DNA from: Pirellulaceae bacterium | GTDB taxonomy: Bacteria > Planctomycetota > Planctomycetia > Pirellulales > Pirellulaceae | Reading direction: 5' to 3' | NCBI GenBank assembly: GCA_030681235.1 | Contig: JAUXWY010000128.1 | Coordinates: 1-57,335, forward strand | DNA: 57,335 bases | Part shown: one piece after another, positions 1 to 57,335 of the stretch | Layout of the letters: the number at the start of each line of letters is the position of its first letter | Position numbering within the stretch: the first letter of the stretch is position 1 | Position numbers and translations under genes: made by a program | The notes under the pieces: model-generated | Database searches by the model: none | What the model was told of the DNA's origin: nothing | Seen by the model: only the letters and a program-made list of their open reading frames with translations

Positions 1-6
1 TTTAAT

Positions 7-894
7 TCAGGACAAATCCTGAGCGGGCGCTTTGGCCATTTGCTGCTCCAAGAACTCGCGCACCAACCGCTGGCTGTCCGGGGCCGAGTCATTGAGCATC
101 GCAGACAATGCCGGAGCCGACGATCCATCGCTAGGCAAGGCCTTGAAGTAGTCGCCCAAGACTTTAGACGTCTCAGGGCGGGACAACAGCCATGACACCC
201 ACAGCCAACTGACGGCGTAATCGGATTGTTCGAGTTTTGCCGGATCGGATATCTGCTCCAAACGATCCAACGCCAAGTTCAACTGTCCCGCACGGTGCAA
301 GCGAGCCAAGTGAGCCACATGGTCAGGATGTTGCCCCAGGTCGGGGCGGGCCACCTCGAAATACTCGGCCAAGCCTTCGTCCAGCCACAAGGGAATGCTG
401 GGCCGAACGCTGTGAAGGTAGCCATGTGTCAACTCGTGCCGCAGATCGATGCCGATGTCGTACGTCCAACTGGCGTAGACATTAAGCGCATCGGGCGTTT
501 GCATAAAATAGGCTCGGCGCTGCAGGATGGGATCGCCGGTTTGCCGGACGATGCGGGCGAGGTCCTGCGGGCTGCGGTACAAATAGATTTGGATGGGCTC
601 CGTGCCGGGCTCGCAGCCCAATTTGTGAAATACATCCGTCCGCAACGCGACGACGTCTTCGATCAACGGGTGAGTGGGAGGCAGGTAGAAGTTGGTGTGA
701 AAGACCAATTGCCCTCGTGGCAAGCGGAACGTTTCGGCGGGAGGCAGCTCGGCCGCCGCGTCAAGCCCGTGTTCGCTGAGGTTGGATGATAGCATCGCCC
801 CGGGCCCGCGAAGCGTTGGCTGCAAGCAGCCATTGCAGAGCAAGAGGCTTAGCCCAGCCCCCAGCCAGAGCGTTCTTTTGTTCGATCGCAACAT
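7..894 (-). CDS. Secreted or lipoprotein zinc metallopeptidase-like protein (DUF1570 / peptidase MA-like)
   Basis: This 295-residue protein starts with a short basic stretch and a hydrophobic segment ending LLLCNGC (residues 17-23), which could be a signal peptide with a weak lipobox. HELTH at residues 153-157 is a gluzincin HExxH zinc site. It is followed 14 residues later by LDEGLAEYFE (171-180), which supplies the usual third-ligand glutamate. This pairing is typical of the DUF1570 / peptidase-MA-like proteins common in planctomycetes. The ATG at 894 is preceded by AGGGA about 8 nt upstream. Substrate and role are unknown, and proteolysis is inferred from the motif only. The gene is divergent from the DUF1559 gene at 1262. 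Confidence 0.85.
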   Translation of the reverse strand: MLRSNKRTLWLGAGLSLLLCNGCLQPTLRGPGAMLSSNLSEHGLDAAAELPPAETFRLPRGQLVFHTNFYLPPTHPLIEDVVALRTDVFHKLGCEPGTEPIQIYLYRSPQDLARIVRQTGDPILQRRAYFMQTPDALNVYASWTYDIGIDLRHELTHGYLHSVRPSIPLWLDEGLAEYFEVARPDLGQHPDHVAHLARLHRAGQLNLALDRLEQISDPAKLEQSDYAVSWLWVSWLLSRPETSKVLGDYFKALPSDGSSAPALSAMLNDSAPDSQRLVREFLEQQMAKAPAQDLS

Positions 895-1261
895 GTCGCA
901 TCCCTGCAGTTTTTTCGAGTCTGGCGCTCAGTATAAACGATTCCGCGGAAGTCGCAAAACCCAGTTGTGCGAGTAGTCCACAGGTACGTTTGTAGCGCCA
1001 CCATCGATTTCACGATTCCCGATTTGGGGTCTTGTCCATAGAGTCAACGCAATCTACGAAGTTCTGGTAAAGGCAACTCGCCGTAATCTGGCCAAAGAGT
1101 GCGTTTCATGCACCCTCAATTGTGAGTTGCGGCACTAGCCTCAGCTATTTTTGCATATTTTCGACGCTTCAACCGATTGGTTCTTTCTTTTTTTTTTGTT
1201 CGTTATAGTGAGGGTATACCGAACACGGGCGACATTCTTAGCTCGTGATGCAGTAACAAGA
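895..1261. other. Intergenic region between divergent genes
   Basis: The 367 bases separate the divergent metallopeptidase and DUF1559 genes and should hold both promoters. A T-rich run sits at about 1186-1199 and a TATAGT hexamer at 1204-1209, which could be a -10 element for the plus-strand gene, but no convincing -35 was found. No coding region is supported. Confidence 0.4.
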
Positions 1262-2305
1262 ATGGCAAGGAGCTTGACTGTGGTGGCAAAGCGGGAAAAG
1301 GTTACTTTTGCGACGAACCGGGCCGGCTGGTCGCTTATCGAACTTATCACAGTTCTCTCTGTGGTAGGTCTCATGGGTGCCGTCTCACTCAATGCAATTC
1401 AATCAGCCCGGGAATCAGCCCGCTCGCTTCATTGTCAAAACAATTTGCGCCAGATTGGTTTGGCGACCAGCATGTTTGAAGGAGCGCGCGGACACTACCC
1501 GACCGGCGGTTGGGGTTGGAACTGGGTGGCCGACTCGGTCACACATCCTCGGTATGGCCAGCCTGGTGGATGGATTTACCAATTGCTTCCCTATCTTGAA
1601 GCCAATGCGATTTATGAGCTGCCACGCGTGTCGGGTGAACGAGCCGTCGTCGAGAACAAGATTCACGAATTACTGGCAACCCCTTGTTCCGTCTTTCATT
1701 GCCCTAGTCGTGGAAATTTAAAAGTTATTCCTTTTAATTCAGCAAGAACTTCCAATATCGTCAATTTAGATCAAGTGCCAGCGACGGTGGCGTTAACGGA
1801 TTATGCAGCGAATGCGGGAATGAAACCCGTTTTGAATCGTAGTCCTGCGGGTAGATCGCTAGCCGAAATTGAATCGAATTCTTGGATGCTGCTTTCGGAA
1901 CGCGAAGGTCTGGTGGTCCAACATAACCGGATTCGAGTTGCGGACGTAACGGCTGGTTTATCGAATGTACTGTGGGTCGGCGAAAAATATGTTGGAATTT
2001 CCAACTACGACGTCGATTTGATCGGTGGGAATGACCAAAGCATGTACAGCGGTGAGTGCAGTGACATTATCCGGTTCGCGGGCCACGGCATTCGGCCTGA
2101 CTGGATGGACCCCGGCGAAATAACGGCCATCGATGGAAATACCATCCGGCAAATCCCTGACATGCAGATGCGATACGCTTTTGGGACACCGCATTTAATG
2201 AATATGAATTGTGTCCTTCTGGATGGTTCTGTGCAAAAACTGGACGTCAATATGGATCGACTGGCTTTCTCTCGGATGTCGTTTCGGCACCCGCCGAGAT
2301 GGTGA
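1262..2305 (+). CDS. DUF1559 prepilin-like protein
   Basis: I start this at the ATG at 1262, giving 347 residues. An upstream TTG at 1151 would add an unlikely hydrophobic extension. Residues 21-40 carry a type IV prepilin-type N terminus (G-W-S-L-I-E followed by a hydrophobic helix), a variant of the usual [15 protein letters not shown]. After it comes the conserved N-N-L-R-Q-I-G-L segment, an F-H-C-P cysteine motif, and a C-terminal region ending with G-T-P-H...L-L-D-G-S-V, which matches the H-X9-DG region of DUF1559. Planctomycete genomes hold many such proteins, presumed to be surface-exposed pseudopilin-like proteins of unknown function. No clear ribosome binding site is visible before the ATG. 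Confidence 0.88.
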   Translation: MARSLTVVAKREKVTFATNRAGWSLIELITVLSVVGLMGAVSLNAIQSARESARSLHCQNNLRQIGLATSMFEGARGHYPTGGWGWNWVADSVTHPRYGQPGGWIYQLLPYLEANAIYELPRVSGERAVVENKIHELLATPCSVFHCPSRGNLKVIPFNSARTSNIVNLDQVPATVALTDYAANAGMKPVLNRSPAGRSLAEIESNSWMLLSEREGLVVQHNRIRVADVTAGLSNVLWVGEKYVGISNYDVDLIGGNDQSMYSGECSDIIRFAGHGIRPDWMDPGEITAIDGNTIRQIPDMQMRYAFGTPHLMNMNCVLLDGSVQKLDVNMDRLAFSRMSFRHPPRW

Positions 2306-2426
2306 CGATATGGGGTGTTTTGCGGCAAGTTGTTTGGGTTAATTTTGGAGGAAATTGAAATGCTTTTGGTGAAATCTCTTGCAGTTGTACAGAGACTATC
2401 GTCGATCCTAACGCACCACCTGAGGA

Positions 2427-2547
2427 TTGTCTGATTGTGCGTTGTGCTCCCACATAGCCACGCATCATCTGCCACGCATCACTTGCCACGCATCACTTGC
2501 CGAGCTTGGGAAGTACCACGTGGTCAATGTCTGATCGTGCGTTGTGC
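2427..2547. repeat. Short direct repeats in the 2306-2716 intergenic region
   Basis: The 411-base gap between the DUF1559 gene and the DUF1573 fusion gene holds two nested repeats. Three tandem 14-bp units (CCACGCATCAYYTG type) lie at 2458-2471, 2472-2485 and 2486-2499. A roughly 22-bp direct repeat containing CGTGCGTTGTGC or TTGTGCGTTGTGC occurs at 2426-2447 and again at 2526-2547, exactly 100 bp apart. No gene is supported in the gap. Confidence 0.7.
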
Positions 2548-2716
2548 ATAGTTTGTCGGCGCAAGATGTCGCGCTGCGGATATGTCGAAAAGCGGAGAGC
2601 CTTGAACGGCAATGGTGGGGTTACTGCCTTTCCGTTCAGGGGCTAACCGTTTGACGCCATTCCTAGGAGCGGTTCCTTAGAGCGGTTTGTGTTTTGTCGT
2701 AAGATGGAAAGCGATA

Positions 2717-4825
2717 ATGATGCGAATTCGATTGTTGGCGGTTTTTGTCGCGTTCGCAATCGTGTGCGAATGTTCGTGTGGCCCGAATCGTCTGGTGGTT
2801 GCTCGCGAGTATCATCACTCGGAACGATTTGTTGTGGAGTCGAGTAATCACGCAGACGACAATTTGACGCGGTGGATGGCGAATTATCTTGCAATTAGCG
2901 ATTTCGAATGCCGCTATCGACGGTACTCCGTTTCGCAAACTTCTGAACAGCGAACCAATCTATTGAAGGGAAATCCGACCAAAGACGAACGCGGATACTA
3001 CCTGTTGAACGACGAGTTCCTGAAGTTTCGGCCACGAGACCGCCTGTATTTCCGCAAAGGCCACCATCAAACGGCGGGGGATGGTGGTGGTTTCAAAGAT
3101 TTACTAATTGCGCATGATGGCTCCGATCACCGGACGTTTGTAGAGGGAGTATACAGTGGCTTGATCAAGCCCGACGCAGACCCTGGAATTCATCTGATGC
3201 AGAATCCCTATCACTTGCTATCTGCGGATACGGACTTGGAGCGATTGTACAAAGCAGGAGCGATTATCTTGGAGACCGACCTTGTCTACAGTGCAAAGGC
3301 TCAAGCGTACGGCTTGCCAACACCAGGCGAGAATCGTCCGCCGAAATTCAATCAGATAAAGTTTCATTTGTCCCCTGAGCACGGGTATATGCCAAAAAGG
3401 ATCGAAGTGATTCATGAATCTGATTTGGCACATACAACGTATGAGATAGAGTCGTTCCAAGAACTTGACGGGATTTGGTTTCCAGTCAGCGCGAAATGCA
3501 CGTTTACGGCGGGCGGAGGAAGACAGCACAGCAGCATTGCCGTGCTGGAAGTTGACGTTCCAACTCTGAAGCTGAATCAAGGGCTGAAGCCTGCTGACTT
3601 TCGTTTTGAGTTTCCAACCGGAAGCGCATACACGAACATTTCATCGGGGGAAAAAGTCATTGGGGAAGAATATAAACGGCGGCAGAAGTTGTCGGTGGCA
3701 GCCGTTCAAGAAAAGCTTGAACCGCCTAAATCGAGTCGTTGGATTTGGCTGCTTTGTTTGGCAGTTGTCGGTTGTTTGGTTCTTTGGAGCCTGTTTCGGC
3801 GATTTTCTGGAGCCGTAATGGTTGTCCTTGCGGTGTCTTTCTTAGGTTGCTCGGGTTATGGTACCACAGCAAACGACAAAAAAGACCGAGTTAAGATGGA
3901 TCAATTAGTAGAAATCACGAATCCCATGATTCATACAAAGATTTCTGCTGACGTTGGTGGTAATTTTCAGCAAGAATTTGAACTTCGGAATAAATCAAAT
4001 TCACCGGTTCGTGTCGTTGACCTAGAATCAAACTGTAGTTGTTTGTCGGCCCGTTTGGATAGCGCCGAGATTCCGCCACTTGGTGTCGGCAGGTTAGTTC
4101 TAACTGCGCAGGTACAGGGTGGAATCAAGGCTGAAGCGCTCACCGCCCGTTTCAATGTGACAGATGATGTTGAATCTAGTTCGCATTCCGTAATTTGGAC
4201 CATTGACCGTGCCGCAAATTGGCGACCGATTGTTACGCTCTTTCCATTGCAAACAATGGTTGGAAAGCAAACAACCGTCGGTCCTTTCTATTTTGAAATC
4301 GGCGAAGAGATTGAAAGTCCGGAACTGACGATCGAAGATGAGGATGGACTATTTCAGCTTGCGGGTGATGTGCGTATCATCACGGATTCCGAACTAAAAC
4401 GAAGGCGCATTGAATTTGAGTTAACAACGACGCCTAGGGCTGTCTGTCAAAATGAAAGGTATATGATAAGGGTAAAGATCAGGGGCGGTGAACCGTCCTA
4501 TTACCTTTTGGTTGCCGATATGCAAGTTTCGGAGAGGGCCTACTTTGAAACGGCCGTAGTACGCTTCGACGAGGCCGAAAAGGAGGTTGTTTTACGTTGT
4601 GCGTTCGAACCTTCGGAGCTTTCCGTCGCTGTAATACCTCCGTGTTACGATGTTGAGTGGCGTTGGGACGGACACGAGCAAGCGGTTCGACTTGTTATTC
4701 GGGAAAACGACTACCAAACGACCACGGTTAAAGACATTGCGGAATTGACCGTGACCAGCAAGTCTGCCGAAGGCGAAGAAGTTAAATCCAAATGCATATT
4801 GGTCAAGCCGTCAGCGTCACCCTAG
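2717..4825 (+). CDS. Two-part lipoprotein/DUF1573 fusion protein with internal membrane hairpin
   Basis: The start is at ATGATG (2717/2720), preceded by GGAAAG about 6 nt away. The first 20 or so residues look like a signal peptide ending near C-E-C-S-C. The N-terminal half (about residues 30-330) resembles an outer-membrane-lipoprotein-sorting type beta domain by its length and pattern, but this is a guess. A transmembrane segment (W-I-W-L-L-C-L-A-V-V-G-C-L-V-L-W, about 345-361) is followed by a second hydrophobic stretch, MVVLAVSFLGC (368-378), that itself looks like a lipoprotein signal peptide. The C-terminal half begins with a DUF1573-like domain containing N-C-S-C-L-S (C440, C442). The reading frame is unbroken, so this is either one membrane-anchored protein or a recent fusion of two genes. 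Confidence 0.8.
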   Translation: MMRIRLLAVFVAFAIVCECSCGPNRLVVAREYHHSERFVVESSNHADDNLTRWMANYLAISDFECRYRRYSVSQTSEQRTNLLKGNPTKDERGYYLLNDEFLKFRPRDRLYFRKGHHQTAGDGGGFKDLLIAHDGSDHRTFVEGVYSGLIKPDADPGIHLMQNPYHLLSADTDLERLYKAGAIILETDLVYSAKAQAYGLPTPGENRPPKFNQIKFHLSPEHGYMPKRIEVIHESDLAHTTYEIESFQELDGIWFPVSAKCTFTAGGGRQHSSIAVLEVDVPTLKLNQGLKPADFRFEFPTGSAYTNISSGEKVIGEEYKRRQKLSVAAVQEKLEPPKSSRWIWLLCLAVVGCLVLWSLFRRFSGAVMVVLAVSFLGCSGYGTTANDKKDRVKMDQLVEITNPMIHTKISADVGGNFQQEFELRNKSNSPVRVVDLESNCSCLSARLDSAEIPPLGVGRLVLTAQVQGGIKAEALTARFNVTDDVESSSHSVIWTIDRAANWRPIVTLFPLQTMVGKQTTVGPFYFEIGEEIESPELTIEDEDGLFQLAGDVRIITDSELKRRRIEFELTTTPRAVCQNERYMIRVKIRGGEPSYYLLVADMQVSERAYFETAVVRFDEAEKEVVLRCAFEPSELSVAVIPPCYDVEWRWDGHEQAVRLVIRENDYQTTTVKDIAELTVTSKSAEGEEVKSKCILVKPSASP

Positions 4826-5218
4826 CTAGTGCTTTGTCGAACTTTGATTTATGGGCAGCCGCGCTTTCCAAAGCGTGGTTCGACACTGGTCATCTGCGTT
4901 GTGGTAAAGCCTTTCCCAAAAGGGGGCCGACTTTCTCCAGCGATGCGGTGAAAAATCGACACATTTGACCTCACGTCCAAACGGTCAGTCTCGGGTCAAC
5001 CCCTTTTTGGGATAGTCTTTAAGAAGTTGCCGACTGATGGCATTGCCGATTTTCCGATCGAAATCTCTGTAACCATGCCATACAACGTCTCCCGCTGGCA
5101 CCGCGTCACTCCGACGAAGGGAGTGTGAAACCCAGCTCAAATGCAGCTACCCAAGTCGCCGCTGATCGGTACAATACGCCAAGGGCGGGTGCCAAGGACC
5201 AGGGAGAGAGAGATTCGC
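4826..5218. other. Intergenic region upstream of pyrG
   Basis: The 393 bases contain a small hairpin (CGCTTT-CC-AAAGCG, 4862-4875) just after the preceding stop. They also hold a diverged copy (about 4993-5020) of the GGGTCAnACCCC...TTTGGGATAG motif seen near rtcB at 36222-36250. The pyrG promoter must lie here, but I could not place it. Confidence 0.4.
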
Positions 5219-6880
5219 ATGACAAAGCACATATTTGTGACCGGTGGGGTCGTCAGTTCGCTGGGCAAAGGCCTCACCAGTGCCTCGATCGGAATGCTTT
5301 TGGAGCGCCGTGGCCTTCGCGTGCGCATGCAGAAGCTGGACCCGTACATCAACGTCGATCCGGGAACCATGAGCCCGTACCAACACGGCGAAGTGTACGT
5401 TCTGGACGATGGTAGCGAAACGGATCTGGACTTGGGGCACTACGAACGGTTCACTAATAGCCCGTTGACCCGACACTCCAATTACACCACCGGGCAGATT
5501 TATTTGTCGGTGATCGAAAAGGAACGCCGCGGCGAATTTCTGGGGAAGACCGTGCAAGTCATTCCTCACATCACCAACGAAATCAAGAAGTGTATTTCGA
5601 CGTTGGTCAGCGACGATGTGGATGTGGTGATCACAGAAATCGGCGGTACGGTCGGCGACATTGAAAGCCTGCCTTTCTTGGAAGCCATTCGGCAATTTTC
5701 GTTGGATGTCGGCAAAGAGAACTGCTTGTACTTGCATCTGACTTTGGTGCCGTACCTCAAAGCGGCCGGAGAAATGAAGACCAAGCCCACGCAACACTCG
5801 GTGGGTTTGCTGCGGCAAATCGGTATTCAACCCGACGTGTTGGTCTGCCGAACCGAACGCGAGCTGAGCCGCGATGATCGAGAGAAGATCGCTCTGTTTT
5901 GCAACGTCCCAGTGCAAGCCGTGATTGAAGAGCGCGACACGGACTTTTCGATCTACGAGGTCCCGATGACGTTGGTCGATCATCAACTGGACCAATGGAT
6001 TGTCAAGCGTCTGAACTTGCCAGCCAAGGCCATGGATTTGTCCGATTGGCAGCGATTGTTGCATCGCTTGCGCAACCCCGAAGTCGAGATCAATATCGCC
6101 GTCGTCGGAAAGTACGCCGAGCATCGTGACGCCTACAAGTCCATCTACGAAGCGATCGATCACGCGGGGATGCAGCTGGGGGCTCGCGTGCGAGTGACTC
6201 GGTTGCAAAGCGAACAACTAGAGACCGAAGGACCGGAACGTTTGCTCGCCGGTTGTGATGGCATCTTGGTGCCGGGCGGCTTTGGGGAGCGCGGAGTGGA
6301 AGGCAAGGTGCAAGCGATTCGTTGGGCTCGCGAGCGAGGCCTGCCGTTCTTGGGCATTTGTTTGGGAATGCAGTGCGCCGCGATCGAGTTCGGACGAAAC
6401 GTCGTGGGCCTTGATACATGCGGCTCCACCGAGTTCGACAAAGACGTCACGCATCCAGTCATCTGTTTGCTGAACGAACAAAAAGAAGTGACTCAAAAAG
6501 GCGGCACGATGCGGTTGGGTGCCATGCCCTGTGCTCTGGATTTGTCCAGCAAGGCGGCGGCCTGTTATGAAACAGGAACCATCAGTGAGCGGCACCGACA
6601 TCGCTACGAATTCAACAACATGTATCGACAACAATTCGAGGCTCACGGCATGCGATTTTCGGGCACCAGCCCCGATGGCAAGCTGGTCGAGATCTTGGAG
6701 ATTGACTCGCACCCCTGGTTCGTCGGTGTCCAGTTCCATCCCGAGTTCAAATCGAAACCAACTCAGCCGCACCCGTTGTTCTGCGGATTTGTCGAGGCCG
6801 CAGTCCAGCGTCGCCGCCGCCGTCGCGAGCAAAATCAAGAAGGTACGTTCAGTCCGCCGGCCGCCGAGAGCTTTTCGTAA
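5219..6880 (+). CDS. pyrG: CTP synthase
   Basis: Makes CTP from UTP, ATP and glutamine in the cytoplasm. The start is the ATG at 5219, where the protein opens [18 protein letters not shown], the invariant CTP synthase N terminus. A purine-rich AGGGAGAGAG at 5201-5210 serves as ribosome binding site. An upstream in-frame ATG at 5141 is not used by the family. The N-terminal synthase domain (about 1-265) includes the [11 protein letters not shown] motif. The C-terminal class I glutamine amidotransferase domain has the nucleophile Cys in [11 protein letters not shown] and the His/Glu of VQFHPEF. At 553 residues it has the normal length plus a short Arg-rich tail. It is the first gene of a plus-strand run. 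Confidence 0.98.
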
Positions 6881-6883
6881 GCG

Positions 6884-6937
6884 ATTTTCTGCCCGCCATT
6901 TTCCGCCCGCCATTTTGTAACGCCAATTTTCCGCCCG
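6884..6937. repeat. Tandem CCGCCATTTT-type repeat after pyrG
   Basis: Directly after the pyrG stop there are about four imperfect units of 13-14 bp with the shared core TTTTCCGCCCGCC (units at 6884, 6898, 6912 and 6925; the third is degenerate). Function unknown; it may simply be slippage-prone sequence. Confidence 0.6.
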
Positions 6938-6976
6938 TAGAGGTTGGATTCGTAGCTTTGGCGATGCAGCCGCTCG

Positions 6977-7093
6977 CGATCCAAACGCGGGCCGCCGCAA
7001 ATTTGGCGGTTGGAACGGTTTTTAACGCCCGATTGAAATTCGCCAAATCTGCTCTGGCCACGCGGTTACCCAACGCGGCTTGTTCCGCTTGTG
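6977..7093 (+). repeat. Dispersed intergenic element, copy A
   Basis: These 117 bases match 49575-49692 at roughly 80% identity by eye with a single 1-nt indel. The best conserved part contains the near-palindrome CCGCCGCAAATTTGGCGG and a second block around GCTCTGGCCACGCGGTTA. The indel would break any shared reading frame, so conservation is at DNA or RNA level rather than protein. It sits between pyrG and the SHD1 gene. Confidence 0.75.
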
Positions 7094-7180
7094 AACGGTT
7101 GCTTGGCGATTTGACGCGCGACCGGGCTTCAATTACGATCAGGCCGAACGGTTTCAGGTCTCGACGGGAGTATTTTGCCG

Positions 7181-9424
7181 ATGGTTTCGATCACAAAAAG
7201 AGTTGCGGCGCGGACGAGTTGGGTCTGCTTGATGTTGGGGTTTGTCAGTGTTTTGGCACAAGCCTCTGCCCAAGTGAAGTTGGAAGAAGGCGAGCAAGTC
7301 AAAGTCTACGCGGTTGGGGATTGGCGCGACGGTGTGGTCGTGGGCCAACAGGGCGCGAAATATGGCGTTGAATTCGAGTTTGCCGGCGGCTCGCAGAGGG
7401 GCATGTTCGACCGCAAAGCCATTCGGCTCCTGTGTGAGACCGAAGCCATGGATTTTACACGAACGTGGGCCAGCGAATCGGGAACATTCAAAGTGGACGC
7501 GGCCCTAAAAGCGATCCAAGGTGACAAAGTCGTCCTGATCAAGATCGACCTGGATGAGATCACCGTCCCCTTGGCCAGCTTGAGCAAAAAAGACGTGGCT
7601 TACGTTGGCAAGCTCCAGAAATTTCGCGAGGCCGCGATCGTCCGGGGCGAACTGCCGGCCGAGACCCCTCTATTGCCCGAAGTCGAGTTGTTTTCCGATG
7701 ACTTTGGCAATATGTCCATGGTGATGTTTGGCGAAGGCAAGATCGCACCGTTGGGAACGCCACCGTCTTTTCTGTCGACGTTCACGCAGTCGGGAGCCGG
7801 CTTCAAGTTGACCCGCAAGCGGCAAGAGTTGGTCGCCATCATTCCGGTGGGTGGGCCCGAACAATTGGTCTTGGCCGCCGTTCGCGAAGACAATTTTTTC
7901 AATAACGGCGTTCGGTTCCCCAGCCAACTGTATTGGGCTTCCTTGAAGCAAAAAAAGATCATCGACACGGTCTTTGTGACATCGGAAGATTATGTTTTGG
8001 ACTACGATCCCCGTTCGAAATGGATGATTTCGTACAGCAAGGGAGAACGGCACGGCTTCGACGATACGGGAGTCATGACGGCTTGGCGGATGAACCCGGG
8101 GGACTCGAAAGCAGAGCCGCTGGTTCGTTGGAATGCCGGCTTGCGTTGGCGGGGGCGGTGGTCGTATTACGCCAAAGTGATCAACGATCGGGTGATCTTG
8201 GCGAAAACCGATCGACAAACCTACACGGCGTGGGACTTGGTCGACAAAAAAGTGCTGTACACCATCAAGGCGCGGAGTTTTTTCGACGCACAGGTCGTCT
8301 TGACCAAGGACCGACAGCACTTGATCATTCCCGAAGACGGTTTTGTGACGGTCATCAAAGCAGATACCGGCGAGTTGGCGTTTCAACTCAAGGCGCCCAG
8401 TTCGGTGTCGGGTGTTAACGTCAACGATGCGGGCACCAAGATCGCCGCACTCACACGGGATCGACTCTATGTTTGGGAGCTGGATGGCGAGGATCATCGG
8501 CCCATCTCGTACGACGCACCGCTGATCGGCAACCCTTTTTCGGCGCGTATGGATTGGTTGGACGACGACCATGTTCTCGTCCAGGGATTTTTGTCGCAGA
8601 TCTTGTTTCGTTTGTCGCTGGAACTGCCGATCTGGAGCTACGAAATGGATGTCTGGCAGAGGAGTTTGAACGACGATCCGTTGCGAAGCATGGTTTTGAA
8701 TGGACATTTTTTTTACACCGCTCAACCCGACGTCTTTGGGGGGGCGTTGGCCGTAGGTGCGGTGAAGTTGCCCGGACCAGCGGTGCAAGAGGTGACGGCC
8801 AAGGTCGAGAAAGAGACGCTATACGCGTTGAGGCCGGGAATTCGAGTCGCCATCGGCAAGTTGAATGTTTCCGACCCCACGGCCGTTCGGCAGTGGCTCG
8901 AGCAAAAGATCCAATCCAATGGTTGGGTGCTGGCGGATCAAGCGGAGATCGTCATCAATTGCGAGATGGGGCAACATCCCGCACGAACCGAAACCTATGG
9001 CTCCATGAGAGGGCAAGGAGGGAATACCAGCGTCACTTATTCGCCCTACTACTCCAATATTGAAATTCGCCAAGATAAACGGGTGTTGTGGCAGAGCGGG
9101 ACATCGACCGGCGCGCCGATGGTTGTCAACGGTGACGACATCCAAGGGCAAGTCAGTCGGATGCAGGTTCCCCAGCTGCAGTTCTACGAAACGGTCGAGC
9201 TACCCGACCGGATTATTGGCAACAAGTACGGCAATGGATTTGGTCGCTCGATGTTTGGGCTGCGGGGCATTGAAGTGAAGTCGACGGTGCCGGTTGGCCG
9301 AGCCGACAGCCCCGAGGAAGCGGAGCGATTGGCGGGCGAAGAGGCGAACAAAGCCCAAGAGCAACGAAAAAACGCTGGACAGACACAAGGATTTAACTCC
9401 GGGTCCTTCGGGTCCGGAGAATGA
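7181..9424 (+). CDS. Secreted SHD1-domain protein with beta-propeller
   Basis: The ATG at 7181 is preceded by GGGAG ten nt upstream. The 747-residue product has a hydrophobic signal segment (about residues 13-31, ending A-Q-A-S-A-Q). A first beta module follows (VKLEEGEQVKVYAVGDWRDG), and then a planctomycete SHD1-type module (about 90-150: ...GTFKVDAAL...ITVPLASLSKKD...). The middle of the protein resembles WD40-like propeller blades (VLDYDPRSKWMISYS, INDRVILAKTDRQTYTAWD, VNDAGTKIAALTRDRLYVWE). The last 60 or so residues are Ala/Glu/Gln/Gly-rich. Secreted planctomycete proteins with this combination are common, but the function is unknown. The gene lies between pyrG and thrS, with no clear functional link. 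Confidence 0.85.
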   Translation: MVSITKRVAARTSWVCLMLGFVSVLAQASAQVKLEEGEQVKVYAVGDWRDGVVVGQQGAKYGVEFEFAGGSQRGMFDRKAIRLLCETEAMDFTRTWASESGTFKVDAALKAIQGDKVVLIKIDLDEITVPLASLSKKDVAYVGKLQKFREAAIVRGELPAETPLLPEVELFSDDFGNMSMVMFGEGKIAPLGTPPSFLSTFTQSGAGFKLTRKRQELVAIIPVGGPEQLVLAAVREDNFFNNGVRFPSQLYWASLKQKKIIDTVFVTSEDYVLDYDPRSKWMISYSKGERHGFDDTGVMTAWRMNPGDSKAEPLVRWNAGLRWRGRWSYYAKVINDRVILAKTDRQTYTAWDLVDKKVLYTIKARSFFDAQVVLTKDRQHLIIPEDGFVTVIKADTGELAFQLKAPSSVSGVNVNDAGTKIAALTRDRLYVWELDGEDHRPISYDAPLIGNPFSARMDWLDDDHVLVQGFLSQILFRLSLELPIWSYEMDVWQRSLNDDPLRSMVLNGHFFYTAQPDVFGGALAVGAVKLPGPAVQEVTAKVEKETLYALRPGIRVAIGKLNVSDPTAVRQWLEQKIQSNGWVLADQAEIVINCEMGQHPARTETYGSMRGQGGNTSVTYSPYYSNIEIRQDKRVLWQSGTSTGAPMVVNGDDIQGQVSRMQVPQLQFYETVELPDRIIGNKYGNGFGRSMFGLRGIEVKSTVPVGRADSPEEAERLAGEEANKAQEQRKNAGQTQGFNSGSFGSGE

Positions 9425-9532
9425 CAAGCCATATCCAAAAATCGTCCAAAACCGTAGACTGAAGAACGAGTCCCTGGTGCTGGATTTGTCTACCTGCTAC
9501 CAGTGGTGGATGGTTTTTTAGGAGTTGGTTTG

Positions 9533-11614
9533 ATGTCCGTGATGGATTCGCATGTTTTGATTCAGTTGCCTGATGGAACCGCCAAACAATTCCCGGCCGG
9601 TGCGACCTGCCGCGATGTGGCGGCTGGAATTGGTGCTGGTTTGTTAAAGGCCGCTGTGGCGGCGGTGGTCGACGGCGTGGTGGTCGGGTTGGATTATGTC
9701 TTGCCGCTGGGGCAACCGGTGGCGCTGCAAATCTTGACAAAAAAAGACCCGGCAGCGCTGGGGGTTCTGCGTCACAGTTGCGCTCACGTGATGGCGAGGG
9801 CGATCATGCGTCTGCGTCCCGGCACCAAGTTGGCATTTGGGCCCACCATCGAAGGCGGCTTCTATTACGACTTCGAACTCCAACGACCCATTTCCGAAGA
9901 CGACTTTCCGGCCATCGAACAAGAGATGCGGAAGCTGATCAACCTGGATGAACCCTTCGAGCGAGTGGAACGTTCGCTGGAGGAAGCGATCACGTTGTGC
10001 GATCAATTGGAGCAACCGCTCAAGGTCGAGCACTTGCAATCCGGGTTAGCCGAACACGAACACGTTTCGTTTTATCGTCAGGGCGAATTTGTGGATCTGT
10101 GCCGTGGTCCACACATCCCGTCACCCAAGTGGATTGGCGCGTACAAGTTGTTGAGTATCGCGGGCGCGTATTGGAAAGGCGATCAATCGCGCCAAGTCTT
10201 GCAACGAGTTTACGCCACCGCCTTTTTTAGCCAAGAAGAATTGGACGCGCATCTGCAACGGATCGACGAGGCCAAACGTCGGGACCATCGCGTGCTGGGG
10301 CGGCAGTTGGGACTGTTTCACATCGACGACATGGTCGGTCAAGGTTTGATTCTCTGGACGCCCAAAGGCGCGATCGTGCGACAAGAATTGCAAGACTTTA
10401 TCTCGCAACACTTGAAGCGGCAGGGCTACAGCCAAGTGTTCACGCCGCATGTGGGCAAACTGGATCTGTATCGCACCAGCGGTCACTTCCCGTACTATCA
10501 AGACAGCCAATACCCGCCGCTGATCGATCGCGACCAATTGAAGGCCTTGGCCGACGATGGCTGCGACTGCGCGAAGTTGGCCGACATGATGAAGTCCGGC
10601 AACATCGATGGCTACTTGCTCAAACCGATGAATTGCCCGCACCATATCAAGATTTACCAATCGCAGCCGCACAGTTATCGCGATTTGCCGGTGCGCTTGG
10701 CGGAGTTCGGTACGGTTTATCGCTTCGAACAATCGGGTGAATTGGGCGGATTGACTCGCGTGCGAGGTTTTACTCAAGACGACGCGCATCTATTTGTTAG
10801 GCCCGATCAATTGGCCGACGAGATTCGCGGTTGCTTGGAGTTGGTCAAAATCGTATTCGCGGCGATGGGGATGGAGGACTATCATGTTCGCGTGGGTTTG
10901 CGCGATCCGGAGAGTGACAAGTACGTCGGCAGCGACGAGAATTGGCAACAAGCGGAAGAGGCTTGTCGGCAAGCGGCCGCGACGCTGGGCAAACCCTTCA
11001 CGGAAGAAAAAGGCGAAGCGGCGTTTTACGGGCCCAAGATCGACTTTGTGGTGCGCGACTGCATCGGTCGGCATTGGCAATTGGGAACGGTCCAAGTGGA
11101 CTACAACTTGCCAGAGCGTTTTGATCTGACTTATACCGGCAGCGACAACAAACCACATCGTCCGATCATGGTCCATCGCGCTCCGTTTGGTTCTTTGGAG
11201 CGGTTTGTGGGTGTGTTGATCGAACACTTTGCCGGCGTGTTCCCGTTATGGTTGGCACCGGAACAAATCCGCTTGTTGACCGTGAGTGAAAAGACGGTCG
11301 AATACGCGCAAGCCGTAGAAGCCAAGTTCAAGGCGGCTGGGTTGCGGGTACAAGGCGACTACCGCGGAGAAAAACTGGGCGGCAAGATTCGCGATGGCCA
11401 ATTGGAAAAAGTCCCCTACATGGTGGTCGTGGGGCCACGCGATGCGGAGGCTGGTACGGTCAGCGTTCGTGATCGACACGAAGGCGATTTGGGCGCGATG
11501 ACCATCGACGAAGCCTTGCAACGATTCACGGACGAAATTCGCGAGAAGCGCGTGCGGCAAGTCGCGCAGTTGGCGCCACCGGTCGAGAGCGCGGTCGTGG
11601 GTCACGAGTATTGA
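9533..11614 (+). CDS. thrS: Threonine-tRNA ligase
   Basis: Charges tRNA-Thr. The start ATG at 9533 has AGGAG at 9520-9524, an ideal 8-nt spacing; the upstream GTG at 9503 is less likely. The 693-residue protein has an N-terminal TGS domain ([14 protein letters not shown]), an editing domain with the HSCAHVMA zinc motif and CRGPHIPS, and the class II core with KPMNCPHH and the zinc Cys. [14 protein letters not shown] anticodon-binding C-terminal region follows. A short insertion with two close cysteines (D-D-G-C-D-C-A-K-L) precedes the PMNCPHH motif. The full catalytic set is present. It is followed by coaC only 7 bp after the stop. Confidence 0.98.
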
Positions 11615-11621
11615 GGTGGTC

Positions 11622-12158
11622 ATGACCAAAGTCGTGGTGGTGGTGACGGGCGGAATCGCGGCTTACAAAGCCGCTGCGTTGGTGTCGCTATTGGTCCAGA
11701 ACGGGTGGGATGTCCGGGTCGTGATGACCGCAGCGGCGCAGCAAATGGTGGCCCCTGCGACCTTCGCGGCCCTGTCGGCCAAACCCGTGGTCACCGAAAT
11801 GTTCGACCCGGCGTTTCCATTGGGCCCACATATCGAATTGGCGCGCTGGGCCGAGTTATTGGTGGTGGCTCCGGCGACCGCCAATTGGATCGCAAAAGCC
11901 GCGCACGGTATGGCGGATGATTTGGCCAGCCTGTTGTACGTCGCTTTCCCGGGCTCGACGTTGGTCGCGCCCGCCATGAACAGCGAGATGTGGCAGCATG
12001 TCAGCGTGCAGCGCAACGTTCGCCAATTGCAAGCAGACGGGGTTCATTTTGTCGGTCCGGAACACGGCTGGCAGGCTTGCCGCACGAGCGGTGACGGTCG
12101 AATGAGCGAACCGCCGGAGATCTGGGCTCGGCTGCAGAGTTTGAGCGTTGCCCGGTGA
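11622..12158 (+). CDS. coaC: Flavoprotein, phosphopantothenoylcysteine decarboxylase (CoaC-like)
   Basis: The 178-residue flavoprotein starts MTKVVVVVTGGIAAYKAAALV, the typical FMN-binding N terminus of Dfp/CoaC. It carries the substrate clamp APAMNSEMW and the G-x-x-x-C-x-x-x-G-x-G-R-M region (H-G-W-Q-A-C-R-T-S-G-D-G-R-M), including the expected catalytic Cys, plus an ELARWAELLVVAPAT segment. It is only the decarboxylase half; no CoaB synthetase domain follows, so the ligase must be encoded elsewhere. ATG 11622 follows thrS by 7 bp with GAGGTGG as ribosome binding site. It overlaps the next gene by 4 bp (GTGA). Confidence 0.93.
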   Translation: MTKVVVVVTGGIAAYKAAALVSLLVQNGWDVRVVMTAAAQQMVAPATFAALSAKPVVTEMFDPAFPLGPHIELARWAELLVVAPATANWIAKAAHGMADDLASLLYVAFPGSTLVAPAMNSEMWQHVSVQRNVRQLQADGVHFVGPEHGWQACRTSGDGRMSEPPEIWARLQSLSVAR

Positions 12159-12598
12159 GCTCCACACACGATGCACCGCCAAATCCACCCGGCAACGAGC
12201 CACCGCTGGTCTCATGGTGGTGGCGGGGCTGTTATGTGGTGTTGGGTGTGTTGTTTTTGGCCATAGGATTCTTGGGCGCGTATTTGCCCGTGTTACCGAC
12301 GACACCCTTCCTCTTATTGGCAACTTATTTCTTGGCGCGGTCTTGGCCCGCATTGAATCGACGAGTCCATCGGTTGCCGGTATTCGGGACGTACTTGCGG
12401 GAATGGGATGAACATCGGGGGGTCCGGCTGGAAATCAAATGGTGGGCGTCGGGAGTGGCGCTCGTCTCGGCTGGCGGTGGGCTGTGGTTTGGCGGAGCAG
12501 CGGGATGGGTCCAGGGCTTGGTCGCGGGTCTCGTGATCGCCGGATTGGTCGTCGTTTGGTCTTTGCCGACGATTCACACCGCTGGCAAAAAACGATAG
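12155..12598 (+). CDS. DUF454 (YbaN-type) inner-membrane protein
   Basis: A 147-residue protein with a hydrophilic N terminus, a first membrane helix (VVLGVLFLAIGFLGAYLPVLP) directly followed by TTPFLLLATYFLARSWP, and two C-terminal helices. The sequence LPVLPTTPFLLLATYFLARS and the downstream PVFGTYLREW match the DUF454/YbaN family, whose function is unknown. The GTG start overlaps the coaC stop as GTGA, indicating translational coupling. It is the last gene before gyrA. Confidence 0.9.
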   Translation: MSSTHDAPPNPPGNEPPLVSWWWRGCYVVLGVLFLAIGFLGAYLPVLPTTPFLLLATYFLARSWPALNRRVHRLPVFGTYLREWDEHRGVRLEIKWWASGVALVSAGGGLWFGGAAGWVQGLVAGLVIAGLVVVWSLPTIHTAGKKR

Positions 12599-12702
12599 CA
12601 CTCGGCCCAGAAATGAGGTCTTTTCGCGCCTGACAGAACGGGGGCGTCCGGTTGAGGAAAAGCAGTCAATTTGGTACATTGCAGCGTGGCAAAAATCGCG
12701 AA

Positions 12703-12726
12703 AAACAGCCCGTTTTTCGGCTGTTT
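12703..12726 (+). terminator. Hairpin between the DUF454 gene and gyrA
   Basis: AAACAGCC at 12703-12710 pairs with GGCTGTTT at 12719-12726. An alternative, mutually exclusive pairing GAAAAAC/GTTTTTC (12700-12706 with 12712-12718) also exists. It lies about 25 nt upstream of the gyrA start, so it could be a terminator for the preceding genes or part of the gyrA leader. Confidence 0.45.
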
Positions 12727-12750
12727 CTATTTACTTGAAGGGCCCTGGCC

Positions 12751-15630
12751 TTGTCGAACGAAGAATCCAACTCCAAACACTCCGCCGCGGATGGCTTGAT
12801 CGTTCCTCAACCAATTCACGAGGAATTAAAAGACAGCTATTTGGTATACGCGATGAGCGTGATCGTCAGCCGAGCGTTGCCGGATGTGCGGGACGGTTTG
12901 AAGCCTTCGCAACGCCGCATTCTAGTCGCCATGAACGACCTGAACTTGACTCCGGGTGCCAAGCGGGTCAAGTGCGCGAAAATCTCCGGTGATACCTCGG
13001 GCAATTACCATCCCCACGGTGAAGCGGTGATCTATCCGACGTTGGTCCGCATGGCTCAGGAATGGAACATGCGGTACCTGTTGGTGGACAAACAAGGGAA
13101 CTTCGGTTCGATCGCTGGGTTGCCTCCGGCGGCGATGCGGTACACGGAAGCTCGGATGTCGCCGTTTGCGGCAATGATGCTCGAAGACCTGAAGTTGGCG
13201 ACGGTCGATTACGTTCCTACGTACGACGAGGTTCGCACAGAGCCGACGGTGCTGCCGAGCAAGCTGCCGAATCTGTTGGTCAACGGATCGTCGGGAATTG
13301 CGGTCAGCATGGCGACCAGCATCCCGCCGCACAATTTGGGCGAAGTTTGTGATGCCTTGTTGTTGGTGATCGACAATCCGGCCGTTTCGATCTTGGAAAT
13401 CATGCGGGTGCTTCCAGGGCCGGACTTCCCAACGGGTGGGATCATTTGCGGTCGCAGTGGCATTCACCGGGCATATCACACCGGTCGTAGCAGCATCGTT
13501 GTTCGCTCGCATTGCACGATCGAAGAGTACAAGAAGAACCGCTATCGGATCGTGGTCAACGACATCCCTTATCAATTGAGTCGCGATTCGGTCGTCGAAA
13601 AGATCGCGGCATTGGTCAAGACGGACCGGATCAAGGGCATCTCGGCAATCAAAGACCTGAGCGACCTGAACGATCCCGTGAAGCTGTGGATCGAGCTGAA
13701 GTCCGACGTGGACCCGGAAGTGATCCTGAATCAACTGTATCAGTTCTCGCCGTTGCAATCGACCTATTCGATGATCTTTCTCGCCTTGGTCGATGGCAAG
13801 CCGCGCGAGCTAACGATCAAGAATATGTTGGAAGAGTTCTTGCGGCATCGCATGGAAGTGATCCGCCGCCGCACGAACTTCTTGTTGATACGTGCTCGGC
13901 GCCGCAAGCACACCGTGGAAGGTTTGCTGTTGGCGATGGCGGACTTGGACCAAATCATCGCGATCATTCGCAAGTCGAAGACCCAGGCGGAAGCCAAAGA
14001 GCGATTGATGGGCGTCGAGTGTCCCGCATCGATGTTGGGCCGAGCCTTGGGAGACGAAGGCTTTTCGGCCTTCCAGCAAGAGCGGGGCGTGTCCGACGTT
14101 TACTTTTTGACCGGCGTGCAGGCAGATGCGATTCTGCGCATGACCTTGGGCCAATTGGTCAATTTGGAACAAGAGAAGCTGGCGGACGAATTCAAGGCCC
14201 TGCTGGCGGAGATTTTGGAATACTTGCGAATCTTGTCCGACGAAAAAATCATGATGGGCATGATCCGCGACGACCTGTTGGAAATCCGTCACAAGTACGC
14301 TGACAAACGCCGCACCGAAATTTCGGGCGAAGAGATCAACAACATCGGGATCGAAGACCTGATCACCGAAGAGAACATGGTGGTCTCGATCACGCATCGC
14401 GGCTACATCAAGCGCACGCCCAGCAGTGTGTACCGCGCTCAGCGTCGCGGCGGCAAAGGCATCAAAGGTGCTAAGGCCGAGGACGAAGATCCGATTCGGC
14501 ATCTGTTTGTCGCCAGCACCCACGACTATTTGCTGTTCTTCACCACGCGAGGCAAGGTTTATTGGCTCAAGGTTTATGAACTGCCGGAATTGGACCGCGA
14601 GCGCAAGGGACGCGCTTTAGTCAACTTGCTCGAGTTGGCTGAAGGCGAACAAGTCGCGGATTGCCGTGCGATACGCAACTTCGATCTGCCCGAGCACTAT
14701 TTGGTGATGGCGACCAAAAAAGGCTTGGTCAAGAAAACCGAACTCAAAGCCTACAGTCGACCGAAGAAAGGTGGCATCATCGCCATCAAACTGCGCGAAG
14801 ATGACGAACTGATCGATATCGCCGTTTGCAAAACGGGCGACGAACTGTTGCTGGCCACTCAGAAGGGGATGGCGATTCGTTTCTCGCAGGCGGACGCTCG
14901 GCCCATGGGCCGCAACACCAGCGGCGTGAAGGGAATCACCTTGACCAAGGGCGACGTGTTGGTCGGCATGGTGGTGACTGACCCCGCAGCGACGCTCTTG
15001 ACCGTCTGCGAAAACGGCTACGGCAAACGCACGTTATTCGGACCCAATTCACCACCACCGGATCAAGAGTTGCCGGAAGAAGGCGAAGAGCAGGAAGGGT
15101 CCGAACCGGTCGCCGAAACGAACGAAGTCGTCGAAGCGCCCGAAACTTCCGACGAGGAAGGCGAAGAAGAAAACGGCAGTAGCGCGACCCGATACCGCGT
15201 GCAACGCCGAGGTGGCAAGGGTGTCCGCGACATCAAGGCCACCGAACGCAACGGCCGCGTGATCGCTATTGTCTCGGTGACCGATGCCGATGAAATCTTG
15301 ATGATGACCACACGCGGGAAAATCCAACGGATGGAGGCCAAGGAAATCAACACGATTGGCCGCAATACTCAGGGCGTTCGCATCATGCGGATGGATGAAG
15401 CGGACTCGTTGGCAGCTGTTGTGCGAGTGGCCAAGGAAGACGATGAACAAACCGAAGGTGAACCAGTGATCGGAGGTCCCGTCATCGGCGAGGCCGTGAT
15501 CGGAACCGAACCGCGCAGCGTGCCGGCCGACTTCGATGCCGACATGTCCGAGTTGGCCGATGATCAATCCTCGGAGGATGAAGACGGAGACTCGCAGATC
15601 GACTCGGATGAGGAAGACTTCGAGCAATAG
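12751..15630 (+). CDS. gyrA: DNA gyrase subunit A
   Basis: Breakage-and-rejoining subunit of gyrase. The TTG at 12751 is taken as start because it gives the N terminus expected ahead of YLVYAMSVIVSRALPDVRDG, with GAAGGG about 8 nt upstream. The catalytic Tyr is Y131 in AAMRYTEAR. The QRDR reads HPHGEAVIYP (87-96): the positions of E. coli Ser83 and Asp87 are Ala92 and Pro96. The first GyrA box QRRGGKG is at about 564 and a second full QRRGGKG lies at about 818 in a later blade, just after an acidic low-complexity insert (about 767-813). The C-terminal tail is strongly acidic and includes V-I-G-x repeats. At 959 residues it is longer than E. coli GyrA (875). Confidence 0.97.
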   Translation: MSNEESNSKHSAADGLIVPQPIHEELKDSYLVYAMSVIVSRALPDVRDGLKPSQRRILVAMNDLNLTPGAKRVKCAKISGDTSGNYHPHGEAVIYPTLVRMAQEWNMRYLLVDKQGNFGSIAGLPPAAMRYTEARMSPFAAMMLEDLKLATVDYVPTYDEVRTEPTVLPSKLPNLLVNGSSGIAVSMATSIPPHNLGEVCDALLLVIDNPAVSILEIMRVLPGPDFPTGGIICGRSGIHRAYHTGRSSIVVRSHCTIEEYKKNRYRIVVNDIPYQLSRDSVVEKIAALVKTDRIKGISAIKDLSDLNDPVKLWIELKSDVDPEVILNQLYQFSPLQSTYSMIFLALVDGKPRELTIKNMLEEFLRHRMEVIRRRTNFLLIRARRRKHTVEGLLLAMADLDQIIAIIRKSKTQAEAKERLMGVECPASMLGRALGDEGFSAFQQERGVSDVYFLTGVQADAILRMTLGQLVNLEQEKLADEFKALLAEILEYLRILSDEKIMMGMIRDDLLEIRHKYADKRRTEISGEEINNIGIEDLITEENMVVSITHRGYIKRTPSSVYRAQRRGGKGIKGAKAEDEDPIRHLFVASTHDYLLFFTTRGKVYWLKVYELPELDRERKGRALVNLLELAEGEQVADCRAIRNFDLPEHYLVMATKKGLVKKTELKAYSRPKKGGIIAIKLREDDELIDIAVCKTGDELLLATQKGMAIRFSQADARPMGRNTSGVKGITLTKGDVLVGMVVTDPAATLLTVCENGYGKRTLFGPNSPPPDQELPEEGEEQEGSEPVAETNEVVEAPETSDEEGEEENGSSATRYRVQRRGGKGVRDIKATERNGRVIAIVSVTDADEILMMTTRGKIQRMEAKEINTIGRNTQGVRIMRMDEADSLAAVVRVAKEDDEQTEGEPVIGGPVIGEAVIGTEPRSVPADFDADMSELADDQSSEDEDGDSQIDSDEEDFEQ

Positions 15631-15664
15631 TCACCAACACGACGGGGTTCACCAAACGACGTCG

Positions 15665-15701
15665 AAAAAAATCGGCTGGCTCAAAGCCAGCCGATTTTTT
15701 T
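15665..15701. terminator. Strong bidirectional terminator between gyrA and the PQQ gene
   Basis: A perfect 17-bp inverted repeat (15665-15681 with 15685-15701) with a 3-nt CAA loop is flanked by A7 on the left and T7 on the right. It works on paper as an intrinsic terminator in both directions and sits exactly between the convergent gyrA (+) and PQQ-propeller (-) genes. Confidence 0.95.
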
Positions 15702-15744
15702 ATGTGCCAAACCGACATGGACGTCGTTGACTACTGGTCGTTGA

Positions 15745-17325
15745 CTACTGGTCGCTGGCCGGTCGTTGGGCTCGCTTGGGCCGGTTATCTTCTCGGTTGC
15801 CGCCGAAACCACCTCGTCCACCACCCGGACCACCTCGTCCGGCTCCGCCACCACCCGGACCACCTTGTCGGCCTGGTCCGCCAGCTCCCGGTCCACCGCC
15901 GCCGCCCGGACGACCACCCTGTCCACCGAAACCGGGTCCACCTGGTCCAGCTTGATCGGCCGGTGCTTCAGCGACGCGATTATCTTCGGCATTGACCGTT
16001 TGTCCCATGTCCCGGACGCAGTAGAGTCGCTTGTCGCTGCGAAAGACAAGCTGACCTTGGCTGGCGGCTGGGGTGCCACCGAAAGTCTCGGGATCGTTGG
16101 TCACGCGGTTCGCGCTGAGTTGTTCGGCTTGTTCACCGAGTGAGAAGACGAACATCTGGCCAACGCCATTGATGTAATAGAGGTGTCCGCCCGCGATGAT
16201 TGGCGAAGGGTAGTCCAACGAACCCATCATGCCGCCGCCACGTTGAGCCACGCCTTCCAAGCGATCTTGCGAACTCCGTTCACCGGTTTTCGGATCGATC
16301 GTGTTCAGCATGCCGTTGGCGAACAAGTACAACTTCCCGTCGTACATGATGGGCGACCCGAAGCGATCGGTATCGCGGCCCTTCCAGACCACATTCGATT
16401 CGGTAACCTCCCCTTTGCCACCAACTTTGACGGCGGCGCTTCCACCACCGCGACCGGTAAAACTAAAAGCCACGCCATCGTTGATGATCACGCTGGAGTT
16501 GGCTTGTTCGGCACCGTTCACTTCCGCGAACCATCGCAACTTTCCAGTGGCCGGGTCCAAGCCCCAGACTTCTTTGGGCACACCCAAAACCATTTCCTTG
16601 GCCCCACCTTCGACCGACACGAAAGTCGGTGTACCCCAAGCTCCGTCCAATGCCGCAGCTTCTTGACGCCATACTTCTTTGCCGGTAGCGGCGTCGAACC
16701 CAATGATCGATTGACTTTCGGCGGCAGCCACCACAATCAACAATCCGTCGTGCAACACGGGGCTAGCCGAAGAACCCCAGGCCCACGGATCTGATTCGGT
16801 GCCCACGGTGGCTTGCCATTTTTGTTCGCCGTCCAGATCAAATGCGTACACTCCGCCCTTGCCGAAGAACGCGTAGACATGCTTGCCATCGGAAACCGGA
16901 GTGTGCGAAGCGTAGCCATGGGCCGGCACGCCGGCGCCCGTGTAAGGGTCATCCGGCGTGGTCGCCGGAATGTCTTTTTGCCACAACTTAGCGCCAGATT
17001 GCAAGTCGACACACACGAGATGCCGGACCAAGTTCTTGATGTCACCCGGGTTTGCGCGATCGAGTCCATAACCGGAATAACACGTGACAAAGACTTTTGA
17101 CCCGACGACGATGGGACTTGAGACTCCGCTGCCAGGCAGATCCAACTTCCAAGCGATATTGGCGTTGGGCGACCATTGGGTCGGAAACGAAGTCGCTTCT
17201 TGGCTGATCCCCGATCCATCGGGACCTCGGAAGCGCGACCAATCATCAGCAACGGTCCAATCGCTTGTACACAACACCACCACGGTCAAGAGACCGAGTT
17301 GTTTCATCAATGCAAGTCGTTTCAT
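15745..17325 (-). CDS. Secreted PQQ-like beta-propeller protein with Gly-rich tail
   Basis: I choose ATG 17325 (MKRLALMKQLGLLTVVVLC), which gives a signal peptide ending near T-V-A-D-D. Upstream in-frame codons to 17448 look non-coding. The mature protein starts W-S-R-F-R-G-P-D-G-S-G-I, a hallmark of the planctomycete PQQ-propeller (BamB-like) family. It continues with blades such as VGSKVFVTCYSGYG, DGKHVYAFFGKGGVYAFDLDG, PVLHDGLLIVVAAAESQS and YDGKLYLFANGMLNTID. The last 70 residues or so are Gly/Pro/Arg-rich. No PQQ binding or enzymatic activity can be inferred. It shares architecture with the propeller half of the protein at 21128. Confidence 0.9.
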   Translation of the reverse strand: MKRLALMKQLGLLTVVVLCTSDWTVADDWSRFRGPDGSGISQEATSFPTQWSPNANIAWKLDLPGSGVSSPIVVGSKVFVTCYSGYGLDRANPGDIKNLVRHLVCVDLQSGAKLWQKDIPATTPDDPYTGAGVPAHGYASHTPVSDGKHVYAFFGKGGVYAFDLDGEQKWQATVGTESDPWAWGSSASPVLHDGLLIVVAAAESQSIIGFDAATGKEVWRQEAAALDGAWGTPTFVSVEGGAKEMVLGVPKEVWGLDPATGKLRWFAEVNGAEQANSSVIINDGVAFSFTGRGGGSAAVKVGGKGEVTESNVVWKGRDTDRFGSPIMYDGKLYLFANGMLNTIDPKTGERSSQDRLEGVAQRGGGMMGSLDYPSPIIAGGHLYYINGVGQMFVFSLGEQAEQLSANRVTNDPETFGGTPAASQGQLVFRSDKRLYCVRDMGQTVNAEDNRVAEAPADQAGPGGPGFGGQGGRPGGGGGPGAGGPGRQGGPGGGGAGRGGPGGGRGGFGGNREDNRPKRAQRPASDQ

Positions 17326-17498
17326 CACAACACCTGTGGGGTAGAGAGCTCCGAAGTCGTTGCCGCGAGAATTCGTTGCACTAGAGGAGCCGGGCGCCTT
17401 GATCCTACGGGTGACGCCTTCGCCCAACAAGTCAGGGAGTAGCAACATCTCTGCCGGACGGGCTGGTTAGATACAAACTGAAACAAAGCTCGATATCG

Positions 17499-17526
17499 GT
17501 AGCGGAACTCGCAAGACTTCCGCTAC
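17499..17526. repeat. Small hairpin repeat (TAGCGGA family), copy 1
   Basis: GTAGCGGA at 17499-17506 pairs with TCCGCTAC at 17519-17526. The loop region ACTCGCAAGACT resembles the loops of the related hairpins at 18340-18383 and 18407-18427. The 367-base gap between the PQQ gene and the selenoprotein gene otherwise holds only the terminator at 17620. Confidence 0.6.
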
Positions 17527-17619
17527 GAGTCGTTGGGGCTTTACCCACGACATGAATCTCTCGCGTCGGTGAGTACCGTGAATGGAGTTGGCATCGCTCG
17601 GACTTTCCGGCATGCCAAC

Positions 17620-17656
17620 AAAAAACCCGCCGCACCGAAAGGTCCGGTGGGCGGGG
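17620..17656 (-). terminator. Intrinsic terminator of the HMA selenoprotein gene
   Basis: Read on the minus strand, a GC-rich hairpin (CCCGCC-CACCG pairing with CGGTG-CGGCGGG, one bulged base) is followed by six T residues. It begins about 37 nt after the TAA at 17693-17695. This supports translation and transcription running through the UGA at 17876 to that TAA. Confidence 0.85.
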
Positions 17657-17692
17657 TCGCGCTGGAGAAATAATTACCTGGGGCGTTACGGC

Positions 17693-18094
17693 TTATTCGG
17701 CCGGGGTATAGCCAGCCAAGTGGGTGTTGGTCTCAGCGAACTCGACCAACTTGGCCTTGTAATCGACGTCCGGGGAAACTCGGAAACTGCATTTCCGGGC
17801 CTGAATGTCGGTGTTGATATCGGTGGTGGTTTCAATCTTCTCCAGATCGCGTCGGACCGACGCGGCACAGCCGCCTCAGGTCATGTTTGGAACGTTGAGA
17901 GACACCATGACATACTTTGAGGTATCAGCAGCTGGTTGGCTGGTTGACTTTCCGTCCTCATTTGGGACGGTCGCGGACGCAGTTGCGGCTTTATCGCCAG
18001 TTTTCTTTTCAATCGGGGGTATCTTGCCGCTTCCGCACCCAATCAGGGCGGAAACCAGGCTGACGCAAATCAGCCAATGAATCGCTTGTCGCAT
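17693..18094 (-). CDS. Probable selenoprotein: lipoprotein with Sec-containing HMA (heavy-metal-associated) domain
   Basis: From ATG 18094 (AAAGGA ribosome binding site about 10 nt upstream) to TAA 17693 the frame is open except for one UGA at 17876-17878 (codon 73). Residues 1-20 form a lipoprotein signal with lipobox LIGC (Cys20). A polar linker (about 21-58) follows, and then a complete HMA-like fold, Y-V-M-V-S-L-N-V-P-N-M-T-U-G-G-C-A-A-S-V-R-R-D-L-E-K-I (60-87), ending near G-Y-T-P-A-E (133). HMA domains bind metal through M-T/x-C-x-x-C; here the first Cys is UGA and the second is Cys76. A SECIS-like hairpin follows the UGA and a terminator follows the TAA. If the UGA were a true stop, the product would be a 72-residue lipoprotein with a half-finished domain. 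A sequencing error or TGC-to-TGA mutation is the alternative, but neither explains the hairpin. No selA, selB, selC or selD lies in this window. Confidence 0.85.
17848..17878 (-). promoter_or_regulatory. Putative bacterial SECIS element
   Basis: On the mRNA strand the UGA (17878-17876) is followed by a hairpin: CGCGUCG (17864-17858), loop GUC (17857-17855), CGACGCG (17854-17848). The stem is 7 bp and perfect. The apical loop starts with G 19 nt after the UGA, inside the 16-37 nt spacing usual for bacterial SECIS elements, which need a G among the first loop bases. A competing hairpin GCGGC-UGU-GCCGC (17873-17861) overlaps its left arm. Confidence 0.7.
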
Positions 18095-18339
18095 AGGACA
18101 TTTCCTTTCGTACACACTAATTTGAAACATTCACCACAGACAGCCACAGCCCGTGCCGGTCAGCTCCAGCTTTCCCCGACAATTCACAGCGACGGCCGCC
18201 TACGCCCTTATGGTCGAATATTGGCGGCCATTCGTCAAGTCAAAATGGAATTTCTCCCATAATTCAGCAAGTTTTTAGTCCGAACCCGGCGTCCAGTGCC
18301 AAGAAGCGGGGTAAATCACGTCATTTCGGTGTTACAGTA

Positions 18340-18427
18340 GCGGAGTTCGCCAAAACCTTCGGCGTTACCGCAACGAACTCCGCCATGACTTTCGGCTCGT
18401 CCGTAGCGAAAGTCGCCAAGACTTTCG
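18340..18427. repeat. Small hairpin repeats (TAGCGGA family), copies 2 and 3
   Basis: Two hairpins lie in the 422-base gap before guaD. GCGGAGTTCG (18340-18349) pairs with CGAACTCCGC (18374-18383), and CGAAAGTC (18407-18414) pairs with GACTTTCG (18420-18427). Sequence around both shares the pattern GTAGCGnAnnTCGCCAAnACnTTCGGCG, related to the hairpin at 17499-17526. These look like a REP-like intergenic family. Nothing coding is visible in the gap. Confidence 0.6.
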
Positions 18428-18516
18428 GCGTTTGAGTTTGGTATGCTGGGCAAAAGGCCGGTCGAGCGGCCAGCCTGCCACAGACATTTTTCAATCTCGT
18501 TGTCAGAAAGTCCCCC

Positions 18517-18999
18517 GTGTCGCTGGACGAAACTGCTCAAGAATACTTGCGGGAAGCCATTCGGCTGTCCATCGAAAACGTGGAGTCCGGCCGCGGGGGT
18601 CCGTTTGGGGCGGTGGTGGTTTACCAAGGCGAAATCATTGGACGAGGAACCAATCTGGTGACCGCAACGAACGACCCGACGGCCCACGCCGAGGTGGTCG
18701 CGATTCGAAGCGCCTGCCAACATCGCCGCAGCTTTTCATTGGAACATTGTGAGATCTACACCAGCTGCGAGCCCTGTCCATTGTGCCTCGCAGCGATCTA
18801 TTGGTCGCGAATGGCAAAGATTGTTTTTGCGGCCACCTGTGACGATGCAGCGGCAGCCGGGTTTGATGATCGCGTGTTCTATGAAGAATTGGCCAAGCCG
18901 ATCAGCGCTCGACAAATCCCGGCGACACACGCGCTCCGCGACGAAGCGGTACTGGCCTTTGACACTTGGCGTCAAAACACCCACCGAATTGAATACTAA
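18517..18999 (+). CDS. guaD: Guanine deaminase (CDA-fold, GuaD-like)
   Basis: A zinc-dependent deaminase of 160 residues. H57-A-E59 supplies the zinc His and the proton-shuttling Glu, and CEPCPLC (84-90) supplies the zinc cysteines C87 and C90. GGPFGAVVV near 27-35, D-P-T-A-H-A-E-V, the A-G-F-D-D segment and the C-terminal T-H-R-I-E-Y ending resemble the short B. subtilis-type guanine deaminase, which makes xanthine from guanine. This is preferred over tRNA adenosine deaminase because of the length and tail. It uses a GTG start at 18517, with only a weak AGAAAG upstream. It may act in purine salvage together with the nucleoside transporter at 23523. Confidence 0.88.
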   Translation: MSLDETAQEYLREAIRLSIENVESGRGGPFGAVVVYQGEIIGRGTNLVTATNDPTAHAEVVAIRSACQHRRSFSLEHCEIYTSCEPCPLCLAAIYWSRMAKIVFAATCDDAAAAGFDDRVFYEELAKPISARQIPATHALRDEAVLAFDTWRQNTHRIEY

Positions 19000-19010
19000 A
19001 CTCCAACGGA

Positions 19011-20270
19011 TTAAACAGCGTCGCCGACGTGGGGGACTTTGTCGAAGGTATCGGGGCCGAAGTAACGCAAGCCGACCAACGGTTCGCTGCCGGTATTGCA
19101 GATTTCAACGCCTGCGGTCGCGGCTTCGTGAGTGATGAAGACCTCGTCTTCCGTCAAGGCTCCGAAGCGGATCATGGCCGGCGTTTGCAGATTCAATCGG
19201 CCCATCGTTCCTTTACCTTGAACGGTCAACCATCCACTGGCTCCTGGATCGCGCAGTACACAACGAGCGCCCGGCTGTAGGGTTAGTTCTTTGGCGCTGA
19301 ACAATTGTTCGCCGTCCACCAGACCGTACACGACCCAGCGGTCTTCCCAGCCCGTTCCCGAGTCCGCCAGCAGCGGTTCTAGAAAATTGTTGGCTTTGAA
19401 GTTCGGATCAACGTTCTTTTCCCAGTCCAATTGCCCGACGATGAAATCCAAATCCTGATGTTTGTCAGCGGGCATGTCTTTGACCAACAAGCTCCACGGC
19501 ACTTCGCGTCCTTCGACCAAACTTTGATACATGCCGAACACATCGCTGCCCCATTGAGGTTCGTAGGTGCACAGGGAACCAGGCGCGTGCAACACGCCCG
19601 GCGGGATCAGCCACCCGGTACCACGTTGCAATCGATAGGCTTTGGAAAGATCCAGGATGCCATTGTCGCCCCGGTGCCAATTTTCCAAGCAACGCCGCAA
19701 TTGTTGCTTTGTTGTGCCGGGTTCGAGTCCCATGAAGGTGTACGGAAAGTTGTTGTCGCAATTGTTGTATTGGGGCGGGAAGTAATAACTTTCCGGTTTG
19801 CCTTCTTGGCCGACCAGTTTGGCGTCTTTGAAACTTTGGTGCATGTGATGCGGGATCGGGCCCATGTTGTCAAAGAACTTCGAATAAACCGGCCAACGGT
19901 TGTACTTCCCGAACATCTTCGAGCCAATGATTCGCGTGCCCGCTTCGGCGATGGCGTCCTTCAGTTGAAACTGTCGGCCTTCGAACAGACAGAAACTCTG
20001 GCCTTCGTGCCAGACCCGTCCACCGTTCGCAGCATCGGTCGTGCTACCAAACCAACGTTCGTCGATACCGCCGCGTTCGGCCCCATACGAATAGTAGTCG
20101 GAGGGATGCAGCTTGATTCGCTTGCCGGGGTGCAGGAAACTGCGGGGGACCCAAGTCGGCGTGAGGCGCAACAAGCCACCACCCGCGTCCAGGGCCAAGT
20201 TCAGATCCTTGGCCACATTGTCCCGCTTGAGCAGCACTTGATTATCGATTTCACCGCGTTTGGCAGTCAT
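19011..20270 (-). CDS. Phosphomannose-isomerase-like cupin protein
   Basis: A 419-residue cytoplasmic protein with two cupin-like halves. The first half contains HHMHQSFKDAKLVGQEGKPE (start near residue 140), close to the metal-binding H-x-H...K-x-E pattern of type I mannose-6-phosphate isomerases. RGTGWLIPPGVLHAPG follows. The C-terminal half has the beta-rich A-R-C-V-L-R-D and G-W-L-T-V-Q-G-K-G-T segments. ATG 20270 has GGAG about 9 nt upstream. It is convergent with guaD, with the two stops only 11 bp apart. Likely sugar-phosphate isomerase-related, but the substrate cannot be stated. Confidence 0.75.
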   Translation of the reverse strand: MTAKRGEIDNQVLLKRDNVAKDLNLALDAGGGLLRLTPTWVPRSFLHPGKRIKLHPSDYYSYGAERGGIDERWFGSTTDAANGGRVWHEGQSFCLFEGRQFQLKDAIAEAGTRIIGSKMFGKYNRWPVYSKFFDNMGPIPHHMHQSFKDAKLVGQEGKPESYYFPPQYNNCDNNFPYTFMGLEPGTTKQQLRRCLENWHRGDNGILDLSKAYRLQRGTGWLIPPGVLHAPGSLCTYEPQWGSDVFGMYQSLVEGREVPWSLLVKDMPADKHQDLDFIVGQLDWEKNVDPNFKANNFLEPLLADSGTGWEDRWVVYGLVDGEQLFSAKELTLQPGARCVLRDPGASGWLTVQGKGTMGRLNLQTPAMIRFGALTEDEVFITHEAATAGVEICNTGSEPLVGLRYFGPDTFDKVPHVGDAV

Positions 20271-20393
20271 TATTCCACTCCGACGATTCGCCTCGACAAA
20301 GCGGAACGACCGCTCTTGAAACTAAAAAAACACAGTAGCGACTGGGAGCTACCTTCGCAAGCCACCGCCAGTGTATTTTGTGTCCACCTCAAA

Positions 20394-20451
20394 GTGGGTT
20401 GCCAGTCCCCTGGCAGCCAAGCTCCAGGAGCGATCGAGGCGCTCGCTCTAC
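20394..20451. repeat. Dispersed repeat with GGTTGCCAG hairpin, copy 1
   Basis: GTGGGTTGCCAG-TCCC-CTGGCAGCC at 20394-20418 forms a hairpin and recurs exactly at 34444-34468. GGAGCGATCGAGGCGCTCGC (20427-20446) recurs with one change at 34578. The two blocks lie 8 bp apart here and about 110 bp apart in the second copy. Confidence 0.7.
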
Positions 20452-20557
20452 GGTCTCTGTCGGTTTGCTTTGATCTGGACACGGGGCCGCGATCCTGCTA
20501 GATGAGGAAGGCTACATTTCGCCTTGTTCCCTACGACCGTTTCTGTTGGAGTCCCTG

Positions 20558-20746
20558 ATGTTTTTCGAGCCGTCTGTTTGGGACTGGATCCTGGTCGCCA
20601 CGTCGGGCTACGTCGCGGTCGCGGCTTTGGTCTACATGATGCGCGAGTATCAAAAGAAAATGATCGTCCAGCTCAAGACCACGCTGCTGCGCCGTCAAAT
20701 GTCCAAAGAATCCAAGCGTCAGGACGCCAACGAGCTCGGAGCTTAG
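20558..20746 (+). CDS. Small single-pass membrane protein
   Basis: A 62-residue product from ATG 20558, with TTGGAG seven nt upstream. Residues about 9-26 form one transmembrane helix (WILVATSGYVAVAALVYMM), followed by a basic, likely cytoplasmic helix (REYQKKMIVQLKTTLLRRQM...). The good ribosome binding site, the clean topology and the isolated position support a real gene. Function unknown. Confidence 0.7.
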   Translation: MFFEPSVWDWILVATSGYVAVAALVYMMREYQKKMIVQLKTTLLRRQMSKESKRQDANELGA

Positions 20747-20763
20747 CCTAAGGAAAGTAGTTG

Positions 20764-20799
20764 TCCCGAAATTAGTTCCCGATATTGAACGTCGCAAAA
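20764..20799. repeat. TCCCGAAA intergenic repeat, copy 1
   Basis: 36 bases resembling 25746-25781 (about 80% by eye), with the first 24 bases also matching 45000-45023. All three copies lie just downstream or outside of genes. Confidence 0.6.
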
Positions 20800-20843
20800 T
20801 CCGAAACCTGGACTTCGATGGTTCTGCCAGTACAAAGGCAATT

Positions 20844-21011
20844 TAGCAAGCGCTGGTGTACCGGCTTTAGCCGGCGGGGCAGCTGAAAACGGCATTTTCA
20901 CACCTCCCGCCGGCTAAAGCCGGTACACCAGCGCTTGCTAAACCGTGTTTCCTACGACTTCTCGGATCTTCCTGCACACCGGCTAAAGCCGGTACACCAG
21001 CGCTTGCCAAA
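20844..21011. repeat. Perfect 35-bp inverted repeat plus third copy
   Basis: The 35 bases at 20844-20878 are the exact reverse complement of 20906-20940, with a 27-bp spacer. A third copy of about 33 bases, in the same orientation as the right arm, lies at 20979-21011. The core contains the palindrome-rich CCGGCTAAAGCCGG and ends in CACCAGCGCTTG. An 18-bp fragment of it recurs at 25781-25798. This fills most of the 381-base gap before the ankyrin/PQQ gene. It looks like a REP/BIME-type element. Confidence 0.9.
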
Positions 21012-21127
21012 TTGCTTTTGTATGGGGCCTAGTTGGAATCTCGGTTCGGCGCATGTTCGAACGAAACGCCAGTGGCTACACTGCTACGGACCAAAATCTG
21101 CGGGCAAAACGAGAGGAATCGGGTTCC

Positions 21128-23470
21128 ATGCACGATCAAATAAGTTCAACCAATTGGGTGTCACGATCCGGCATGGCGACATGTCTCGTGATGTTCCTCG
21201 GGTTCTTCTTCTTGCTCGCGAACGAGACAGCAAATGCCGCTCCTGCGCCGAGCAACTCATTGTCTTTGTTCAGGCCAAACGGTTCGACTGATTCTGAAGA
21301 TGGCGCAAAACTCTGGAAGGCGGCCCGCGAAGGAGATTTGGCTGGAGCCCAAGCAGCCTTGGCGGCTGGAGTTGATGTCAACTCGGCGACTCCTTACGGT
21401 GCAACAGCGCTCAGTTTCGCGTCGGATCGAGGGCACTTGCCAATTGTGGTCCTCTTATTGGAAGCGGGTGCCAATCCTAATGTCAAAGATACCTTCTATG
21501 GCGCCACGCCACTGACCTGGGCCACCTCCAACGAACACTTCGAAGTCCTTTCGGCCCTGCTGTCGGCTGGAGCCGACGGGGCGGATGAAATGTTGCTGCA
21601 AGCGATCGCCGCGAACCAGTTTCCCTTGGCTGAGGCCGTCATGAAGTCCGGCAAGGTCACTCCCACGTCGTTGGCCGTGGCAAAACTTCAAGCGGACGCG
21701 AAGTACGAAGCACCTTGGAAAGATCTGTTTGGCGACGTCAAGTTGGACGGGGTCTTTGGCGAACTGACGACCGAGCAACATGCGGCCGTCTTGGGGAACT
21801 ACGAATTGGAAACCAGCTCCTTCAAGTTGGTCTTCAGCGATGTAGAGGGTGTTCTGCATGCCGCGTTTGGCAATGCCCAACCCACACGAGTTTATGTGGT
21901 TGATGCCACGACCCTGTTGCATAGCACGTATCGTTTGAGTGTCGAATGGCAGGACGGCAAGGTCACGGCTTTGTCTACGACAATGGGTGGCAATCCCGCC
22001 AAGTTTGTCCGACCCGATAGCAAGCCCGCCGCCGAGACTCCCGCACCGACGGTTCCTTCCGAAACCAAACAACCAGAAACCGCTCCCGCTGAGAGTGACA
22101 CTCAAACGAAAGCAACGTTCCAACCGCATCCCGAAGACGCTCAAGTTTCGTCGGTTCATTGGCCCTCCTTTCGTGGCATCGGATCGCGCGGCATCGCGGA
22201 TGGTCAATCTCCACCCGTGGAATGGAATGTTGAAGAGAATAAGAACGTCTTGTGGCGAGCTTCGATTGGGGGACTGGGGAACTCTTGCCCAGTGATCTGG
22301 GGAGACCGTTTGTTCGTCACCACAGCGATCAGCGAAAACGCCAACACCGATGTGCGGATTGGATTGTACGGCGATGTCGATTCGGTGGAAGACGATAGCG
22401 TGTACGAATTCAAAGTGATCTGTCTGCACAAGAAGACGGGCGAGCGATTGTGGGAACGAACGCTGCACTCGAGTCGTCCCGCCGTCAAGCGACACTCGAA
22501 GTCCTCGCATGCCAATCCGACGATTGCCACCGATGGGAAAAACCTGGTGGCATTTTTTGGCTCGGAAGGTTTGTATTGTTTGGACCTGGAGGGGAATCAA
22601 AAGTGGAAAGTGGACTTGGGGTTCTTGGACAGTGGATGGTTCTTTGATCCCGGTTATCAATGGGGCTTTGGCAGTTCGCCGATCATTTTTGAAGATCGAG
22701 TGATCGTGCAATGCGACATTCAAGAAAACTCGTTCGTGGCAGCCTTCGATTTGCAAGATGGAAAAGAAGTTTGGCGAACGTCGCGTGAAGAAATACCCAC
22801 GTGGCCCACACCGACGGTGCATGTCTTTGGCGATGTCCCGATGTTGCTGACGCATGGCACCAAAGCCGCTCGTGGATACGACGCGCGCGATGGCCAATTG
22901 TTGTGGGAGTTGCCCGGCCATTCCGAGATCGTCGTGCCGACGCCGTTTGTGGCTCGCGGATTGATCTTTTTGGCCAGCGGTTACTCGCCCGTGCAACCGA
23001 TTGTGGCTTTGCGACCCTCGGCTCGCGGTAAAATCGAACTGCAAGCCGTCGCAACACCGGAAACCCCCGCCGAAGGAGCTGACGGTGTCGCAGCAGCTGA
23101 TGGACCGATCGCATGGAGTGTGCTTCGCGGCGGACCGTACATGCCCACCCCGATCGCTTACGGAGACCATCTCTACATCTGTGCTAACAACGGATTGCTG
23201 ACGTGTTATGACTTGGTGACCGGTCGCCAAGTCTATCGCGAACGATTGAAGATTGGCGGAACGGCCGCTTTTACAGCATCGCCGATCGCGGCCGATGGGC
23301 ATTTGTATTTTACGGCCGAAGATGGCCGAGTCGCGGTGGTGAAGGCCGGCGAAGAATTGGAGTTGGTCTCCGTGAACCCCGCCGGGCAAACCGTGATGGC
23401 CACGCCGGCGATCTCGGAAGGTGTGTTTTATTTGCGTACGGTGCAAGATGTGATTGCCTTGACTCGTTAA
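21128..23470 (+). CDS. Secreted ankyrin-repeat / PQQ-propeller fusion protein
   Basis: ATG 21128 is preceded by GAGGAA about 12 nt upstream. A signal peptide (ATCLVMFLGFFFLLANETANA, about residues 17-37) is followed by two or three ankyrin repeats (GATALSFASDRGHLPIVVLL, GATPLTWATSNEHFEVLSAL). A small beta domain (VLGNYELETSSFKLVF) and a Pro/Thr/Glu-rich linker come next, and then a PQQ-type propeller opening W-P-S-F-R-G-I-G-S-R-G-I. The 780-residue protein is probably periplasmic or outer-surface. The propeller resembles that of the protein at 15745. Ankyrin plus propeller in one secreted chain is unusual. Function unknown. Confidence 0.87.
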   Translation: MHDQISSTNWVSRSGMATCLVMFLGFFFLLANETANAAPAPSNSLSLFRPNGSTDSEDGAKLWKAAREGDLAGAQAALAAGVDVNSATPYGATALSFASDRGHLPIVVLLLEAGANPNVKDTFYGATPLTWATSNEHFEVLSALLSAGADGADEMLLQAIAANQFPLAEAVMKSGKVTPTSLAVAKLQADAKYEAPWKDLFGDVKLDGVFGELTTEQHAAVLGNYELETSSFKLVFSDVEGVLHAAFGNAQPTRVYVVDATTLLHSTYRLSVEWQDGKVTALSTTMGGNPAKFVRPDSKPAAETPAPTVPSETKQPETAPAESDTQTKATFQPHPEDAQVSSVHWPSFRGIGSRGIADGQSPPVEWNVEENKNVLWRASIGGLGNSCPVIWGDRLFVTTAISENANTDVRIGLYGDVDSVEDDSVYEFKVICLHKKTGERLWERTLHSSRPAVKRHSKSSHANPTIATDGKNLVAFFGSEGLYCLDLEGNQKWKVDLGFLDSGWFFDPGYQWGFGSSPIIFEDRVIVQCDIQENSFVAAFDLQDGKEVWRTSREEIPTWPTPTVHVFGDVPMLLTHGTKAARGYDARDGQLLWELPGHSEIVVPTPFVARGLIFLASGYSPVQPIVALRPSARGKIELQAVATPETPAEGADGVAAADGPIAWSVLRGGPYMPTPIAYGDHLYICANNGLLTCYDLVTGRQVYRERLKIGGTAAFTASPIAADGHLYFTAEDGRVAVVKAGEELELVSVNPAGQTVMATPAISEGVFYLRTVQDVIALTR

Positions 23471-23522
23471 ACGTCGTTCGTTGCTGTGGGGCCAAATGAG
23501 TTTGGATTGGTTGGAGAAGGAA

Positions 23523-24884
23523 ATGTGTGTCACTGCCATGCTGGCCGAAGCAACCGGAACCAGCGAAAGCTGGGATATCGGCTTACGCGTCATGAGTTTT
23601 GTCGGCATTTGGGTGCTGTTGGTGCTGACTTGGTTGATGAGCAGCGATCGGGGCCGATTTCCTTGGCGGATTGTGCTGGTTGGTTTGGCGCTGCAGTTCC
23701 TGTTGGCACTCGTGGTATTCAGCTCCAGAAGTTGGACGTTTGACGGTCGTTATCCCGATGGAGTTTTGTTTGCCGGGATTGGTTTTGTGTTCACATACAT
23801 TCGCGCTTGGGTGGCGGAAGGAACCGAGTTCTTGGTGGGTTTACGGTGGAACGATCCGGCTCCAAGTGCCGACGCTCGTTTGATTCTGACAACGACGTTT
23901 GTGGTTGGCGTGTTATCGACGATTGTGTTTTTCTCGTCGTTGATGAGTGGTTTGTACTATTTGGGATTGGTGCAACCGGTAGTGCGCGGGATGGCGTGGG
24001 TCATGCAACGAACGTTGGGCATTTCCGGGCCAGAGAGTTTAGCGGCTGCGGCCAACGTGTTTGTCGGTCAGACGGAGGCCCCTTTGGTAGTACGACCTTA
24101 TGTTTCAAAAATGACTCAGTCGGAACTCAACTGTTTGATGGTCGGTGGTTTCGCCACCATTTCGGGTGGACTGATGGCTCCCTTGGTTGGTCTGGGTATT
24201 AACCCCGGCCACTTGCTCACGGCGTCGGTGATCTCGGCTCCGGCTGCAATCTTGATAGCCAAGATAATGCAGCCCGAACGCCCCGAAACGAACCTGGACA
24301 ATGAGCTGGCCTTGGCGGATGAAACAACAGCCGTCAATTTTGTCGATGCGATTTCCGCTGGTGCTGCCGATGGCATGAAGTTGGCGATCAACGTCGCCGC
24401 GATGCTGTTGGCGTTCTTGGCATTGATCGCAATGGTCAACTCCATGATCGGAGGACTTGGTTGGGTCGTTGAATCGGCCCTCCAACGTATGACCGGTGAC
24501 GCCGCGACGTTGAACTGGAGCTTTAACGGTTTGATGGGGATCGTGTTTTATCCCATTGCCTTCATCATGGGTATCGAGAGGAGCGATTGTTCGGCTGCTG
24601 GGCAGTTGTTGGGCGTGAAAATGGTGGCCAACGAGTTCGTGGCCTACTTGCAGATGACGGAGATGCAGAAGGGAATGTCGCCAATGTCGGACCGTACGGC
24701 CGTGATCATGACTTATGCTCTTTGTGGATTTTCCAATTTCTCGTCGATCGGGATTCAGTTGGGTGGGATCGGTGGAATGGCGCCCGAACGCCGCAGTGAC
24801 TTGGCAAGATTGGGATTGCGCGCCATGCTGGGCGGGGCGATTGCATGTTGCATCACGGGTTGTATCGCAGGAATGGTCTTGTAA
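23523..24884 (+). CDS. Concentrative nucleoside transporter (NupC/CNT family)
   Basis: Imports nucleosides with a cation gradient. The 453-residue multi-pass protein has the CNT signature elements G-Q-T-E-A-P (VFVGQTEAPLVVRPY) and the FYPIAFIMGIERSDC / LLGVKMVANEFVAYLQ region, where residues bind nucleoside and cation. ANMAAMLLAFLALIAMVNSM-type helices are also present. ATG 23523 has GGAGAAGG immediately upstream and is preferred; ATG 23496 is an alternative that adds nine residues. The Rieske gene begins 2 bp after the stop, so nupC-like, Rieske and purE probably form one transcript. Confidence 0.93.
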   Translation: MCVTAMLAEATGTSESWDIGLRVMSFVGIWVLLVLTWLMSSDRGRFPWRIVLVGLALQFLLALVVFSSRSWTFDGRYPDGVLFAGIGFVFTYIRAWVAEGTEFLVGLRWNDPAPSADARLILTTTFVVGVLSTIVFFSSLMSGLYYLGLVQPVVRGMAWVMQRTLGISGPESLAAAANVFVGQTEAPLVVRPYVSKMTQSELNCLMVGGFATISGGLMAPLVGLGINPGHLLTASVISAPAAILIAKIMQPERPETNLDNELALADETTAVNFVDAISAGAADGMKLAINVAAMLLAFLALIAMVNSMIGGLGWVVESALQRMTGDAATLNWSFNGLMGIVFYPIAFIMGIERSDCSAAGQLLGVKMVANEFVAYLQMTEMQKGMSPMSDRTAVIMTYALCGFSNFSSIGIQLGGIGGMAPERRSDLARLGLRAMLGGAIACCITGCIAGMVL

Positions 24885-24886
24885 CG

Positions 24887-25222
24887 ATGGATTTTCAAAC
24901 GGTTGCCACCAAAAGTGAATTGCCACCCGGGACCGGCCAAGCGTTTATTGTTGGCGAACGCTTGATCGCGGTGTTTCACTTGGCGGATGGTCAAGTTCGC
25001 GCGATCGACGACGCCTGCCCGCATCAAGGAGCGTCCTTGGCCGAAGGTTATGTCGAAGATGGAACGGTGGCTTGCCCGTGGCACGGCTGGCGATTTCGTC
25101 TCTGCAATGGTGCTTGGGCCGACAATCCACGCTTGAAAGTCAATGCTTACGCCGTTCGAGTCGAAGGCGAAGATATTCAGGTGTGTCCCGAACCACTGGT
25201 CGACTCTTCGCCGGAATGTTAG
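24887..25222 (+). CDS. Rieske [2Fe-2S] protein (NirD-like small ferredoxin)
   Basis: A 111-residue single-domain Rieske protein. CPHQGASL (C and H ligands) is followed 17 residues later by CPWHGWRF, the second C-x2-H pair. There is no signal peptide or membrane helix, so it should be a cytoplasmic electron carrier like the ferredoxin subunits of dioxygenases or the small nitrite reductase subunit. ATG 24887 lies 2 bp after the transporter stop. The redox partner is not in the window. Confidence 0.93.
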
Positions 25223-25236
25223 AAGGAAACCAATCG

Positions 25237-25740
25237 ATGAATCAAGATGGATCGTTGCCAGTTCAAGTTGGGGTCGTGATGGGCAGCCGTTCCGATTGGG
25301 AAACCATGACGGCTTGCGCGGAGATGTTGCAGCAGTTTGGCATAAGCTACGAATGCCGAGTTGTTTCGGCCCATCGAACGCCCGATTGGATGTCGCAATA
25401 CGCCAAGTTTGCCGCCGAACGCGGCTTGAAGGTCATCATCGCCGCCGCCGGCGGAGCGGCTCATCTGCCGGGCATGATTGCCGCGCAAACCACCTTGCCA
25501 GTGTTGGGGGTTCCAATCCGCAGTCAAGCGCTCAACGGATTGGATTCGCTTTTGTCGATCGTGCAAATGCCCGGGGGAATTCCAGTCGGCACGTTGGCGA
25601 TCGGCTCCTCTGGAGCCAAGAATGCGGCTTTGTTGGCCGTTCGGATTTTGGCGACCCAAGACACCGCGTTGGCGACGGCGATGCAGAATTTCTTGGATCA
25701 ACAGCGCGACGCCGTGCTCGACGATTCGCACCTGCCCTAA
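25237..25740 (+). CDS. purE: N5-carboxyaminoimidazole ribonucleotide mutase
   Basis: Purine biosynthesis enzyme converting N5-CAIR to CAIR. The ATG at 25237 follows AGAAGGAAAC (25221-25230). The protein opens with a short tail and then [14 protein letters not shown], the PurE signature. [11 protein letters not shown] (catalytic His), [22 protein letters not shown] and [20 protein letters not shown] follow. Length 167 residues matches class I PurE. No purK is adjacent. It lies in the same orientation 14 bp after the Rieske gene. Confidence 0.97.
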
Positions 25741-25745
25741 GGCTT

Positions 25746-25798
25746 TCCCGAAATAGATTTCCGATTTCGAACGTCGCAAACACCAGCGCTTGTTAAAC
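25746..25798. repeat. Fragments of two dispersed intergenic repeats
   Basis: 25746-25781 matches the TCCCGAAA repeat at 20764-20799. It is immediately followed by CACCAGCGCTTGTTAAAC (25781-25798), an 18-bp piece of the 35-bp inverted repeat at 20906-20940. The same two families are therefore joined here in a different arrangement. Confidence 0.65.
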
Positions 25799-25817
25799 GA
25801 TGGCCGGTCTACATTCG

Positions 25818-26648
25818 CTAATCCACAAACTCTGGCAAGATCACTTCCAATCGAGCGATCGTCACCAAGGCTGACAAGTCATTGCTCGTCAAATCCGCTA
25901 GTAGCTCGGTTGTCCACCGGTGAATTGGATCGCCGACGACCAACATTGTCTGAGTCTGCCGAATGTTGCGTTGGAGTTCTTCCCGTGGGACTGAGATTTG
26001 AGTTGATAGATCCGCGACGAATGCGGCGCGGTCGGAACGAATCGCTCTCAGCCATTCGCGCTTCGTGTCCGGCGACAAGCGAGCTGCAAACCACTGCCAT
26101 GAATCCGTTGCGTCTTTTTCGTCGGCCGGCGACTCCATGTACCATCCAGACGCTATCCAACGCCGTCGCAATCGTTCCCGAGCCAAGCCCGGCGGCATGG
26201 CATGCAGTTTCAACCGACAGATCGCGTGTTTCCATTCATCATCCAGCGCATCGCGTTTCAACAGCTCGGTCAAAAGTTCTTGTCCACTGTGCTGAGCTTC
26301 CAAGTCTTGATGAATCGCCAACAGCGTTTCGGCGTAGGCTAAAATGTCGGCGTTGGAGCCGTTGTGCGAATTCGCCAGTGTCTCCAGATTGATCGTTCGG
26401 ATGATACGAGCAACTTCAGTGTGCGGAATGGTTTCGACTTTCGTCGAGCCGTCGGGCATCCGAACTTGAAACGTGACGCTCTCTGCTTTCTCTTCGATCA
26501 ATCGCCCCGCGAGCGGCGGTGAATCCTTGGCAAAGTACAGCATATCGGCGGTCGCTGTTTTCAGGCCACATCCCAACGATAGCCAAAACCACAATCCCCA
26601 CATGCTCAGCCGTCGGGATTTATCGGTGCTGTTTGGTGGCAACATCAT
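25818..26648 (-). CDS. Uncharacterised secreted protein, last gene of the exb operon
   Basis: The start is the first ATG of ATGATG at 26648, which overlaps the TGA of the upstream gene (ATGA). The 276-residue product has a hydrophobic segment WGLWFWLSLGCGLKTATA (about 17-34), fitting a signal peptide or lipid anchor. A basic beta stretch (GRLIEEKAESVTFQVRMPDG...VETIPHTEVARIIRT) then resembles the short modules at the start of many secreted planctomycete proteins. The remainder is helical and Arg-rich. No known family was recognised. Overlap and orientation tie it to the exbB/exbD operon. Confidence 0.8.
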   Translation of the reverse strand: MMLPPNSTDKSRRLSMWGLWFWLSLGCGLKTATADMLYFAKDSPPLAGRLIEEKAESVTFQVRMPDGSTKVETIPHTEVARIIRTINLETLANSHNGSNADILAYAETLLAIHQDLEAQHSGQELLTELLKRDALDDEWKHAICRLKLHAMPPGLARERLRRRWIASGWYMESPADEKDATDSWQWFAARLSPDTKREWLRAIRSDRAAFVADLSTQISVPREELQRNIRQTQTMLVVGDPIHRWTTELLADLTSNDLSALVTIARLEVILPEFVD

Positions 26649-29530
26649 CGAATCTCCGACGCAAGATGTTGTTGTAGCAACTGCAAGACTCTTTGCTCGG
26701 CCACCCAGAATGCTTGCTCCGGCAATGCTTGTTGATCGACTTGGCGACGATATTCGTCCAACCAAGGGCCAGGGTCCGGGAGGATTGCTGTGGCCAACGA
26801 TTCGCTCCACTGGTCGTGAGCTAACAAAATTCCCAACATTGGATCAATCGCATCATGGCTCGATGCCCTTGAGGCAGTCGCGATTTCCCTTGGGCGATTG
26901 TTTCGTCGTGACCGTTCCGTTTGAAAGATCGCTTGGTACCTGTGAGCGACAATTCGTCGTGTCGTACTTCGGTCTAAGATTTCATGTTGCATCAGTCGAC
27001 GCACGGCCTGTTGACGCAGCCATCGAATGAGTCGCTCGCCATCGTCGCCCGCCACGTGCGAGTCAATCAAAGATGTCTCCACGCCTGCGCCAGTGCGAGA
27101 TTCAATCAACCATAAGAAATCCGTGCGAGCCGTCTTCCAGTTGGTTGCATAATGATCCGCCAATACCATGGCGATGCTCGGTTGACTTACCAACCGCAAA
27201 AAAGGAGTCGCATTCAGTCGTCGTTCGATCGCTGCATTATTCGCTTCGTTCCTTCCTTGCCCGGGAACACGGTCCTGCGTCCGAAAGACGAGTAGCCAAC
27301 TCGTTTGTTCTTCCGGCTTGGTCATTTTCAGCAAGTAGCTCGTTAGGATCTGGCCTTGCGGGATCGACAGGAGGCGATCCTGCTGCCACCACATGGCCAC
27401 GTTTTGCACCGCTTGTTGGTAGTCGTCCAAATTTCGAGCCGTGGTCAACTGTTTCCAAGCCTCATCGAATTCGTCGACTGGGACGAAAAACTGTTTTTGG
27501 TTCGTTGGTTGTGGATCGGCGAAACGAGTTGTCTTCAGCACGATTCGATCAAACACTCGAAAATCCGACTCTGTTGTCAAGCAATATGCCAAGGTGACGC
27601 TGCGGTTCAGGTTCTCCCAAGCCGACAACGCTTCGAGAGTATTCGTCGTCGGTCGCTCAACTGGCAACGCCTTGATTAGTGACAACATTAACTCGCGACG
27701 CATCTGCTTTTGAAATCCGGTGGGTACGGGCTCAGATGGCAAGGCGTTCTGCAGCAAGATCGCGTCTTGGTTGCGATGTCCGCTTAACGTGGTCTGATTT
27801 GCTTGTGCGATCGCCTGCCATTTGGGTAGCAAGCGCGCGGACCAAGCTGATTCAGGAGACGTCGCCGACCAGCTTTCTACCAGCGGACTCCAATCTTGTT
27901 GCGAAACAATTTCCATCGCGGCGGCAACTTCCGACCAAGAGGCTTCCGCCAGCGTCGGATCAAATCCCGCGACGGCGGACCAAAACATGATCAACAATCG
28001 CCCGCGAGTCGGTTCATCAGCGATTAGTCGCAGCGACTCCGACACGGTCGCGACCGCTTTCGGCCAGGCATCGACCGCTGGGATCGAAGCATCTGCCGTC
28101 GGTGCGATCTCGGCCCCCAGCGACCATTGAGCTTGAACGCGATAATACAATCGCTCGGTTGCTTCAGCCATCCAACGTTGCCGGCTGGAGCCAATGATGG
28201 ATTCGCCTTGTTCCCGCGAGAAGTGCAGTTGCCAAGCTGGGTTCGTTCGAACGACCGAGTCGAGCCGCGCTTGCAGGTTCGTTTGGGCAGGGTTTGCTGC
28301 GGATTCACTCAAGCAGCGTTGGTAGACCCGGAGCAGCAGATGGTCAGCGGCGGTGGTCGTCAAGAAATCCCCCATCGCTTCCACCATGGCGGTTTGTCTC
28401 GATCCGACCGGATTCCGATCGATCCAGAAATCCGATGGATCGCCTTTCCGCAGTTGGTCCAGTCCCGCGAGCCACACCTGCGCTGCGGACGTGTCCGGTT
28501 CGCTCCAAAACCAATCCAGCAGAGCGTCTTGAACCGTTGATTGCCGCAACCACCGAGGTTGGCCGGGCGCTTGCAGTAGCAAATCGCGATCCCACTCGGC
28601 CAATTGCTTCCATAGCATTTGATACGCAGTCCCGCGCCGCTGCGAGTTTTCACTGGTCAATGCCGCCAACAAGTCCGGATTCGCGCGTGCCTGGATCAAT
28701 CGAGCCAGCAACGCTTGTTGACGGTCGGTCCACCACGCAGGCACCGCCAAGGAACTGGCGCTCAGCGTGCCAATTCCCCCATTCGTTACTGAGTCGTCAC
28801 CTGGACGAGTTGGATCGGATTCGACGGTTGCAGTTGGCGCATGAGTCAAGATTTTGCCCAACACGAGGATGCACACAATCAAGACCAAGCTCAAGACAAC
28901 CACGCCAACAACGGTCAAGAAACGGTAGATCGTCGCCCGACGCCGTTTGGCGCTCCGTCGTCCGAGTTCGGTTTGCAGCAATCGCTCGGCTTGGAGCGGA
29001 TCGATTCCCCAATGGAGTGCCAGTTGTTGCACTTGTTCCATAAGCTGAGTGGATGATGGCTCGGATTTACCAACCAATCTCGATACTTCGCCTTGCGCAT
29101 ACGCCAAAGCTTGAACATCCGAAATGCGAGCAATGTGGAGCTTTTCTGCCACTCGAACAATACATCGGTCGCAGGCATCCGGAGTGAGCTGAAACTTCTG
29201 TTGTCCGTATGCGAGCGCTTTTCGCTCCTGGGTGCGAGACAAAATTTCACCGGGCAGTGTCTCCAATTGACGCTCCAAATACTCGCAAAACGCTTGCTCG
29301 TAACGAGTCAGTGGAGTCGATCGACCCTCGTCAGCCAATTGTTCCAGCGCGGTTTGAAACAGCTCCGGAGGGAGCTTGAGTTCCTTGGCCAGCATTTTGA
29401 GTTTGATCTGTGTTTGTGCCGACCATTGTCGTTGTTCGGTCAGAATTCCAGCCGCGCGGCGCAAAAACGTTTCCAATCGCGAGTCGCGCGGTTGCGAATT
29501 GGGTTCGGATGAAGAATCGTTATCGCTCAT
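26645..29530 (-). CDS. Large uncharacterised single-pass membrane protein of the exb operon
   Basis: A 961-residue protein. Residues 1-200 are hydrophilic and helical (MLAKELKLPPELFQTALEQL, LGIDPLQAERLLQTELGRR), possibly a cytoplasmic repeat of small helical domains. They are followed by a basic run (RRSAKRRR) and one membrane helix (FLTVVGVVVLSLVLIVCILVLG, about 205-226). The remaining 730 or so residues should be periplasmic, helical and Trp/Gln-rich. No enzyme motif was seen. It starts 12 bp after the 964-residue-type protein upstream and overlaps the next gene by 4 bp. It probably works with the ExbB/ExbD motor, as an inference from gene order only. Confidence 0.85.
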   Translation of the reverse strand: MSDNDSSSEPNSQPRDSRLETFLRRAAGILTEQRQWSAQTQIKLKMLAKELKLPPELFQTALEQLADEGRSTPLTRYEQAFCEYLERQLETLPGEILSRTQERKALAYGQQKFQLTPDACDRCIVRVAEKLHIARISDVQALAYAQGEVSRLVGKSEPSSTQLMEQVQQLALHWGIDPLQAERLLQTELGRRSAKRRRATIYRFLTVVGVVVLSLVLIVCILVLGKILTHAPTATVESDPTRPGDDSVTNGGIGTLSASSLAVPAWWTDRQQALLARLIQARANPDLLAALTSENSQRRGTAYQMLWKQLAEWDRDLLLQAPGQPRWLRQSTVQDALLDWFWSEPDTSAAQVWLAGLDQLRKGDPSDFWIDRNPVGSRQTAMVEAMGDFLTTTAADHLLLRVYQRCLSESAANPAQTNLQARLDSVVRTNPAWQLHFSREQGESIIGSSRQRWMAEATERLYYRVQAQWSLGAEIAPTADASIPAVDAWPKAVATVSESLRLIADEPTRGRLLIMFWSAVAGFDPTLAEASWSEVAAAMEIVSQQDWSPLVESWSATSPESAWSARLLPKWQAIAQANQTTLSGHRNQDAILLQNALPSEPVPTGFQKQMRRELMLSLIKALPVERPTTNTLEALSAWENLNRSVTLAYCLTTESDFRVFDRIVLKTTRFADPQPTNQKQFFVPVDEFDEAWKQLTTARNLDDYQQAVQNVAMWWQQDRLLSIPQGQILTSYLLKMTKPEEQTSWLLVFRTQDRVPGQGRNEANNAAIERRLNATPFLRLVSQPSIAMVLADHYATNWKTARTDFLWLIESRTGAGVETSLIDSHVAGDDGERLIRWLRQQAVRRLMQHEILDRSTTRRIVAHRYQAIFQTERSRRNNRPREIATASRASSHDAIDPMLGILLAHDQWSESLATAILPDPGPWLDEYRRQVDQQALPEQAFWVAEQRVLQLLQQHLASEIR

Positions 29531-29542
29531 CGCCGCGTCTAC

Positions 29543-32410
29543 TCACCACTGGTATTGGGCCGCCACGCTTGCAAACGCGTCGGACCATGGAGATGGAAAA
29601 CTTGGATACAACTGCCGCAACTGATGATAAACCATCTGGGCCTGTGCCGGATCGTGAGCAGCGAGCATCTGTAGCAAATAAAACTTCGCTTCGAACCAAT
29701 CTCGTGATCCAGGCGGGAATTGGTCAACCAATCCACGCCATAACCGTTCGGCTTCGGCCTGAAGGTCGGGCTCATTCAATTGACTTAAAGTCCGGGCCAA
29801 TTGACGCTGCCATTGGATGTTGGCCACCGCCGGTGTGAAAGATTCCAAGACTTGTCTTGACAATTTCGGCTCATCAATCCGCCATAAGAACTCGGCGTAG
29901 TTCAACTGAACTTGTTCCACCCAACGCTGGTCGGTGATAGGCGGGTTGGTTCGCACGGCTTCCCACCATTTGCGATAGAGCTCTTGAAGTCCCAAGGTGG
30001 ATGGTGCTTGCTTCATCACGATGTCGCCGTTCGATGCCACGTCAGCCAACTTCCACTCCGTCTCCCATTGCCGACGTCGTTTGGGAACGTATTGGTTCAA
30101 CAACGCGTGAGTCTGCAACGGTGTTAACGATCCTGCCAGCAATTGGACTAACGTCGATTGCTGCATCAACGTTTCGTCAGTTAGTAAAGGGTTTTGGTCC
30201 CAAGACATTGCCGCAGTGTATAGAATCGGTCGCCACGGCTCGAGGCGTTCGCGCGGTCCCTCGAGGGCATGCCGTACGACTGTGGCGAGTACCGCGTTTT
30301 GCAGTGGGGTGCCTGCCGACAGTGCCATCGTGTCCATTGTTTTTAGCCAAACCGCCAGCAACGCGGCCGAACTCGCGTCGTTGCCTTGTTGCGACTCAGA
30401 TTGAAGGCGCCGCGCCAATTGACTTTGCCACGCCTGCCATGTTGATCCATCTGCTTGCGGGTCCAGTTGTGTGAGACCAAGTTGATCGAGAATCTCGCGT
30501 TCCAGAACCGTTGTCGCCGAGACGTATTGAGCGGTTCCTGGAGCCGTCGCACGGAAGTCTTCAAACAAACGCACAATCAAATGACGTCGAGCGAACGGAT
30601 ACCCTTCCTCAGACGGTGAGATCGACCGCAGGTAGGCGGTTTGTGCTAGTGGCTGATCCGCCAATTCCCACAGTCGAACCTTGATGTGTGCGGCCGCTGT
30701 TTGTGGCAAGTTTGGTTGACTCGCAGCCTCGCGATACCACCCAATGCAGGATCGCCTTGCGCGCATGTCCACTTCCGCAGTTCTCTCGAACGATTGAGCC
30801 AAGTCCCATGCCATGCTCTGACGGAGCGCGTCGGCTTCGATCGCTGTTTCCTCATAAAACCTCGTCATCCATTCACTAGCCTGATCCACTTCACCTTTGG
30901 TTTGGTGGACTCGAATCAACCATTGTTGAGCCCACCGTTGGACCTCGCGCGGGGTCTTGTTGCTTGTGGCGTTTTCGTTGGCTGTGGCCCACAGTCGTAA
31001 TCCGTCGGTCAATTGAGCCAGTTGTTGCGGCGAACGTTCCGCCAACGGTTGGGCGACCAACAGCGTTTGCAGCAACAACACTTGCCCCGCTGGTCCCGAC
31101 CCCGGATTTCGAATGGAGTACAACGACATCAGCCGAGCGGCCTCGTCGATCTGTCCCCGCAAGACCAACTGCTCCAACAACCGCCAACGCCACATCGCGA
31201 CTTGTTCCGGCGGGTTTGCGCCGGTCGCACCGGTGGGCCAATCGGGTGGACCTGGGGCGTTGAACCAATCCAACATGGTCTGGACCAACGGACTGATCGA
31301 ACGAACGTCCTCGGAACGCAATGCCTGCAGATAACTGGATACCAAAAGCCGAGCGTCGTCCCACTGTTGCCGTTTCAACAAGCCCTGAGCGTGCCACAAC
31401 ACGACTCGCTGCGAGAGACGCGAATCACTCTGACGTTGCAATGTCGCAAAGCAAGTGCTGGCCACGCCCGTCTGGTCCAATGCCGCCGAACACAGCCCCA
31501 GTCCCAACAATAGATCGTTACTCGAACCACGCGACGGATCAAACCAGAGATACCAATCCGCCGGCCTGAGGTCCGGTTCCGTTGTCCCCAGCAATCGCAT
31601 GAAGATTTGCGTGGCTTGTTTCAACCGTTCGGTGTCAACGAATTGGCCCGTCGGCGTTAATAACCATTCGTAGTAATAACTCCAGGCCAAGCTGGCCTCG
31701 GCCGCGGCTTTGAGTTGCTGCAATTGTACCGACTGCAACGAAGGAGTCGCGGCCGGGTTTTCGCCCAACAATTGATTCAAGTTGTCGGCGGTGGCTCGCA
31801 AGCGACGTTGGATTTCTGCCAACTGGGCCATCAATGCTTCGGGCGGTGTGTTGCGTAGCGATTGTTCAAACGCCACGATGGCAATCTTGTTCAAGGATGT
31901 TCTTGACTCGACCAATTGCACGCACGCAAACGAGCGGTCCCGGCTCTGAGCACCATCCCAAATCTGCGGGTACTTCTGTTGAAGTTCGCTCAAGTCGGTT
32001 CGTTGCAGTTCCCGCTCCAGCCACAGGCTGAGTTCGAAACTCCACCGCGTTTTAGCCGTCGAATCCTCCGCTCGCCTCCATCGGGCCAAGAGGTCATCCA
32101 ACCACAAGGTCGTTTGTCCCGAGTCGCGCAGGAAACTGGAGAACGTGCCACTTCGAACATCGGCGAAATCTTGAGGAGCCGCCACACGAATCGACACGTC
32201 GACCGAGGCTTCTGCATCGGATAACTGTTGAACTCCGGCCGCCTTGGTCCAAGAACTCCAACACATGCCTCCAACGAACCAAACCACGAAGCCCAGTTGG
32301 CAGCAGAACCGCAACCGTTCGCTACGTGATCGTGTGTTTGCCAAAATAGAATTCTTCGGCCGTATCCTTTGGCCGGTGGTATGGCCGTGACCTTTGGCAG
32401 ATTCGATCAT
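29543..32410 (-). CDS. Large uncharacterised TPR-like protein of the exb operon
   Basis: ATG 32410 is chosen because GGAGG lies about 10 nt upstream; 32503 is the furthest upstream option. The 955-residue protein has a hydrophobic segment near residue 25-45 (CCQLGFVVWFVGGMCWSS), acting as signal peptide or anchor. A long helical region follows, rich in pairs such as LARRLQSE, WAQQWLIRVHQTKG and AEAERLWRGLVDQFPPGSRD. The last ones read like tetratricopeptide repeats (FEAKFYLLQMLAAHDPAQAQ). It is likely periplasmic. It sits 16 bp after exbD2 and 12 bp before the next gene. Confidence 0.85.
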   Translation of the reverse strand: MIESAKGHGHTTGQRIRPKNSILANTRSRSERLRFCCQLGFVVWFVGGMCWSSWTKAAGVQQLSDAEASVDVSIRVAAPQDFADVRSGTFSSFLRDSGQTTLWLDDLLARWRRAEDSTAKTRWSFELSLWLERELQRTDLSELQQKYPQIWDGAQSRDRSFACVQLVESRTSLNKIAIVAFEQSLRNTPPEALMAQLAEIQRRLRATADNLNQLLGENPAATPSLQSVQLQQLKAAAEASLAWSYYYEWLLTPTGQFVDTERLKQATQIFMRLLGTTEPDLRPADWYLWFDPSRGSSNDLLLGLGLCSAALDQTGVASTCFATLQRQSDSRLSQRVVLWHAQGLLKRQQWDDARLLVSSYLQALRSEDVRSISPLVQTMLDWFNAPGPPDWPTGATGANPPEQVAMWRWRLLEQLVLRGQIDEAARLMSLYSIRNPGSGPAGQVLLLQTLLVAQPLAERSPQQLAQLTDGLRLWATANENATSNKTPREVQRWAQQWLIRVHQTKGEVDQASEWMTRFYEETAIEADALRQSMAWDLAQSFERTAEVDMRARRSCIGWYREAASQPNLPQTAAAHIKVRLWELADQPLAQTAYLRSISPSEEGYPFARRHLIVRLFEDFRATAPGTAQYVSATTVLEREILDQLGLTQLDPQADGSTWQAWQSQLARRLQSESQQGNDASSAALLAVWLKTMDTMALSAGTPLQNAVLATVVRHALEGPRERLEPWRPILYTAAMSWDQNPLLTDETLMQQSTLVQLLAGSLTPLQTHALLNQYVPKRRRQWETEWKLADVASNGDIVMKQAPSTLGLQELYRKWWEAVRTNPPITDQRWVEQVQLNYAEFLWRIDEPKLSRQVLESFTPAVANIQWQRQLARTLSQLNEPDLQAEAERLWRGLVDQFPPGSRDWFEAKFYLLQMLAAHDPAQAQMVYHQLRQLYPSFPSPWSDAFASVAAQYQW

Positions 32411-32426
32411 GAACCCAGTCCTCCAT

Positions 32427-32858
32427 TTAGAGCCTTTCGGCCGGCAAGACCGACCGATCCGGGACGTAGGAAAGATTCTTGAAGCCCAACAACCGCAAGT
32501 CATTCAACGTGGCGATGGATAACTCGACCGGAGCCGCTGCCGGTCCGACCACCATCACGCGTTGCTCGCGATCTTGCCATTCTCGCAACCATTCCATCAA
32601 CCGAGGTCGGTCCGGAAATTGTCGCCCGCCGACTTGGAATTCGAAGCCGTTGACGGTGGCTTGCAAGCGAATGACCAACGGATCTAGCAAGCTTGTCGAT
32701 CGCGCGTTCGGGTCGGTCAGTTCGCTTTCCACTTGTCGCTCCACCGGACGAAAGCTCGAATTGACCAAAAAAAAGATCAACAACAAAAATACGATATCAA
32801 TCATCCCAGCGGAGGCCAACTGGATTTCAGGCGTTCGACGATTGCGATTGAACTTCAT
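32427..32858 (-). CDS. exbD: ExbD/TolR-family biopolymer transport protein, copy 2
   Basis: A 143-residue protein with a single N-terminal membrane helix GMIDIVFLLLIFFLVNSSF carrying the proton-relaying Asp (MID). A periplasmic domain with the family's LVIRLQA-type strands follows. ExbD/TolR works with ExbB/TolQ to turn the proton gradient into motion or force across the envelope. It starts 10 bp after the first exbD and is distinct from it (its periplasmic end ends R-S-V-L-P-A-E-R-L). Two different ExbDs suggest a heteromeric stator. Confidence 0.93.
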   Translation of the reverse strand: MKFNRNRRTPEIQLASAGMIDIVFLLLIFFLVNSSFRPVERQVESELTDPNARSTSLLDPLVIRLQATVNGFEFQVGGRQFPDRPRLMEWLREWQDREQRVMVVGPAAAPVELSIATLNDLRLLGFKNLSYVPDRSVLPAERL

Positions 32859-32868
32859 GGGACACCTG

Positions 32869-33282
32869 TTATCGCCGATTGACGGCCAACTGAATTTCGA
32901 CGATCCCGAGACTCGACAATCGCTCCATCAACTCATTCAATCGAGTGCTGTCCTGTTGTCGATCGCAACGAATTCGCACGACCAATTGATCTGGGGAACG
33001 TCCACTTTGGCGTACATCGTTTAGGACTTTTTGGGTCAGTTGCTCCAAAGACAGATATTCACCGCCTACCAACAACCTTTGTTGCTTGTCGATATTGATG
33101 ACAAAAGTGGATTCGACTTTGGTTCCGCCATCGTCAACTTCCGTCAGTTGCAACTGAGCATCCAGGTTGCGGTTGAATTGAGAAACCGCCATGAAGAAGA
33201 TGATCAACAAAAACACGATGTCGATCATCGAAGTCATGTTGAAACCCAGCGTGCTGCCAGAGTGTCGCGCGGCCAGTCGCAT
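32869..33282 (-). CDS. exbD: ExbD/TolR-family biopolymer transport protein, copy 1
   Basis: A 137-residue protein. FNMTSMIDIVFLLIIFFMAV is the membrane helix with the conserved Asp. The periplasmic domain has V-I-N-I-D-K-Q-Q-R-L-L-V-G-G-E and a V-V-R-I-R-C-D-R strand, typical of ExbD. The ATG at 33282 directly abuts the exbB TAA (TAAATG), so translation is probably coupled. Confidence 0.95.
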   Translation of the reverse strand: MRLAARHSGSTLGFNMTSMIDIVFLLIIFFMAVSQFNRNLDAQLQLTEVDDGGTKVESTFVINIDKQQRLLVGGEYLSLEQLTQKVLNDVRQSGRSPDQLVVRIRCDRQQDSTRLNELMERLSSLGIVEIQLAVNRR

Positions 33283-34284
33283 TTAGGGACTCGACTTTCT
33301 GCGTCCCAAGGGCAACATCAGCCGTTCGATTCGAGTCCCCGCTTCCGAAACCAGGGCATCGATTCGGGTGCGAAAGTAGCTGAACGCTACCATGGTTGGA
33401 ACGGCAACCACCAATCCGAGCAAAGTGGTGATGAGCGCTTGGCCGATTCCTCCGGCCAAATCTTCGGGGCCCGCCACGCCTTGTTTGGCCGCAATCGTAT
33501 TGAAGGCATCGATCATGCCAATCACAGTCCCCATCAAGCCCAACATGGGGGCGATCGAAGCGATCACGTTGAGGATCTCCACTTTGCGGTACAGACGTCC
33601 TGTGATGTGCTCGCCCGCTTCTTCAACGGCCGAACGATACTCGGCAAAGCCAAATTCGCTACTGCGAAACCGTTCCAAGCCAGCCAGTACAACTTGCGTC
33701 GCCATGCTTTGATTGTCGATGTCGTTGCAGATCATCATGGCGGCCCGAGTATCGCGCAGGGCCAAGGCACTTTCCAAGGCTTGCATCACGTCGGGCGGGA
33801 GCAGGCGGCTACTACGGAGCGAGATGGCATTTTCCACAATCAAGATGCAACTGATGATGGACAGCAATAGAATAAGGACCACAATGGCAACGCCAAAGGG
33901 ATTGCCCGTGAACATCATTTGCAACATGCTCCGGGGCGGAGTTGTTGTCGTGGTTTCGTCAACGAGTCCGGAGTCTTCCGCTGGGTCCGACGCTGGCGAC
34001 TCACCCTTCGACACGGGGGCAACCGGGGCGCTCGTTGACTCTTGTATGGGCATCGAAACAAACGGCGCGGACGCGACGAGATGCCGTGCGGATAGTCGAG
34101 GAGGCGCCGCAGCCCACACTCCGCCGGAAGTTGCGATTGGCACGAACATCAAAAGAACCAATGCCCAACTCATTGAAGCTAGGACTTGGTTCGGCAATTG
34201 AGGTTGAGTCCCGAGTTTGATTTCCAACATCCGCTTGAAGTTCCATGATCCCTGACGCGAGTTACTGGCAGTGGGTTTTATCAT
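33283..34284 (-). CDS. exbB: ExbB/TolQ/MotA-family proton channel with extra N-terminal signal segment
   Basis: Three membrane helices define the TolQ core: FGVAIVVLILLLSIISCILI, then VIASIAPMLGLMGTVIGMID, then LITTLLGLVVAVPTMVAF. The conserved A-P-x-L-G-L-x-G-T-V-x-G-M is present. Before the core lies an added signal-like helix (about LVLLMFVPIATSGGVWAAA) and a Pro/Ser/Thr-rich linker of some 60 residues. This occurs in planctomycete homologues and implies a periplasmic N-terminal extension. The start is uncertain: ATG 34284 is used here, ATG 34230 is plausible, and neither has a good ribosome binding site. First gene of the six-gene operon. Confidence 0.9.
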   Translation of the reverse strand: MIKPTASNSRQGSWNFKRMLEIKLGTQPQLPNQVLASMSWALVLLMFVPIATSGGVWAAAPPRLSARHLVASAPFVSMPIQESTSAPVAPVSKGESPASDPAEDSGLVDETTTTTPPRSMLQMMFTGNPFGVAIVVLILLLSIISCILIVENAISLRSSRLLPPDVMQALESALALRDTRAAMMICNDIDNQSMATQVVLAGLERFRSSEFGFAEYRSAVEEAGEHITGRLYRKVEILNVIASIAPMLGLMGTVIGMIDAFNTIAAKQGVAGPEDLAGGIGQALITTLLGLVVAVPTMVAFSYFRTRIDALVSEAGTRIERLMLPLGRRKSSP

Positions 34285-34443
34285 AACCCAATCGATCGGC
34301 GACTTGAGGGGGTTGATCGTCAAATCCAACCTCAAAAGAAATTAATCCCCACAGTACTGTAACGACTGGGCAATCTGGGCAGTTGTTCGCTGAGTGGTCG
34401 AAACGCGAACGAATTGGCAATCGCCAACCGGCAGCACCGGAAT

Positions 34444-34602
34444 GTGGGTTGCCAGTCCCCTGGCAGCCTGCGGTTGAACAAAGTCCTATCCAAAACAAAC
34501 ACCAACGTGGGGAAACCACCGCCCCAACCCTGTCGGAAGTCCGCCGCTTTGTTCGCAATACGTTCAATCTCAATTCCGGAGCGATCGGGGCGCTCGCTCT
34601 AC
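34444..34602. repeat. Dispersed repeat with GGTTGCCAG hairpin, copy 2
   Basis: 34444-34468 is identical to 20394-20418, and 34578-34602 matches 20427-20451 with one difference. This lies in the 434-base gap between exbB and rtcB, which contains no supported gene. The promoter of the exb operon should also lie in this gap but is not evident. Confidence 0.7.
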
Positions 34603-34718
34603 TATCAGCAACACGACCACACGGCACACTAATCATTAATCACTCGACAGAAAACGTCGCTCATGCGATTCGCAGTCAACCCTCGCGTATAGTCTTGCGG
34701 TTTGGCAAAGTAGAATTG

Positions 34719-36119
34719 TCAGTCCTCGGCTCGGCTGCCGTCACCGCACATCATGACGATGCGTGGGTGGAAGGTGGCGATGGCGTGGACCAACGATTCC
34801 TGAGCGGCCATGACTTGGCGGATGTCTTTGTAGGCGCCGGGAACCTCGTCCAGGCCGCCCGCCAACAACCGCACGTTCTTGTGTCTCAGGTGATCTTTCC
34901 ATTCGGCCCATTTGAACTTCGCCAGCGCCGCCGTGCGACTCATTTGCCGCCCGGCACCGTGCGAAGCCGAATCAATGCTGCCGGCTCCGCCTTTCCCGCG
35001 GACCACAAAACACGGAGCCGCCATGCTGCCAGGGATCACGCCCAGCGCGCCCAGGCCGGCCGGAGTCGCGCCCTTGCGATGCACGATCAGCGACTTGCCG
35101 TCATGCACTTCCTCCCAAGCGAAGTTGTGATGGTTTTCGATGACCGTCAACGGTTTGGCCCCAGCCAATCGCAGAACATTTTGGTGAATGATTTGGTGAT
35201 TGGCCGCGGCATACTCGCCCATCAAGTTCATCGCAGCCCAATACTCCTGACCGGCTTGGCTAGACAACGACAACCACGCCAAATGTGCCAAGTGCGCGTC
35301 GTCTTTGTATCGTGGCGGCAAGCTTTGGCGTGCAATCTGGCTGTAGCGAGCGCACACGGCTGCCCCAGCTCCACGCGACCCCGAATGACTCAAAAGGCCA
35401 ACGTAACGACCGGCCGGCATCCCCAGATCATCTTGCGGCAATTCAACGACACCCCATTCGGCAAAGTGGTTTCCGCTGCCGCTGGTGCCCAATTGGCCCC
35501 AAGCTCGATCTTTATTCTCACGAGTCACGGCGGTCACGGTCCAATCGCGATCGAAGACATCGTGATCGTGCCGAGCTTTGAACTTGCCACCGGTTCCGAA
35601 CAACGTACCGCGTTCCAAAGCTTTGTCTAATGCGTTGCAGTTCTTGGGGTCGTTTTCTTCAACCAGATCGGCGGGCAAGTCCGTGATCGACAAACGCATC
35701 CGACACGCGATATCCACGCCCACCGCATACGGAATCACGACACCTTCGGTCGCCAACACCCCGCCGATCGGCAGCCCGTAGCCGACATGCGCGTCCGGCA
35801 TCACCGCTGCCGCGCGAGCGCCCGGCACTCGGCAGGCTTGCTGCATTTGGAACAATGCCTGCTGATCGATATCGTCGCCAAAAATCTGGTAGCCGATATT
35901 GGCTTCCGGCTCGTATTGACGATCCTCGATCACGGCTTCGGCCAAATGCGACCAAACCGAATCCTGTAAAAAAGATTCGGGCGCTTGGAGCACTTCGGCG
36001 ATTACCACCTGTGGTTTGCGTTTGTTTTCGCGGTCCTGTGCGGCTCGCTGAATGCAGGTGATGGCTGGGACAACTGCCGTCAACGGCACCCCCATCGCCA
36101 TGAGTTTTTTCTTGTTCAT
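34719..36119 (-). CDS. rtcB: RtcB-type RNA ligase
   Basis: RtcB joins 2',3'-cyclic phosphate or 3'-phosphate ends to 5'-OH RNA using GTP and Mn2+. The 466-residue protein contains the metal-site segments PDAHVGYGLPIGGVLA, GVDIACRM, GSGNHFAEW and SHSGSRGAG. S-H-G-A-G-R-Q-M-S-R includes the His that is guanylylated in the family (about residue 386). It is longer than E. coli RtcB (408) because of an N-terminal extension of about 60 residues that begins with a slightly hydrophobic stretch (MGVPLTAVVPAITCIQ). The start ATG at 36119 has only a weak ribosome binding site. No rtcA or archease gene is adjacent, and a 29-bp inverted repeat lies immediately upstream. Confidence 0.92.
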   Translation of the reverse strand: MNKKKLMAMGVPLTAVVPAITCIQRAAQDRENKRKPQVVIAEVLQAPESFLQDSVWSHLAEAVIEDRQYEPEANIGYQIFGDDIDQQALFQMQQACRVPGARAAAVMPDAHVGYGLPIGGVLATEGVVIPYAVGVDIACRMRLSITDLPADLVEENDPKNCNALDKALERGTLFGTGGKFKARHDHDVFDRDWTVTAVTRENKDRAWGQLGTSGSGNHFAEWGVVELPQDDLGMPAGRYVGLLSHSGSRGAGAAVCARYSQIARQSLPPRYKDDAHLAHLAWLSLSSQAGQEYWAAMNLMGEYAAANHQIIHQNVLRLAGAKPLTVIENHHNFAWEEVHDGKSLIVHRKGATPAGLGALGVIPGSMAAPCFVVRGKGGAGSIDSASHGAGRQMSRTAALAKFKWAEWKDHLRHKNVRLLAGGLDEVPGAYKDIRQVMAAQESLVHAIATFHPRIVMMCGDGSRAED

Positions 36120-36147
36120 TTTTGTTCTCGAATCCTGAAGGATTATT

Positions 36148-36250
36148 AGAGTCTATCCCAAACGAGGTCTGACCCTCTCCGGCGAGTCTCGTAAATAGTT
36201 TAAAAGGCGACTCGCCTCCAAAGGGTCAGACCCCGTTTGGGATAGACTCT
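36148..36250. repeat. Long imperfect inverted repeat upstream of rtcB
   Basis: 29-bp arms at 36148-36176 and 36222-36250 are complementary apart from one or two bases. An inner pair GGCGAGTC/GACTCGCC (36181-36188 with 36209-36216) extends the structure. The right-arm motif GGGTCAGACCCC...TTTGGGATAG recurs, diverged, at about 4993-5020 and in part at 41818-41840. It lies between the divergent rtcB and ruvC genes. Confidence 0.8.
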
Positions 36251-36411
36251 TGGTGGCGAGGCAGTCCCTGTGATTGCTCGGACGATCAACGGGTCGATAT
36301 GGTTCGGGTGCTCGGTTGGAAAATCTGCGAAAATCCATTCTAATGCCGGGACTTCTCCCGCGGGATGCGGGAGCGGACAATCGCGAATAGCGAATTGGGG
36401 CCAAGAACGGA

Positions 36412-37029
36412 GTGTGGGATCTGACTACTGCAACACGTCGCATCATTGGGATCGATCCGGGCTTGCGAGTCACTGGGTATGGTGTGCTGGAGTGGCAAGC
36501 GCCCAACCAGCCATCGAGCAATCTTGCCGGCTCCACGCCGTTGGGAAACTCGGCGGGGCGACAATCGCCACCGTTGGCTCTCGGGAGGGCGACGAGGAAT
36601 CAAGTTCGGATTGTTGAAGCCGGAGTCATCCGTGTTGCTGCAGGCCAGAATATGGAACTCCGCTTGCAAGAACTCAAGAAATCTTTGGACGAGATTCTCG
36701 TCGAGTGTCAGCCGACGGTGATGGCGCTGGAGCAACTGTACGCCCACTACGAACGGACTCAACCAGCGATCCTCATGGGGCATGCGCGTGGGGTCATTAT
36801 GCTGGCGGCTGCCGAGCGCGGAATCCCGGTGACCAGTTATTCCGCGACTTCGGTCAAGAAAACCATTTCGGGACACGGCCGCGCCCCCAAGGAGCAGATG
36901 CAAGCCGCCGTTTGTCACCACTTGGGTTTGAAGCAAGCTCCCGAACCACACGACGTCGCCGATGCACTGGCCATTGCCCTGTGCCATTTGTTTTCGCAAC
37001 AGATTGCAGAAGTGTTCAAAGACACTTGA
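36412..37029 (+). CDS. ruvC: Holliday junction endonuclease RuvC
   Basis: Cuts Holliday junctions in recombination with RuvAB. The four acidic catalytic residues are visible: D15 (I-G-I-D-P-G), E107 (A-L-E-Q-L-Y), D181 and D184 (H-D-V-A-D-A-L-A). The start is the GTG at 36412 (CGGAG just upstream). At 205 residues it is longer than E. coli RuvC (173), mainly because of a low-complexity Pro/Ser/Asn/Gly insertion (about residues 30-64) between the first two beta strands. No ruvA or ruvB is adjacent. Confidence 0.95.
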   Translation: MWDLTTATRRIIGIDPGLRVTGYGVLEWQAPNQPSSNLAGSTPLGNSAGRQSPPLALGRATRNQVRIVEAGVIRVAAGQNMELRLQELKKSLDEILVECQPTVMALEQLYAHYERTQPAILMGHARGVIMLAAAERGIPVTSYSATSVKKTISGHGRAPKEQMQAAVCHHLGLKQAPEPHDVADALAIALCHLFSQQIAEVFKDT

Positions 37030-37073
37030 GGCCGTTGGAATCAAAGGAATAGCGAGGAATATTCACGTTTTGG

Positions 37074-38171
37074 TCATTCGGAGCCATCCAATTGTAACAC
37101 TTCGCGGCCGTTGATTGAACCAAGACTCTGGAACAGCTCCGGCGCGATCTCATTGGACAAAAATCGATTGGAGCCATCGCCGAACGCGAACACGGCGCCT
37201 TGCGGGTGGGCACTGCTGAATGCCAACTCATAGGCCTCGTAGACAGCGCTTACCGGGTCGCATATGGGTGGTAGGCAAGATTCCGGAATTGATTTGAAGT
37301 AATTCAACGGAATGGCAGTCGAGCAAAACGCTTCGGACAAATCGTCTCCAGCATCGATATCCGCGCTGCCGATAAACGCCTTATCAGCTTGTGGTCCAAT
37401 ACACACAGGCCCACATGGCACGCAACGATTATCGCTTTCCAAACGTGCGCAACGCGATAGAGGCGTGAATGCTAACGGGTCCAAGTATTCGACTTCACCC
37501 ACAAAGATCGTGTTCGATAAACCGTCGCGAACCTCTGCCGCACGGATTTGATAGCCATATCCCAGAGCACCAGTCATGACCGTGCGTGGAAAGGTTCGAA
37601 GCCTCGGGTCTCGGTCACTCAACAAGACATGCGAGCCACACCCAACGTAGTTTGGTCGAAACTGCGATTCGTTGCCATTGATAGAAACCGTACTCCCTGA
37701 CGTCAATCCGGAACTCGACGACGAAGGACACCTAAAAAACGACACTTCCGATTTCAATGCCGCGACATTTCGGGCAATCGGATTTGCCGAAGTCAAACTC
37801 ACATCGCCGTGCCACACCCATTGCCGAGTTCCAGTTTGATCGTCTGGATTCGCACGCTCCAACTCATCTCTCAACGTCAACTGGTTGTAGATGTTGCTCA
37901 GCTCCAGATACGGCAAAATGTGAGCCGTCCATAACACACCGTCTCGCCTAGCTCCGTGTGGGTATTGTTTACGAGCCCCTTCGTAGTGCAACAAAGCGAG
38001 CGAGTGTTGCCGCAAGTTGTTCATACAAGACGTTCTTCGCGCCGCTTCGCGCGCCATCTGCACCGCGGGCAAAAGCAAGCCCATCAAGACACCAATGATG
38101 GCGATCACCACTAAAAGTTCAACCAGAGTAAAGCCCCGACTACCGCGAACTGTCCAATGAAAAGTCAACAT
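37074..38171 (-). CDS. DUF1559 prepilin-like protein
   Basis: ATG 38171 has GAGGG about 9 nt upstream. The N terminus has a canonical prepilin sequence ([19 protein letters not shown], residues about 13-31), with the cleavage-adjacent Gly and Glu+5. It continues with [13 protein letters not shown], an FFRCP cysteine motif, the [10 protein letters not shown] block and a C-terminal F-G-D-G-S. This is a full-length DUF1559 protein of 365 residues. It contains more Cys than usual ([12 protein letters not shown]), hinting at disulfides in the mature surface protein. Function unknown. It is convergent with ruvC. Confidence 0.93.
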
Positions 38172-38265
38172 TGCCAACCCTCACAAGATAAGATGAGCAG
38201 AACGACAACCGACGAACGAAAGATGTGATTTCTTTCGCTGGAATTCACCGGTTCGTCGCGTCATC

Positions 38266-40104
38266 CTATTGTAAGAGTTTTGTCACGAATTGTACAACAG
38301 TACTGCCGGACCTCGCCTGCAACAGGGATTCGAGCCGCTGGCCCGACTGCAACTGTTGCAATATTTCTTTGAGCTGTTGCCGTTGCTTTTTCCATGTCGC
38401 CGCGGCGGCCTGATCAAAGGCTTCTTTGGTGCCGGGATCCAAGCGTCCTTCCATCCAGCGTTGGACGTTTTCCGCCGAGGCACCGGCCCAAGCCGCCCCG
38501 GTCCCGGGTCGCGGGCGTCCGCGGCGATTTTCGCCCAATGTCAGGGCGACGCTTTCACAGAACCAAGCCGGCAAGCTGGGGGCTAGGTTGGCGACCATTG
38601 TCGCTCCAATCCATTGAGGTAATAGTTCACCGATCTGCTCGTCGTTCAGCGACGGCGACAAGACGATGTACGGCCCTTCGATGGTTTGGCTCCAATAACC
38701 GCGCTCCGTGCCCGAGACTTCGCGGCGGCTCAGCATTTTGGCAAACTCGGTGTAATCGTAGTTCGAGCCCGGAACAAACAGTGAAATGCGTCCCTGACTG
38801 TAGGCATTGGTGGGTTCGATCGCCAGAGTTGCCTGACGCTGCGTGTATTCCCGTTCCGCAGCCTTGATCCATTGTTCGATGCGTTTTGAATCGACCTTGT
38901 CGCCTGCAATCCACAAGAAGTGTTCCGATTGCCCCTGTTGAAAAGGTTGATCGACCATCGCCAACTTCCAGTTCTTGAGCAACAGTTCCCCACGTTTTTG
39001 GTTCATCTGTTCCGGTGTCAGGCTCTCGATGAGGCTGCGCTGTGCCAAATCGATCACCGACTGTTCCGGATCCAAGGCGTCAAACCGAGCGCCTTCGCGA
39101 ATCCAAGTGCTTACCAACTCGATCTGTTCGTCGGACCATTTGGGGCGATTGATGGGCATTTGTTGACCGTCGGCTGTGCCTTTGAGCTTCTTGATCAACA
39201 GACTCTCGTCGGGATTCCCCGGCACGACAATCGCGCCTGTATCGCCACCTCGGAGCATTCGATTGAAGTTCTCCAAGGACAAACCGCCACGCAAGTTGTT
39301 GGCTTGAATGTGGCAACCGTTACACGATTCTGCCAACAGAGGGGCAATGTGCTTGGAGTAGAATACCGTGTCGTTTTCGGTCGCGCGAGGAACCTCGGGC
39401 GTGGTCGCAGGTTGAGCCGGTTGCACTAACGGTCGCAAATCGAACGTGGTTTGACCTGGGTCCAATTGCCCGCCTTCGTCAATCCATTGCTTCAGAATCT
39501 TCTTCTCGTCATCGGTCAGCTTGTTGTCGTTCGGCGGCATCGTGTTGTTGTCGACGATTTCGAACAAGTAGCTGCGACTGCTGTCGCCCGGAAACACATG
39601 GTTGGCCAAATCCGCAGCGGTCGCCAAGCTTGTATCGCCTCGGCTTTCACGAACATGGCAATTGCCACACTTCTGCGCAATCAGTGGAGCGATCGTGGTT
39701 TGGAACGACACTCGGTTGACACTCATGTCGCTGCCCGCCGGATCGGACTCGACGTAGTTGAATTTGAGCTGCGGCAGCGGATTGGGTTTGGCCTTCGCCG
39801 TTTTAAGGATCCGATGAGCGGCGACCAATCGTTTGTGTTGGTTGCGAATTTCTGGGACGTCTTCTTTCCGAGTCGCTTGCACGATCTCTTCCAACACCGC
39901 GATGGCCGCGTTCACGTGTTCCGTAAGCTTGCCAACATCTTGGGCTCGATAAGCCGTTTCCGCGGCATCCAAATGAGCCTTGAGTTGAGTCACCTTGACG
40001 CTGGCGGGTCGGTCCTGTGCAGCAGCTGTTGAGAAGGCGACTCCAAAGACGAGAACGATGCCCCAAACCCAAAGTTGAACGATTCGAAAGTCGATTGGCT
40101 TCAT
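38266..40104 (-). CDS. Planctomycete cytochrome c domain protein with two haem motifs
   Basis: A 612-residue secreted protein: signal peptide (LWVWGIVLVFGVAFSTAAAQ, residues 11-30), a helical segment, and then two PSCyt1-type cytochrome domains with C-G-N-C-H (146-150) and C-N-G-C-H (261-265). Each is followed by an M-P-P or M-P-I type Met ligand region (NTMPPNDNKLTDDE, GQQMPINRPKWSDE). The C-terminal 270 residues are less familiar; GRISLFVPGSNYDYTEFAKM is followed by an L-P-A-W-F-C-E-S-V-A-L-T segment, which looks like a degraded protease-like region. Probably a periplasmic redox protein. Start ATG 40104 has a weak AGAAG upstream. Confidence 0.88.
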   Translation of the reverse strand: MKPIDFRIVQLWVWGIVLVFGVAFSTAAAQDRPASVKVTQLKAHLDAAETAYRAQDVGKLTEHVNAAIAVLEEIVQATRKEDVPEIRNQHKRLVAAHRILKTAKAKPNPLPQLKFNYVESDPAGSDMSVNRVSFQTTIAPLIAQKCGNCHVRESRGDTSLATAADLANHVFPGDSSRSYLFEIVDNNTMPPNDNKLTDDEKKILKQWIDEGGQLDPGQTTFDLRPLVQPAQPATTPEVPRATENDTVFYSKHIAPLLAESCNGCHIQANNLRGGLSLENFNRMLRGGDTGAIVVPGNPDESLLIKKLKGTADGQQMPINRPKWSDEQIELVSTWIREGARFDALDPEQSVIDLAQRSLIESLTPEQMNQKRGELLLKNWKLAMVDQPFQQGQSEHFLWIAGDKVDSKRIEQWIKAAEREYTQRQATLAIEPTNAYSQGRISLFVPGSNYDYTEFAKMLSRREVSGTERGYWSQTIEGPYIVLSPSLNDEQIGELLPQWIGATMVANLAPSLPAWFCESVALTLGENRRGRPRPGTGAAWAGASAENVQRWMEGRLDPGTKEAFDQAAAATWKKQRQQLKEILQQLQSGQRLESLLQARSGSTVVQFVTKLLQ

Positions 40105-40225
40105 TTCGCGAAGAGCTTCTGAATGGAGGGGACTCGATCGAAGAGGGGTACGGCGTTACAACCCCGCCTCTTAGATTCTACCAAGAAACAACCTGCGCGG
40201 TCAAACGATCTCGCGGGAGAACGGC

Positions 40226-41509
40226 CTACTGGATGGTGCGAAACGCGAAAAACAGACCCGCGACGGCGCCGACCAACACGATGATGAGCGCGATCAACAG
40301 CCAGTAACCGCCCGAGTTCGACGGGCGGCGTGTGGGTGGCTTCGCCGGTTTGGCCGGTTTGTTGGGTTTGGCAGCCACTGGCGCAACTCCAACCGTTGAA
40401 TTCGCGGCCGACGCCACGTCGATTGACTTCGCCATTTCCGGCGGGCGTGCTTGAAGCAAGGGCAGGGCGATGTTTGGATCTCGTTGCCATTTCTCCAAGT
40501 AGTCCAAGATCTCGCCGCAATCGCGACAGCGATCCTCGGCCTTCTTGCGCATCATCCATTCGCACAGCTGCGACAGAAAAGTCGGGCAGTCGGGTCGCAA
40601 GGAAGCCAGCGTCGGCGGTTCAACCGATTGATGACGGACCAAACGCTGGGCAACGGTGCCGTCGGGGAACGGCGGATGCCCGGCGACAAAGAAATAAAAC
40701 GTGCCGCCCAAAGAATAGATATCCGCTCGCAGATCGACCAAGTGGCTATGGAGCGCTTGTTCGGGCGACAAAAAGTCCGCCGTCCCCATCAGCGTTTCGT
40801 TGTGGATGACGGTCAAGTTCGACAATTGGTCGGTAAACTTGGCCAAGCCCAGGTCCAACAACTTGATTTGGCCTTGTTTATTGAGCAGCAAGTTTCCCGG
40901 TTTGACATCGCGATGAATCAAGCCGGCTTGGTGGGCGTGTTGCAGTGCTGCTGCGGATTGTCGCAAGTAGTTGACCGCGTCATTGATGGGTAGTGGGCCC
41001 ACGCGTTTGACGAGACTCGAAAGGTCTTCTCCGTCGATGAACTCCATGACCATGTAATGTTGGTCGCCTTGTTGATCGATGTCGAAAGTCCGCACAATGT
41101 TGGGATGATTCAGTTGGGCGGCAGCTCGGGCTTCGCGGTAGAACCTCTCCAAATAACTGCTGTCAGTGACTTTGGACTTCGGCAAGACTTTGATCGCCCG
41201 GCGTTGTCCTAACAATTGGTTCTCGGCCAAGTAAACAAAGCTCATACCGCCAGCGCCCAACGGTTCGAGCAACTTGTACTTCCCGAGGAAGAAACCCTTG
41301 TTCTTGCCCGAAAGTAGTTTTTCGGCTTGCCACATCGTGATCAGGTTGGAGCGAATCAGATGCCGAGCAAGATCGGCGGCGGTGGCGTCGGCACCCTCTT
41401 TGACTTTGGCGGACGCGGCTTCGAAGGCGGCGAAGGCCGCGTTTAGTTCTTCGGGCGAAATCAATTGGCTTTGCCGAACCAATTCGAGAAAGTTCGCTGC
41501 AGTGGACAT
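40226..41509 (-). CDS. Membrane-anchored Ser/Thr protein kinase
   Basis: ATG 41509 begins MSTAANFLEL; a further 48 upstream codons look non-coding. After a helical N-terminal domain of about 70 residues comes a Hanks-type kinase: Gly loop G-A-G-G-M-S-F-V (85-92), Lys107 (A-I-K), H-R-D-V-K-P-G-N (199-206), D-L-G in place of D-F-G (219-221), and S-P-E-Q replacing A-P-E. The C-terminal region is Pro/Lys-rich and ends in one membrane helix (WLLIALIIVLVGAVAGLFFA). The catalytic residues are complete, so it should be active. Substrates unknown. Confidence 0.92.
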   Translation of the reverse strand: MSTAANFLELVRQSQLISPEELNAAFAAFEAASAKVKEGADATAADLARHLIRSNLITMWQAEKLLSGKNKGFFLGKYKLLEPLGAGGMSFVYLAENQLLGQRRAIKVLPKSKVTDSSYLERFYREARAAAQLNHPNIVRTFDIDQQGDQHYMVMEFIDGEDLSSLVKRVGPLPINDAVNYLRQSAAALQHAHQAGLIHRDVKPGNLLLNKQGQIKLLDLGLAKFTDQLSNLTVIHNETLMGTADFLSPEQALHSHLVDLRADIYSLGGTFYFFVAGHPPFPDGTVAQRLVRHQSVEPPTLASLRPDCPTFLSQLCEWMMRKKAEDRCRDCGEILDYLEKWQRDPNIALPLLQARPPEMAKSIDVASAANSTVGVAPVAAKPNKPAKPAKPPTRRPSNSGGYWLLIALIIVLVGAVAGLFFAFRTIQ

Positions 41510-41861
41510 GGGTGGAAAGCCCCGAAAGGAATTTGCAACCGGACTCGCCCCGATCGTGTCAGGAAAAGGGCGGCAAATCCAGAGACCCAATCGTGCGAAC
41601 GGTTCGGCGTCAACAGGTTGGCCAAACCAAAATGCCTGCCGTGCGGGCCTCATGCTAACATACGTCCGGTAGCTTGGGTAGGATTTCGGACGGCTTCACA
41701 CGACCTAGAAATGACGGGGAAATTGTGCCAAGATTGAAGCAAAGAAAACGAAATGGCCAACTGCTCCGCAACTCGTGCCGAGGCTTCGTCTCCAAAAGGA
41801 GGCTGCCTTGCCAGAGAGGGTCAGACCCCTTTCCAGATAAAGCCTAGCCATTTGGCAACTT

Positions 41862-42656
41862 ATGGAATACTTGGAATTTCACTGTAGTGAGTGTCGCTGT
41901 GGCCTGCGGATCAGGGCCGAGCACCGCGAAAAAACGATTCGGTGCCCGAATTGTCACGCGCTTCAACGTTACAATCCAACGCCCGAGACGCCGGTTCATC
42001 CATTTGTCGATCAGCCAGCGGCCCCGGGCCAGATCGACCAGGGCACTTGGTCACTCAAGATGTCCGATGGCATCATCTTGGGCAATCTAAGCCGCGAGGC
42101 ATTTGAGTCCGAAGTCCGAGCCAGGAACCTCGGCCCGGGCACTTTTTTTCAGGGCGGAGACTTCTCGCAATGGACCCCATTGGAGCGTTTGTTCCAATCT
42201 CAAGTGCCGGGCAAAGCCGACAAGTTCGGAGGTGGTTGGGCGGGGCATACTGCGACGGGCTCGACTCCCATCCCTATCTATGCACCAACCGAAAACCGTC
42301 AGCCCACAATCATGGTGGGAACTCCTGTTTCGGCTCCCGGCCCGGGTTCGGCCGCCTATGTTCCGCAGGGGCAGCGCGGCTCCGCAAGTATTCCCACCGG
42401 GGCGTTGCCGTTGGAGCAACAATTACCGGCTCCGAGATCGCACTTGGTTTTGACGATGGGAATCTTGGGGCTATGTTTGCCCTGTTTGTTTATTTTCAGT
42501 TTGATCGGCGTGGTGATGGGGATCCTCGATACGATGCAGATGGGCAACGGCACCATGTCGCAGAAGGGCAGCACGATGCTCACCATCGGCCTGGTTCTCA
42601 GCATCTTAGGTCTCTTCACCGGCGGTTGCTGCACCATTAGTATCCTCAGCGGCTAG
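41862..42656 (+). CDS. Zinc-ribbon / GYF_2-like / DUF4190-like membrane protein
   Basis: A 264-residue protein. Residues 8-30 form a zinc ribbon (C-x2-C-x-C ... C-x2-C). About 60-110 resembles the GYF_2 fold (WSLKMSDGIILGNLSREAFE...FSQWTPLERL). A Pro/Gly-rich linker precedes two C-terminal membrane helices (LVLTMGILGLCLPCLFIFSL, TIGLVLSILGLFTGGCCTIS) like DUF4190. Families of this kind are frequent in planctomycetes. A role in membrane-associated protein interaction is inference only. The upstream gap contains the GGGTCAGACCCC motif at 41818. Confidence 0.82.
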   Translation: MEYLEFHCSECRCGLRIRAEHREKTIRCPNCHALQRYNPTPETPVHPFVDQPAAPGQIDQGTWSLKMSDGIILGNLSREAFESEVRARNLGPGTFFQGGDFSQWTPLERLFQSQVPGKADKFGGGWAGHTATGSTPIPIYAPTENRQPTIMVGTPVSAPGPGSAAYVPQGQRGSASIPTGALPLEQQLPAPRSHLVLTMGILGLCLPCLFIFSLIGVVMGILDTMQMGNGTMSQKGSTMLTIGLVLSILGLFTGGCCTISILSG

Positions 42657-42709
42657 GTACACCCCAGCAAAGCGAATTCGATGCTTTATCAATAGTCATT
42701 GCAGCACAC

Positions 42710-44134
42710 TCATCTTCGCCAGCCGACCTCGGCATCGTTTCTTATCTCGTGGATCTGCCGCAATAAATCCGAATGAGGGCGTGGGCCTTCGGCAGTCACG
42801 AAGACGGTAAGATTGATGTTTTCGATGGACGAAAAGTGATTGATAAATTTGGGGTCAACCGCACGTTCAATCGGCACAGTTAAGCTCCATGAATCGTCGG
42901 TAGAGCCAGTTCGAATCTTTAGCGTCCCGACCACTGTGGCAGAGTCATAAGGTCGTGGTTCCCCGCTCGAGCATTGCCATAGCCCGGCGATATGGTGGGC
43001 TCGGGAAACACGGTCGTTAAATGAAGGACGAACGATGCTCTGCTGCGGCGAGATCAACGTGATTGGTTCGAAATAGACCGGGAAACGGTTTCCAACTAAG
43101 ACTGCAACCACGAATCCAGCAAGTGATAGGAAGGGAGGAAACGCGGCTAAGTACGAACATTCGGAAACTTGACTCGAAGCGAACAGTTCTCGTTCCGGAT
43201 CTGCGACTGATCGTGAACGCAATTGAGGAGTCTCCACGACGAATCCTAGTTGATCCATAGAAAGCGTGATCACAGATGCGGTCCAGTGCAATAGGAAACC
43301 TGATAGCCCCAATAAACTCTGAAGGATCAAATCTGCGCCGAATCGCTGGAGTTCAGAACGCCAAGCCCAGCAAATCGACCAGGCTAGCCATGGGAGCACG
43401 ATCAGAATGGAAATCTTCAAAACGCTTGATTGTAATCGGGTAGCGACTCGGCAAATCCCCCATAAGAACGATCCAGCAATGAAGACCTTGAGTAGCCAAT
43501 ACTTGTAGGCATCCAAATTGTCTTGTGGCACTAGAAAAATCGGATATGCTTCACGTAGCAATCCCATGACGGGCAACATTGCCAAGACGCAGACAACTGC
43601 GAGAACCAATCGTCTAGCTCGACGACCTTTCCGTTCTTCGACGAATTCGTCAGCCGAGAATCGTATTGAATTAAAGACCATTCCATACGAGACCCAGATC
43701 ACGATCCCCAATAGCAGCACTGCGAGGAGAGACAGCAGCGTCTGGAACACGAACCGATCGTTTGGCCAAGAGCCAAAATAACGAAATTCTCGAAGGTCAA
43801 ACGTTGAAAATCGCGAACCGGGTCCCCAAAACGCGCAGGCAAACACCACGAAGGTTGAGACCGCTGTGCACAGGTAGGAGTGTCGGTCCATTTTGGGCAT
43901 GGACCGGGTCACGAACATTTGAATCCACAGACCTAACGTTCCCGTCATCACACCGAAGTGAACGTACGCATCGTAATGCGGAAATGGAAAATCCGGAGTT
44001 GGCGTCGTCAGCCACCATGCCAACCAAACCACCGAGTACCACGATGAAAACAAGACCAATAGTGGAAACCAAACCAACTTGCCAGGGCGACAGTCGGCGA
44101 TGACTAACGGCTGTTCTTGTGGCGTGGTGCGCAT
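42710..44134 (-). CDS. Uncharacterised multi-pass membrane protein
   Basis: A 474-residue protein with about eight hydrophobic helices (first near LVWFPLLVLFSSWYSVVWLA, others in the middle, last near LSLAGFVVAVLVGN) and a soluble C-terminal domain of about 110 residues. No family was recognised. Its first 20 residues (M-R-T-T-P-Q-E-Q-P...A-D...G-K-L) resemble the N terminus of the adjacent Uma2 protein. It is transcribed after the Uma2 gene with a 123-bp gap. Confidence 0.75.
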   Translation of the reverse strand: MRTTPQEQPLVIADCRPGKLVWFPLLVLFSSWYSVVWLAWWLTTPTPDFPFPHYDAYVHFGVMTGTLGLWIQMFVTRSMPKMDRHSYLCTAVSTFVVFACAFWGPGSRFSTFDLREFRYFGSWPNDRFVFQTLLSLLAVLLLGIVIWVSYGMVFNSIRFSADEFVEERKGRRARRLVLAVVCVLAMLPVMGLLREAYPIFLVPQDNLDAYKYWLLKVFIAGSFLWGICRVATRLQSSVLKISILIVLPWLAWSICWAWRSELQRFGADLILQSLLGLSGFLLHWTASVITLSMDQLGFVVETPQLRSRSVADPERELFASSQVSECSYLAAFPPFLSLAGFVVAVLVGNRFPVYFEPITLISPQQSIVRPSFNDRVSRAHHIAGLWQCSSGEPRPYDSATVVGTLKIRTGSTDDSWSLTVPIERAVDPKFINHFSSIENINLTVFVTAEGPRPHSDLLRQIHEIRNDAEVGWRR

Positions 44135-44257
44135 GCCGATAGCCTACCAAAACACAATCACCGAAGCCACGAAAGTTTCGTTCCGAAACGTGGATGTTAC
44201 GAAATCAACTTCGACGTTTGCCGCAATGTCCGACGCTTGTCGTCGGGTGCTCGGTCT

Positions 44258-44860
44258 CTATGTTTCTTCGTCGCTGGGTGCGGGGACCGGAAAGGTGACG
44301 TTGGCGTAGGCCTCCGCGAGTAAGAGTTCGCATTGAATCTCAGGCAAAGAAATCGCCGTATCGAGTCCTACATAGTCTTCGCGCTCGAATCCATTTTCGC
44401 CACGTCGATAGAGCACTCCGCAGGGGGTGTCTTGTTCGAGCAATAAATAACAAGTTAGCGAATTGATCGTCAGGTACGTATCACGCTTTTCGACTTCGTC
44501 GACACGGCGGGTCGAGTCGCACAAGACTTCGACCACGATGACGGGTTGAACTTGGAATAGATCGGTATCCGGATTCGGTTGGCAGACCACCGACAGATCG
44601 GGATAATAATATTGAACACTTCGGCTCTGACGCACTCGGATTTTCATATCCGAATTAAAAACTTCGCAGGGTTTCCCTCGCAGTTGAGAGCCAAGCGAAA
44701 TTGTAAAATTTGTCGCGACGCGATTGTGCCGCGCCGAGGCCCCCGACATGGCGTACACGGTGCCATCGACAAATTCATGCTTCTGGCGAGAAATCAATTC
44801 CCCTGAAAGATAGTCGGCGACAGGTATTGGCTGTTTTTGTGGTGGTGTCCTCATGTCCAT
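44258..44860 (-). CDS. Uma2-family (restriction-endonuclease-fold) protein
   Basis: Uma2 proteins have a PD-(D/E)XK nuclease-like fold, mostly of unknown function, and occur in many copies in some genomes. The 200-residue protein begins M-D-M-R-T-P-P-Q-K-Q and contains the family core: SRQKHEFVDGTVYAMSGAS, HNRVATNFTISLGSQL, V-F-N-S-D-M-K-I-R-V, Y-Y-P-D-L-S-V-V and P-V-I-V-V-E-V-L (the D...E-x-V part of the nuclease motif). ATG 44860 or 44854 could be the start; neither has a clear ribosome binding site. Confidence 0.9.
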   Translation of the reverse strand: MDMRTPPQKQPIPVADYLSGELISRQKHEFVDGTVYAMSGASARHNRVATNFTISLGSQLRGKPCEVFNSDMKIRVRQSRSVQYYYPDLSVVCQPNPDTDLFQVQPVIVVEVLCDSTRRVDEVEKRDTYLTINSLTCYLLLEQDTPCGVLYRRGENGFEREDYVGLDTAISLPEIQCELLLAEAYANVTFPVPAPSDEET

Positions 44861-44999
44861 AATGTAGCAAATCGTCCACGCTGAAAAAAGACAATTGCTG
44901 ATGAACATGGACGGGGATGTGAGTAAAAGAGTCTCCCGACGACAGCTTCCTCGGGAACGCGACAGCTTCTCTGAGAGGCCGCGAATGGCTCAGGAATTG

Positions 45000-45023
45000 T
45001 CCCGAAACAAGTTCCGGATTTCG
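45000..45023. repeat. TCCCGAAA intergenic repeat, copy 3
   Basis: 24 bases matching 20764-20787 and 25746-25769 in the order TCCCGAAA-n-AGTTCC-CGATTTCG, with a few changes. It sits just before the 48-bp tandem array. Confidence 0.5.
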
Positions 45024-45080
45024 TGTGAAACAAGGACGACTTTTTGAACGGGTGGAAGCTACGTACGACTCGCGGACTGC

Positions 45081-45359
45081 CCACGGATGGCAAAGCCGAA
45101 CTACGGATGACAGCAGCGTCGGCTTTACCCGCGGATAGCAAGGCCGAACTACTGATGACAGCAGCGTCGGCATTACCCACGGATAGCAAAGCCGAACTGC
45201 GGATGATAGCAGCGCCGGCTTTACCCACGGATAGCAAGACCGAACTACGGATGACAGCAGCGTCGGCTTTGCCCACGGATGGCAAAGCCGAACTACGGTT
45301 GAAGTTGATTCCCACGGATGGCAAAGCCGAACTACGGATGACAGCAGCGTCGGCTTTAC
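45081..45359. repeat. 48-bp tandem repeat array, six units
   Basis: Units start at 45081, 45129, 45177, 45225, 45273 (shortened to 39 bp) and 45312. Each begins CCACGGATGGCAAAGCCGAA or a close variant and ends around AGCGTCGGCTTTAC. Because 48 and 39 are multiples of 3, open frames appear on both strands (a plus-strand one reads on to 45760 and a minus-strand one covers 44851-45369), but neither has a credible start or known domain. Treated as a minisatellite and not a gene. Confidence 0.92.
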
Positions 45360-45390
45360 CGCTCGTCAACGGTTACGAAGAATCCAAGAT

Positions 45391-47076
45391 CTATGGAATC
45401 ACTTCCACGCTGGCCGGTGTTAGCATCGCTTCGAAGACTTCGACGCCAAGGTCGCTGGTTAGGGTCCGGACGCTGCCGTCGTACATTCCTACGGTCAGTC
45501 CACCGCCCGGGGGCAAGGTCCGGAAAATCTCGGTGGCCTCGAAAGCAGACATGGGGCGGTGCTCCGTCCAGAACACGGGTGTCCCACCCACGATGCACGC
45601 GATCGTGTTGCTGGTGCCGTCGGTAATGTCTGCAAAACGGCGAACTTCCGATTCAATCCAGCGCACACTGGTTCGCCGTCCCTGGCCGAAAGCCACCGGC
45701 ATCCGATCAAGTAACACACGATTGCTCTGGCTGTCCCAAGCCTCCGAGAGATTGAACTGATTGAACAACTCGGCTTCACCCAAATAGGGCAGAATTCGTA
45801 CCAGCCAACTCAATCGTTCGCTGTCTTTGGCTTGCGGCAAAAATGGAGAGGTTTTGTAGGTGGCCTCGTAATTGTGAACGGCCAATAGGATTGTTTTGAG
45901 GGCATCTTCGGTCGGGAGTTGGCTGGCTTCGTTTTGTTCCAACAGAGGGCGTCCGGCTCCCGCACCGGTTGGACCCGCAGCAGGATTTGGAATCGAATCG
46001 GGCCCATTGCCGAAAGTTGAGGGACTTTCAGATGCAATGCCGCTTTCGTTCGAGTCGAACTGGTTTGGCGGAGCAAGTTCCTGCTCGAGTGGCTGTTGGG
46101 TTCCCGGCATTGTCTTCGGCGATTCCATCGTCGTTCCTGGTGATGAGCCGCTTGGTCGATCTGCCGGTTGCGAGTTGGGATTCCGTGCATTCGGTTGAGA
46201 ATACCAATTGCCATCAGGTGGTAGACCGCGGTCGGATTGCCGAGGAGAAACTCCGAACGGCACTGTCTCCTGTAAGTTGGCCGAGCCCGGCATACCCGAG
46301 ACGTTGTTTGGTGGGCTCGGAGGGCCTGGAAACATTGTTGGTTCTCCGCTGCCAAGCGGTGAGTTGGAAAATGCTTCGGGCCAGCCCATGCCTTCGGCCT
46401 GGCTCAGCAGCAATTCGAGCTTCAACGCGACCAAGCGACTCTTGGCATCACGTCGTTTTTGCACGTGTTCACGCAACTTGGCCAAGCGACTCTCCAGTTC
46501 GGCGACTTGTTGTTCGTACTGTTGAACATGGGCATCGTATTGTTGGGTCAACAAATCCGAAATCTCCATTCGCACCGCTGCCCGAGCCCCACTTTCGCTG
46601 GTCGCCGTTTGGTATTGGCTCAGGGAAGATTGTAGCTTTTGATGCAGTTGGTCCATGGGCGAGGGTGGTGAGCTATGTCCTCCTCCACCGCCCAACATGT
46701 TTTGCATGTATTGTCGCATCATGTCCATCCGTTGATCAGCCTCCGGCCGATTCGCAGGCATCGGATAGCCTCCACTGCTGGGTGCGTTTTGCGAGTACTG
46801 GACCGTTGGAGCCAAATTCGCCCCCGAGTTTGATGAAGGTACGTCTTGCGAGTAAAGAACCGTTGGACCCAAATTCGACCTCGAGTTTGATGAAGGTGCT
46901 CGATTGGCAGGCCTAGCAGCGGTATCCTGTGGCCTGGCTTGCCCCGGTAGATTTCGTGATGTGGGTGTGATGGAGCTTGGTGCAAACGGTCTCCAAGGAG
47001 AAAAGTCCTGTTGGACTAGCCATACCAGCCCACAAATCACCAATAAACCGGTGATCCAATACTTGCTCATTTTCAT
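45391..47076 (-). CDS. Membrane-anchored DUF1559-domain protein
   Basis: A 561-residue protein with an N-terminal membrane helix (YWITGLLVICGLVWLV). A Pro/Ser-rich stretch follows with a duplicated motif (S-S-N-S-x-x-N-L-x-P-T-V-x-Y-S-Q), and then a coiled coil (about 165-230: QQYEQQVAELESRLAKLREH). A second disordered Pro/Gln/Gly-rich region precedes the C-terminal domain of about 160 residues, which matches the DUF1559 C-terminal part (LLAVHNYEATYKTSPF, DITDGTSNTIACIVG, VGMYDGSVRTL) but lacks a prepilin N terminus. Its ATG overlaps the stop of the kinase gene (ATGA), so it is part of the sigma/kinase operon. Confidence 0.87.
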   Translation of the reverse strand: MKMSKYWITGLLVICGLVWLVQQDFSPWRPFAPSSITPTSRNLPGQARPQDTAARPANRAPSSNSRSNLGPTVLYSQDVPSSNSGANLAPTVQYSQNAPSSGGYPMPANRPEADQRMDMMRQYMQNMLGGGGGHSSPPSPMDQLHQKLQSSLSQYQTATSESGARAAVRMEISDLLTQQYDAHVQQYEQQVAELESRLAKLREHVQKRRDAKSRLVALKLELLLSQAEGMGWPEAFSNSPLGSGEPTMFPGPPSPPNNVSGMPGSANLQETVPFGVSPRQSDRGLPPDGNWYSQPNARNPNSQPADRPSGSSPGTTMESPKTMPGTQQPLEQELAPPNQFDSNESGIASESPSTFGNGPDSIPNPAAGPTGAGAGRPLLEQNEASQLPTEDALKTILLAVHNYEATYKTSPFLPQAKDSERLSWLVRILPYLGEAELFNQFNLSEAWDSQSNRVLLDRMPVAFGQGRRTSVRWIESEVRRFADITDGTSNTIACIVGGTPVFWTEHRPMSAFEATEIFRTLPPGGGLTVGMYDGSVRTLTSDLGVEVFEAMLTPASVEVIP

Positions 47077-48737
47077 TTCATGTTCCCATCGTTGGTGGTT
47101 GATTCTGGTCCGTTTGTGGCAGGCACCTGCGACTCACGGAAAGCCGCTTTCTCAAGTGCATCGATCTCTGTTCTTATCTCTTGAAACATGGCTGTGAGAT
47201 TGAGTGGTGCATAACCAAATTCACTGACAAAAAACGGATGGCGCGGTGCATTTTGCCAGCCATCTTCGGCAGCAATTAGATCTTGGCGCAATCGCACAAA
47301 TTCTTGTTCCAACTGCCGTTCCTCTTCGACCCAATCCAACAAAGCCTGTTGCACTGCAGCCAGCGGAAACGTCGTTGGAGGTTCAATATTGGCAGCAGCC
47401 TCGATTGGCGGCCGCGCGACTGCCGCTGGTGCGACCCCAATATCCCTGCGCGTCGTGGGAGTGGACCAGACACCGCTGCCATAAACAACCGCCGCGATCA
47501 GCAACGCGATAGCACTGCCTAACCAGGCCGTGGATGCCATTAGCGTTGTGCCACGTTTCCGAGGGACTTGTGGCTTGATTCGCGTTTCGGGCTGATGCAG
47601 ATACGCGACGTATTGTTCCAGGAAATCGCTCAACTCAGCCGCCGATTGAAAACGATCGCTGGGTTTCTTCTCCAATAACCGTTCAATGACTTGGGCCAAG
47701 ACTTGCGATATGTCCGAATTGACCGACCGCACCGGCAACGGCTTCTGATTGGCAATTTGGTTCATGATCGCCAACGGTTGTGAGCCCCGGAATGGCTCGC
47801 GACCTGTGGCCACAAAGTACAACACACAGCCCAGACTAAACAGATCGCTCCGCCCATCCAATTCACCACAGGCCGCTTGTTCAGGCGACATGTAGTGCGG
47901 CGTCCCGGCCAACCAACCGGTTTGAGACGCCGCGTCATCCGCCGCCCGGGCCAATCCAAAATCCGTGATCAACGCTCGGTTCAATCCGTTTTCCAACAGA
48001 ATGTTTCCGGGCTTGATATCGCGGTGGACCAAGCCTTGCCGATGGGCAGCAGCCAAACCCGAGGCCACTTGTTGCGCGATTCGAACAATGACTTTGGTTT
48101 CCAGCGGTCCTTGTTGTCGAACGAACTCTTGCAACGAGCAGCCAGGGACGTAGGTCATCACGAGGAACGGATGATCCGCGTCCGCATGAACCGCGTGGAT
48201 GGGGACGACGTTCGGATGCACCACCGCCGCTGCCGCCTGAGCTTCACGAATGAACCGTCGACGTGCGGCGCCCACCGTCGCCAAATGCGGCGCTAAAATC
48301 TTGATCGCGACCGGTCGATTCAATTCGCGATCAAAGGCACGCAGCACCACGCCAAATCCACCTTGACCGATAAAGCTCTCGATATCGTATTCGCCGATTC
48401 TTCCCAGCATCTCCGGGTGCCGCGGCGTCGCCAATAGTTCTCGGACTTGCTTCAGAGCCAAGGTCTTGGCGTCCTCGTCCGCGTCTCTGGACTTGGCAAC
48501 CGACTGCGATTTGATTTTGGTTCCCAACTCTCCAGCGACGTTCACAAAATCGCTGGATAGCATTTCCGCCGCATCTTCCCACCAACAAGCTTCGCCGGCC
48601 AAAGACTCTAGCGATTGGCGACAACTCTCACACGATTCCAAGTGGTGTTCGCAGGTCAATAGTTGGTTGGCCGGCAAGGTCTGGTCCAGCATCGACTGCA
48701 ATGTCGCGGACTCCAAGCAGTGAGGGGTTTTCAGCAT
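47073..48737 (-). CDS. Ser/Thr kinase with N-terminal zinc-finger anti-sigma-like domain
   Basis: A 554-residue protein. Residues 29-39 (C29...H32-x3-C36-x2-C39) look like a ZAS/zf-HC2 zinc finger of anti-sigma factors. A complete Hanks kinase follows: G-Q-G-G-F-G-V-V, A-I-K, H-R-D-I-K-P-G-N, D-F-G, and P-H-Y-M-S-P-E-Q. A membrane helix (WLGSAIALLIAAVVYGSGVW) and a periplasmic helical C-terminal domain of about 120 residues complete it. It starts 4 bp after the ECF sigma factor gene and overlaps the next gene by 4 bp. The likely role is to sense an envelope signal and control the partner sigma factor by phosphorylation or binding, an inference from context. Confidence 0.93.
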   Translation of the reverse strand: MLKTPHCLESATLQSMLDQTLPANQLLTCEHHLESCESCRQSLESLAGEACWWEDAAEMLSSDFVNVAGELGTKIKSQSVAKSRDADEDAKTLALKQVRELLATPRHPEMLGRIGEYDIESFIGQGGFGVVLRAFDRELNRPVAIKILAPHLATVGAARRRFIREAQAAAAVVHPNVVPIHAVHADADHPFLVMTYVPGCSLQEFVRQQGPLETKVIVRIAQQVASGLAAAHRQGLVHRDIKPGNILLENGLNRALITDFGLARAADDAASQTGWLAGTPHYMSPEQAACGELDGRSDLFSLGCVLYFVATGREPFRGSQPLAIMNQIANQKPLPVRSVNSDISQVLAQVIERLLEKKPSDRFQSAAELSDFLEQYVAYLHQPETRIKPQVPRKRGTTLMASTAWLGSAIALLIAAVVYGSGVWSTPTTRRDIGVAPAAVARPPIEAAANIEPPTTFPLAAVQQALLDWVEEERQLEQEFVRLRQDLIAAEDGWQNAPRHPFFVSEFGYAPLNLTAMFQEIRTEIDALEKAAFRESQVPATNGPESTTNDGNMK

Positions 48738-48741
48738 CCGG

Positions 48742-49320
48742 TTACCCTTGTGTCGAATCGAATTCGGATTGGGAGATCAATTGGCGGATTCGGGCCAACA
48801 CACGACTGCGAGCCACGTAGATGGCACCGCGCGTCATGTTTAGTTCTCGAGCCACTTGAGCGAGATGCTGGTCCAAGACCGCCGTTCGCCAAAATGCCTG
48901 CCAAGTAGAACTTTGAAATTCTTGCTGCACTCGCGCCGCCGCCCAGTGAAACAGACTGCGTCGCTGTTCCCAATCAAAGGCCGCTGCCGGCGCGATGACG
49001 TCGGGCAGTTCAGGCAGGTGGATCGGGCGAAGCTTCTGCGAGCGAAAATAGTCGATCGCCAAGTTTTTCACCGCGATCGCCAACCAACCGCGAAAGCTGC
49101 CCCGTTGTTGGTCCGCATCCCAAGTCTTGAGCTTGGTGGCGACCCTGGCCATGACCACTTGCACCACGTCATGAGCGTCCGCCTCCTGCAGGCCTCGTCG
49201 TCGAGCATAGTTAAAAATGACCGGTTGGTAGAGCTCCACAAACTCGAACCAAGCTTGTTGGTTCTCGCCATCGGCCAGTTGGACCAACAGACTGGTTCGA
49301 GTTTCGGGGTCGGTGGACAT
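48742..49320 (-). CDS. ECF-type RNA polymerase sigma factor
   Basis: The 192-residue version begins MSTDPETRTSLLVQLADGEN at 49320. GTG 49398 and ATG 49374 are longer options. Region 2 contains W-F-E-F-V-E-L-Y...R-R-G-L-Q-E-A-D-A-H-D-V-V-Q and F-R-G-W-L-A-I-A-V-K-N-L-A-I-D-Y-F-R. Region 4 has A-Q-V-A-R-E-L-N-M-T-R-G-A-I-Y-V-A-R-S-R-V, a helix-turn-helix for -35 recognition. It is the first gene of a three-gene operon whose second product is a zinc-finger kinase. Planctomycete ECF sigmas are often paired with kinases in this way. Confidence 0.93.
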   Translation of the reverse strand: MSTDPETRTSLLVQLADGENQQAWFEFVELYQPVIFNYARRRGLQEADAHDVVQVVMARVATKLKTWDADQQRGSFRGWLAIAVKNLAIDYFRSQKLRPIHLPELPDVIAPAAAFDWEQRRSLFHWAAARVQQEFQSSTWQAFWRTAVLDQHLAQVARELNMTRGAIYVARSRVLARIRQLISQSEFDSTQG

Positions 49321-49574
49321 CGCTTGGAAAAATCTCGGGAGCCGGTTGGCGTCAGGGCGTACAGTTGGTCGCATCGCAGTCGGTTCATTGAAGTACACGG
49401 GCCATTCTAACGAAGCTTACACGAAATTTTTTGAGAAATTGCACCTGGAGGAATAGCCAAGCGGCTTATTTCGCTCGGATCGCGGTATTTCGAGGCGGAT
49501 TGGAGCGTTCGACGGGTTCAAGCCCAAGATAGATTTTGGAAGGCTTAAACAGTTTACTTTGTCGCATCCGTTCA

Positions 49575-49692
49575 CGACCCAAACGCGGGCCGCCGCAAAT
49601 TTGGCGGTTGGGATGGTTGTTCGCCGCCAAGTTGGATCTCGCCAAATTAGCTCTGGCCACGCGGTTAACCAAGGCCGCTTGCTCCGCTCGTG
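49575..49692 (+). repeat. Dispersed intergenic element, copy B
   Basis: 118 bases matching 6977-7093 (copy A), with the same near-palindrome CCGCCGCAAATTTGGCGG and one extra base. It lies in the roughly 400-base gap before the sigma factor gene, on the opposite gene orientation to copy A. No gene is supported in the gap. Confidence 0.75.
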
Positions 49693-49735
49693 CTTGTTGG
49701 ACCTAATTTGGAGGCCATTCAGAGTGGCGCGAAAC

Positions 49736-51502
49736 TCAAATCTTTTGATCGGCTGGTTCAATTCCATTTGCCAACCGTTGCGTCGCTTGAATCATGAACT
49801 GATGTGCGATCTGATTGGCATTGGTTCCACCGGGCAATCGCACGAGTGGTTTTCTGCAGTGTCGGCAGAATTGTTCCAGGTCGGTATAGCAATGGCTGCT
49901 CCAGCGAATCGCCAACAGAACCGCCACCACATCGGGCCGGGCAATTTTGGGCTCAAACTCACGCAGTGGCGTGTGCGGCAAAACGGTTTCCCAATAGAGT
50001 TCTTTCAACTCGAAAGCCAAACGTAGAGCTGCCTGTCGATCCTGTCGCAGTTCGCCACCGACCATCAATAATGATTTGCCTCTGAGCAGTTCCCGCAATT
50101 GGATGACCTCGGCGGAATATCGTACGACCTGATCGGAAACCAGTTGGACCCCAGGATTGCGCGCCAAATATCGTTCAATTTCTCGCAAGACCAGAGTGGC
50201 CGAATGTTCGGTATCATCGAAGGTGTCGAAGTGATGCAGGATCGGAATCAAATGCTCTCGCAACTCGACATTGCTCGGTTGGAGCATTGTCGGTACCAAT
50301 TCGCTGACGGCGCGGAGGATCGTGTTTATTCTCGTTGTGGCGTCCTGTTCTCCTTGTTCTTGAATCAACCGCGACTCGAATCGCACCTTGTTGAGCATCC
50401 TGCGGACATCTTTCTGCCGCGAAACTTTCCTTTGCAAGTCTTGATCCGCCCGCGCAATTCGAGCAGCGAGTTCATCACTTGCGTGTGGTTCTGCAATATC
50501 CTCTGTCTTCATAAATCTTTCGATGTAAACTGCTGCCCGTCGAGAGGTTTCTCGAAGCCAGGAATACGTGGCGTTCTGATCGGAGTCGTAGCCATCGTAA
50601 CCAGTTTGGCGCACGGCCTGTCTTAGAGCAGACTGGGCTTCGGCGACCAACAAGAGTACGTCGTGCAAACTCGCATCAAGTGCGCCGTCGTTGAAAATTG
50701 TTTCGACCAAAGCCATTGAGGCGGCCAAATTGTCGAAGTTGTCGGCCAGTTCATCGAAGCGGGCGACCTCTGCTGGCTCAGGACAGCCCTTGCTGTTGGT
50801 CCACAAGAAGCAGTTAGGGATTTCTCGAGCTCGTGCGATAAGGTCGCGATCGACAGGATCGATTTCTAACCTGAAGTCGGCCCCAATCTGGAGCAGGCGT
50901 CGCCGCTCAGCCGCCCATCTCGCGGCCTCCGCCTTGAGTTGGCAGCGTTGCTTGACATCGTTTGCAAATTCTACATCACCGGCTGCTCGTTGTTCTGTCC
51001 CGACCAACTCGGCATTGTACGACACCCCGACGCTCGTCTCGGTTTTCGATAAATTTCCGCGACCAAAATGGAGCAGCTGAACGGCTTCTCGCGCGGACAG
51101 AACTTGTCGTTCCGCGTCGCTGCGGGAACCTGGTAGTTCCGGCGCGGAAGGAGGGGATGGTTCTTCGCAGCCCACGACGTCAGATTTTCCATCCGATGCT
51201 AAAGATAAAGAGTTAAGACCTATTTCTTCATTCGGATGTATCTGGGTTCCAAAGGATTGGAGCGATGTAAAAAGTTCTTGCGACACGGAGTTGCCTAATA
51301 CCGATTCGGGCGTCGCCGATTCGAACGTTCGAGCTTTTCCTCCTTCAGGTTTTTGAGCCGCTTCATCAGGTATGACTTGGAGTACCAAGTTGGCCAATGT
51401 CCTCAGACTTACGCGAAACTCGCGGTCTTTCAGTAGCTCCGTCACTCGCGAGAGAACAACTTGAATGCTATTAACAAAGTTTAGATCGTCCGACAATGGC
51501 AT
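49736..51502 (-). CDS. Uncharacterised protein with DUF2325-like C-terminal domain
   Basis: ATG 51502 has AAGGAG three nt upstream; ATG 51514 is also possible. The 588-residue protein is mostly helical with several acidic, low-complexity stretches (about 60-140). A coiled region (RIARADQDLQRKVSRQKDV) precedes a C-terminal domain of about 110 residues reading GKSLLMVGGELRQDRQAALR...A-R-P-D-V-V-A-V-L-L-A-I-R-W-S-S-H...F-C-R-H-C-R-K-P-L-V-R-L-P-G-G-T. This follows the DUF2325 pattern of a short Rossmann-like fold. No enzymatic role is known to me. Confidence 0.78.
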   Translation of the reverse strand: MPLSDDLNFVNSIQVVLSRVTELLKDREFRVSLRTLANLVLQVIPDEAAQKPEGGKARTFESATPESVLGNSVSQELFTSLQSFGTQIHPNEEIGLNSLSLASDGKSDVVGCEEPSPPSAPELPGSRSDAERQVLSAREAVQLLHFGRGNLSKTETSVGVSYNAELVGTEQRAAGDVEFANDVKQRCQLKAEAARWAAERRRLLQIGADFRLEIDPVDRDLIARAREIPNCFLWTNSKGCPEPAEVARFDELADNFDNLAASMALVETIFNDGALDASLHDVLLLVAEAQSALRQAVRQTGYDGYDSDQNATYSWLRETSRRAAVYIERFMKTEDIAEPHASDELAARIARADQDLQRKVSRQKDVRRMLNKVRFESRLIQEQGEQDATTRINTILRAVSELVPTMLQPSNVELREHLIPILHHFDTFDDTEHSATLVLREIERYLARNPGVQLVSDQVVRYSAEVIQLRELLRGKSLLMVGGELRQDRQAALRLAFELKELYWETVLPHTPLREFEPKIARPDVVAVLLAIRWSSHCYTDLEQFCRHCRKPLVRLPGGTNANQIAHQFMIQATQRLANGIEPADQKI

Positions 51503-51617
51503 CGTCTCCTTCATCTAGCCGGGCATAGGCTAGTAGCAACTTGTAGTGTGTCCTTAAGGATAGGGTCATGCGTGTGAAACCGGTCTCGGTGACGATTCAG
51601 TTACGGCTAATTTTAGC

Positions 51618-54600
51618 TCAAGCTTGTGGTAACTCGCGTCGCGATGGCTTCTTTATCGTAGCGTATGTTAGCGCCGATCCCAATACGGTTAGGAGCAGGA
51701 TAACGGCGGCGATTTGCCAAAGGTGCAGGGTTAACTTGTTGCGGAAGTCGAGTTGAAGTTCTAACGGAGCATTTTCGGCGACTTGGACGCTGCGGGCAAA
51801 CGTGTACGTCTCGCCCTCCACTGGCAAGCTGATGATAAATGCCTGGGGCGCCGGTTCGGTCGTGTGCTGGTGCTGGACCAAGCGAGCCGCGATCTGTTGC
51901 AGGATCGCGTTGTCTTCCTTCGAATTGCCACGCAACAGTTGACTCAACTCCTGCGGACGGAAGTTCAACTGGTCAGATTGAAGTACCGGATTGGCGGCCG
52001 CTGCTTGGCGAAACTGCTCGCTCCCGGCCAGGTCGACATCGTCGCCGCTGTTGTCCAAGAACAATCGCTGCCGCCGCGTGTTGAGCCCCACGATCGCCTG
52101 CTGCGTTTGCAGATTCTCCAACTGGACGCGGGCGTCTTCGTTCGAGGCGGCATCCAAGGCATATTGATTGGCCACACTGTTGAGTGCCCACCGAGCTTTA
52201 CTTTGCTCGCCAGCCTGAAGCAATTGGTTCGCTTGCTCTAAAAGCTGGGTCGCCTGCTGGGCCTGAACTTGGCGCTTGCCACTGGCGGCTGTCAAATAGG
52301 ACTCGCGATCGTAGTCCTTTTGGTTCGTGTTTCGAATCAATTCCAGATTGCCAGCGTTATCGTTCAGCTCGAAGCCTTTCGGCGCAATGACATTCCACTG
52401 GATATTCTCCAACGGCACATTCAACTGCGGGCTACGAAGTTTCAAACCGCTCAAACGATCGCCTGGAACGGAATAGACGAACCGAACTTGCGCGGTCCGG
52501 TCGTCAATCCCCGGCAGAATATAAAACTGCCAAGCATTTCCGGCCCCGCCTTGCCGAATCGAATTCACACTTTCACCATTGACGAAGATGCTAAACAGTT
52601 GGCCACCTTCCGGCAACTTGACACTCAAACTGCTGCGCTGAATGACTTCCATGACCATGTCCACCGCCGTCAACTGATCCCCTGTCGGCGATAGCACGGT
52701 CGTCAGCGATCCTTCGGCGACACGCAGTTTCAAGCCATCGGCCAACGAATGACGTACGGCGCGAACTCTTAATGCTGCCGCCGGATCGACACTCCGCAGC
52801 GAAAATGCCGGCGCGTTGCGATTGAGTGATTCCCTTAACGGTTGAGGAACCGTGCTCCAGTCGACTCGTTGCCAGCCCTGAGTCAACTCGCTGTGTTCCA
52901 ATTCCAAACGTCCACCCGACCGAACTGCGAAGTAGTACGAGATCTGCCTAGCCTCGGGGAATTGGATCGGCGTCAAAGCTTCCTCGTCCTGGTTGCGATC
53001 ACCGCGACGTTCGTATTCGATTTGGAACTGCAATTTGCCCACGATACGACGTTTGAACTGGACCTCCCAGATGTTCGAATCGGGCGCCGTTCGAATCATG
53101 TCGCTGACGGCTGGGCCGGTGGCTCGTATCGTTTTGATTTCGTCTTCGTTGGAAATAGGAAGCGCAACTCGCAAGGCCGCGATCGAAGCATTCTGAACAT
53201 TGAAGTTGGCAAACAAAGCGGAGCGAGTCTGTCCTTCGCGGAGTGTGATTTCGTGGAGGACTTGGCCGGTGACCCAGGGATCAAGTTTCTCCAGCCCCAA
53301 GACCAAGTTCCAATCTCGCTGAAGTAGTCGAAACGCCAGCGCCCCTTGGCCCTCGCCACCCAAGGTTCGCGGGTCGGTTTCGGAAACGTTTTGCCGCGTG
53401 ATCGTGCGCAGACGAAATCCGGTCGTCGGGCGAACGACCAATTCACCGGCTTGCCGAGCCGCTTCATTCAACTCAAAACGTGGTATCTTCCATTCGGCTA
53501 AGTCGGTTGGGGCAATCCCGGTCAGCGCCAATGAGAAGACGTGGGTCCCGATCGTCTTGCCGTTGAGATGCAAGACGATGTTTCGCTTGCCGTTTTCGTT
53601 GAGTTCGGCCCAATGGTGGAGTGCAGCGCCCGTCAGCGTTTCGACCTCTAGGCCGTCAGGCAAAGGGAAGCTCACTTGAAACAAACCGGCTCGCGAGATC
53701 TCGACCGCGAAGTTGCAGGCCAAGAGCACACGTTCGTCACCCAACGACAGCACTTGCTTGCTGTTGACACGCACCTCGGAAGCCACCGGGGCGACTCGCA
53801 CGGCCAACGAACCGCCGTCGGTTCCGTAACGATAGACGCAGTGCAGGGCCGCTTGTGGATTGGCGATCATGGTGGCGTCGAAGTCGCCGGCATTGACGAT
53901 CGTCATGACTTGCGGCTCGACTTTCTCAGGCCGAGCGTCCGGGCCAAACGCAACTGCCACCAACCCGACTTCACCATTCGTGCCGACAACTCGCAGTGGA
54001 GCGAGAGTCACATCCGCCGGTAACGGCTCGAGTCCACGCTGCGTTTCAATCATCACTTCAAATGGTTGCGATTGAGCAGGTTCGATCGCCAGAGTTAATC
54101 CGCCGGTGTCCGCATCAAACTGCCATGAACCGACGGGCCCCGTAACGGAGCTAACCGTCAATCCCAGCGGCACTTGCACTTGCAGCGCCGACACTTGTCC
54201 CTGTGACGTGCGAACGCGGAGTCGATGTCGCCCATCAACAACGCCTGGGGCTGGCACATACAAATTCGAGGCCTCGACAAAGAACTGTGTTTTCTCTGAC
54301 GCAACGTCGCGAGTTTTCGGCTTCAGTACGAGGAGTCCTGGGCCGGGTCCCAACAAGATCTTGGCGGCAGTCGCTTCGCCCGTTGCTTCCAGTGCTTCAA
54401 TTCGAATGGCAGTTGGCCCCGCAACTTCCCAACCGGCCTCGTTGTAGTTCAGGCTGATCTCTTGCACAGCCGCCGTACCGGAGAGCACGGCGATGCCGTC
54501 CATTGGCTTGACCGCTTCCAATTGGTATTCGTATTGAGCGGTGTACGTGGTCGCAGGGGTCGCTTGGTTGGCGACTGCCGGTTGATTCTCCCCCAAAGGA

Positions 54601-57335
54601 ATGCTGATGACATAACACAGGCCGTGGCCGGGAACTTCGGTCCGAGTGACTCGTAAATCCGCACCTTCGAAGCGAGTCAGAACGGCTGGAGATCGGAGCA
54701 ACAAAAAGCGATCGCCAGGCACACCGGTCAACGAGATCGTGCCGGTCGCTTTCAACCGAGCATCCTGATGCGTGATCTGCCACTGTTGAACGATCGAATC
54801 CGCAGCATCGAACCCCGCCGGAGTTTGAGCGATGGAGTTGCCGGCCAGAGAAGACAACAATGCGAAGAACAAAACCGCCGTTGTCATCGAGGTGGAGCCA
54901 CCGCCAGCCGCTGCATTTCGATGTTCCGACGAACTGGTGTCGCTATCCGGCCGCGTCTGATTTACCGATCGGACCCACGCGACCAAGTCACGAAGCGTTC
55001 TCGAGGCAGGCCGAACGAATAGCAACAACAGGATCGCCACGCCGATCAAGGCGAAGAACCATGCCGCGCTATCGCCGTGCAGAAGTACTCCGGCGACGAT
55101 CAACAAAACGCCGACATAACGCACAGGCATGAGCCAGTTCAAAACGCTTGGATGAAACGAGGTGATCAATGCCACGATGCCACCCAACAAAACACCGAGC
55201 CCAACCCACGACAGATTGACTCGCCACAGCGGAATGTTGCTCACGGACAGCTCGACGGCTTCTTCAGCCGACAGCACGGGCAGGCTCAACTGCAAAGGCT
55301 CGGGCGAACCGATTTCGGAAAAAGCGGTTTGCGCTGCTTGTGCGGCCACGACCATCGCCACGACCATGCACAACAATCCAATCCCACGCCACAGCAACGA
55401 CTTGTCCAATGCGAAGCAGCCCAAGACCGCAAAGATGCAGATGATCAACAGCATCGCAATGCCGCGATTGGCGATCCACTCAAAGCCCGAGGGACGGAGC
55501 ACCGGGACAGGTGGCGAAACCGTGCCTCCGATCGGAACCACGACATGGTTCTTATCGCCGCTGATGGTCCACTGAGTCTTGAGCACTGGCGCAGCGACCA
55601 CGGGTAGCGCGAGTTGAGGGTTTGTCTCGATGACTGCCGTTTTCCCAAGTCGCAAGCGAACTTCTACTGGAGTGTTCGGATCGGCACCTCCCGGCAAGGG
55701 AATAAGGGTTGCGTCTCCGGCTTGCCGCGCCGTGACCGGCAGTCCGTTGACCGACACCGCCCACAGCCGCACGGGGTCGCCCGGCAGCTTGATCTTCATC
55801 GTACGCTGGCCGCGAGATTTCACGTAGTAGAGCACGTCGGTTACCAGCTCACCGTCCACCGAGACTCGGCTATTGGCCTCCGAGAATTCAATCACTTGAT
55901 CCGCCGTCGAACCAGGCTCAAACCAACGAACTTGAAGATTCAAATCAAATGGACGACTGGTGTACTGCCACGTTCCTAAAGAGGGCGCCGTGGTGAGCAA
56001 GCGAAACTCGGCCGGCAATTCCAATGGGTCCAGTGGCAACATGTCTTTCGACATCGAAAGCGTTTCGATCTCCACTTGCATGGGGCTGACGACTTGCACA
56101 TAACCTCGTTCGCTTTGAACTTCTGTGGGCGAGATTCGGCCAGCCAAAAACGTATTGCTGGCCTTGCTGGGCTTCTCTTCAAACGTGACCAACAGTGTGT
56201 AAGCGCCCATGACCGGTTGATGCAGGGACACGATCAAGGTGTCGCCCTCGCGTCGCCACGTACGCACGTTTTGACCATCGATCATGACATTGCCCATCGA
56301 TTCGGGCACGTTAATTTTCCACTCGGAAACGGGTGCACCCGTGATAAAGTAGTTGATCAAGGCGCTGCCGTACACCGTTTCTTGGTTTAGAGAATACAAG
56401 TGAAACACGTCGGCTTGAACGCTGCGGTCCAGCAACTCGATATTCATCGTCGCTGTCCAGTTCGGTTCACGAATTCGAAACGCTTGTTGCAGTTGCGGAG
56501 ATGGCTTCGGGAAAAACGACAGTGGTTTTTCAACTAGCAGATCGGACTTGCCGGTGGAGATGCGAAACCCAGGGGCGCTGACGACTCCCAGATCGCCGCG
56601 GACCGACTTGGCTCCTGGGAATTCGATACGAGGAAGCGTCCATTCTCCCGCAGCGGCCGCTTCGCTCTTCTCCAATCGCAGCGATACCAGATGTCGTCCC
56701 ACGACATCCTGGCCGAACACGACTTTCAAGTTGCGTTGGCCATCGGCAACGGTCGTGGCCACGATATAGTCAGCGACGTTGGCGCCGGTGACGGCGACGA
56801 CCGAGTAATCGGCCGGAACACCAAAGTTCCACTCGCGAATGGCCGCTTCCCGAACATCCAACTCGATGTCGGCGCTGAGCACTCGATCGGTTTCGGCCAA
56901 CTGATAGACCAGCAGTTCCGAGATGTTGACTTCGGGTTCAATACTGTCGGCCACCACCGAAAACGCATGATCGGCCGCTGGAAAACGATAAACAAACGTC
57001 TGCCGAGCTTCTAACGCGTCGCCCGGATATTGGTCCGGTGCTAGTTGAGTCAGACCGCGCAACTCCGTCGGCTGCAAACGTACCGAGCCGATATTGGTCA
57101 GACGCAAATGGCCCGAGTGTCGGATGGCTCCAACGGGAGTCAATCGCAGACCCTGCACGGTAATCGGAAAGGCTCCGAGCGGCGTTTGACTGCGGACTTT
57201 GATTTGACTGGTGCCTGTGATCGGTTGGCTGAGCGTGACTTCGAGCACGCGATTGTTGTCCTCCGTGGCGACATTCCAGCCCACGATTTGGCTGCCGCCT
57301 TGCACTTCGAGAATCTCGCCAGGACCATCCAGTGC
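51618..57335 (-). CDS. Giant multi-domain membrane protein, start beyond window edge
   Basis: The open frame runs past 57335 (the last ten codons at the edge, A-L-D-G-P-G-E-I-L-E, continue in frame), so the true start is outside the window. At least 1905 residues are present. The first 600 or so residues are beta-rich with repeated small domains. About residues 610-780 contain four to six membrane helices (MLLIICIFAVLGCFAL, LLCMVVAMVVAAQAA, VLLIVAGVLL, WFFALIGVAILLLLFV). A cytoplasmic Ser/Gly-rich linker and a signal-peptide-like helix (MTTAVLFFALLSSLAGNSIA, ATG at 54887) then re-enter the membrane. The next 950 residues are again beta-rich, followed by a helical stretch and a last helix (LWQIAAVILLLTVLGSALTY). 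No family recognised. Confidence 0.85.
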   Translation of the reverse strand, partial: ALDGPGEILEVQGGSQIVGWNVATEDNNRVLEVTLSQPITGTSQIKVRSQTPLGAFPITVQGLRLTPVGAIRHSGHLRLTNIGSVRLQPTELRGLTQLAPDQYPGDALEARQTFVYRFPAADHAFSVVADSIEPEVNISELLVYQLAETDRVLSADIELDVREAAIREWNFGVPADYSVVAVTGANVADYIVATTVADGQRNLKVVFGQDVVGRHLVSLRLEKSEAAAAGEWTLPRIEFPGAKSVRGDLGVVSAPGFRISTGKSDLLVEKPLSFFPKPSPQLQQAFRIREPNWTATMNIELLDRSVQADVFHLYSLNQETVYGSALINYFITGAPVSEWKINVPESMGNVMIDGQNVRTWRREGDTLIVSLHQPVMGAYTLLVTFEEKPSKASNTFLAGRISPTEVQSERGYVQVVSPMQVEIETLSMSKDMLPLDPLELPAEFRLLTTAPSLGTWQYTSRPFDLNLQVRWFEPGSTADQVIEFSEANSRVSVDGELVTDVLYYVKSRGQRTMKIKLPGDPVRLWAVSVNGLPVTARQAGDATLIPLPGGADPNTPVEVRLRLGKTAVIETNPQLALPVVAAPVLKTQWTISGDKNHVVVPIGGTVSPPVPVLRPSGFEWIANRGIAMLLIICIFAVLGCFALDKSLLWRGIGLLCMVVAMVVAAQAAQTAFSEIGSPEPLQLSLPVLSAEEAVELSVSNIPLWRVNLSWVGLGVLLGGIVALITSFHPSVLNWLMPVRYVGVLLIVAGVLLHGDSAAWFFALIGVAILLLLFVRPASRTLRDLVAWVRSVNQTRPDSDTSSSEHRNAAAGGGSTSMTTAVLFFALLSSLAGNSIAQTPAGFDAADSIVQQWQITHQDARLKATGTISLTGVPGDRFLLLRSPAVLTRFEGADLRVTRTEVPGHGLCYVISIPLGENQPAVANQATPATTYTAQYEYQLEAVKPMDGIAVLSGTAAVQEISLNYNEAGWEVAGPTAIRIEALEATGEATAAKILLGPGPGLLVLKPKTRDVASEKTQFFVEASNLYVPAPGVVDGRHRLRVRTSQGQVSALQVQVPLGLTVSSVTGPVGSWQFDADTGGLTLAIEPAQSQPFEVMIETQRGLEPLPADVTLAPLRVVGTNGEVGLVAVAFGPDARPEKVEPQVMTIVNAGDFDATMIANPQAALHCVYRYGTDGGSLAVRVAPVASEVRVNSKQVLSLGDERVLLACNFAVEISRAGLFQVSFPLPDGLEVETLTGAALHHWAELNENGKRNIVLHLNGKTIGTHVFSLALTGIAPTDLAEWKIPRFELNEAARQAGELVVRPTTGFRLRTITRQNVSETDPRTLGGEGQGALAFRLLQRDWNLVLGLEKLDPWVTGQVLHEITLREGQTRSALFANFNVQNASIAALRVALPISNEDEIKTIRATGPAVSDMIRTAPDSNIWEVQFKRRIVGKLQFQIEYERRGDRNQDEEALTPIQFPEARQISYYFAVRSGGRLELEHSELTQGWQRVDWSTVPQPLRESLNRNAPAFSLRSVDPAAALRVRAVRHSLADGLKLRVAEGSLTTVLSPTGDQLTAVDMVMEVIQRSSLSVKLPEGGQLFSIFVNGESVNSIRQGGAGNAWQFYILPGIDDRTAQVRFVYSVPGDRLSGLKLRSPQLNVPLENIQWNVIAPKGFELNDNAGNLELIRNTNQKDYDRESYLTAASGKRQVQAQQATQLLEQANQLLQAGEQSKARWALNSVANQYALDAASNEDARVQLENLQTQQAIVGLNTRRQRLFLDNSGDDVDLAGSEQFRQAAAANPVLQSDQLNFRPQELSQLLRGNSKEDNAILQQIAARLVQHQHTTEPAPQAFIISLPVEGETYTFARSVQVAENAPLELQLDFRNKLTLHLWQIAAVILLLTVLGSALTYATIKKPSRRELPQA

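Follow-up and report, generated by a model that had tools for sequence, protein, structure and literature searches.

A probable selenocysteine-containing HMA lipoprotein encoded in a Pirellulaceae genome and in related planctomycetes

Selenocysteine (Sec) is already known in HMA-type proteins. Cation-transporting ATPases with UxxC and mercuric transport proteins are listed as selenoproteins in the available text of a 2026 review (PMC13188914), of a further review (PMC9312934) and of the GOS selenoproteome survey (PMC2398784). A UxxU metal-binding protein is listed in the available text of the two reviews, and the table of the GOS survey holds two sequences of a Sec form of MerP. Selenoproteins of planctomycetes are described in the accessible part of PMC4807772. 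Within the portions available, planctomycetes are not mentioned in the two reviews or the GOS survey, lipoproteins are not mentioned in the two reviews and YceI is not mentioned in the 2026 review, and the four-domain and YceI-fused forms described below are absent from the lists of all three. A search by title and abstract, with subscription papers and supplements outside its scope, returned no publication on a Sec-HMA lipoprotein family. Because Sec in HMA-type proteins has been described, we regard the protein reported here as a variant within a known kind, and the novelty of the lipoprotein family is provisional.

We analyzed a 57,335-nt stretch of a Pirellulaceae assembly (GCA_030681235.1, contig JAUXWY010000128.1; hereafter the window), which contains a gene for a small HMA protein with an in-frame TGA in its metal-binding motif. 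MerP (TIGR02052) resembles the product in being a single HMA domain exported from the cytoplasm, and it supplies both the best single-HMA structure and the top fold match. However, the window protein scores 25.2 bits against a TIGR02052 cutoff of 92.55 and is lipoprotein-like with a long linker. It also differs in mer-system membership, judged by MerA alone: MerA exceeds its cutoff in 0 of 100 family genomes, leaving mercury resistance through MerA unsupported, and weaker MerA matches (E 1e-100 or better) occur in 64 of the 100, including the source genome at 393 bits vs 454. The UxxU metal-binding (seleno)protein (NF041115) is likewise a small HMA-type metal-binding protein with Sec in its motif, but the window protein reaches 22.4 bits against its cutoff of 95 and has one Sec in UxxC where the other has two in UxxU. 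The MerT/CopZ fusion-like heavy metal transport selenoprotein (NF045683) has, by its name, a CopZ-like HMA part; it is a fusion to a MerT transporter and not a lipoprotein, and the window protein scores 19.1 bits against a cutoff of 375. The UxxC cation ATPases of the three sources above share a Sec in the UxxC of a metal-transport protein and are P-type ATPases, whereas the window protein is a small lipoprotein whose relatives include YceI fusions and a four-domain form.

The gene lies on the minus strand at 17693..18094, running from an ATG at 18094..18092 to a TAA at 17695..17693, and encodes 133 residues, one of them Sec, when the TGA at 17876..17878 is read as selenocysteine. The N-terminus of the protein read in this way, MRQAIHWLICVSLVSALIGC, carries by eye a lipoprotein-type signal, a putative signal peptide (18035..18094) that ends in a lipobox-like L-I-G-C with its Cys codon at 18037..18035. 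The product is thus likely to be exported and lipid-anchored. Sixty sense codons separate the TGA from the TAA. The TGA occupies the first Cys of the HMA CxxC motif, which reads V-P-N-M-T-U-G-G-C, and the codon of the second metal-site Cys is at 17867..17869. With U replaced by C, the protein (P0002) matches Pfam HMA (PF00403) over residues 78-129 (17744..17899) at 35 bits, above the gathering score of 24.8; the match spans the TGA position, and an AlphaFold2 model and a fold match to MerP 1osd agree with it. A terminator-like hairpin follows the gene (17620..17655, minus strand), with a GC-rich stem that folds as 13 bp with one bulge (about 17655-17626) and then six T's; 9 of 200 shuffles fold equally well, and the hairpin (about 17655-17620) is not among the calls of a consensus terminator scan. 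An earlier note on this DNA had proposed that the frame stays open for 60 codons past a UGA on the first Cys of M-T-C-x-x-C, with the second Cys intact, and that these codons supply the missing part of an HMA domain. All of this is borne out by the frame, the motif M-T-U-G-G-C and the Pfam match across the TGA. The rho-independent terminator that it placed past the stop was recovered by folding and missed by the consensus scan.

When 100 family genomes were searched with the window protein, 33 matched with an E-value no higher than 0.001. In 27 of the 100 there is an HMA protein whose same codon is TGA, as U-x-x-C in 26 genomes and as U-G-F-S-U in one (G016). Three genomes (G029, G053, G097) have a Cys form alone, with TGT or TGC, and another (G095) has a Cys copy alongside its Sec copy. 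Three further matched genomes (G001, G008, G010) show no HMA motif; two of the weak matches, counted among the 27 (G014, G078), read as Sec-HMA lipoproteins. Planctomycetes bacterium K23_9 (CP036526, locus L049) is a further carrier of the gene, with the motif V-P-N-M-H-U-G-G-C. Among the matches listed by a profile search across 396 genomes of the order, 36 are strong (at least 76 bits) and come from 27 genomes; the next one down scores 46 bits, and each profile search scored at most 14 candidates per genome. Among these 36 listed matches, 33 contain one TGA, in every case at the same codon, three contain none and carry TGT or TGC, and none has TAA or TAG. A search of 392 genomes of the phylum (E 1e-13) yielded, among the matches listed, one strong match besides the source genome, from outside the order (G747) and with TGA. 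An extra copy in G076 (L146, 528-797, minus strand, contig C275, 37 bits) has a TAG before the domain and Arg where the second Cys would be, and by its sequence is a decayed copy.

Past the UGA, comparison of the window gene with three close relatives gave dS of 0.63-0.71 and dN of 0.07-0.12, a within-genus dN/dS of about 0.11-0.18; for the one pair run in both alternative frames, dN roughly matches or exceeds dS. By these substitution rates the frame past the UGA is under purifying selection. Since 27 of 100 family genomes share the TGA and the sequence beyond it appears to be under such selection, the site goes beyond chance, and the 0/36 count of TAA or TAG together with the low dN/dS leads us to reject a pseudogene. 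The earlier note had pointed to a stop of the TAA or TAG type in close relatives, or loss of the downstream frame, as evidence against Sec, and to Cys orthologues as worth finding; the frame is kept, TAG occurs in the decayed G076 copy and in none of the strong matches, and Cys forms exist in the three genomes above and in the second copy of G095. A 47-domain tree has poor resolution, but its four Cys rows require three changes, and the Cys form of G029 groups with 21 Sec forms with support of 99/98.

A SECIS-like stem-loop is located at 17848..17864 (minus strand), with a 7-bp stem (CGCGUCG/CGACGCG), a GUC loop and the loop G 19 nt past the UGA. Our alignment (A4) comprised 23 of 28 Sec sites; the five excluded sites, from G076 and G012, have the stem 5 nt further downstream with the GUC loop kept. 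The five core pairs are standard pairs in 115 of 115 cells, both-sided (compensatory) changes occur in four of the five, and the covariation score was reached by 0 of 500 shuffles. Further pair types, one of five covariation measures, were unremarkable (41 of 500 shuffles as high). Slid versions of the stem pair in 25-57% of cells of the same 23 sequences. At 15 later sites, which are independent of the derivation of the stem, 64 of 75 cells pair and 10 sites are perfect, compared to 23-49 of 75 cells for slid controls. The exact stem is not formed at five of the 15, all from one genus, where a stem of 5-6 bp closing on 6-7 nt is possible; for one of them (L087) the scan picked another 5-bp stem.

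Stems of 7 bp or more are found at 33 of 43 distinct Sec sites vs 13.6% of synonymous recodings, and at the window site 4% of synonymous recodings do as well; a stem of at least 5 bp readily arises by chance (57.5% of synonymous recodings). A G is among the first two loop bases at 40 of the 43 sites. At the SECIS position the three Cys orthologues lack any stem as long as 5 bp, and a generic Cys HMA (L099) has one of 5 bp. Folded alone, the 51-nt window segment prefers a different hairpin (MFE -18.0) and the SECIS pairs are 8-19% probable; once the bases closest to the UGA are omitted, the SECIS stem becomes the fold optimum. Single-sequence folding is weak as proof of a SECIS, with z-scores between -2.17 and -0.05 for nine U-form segments. 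Within the window nothing reached an Rfam gathering score, and at five loci Rfam gave four sub-threshold matches, none of them a SECIS.

The source genome (G000) is a draft of 6.4 Mb in 521 contigs and is 91.85% complete. It encodes SelA (551 bits, cutoff 267.9), SelB (331 bits, cutoff 242.25) and SelD (375 bits, cutoff 125). The selB and selA genes are on separate contigs (G000:C287:4980-7010, L002, and G000:C320:14461-15819, L001). The selC gene was not found in the draft: the best Rfam match, at 46.9 bits against a gathering score of 47, is a tRNA-Ser, a pattern search found none, and a same-genus tRNA-Sec used as query matched just short pieces at chance level. A tRNA-Sec is present in all six relatives examined, two congeners among them; in each it scores above the gathering score and is called tRNA-SeC by ARAGORN. 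The missing selC probably reflects gaps in an incomplete draft. The four-gene check suggested in the earlier note thus recovered selA, selB and selD and found no selC in the draft, with selC present in relatives. Among family genomes, selA is over cutoff in 26 of 27 with a Sec form vs 41 of 73 others (Fisher p 4.9e-5, a guide value, because genomes within a family are not statistically independent); the Sec-form genome that has no selA match (G065) is 86% complete. UGA also serves as an ordinary stop, ending 10 of 22 large non-overlapping ORFs in the window, which rules out genome-wide reassignment. The SelD gene of the same genome (L142, contig C337, 5416-6348, minus strand) contains an in-frame TGA (...SYASCAGUASKLGP...) and looks like a second Sec candidate.

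The domain recurs in other architectures. In G076, four HMA domains are joined in one 450-residue lipoprotein, and every domain has a TGA and a stem-loop to itself. The coordinates of the four-Sec-HMA lipoprotein are L035 1702-2853 and L118 9034-10383, with stem-loops 5 nt downstream relative to that of the window. YceI-HMA fusions occur in three genomes (G047, G049, G390), and YceI + Sec-HMA loci are at L123 9518-10441, L124 4494-5387 and L139 9364-10272, all on the minus strand. The G016 lipoprotein (L046, from 1690, plus strand) has two in-frame TGA codons in M-H-U-G-F-S-U, followed by a 7-bp stem, and may be a variant with two Sec in which Ser replaces the second Cys. HMA domains also stand behind other N-terminal regions (L121, L125, L126, L140), of which that of L126 has a weak LTXXQ match below cutoff. 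By eye, the N-termini of the variant architectures look like export signals.

The AlphaFold2 model of the domain, built from a 31-row alignment, has a mean pLDDT of 96.5, and oxidised MerP (1osd, E 3.7e-5) ranks first among its fold matches. By sequence, the best single-HMA solved chain is MerP 1afi (46.8 bits); multi-domain copper ATPases have a higher summed score, at about 26 bits per domain at most in the four alignments listed. The way the comparison was built partly accounts for the conservation seen among the Sec domains at U, P, M and the second Cys. Of 43 Sec domains, 31 share a third Cys (RKCSF, 17789..17791) and 38 share a His (TNTH, 17720..17722) in the loop that follows the second helix. 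This loop adjoins the metal site in HMA proteins, and the conserved His is possibly an extra metal ligand. Likening it to His61 of cyanobacterial Atx1 found no support, as the available part of PMC4235346 concerns another His61.

Conservation of the UGA and of the frame beyond it, covariation in the stem-loop and the machinery genes together indicate that the window gene almost certainly encodes a selenoprotein, and they support the probable selenoprotein of the earlier note. If the UGA were instead a true stop, the gene would specify a truncated lipoprotein and the downstream frame would be a relic. We give this reading next to no weight: the selC not found in the source assembly would fit it, and the G076 copy with TAG and without its second Cys shows that copies can decay, but the downstream frame is conserved across genera with a low within-genus dN/dS, no strong match has TAA or TAG, and the stem-loop covaries. 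Readthrough might also decode the UGA as a residue different from Sec, either by near-cognate decoding or as Cys on the Sec tRNA under scarce selenium. The Cys forms at the UGA position speak for such readthrough, but the near-cognate version would need neither a covarying SECIS stem nor an association with selA, and we consider readthrough of this kind highly improbable.

A serious rival concerns the function of the Sec and not its presence, namely that U-x-x-C is a redox centre on an HMA fold, acting as a selenol/disulfide exchanger or a peroxide-reactive site. A U-x-x-C outside the cytoplasmic membrane would readily oxidise, and the YceI partner domain gives no pointer to metal export. In the available text of the GOS survey, moreover, 33 of 51 selenoprotein families are thiol-oxidoreductase homologues or Trx-like, and UxxC is a common redox motif (PMC2398784). 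The fold, however, is HMA and not thioredoxin. M-x-U-x-x-C also fits the HMA metal loop, and the His is kept in the loop that flanks this metal site in HMA proteins. We consider a redox centre unlikely on this balance, and binding of soft metals a reasonably probable role.

The best joint explanation, to which we attach fair probability, is a selenoprotein that is exported, lipid-anchored and binds soft metals through a U-x-x-C HMA domain. The stem-loop about 19 nt past the UGA would recruit SelB with Sec-tRNA, and the UGA would consequently be decoded as selenocysteine. The exported lipid-anchored product would display its U-x-x-C HMA domain outside the cytoplasmic membrane, where soft metal ions could be bound by the selenolate, the thiolate and perhaps the nearby His. 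Cu(I) is an example of such an ion and is, from general knowledge, presumably the likeliest target. The bound metal may then be buffered or passed on by the lipoprotein.

More broadly, the chances seem to us even that Pirellulales-type planctomycetes have an undescribed extracytoplasmic Sec-HMA family, in which selenium would serve as a metal ligand rather than a redox catalyst and the proteins as a cell-surface soft-metal buffer. The family would include the four-Sec lipoprotein with its own SECIS for each Sec, the YceI fusions and the two-Sec U-G-F-S-U form. Sec is usually explained by redox catalysis. If such a family exists, Sec kept at an extracytoplasmic metal ligand position would test whether selenium is also chosen for metal binding, and the lipoprotein with four UGA codons would offer a natural case in which to study repeated insertion of Sec from a single bacterial mRNA. 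Ordinary gene callers stop at UGA, so Sec-HMA genes may be shortened in public annotation.

The gene neighbourhood was compared by clustering the ORFs of 41 stretches (the window and 40 loci, some of them short) among themselves. The widest neighbour cluster covers 9 of the 41, and two clusters, covering 8 and 6, consist of ORFs overlapping the Sec-HMA gene itself. This ORF clustering, made without family assignment, yielded no partner gene and no pointer to a metal. On the plus strand of the window, three diverged tandem repeat copies with 33-nt spacing (18324-18432) lie upstream of a cytidine-deaminase-like gene (18517-18999).
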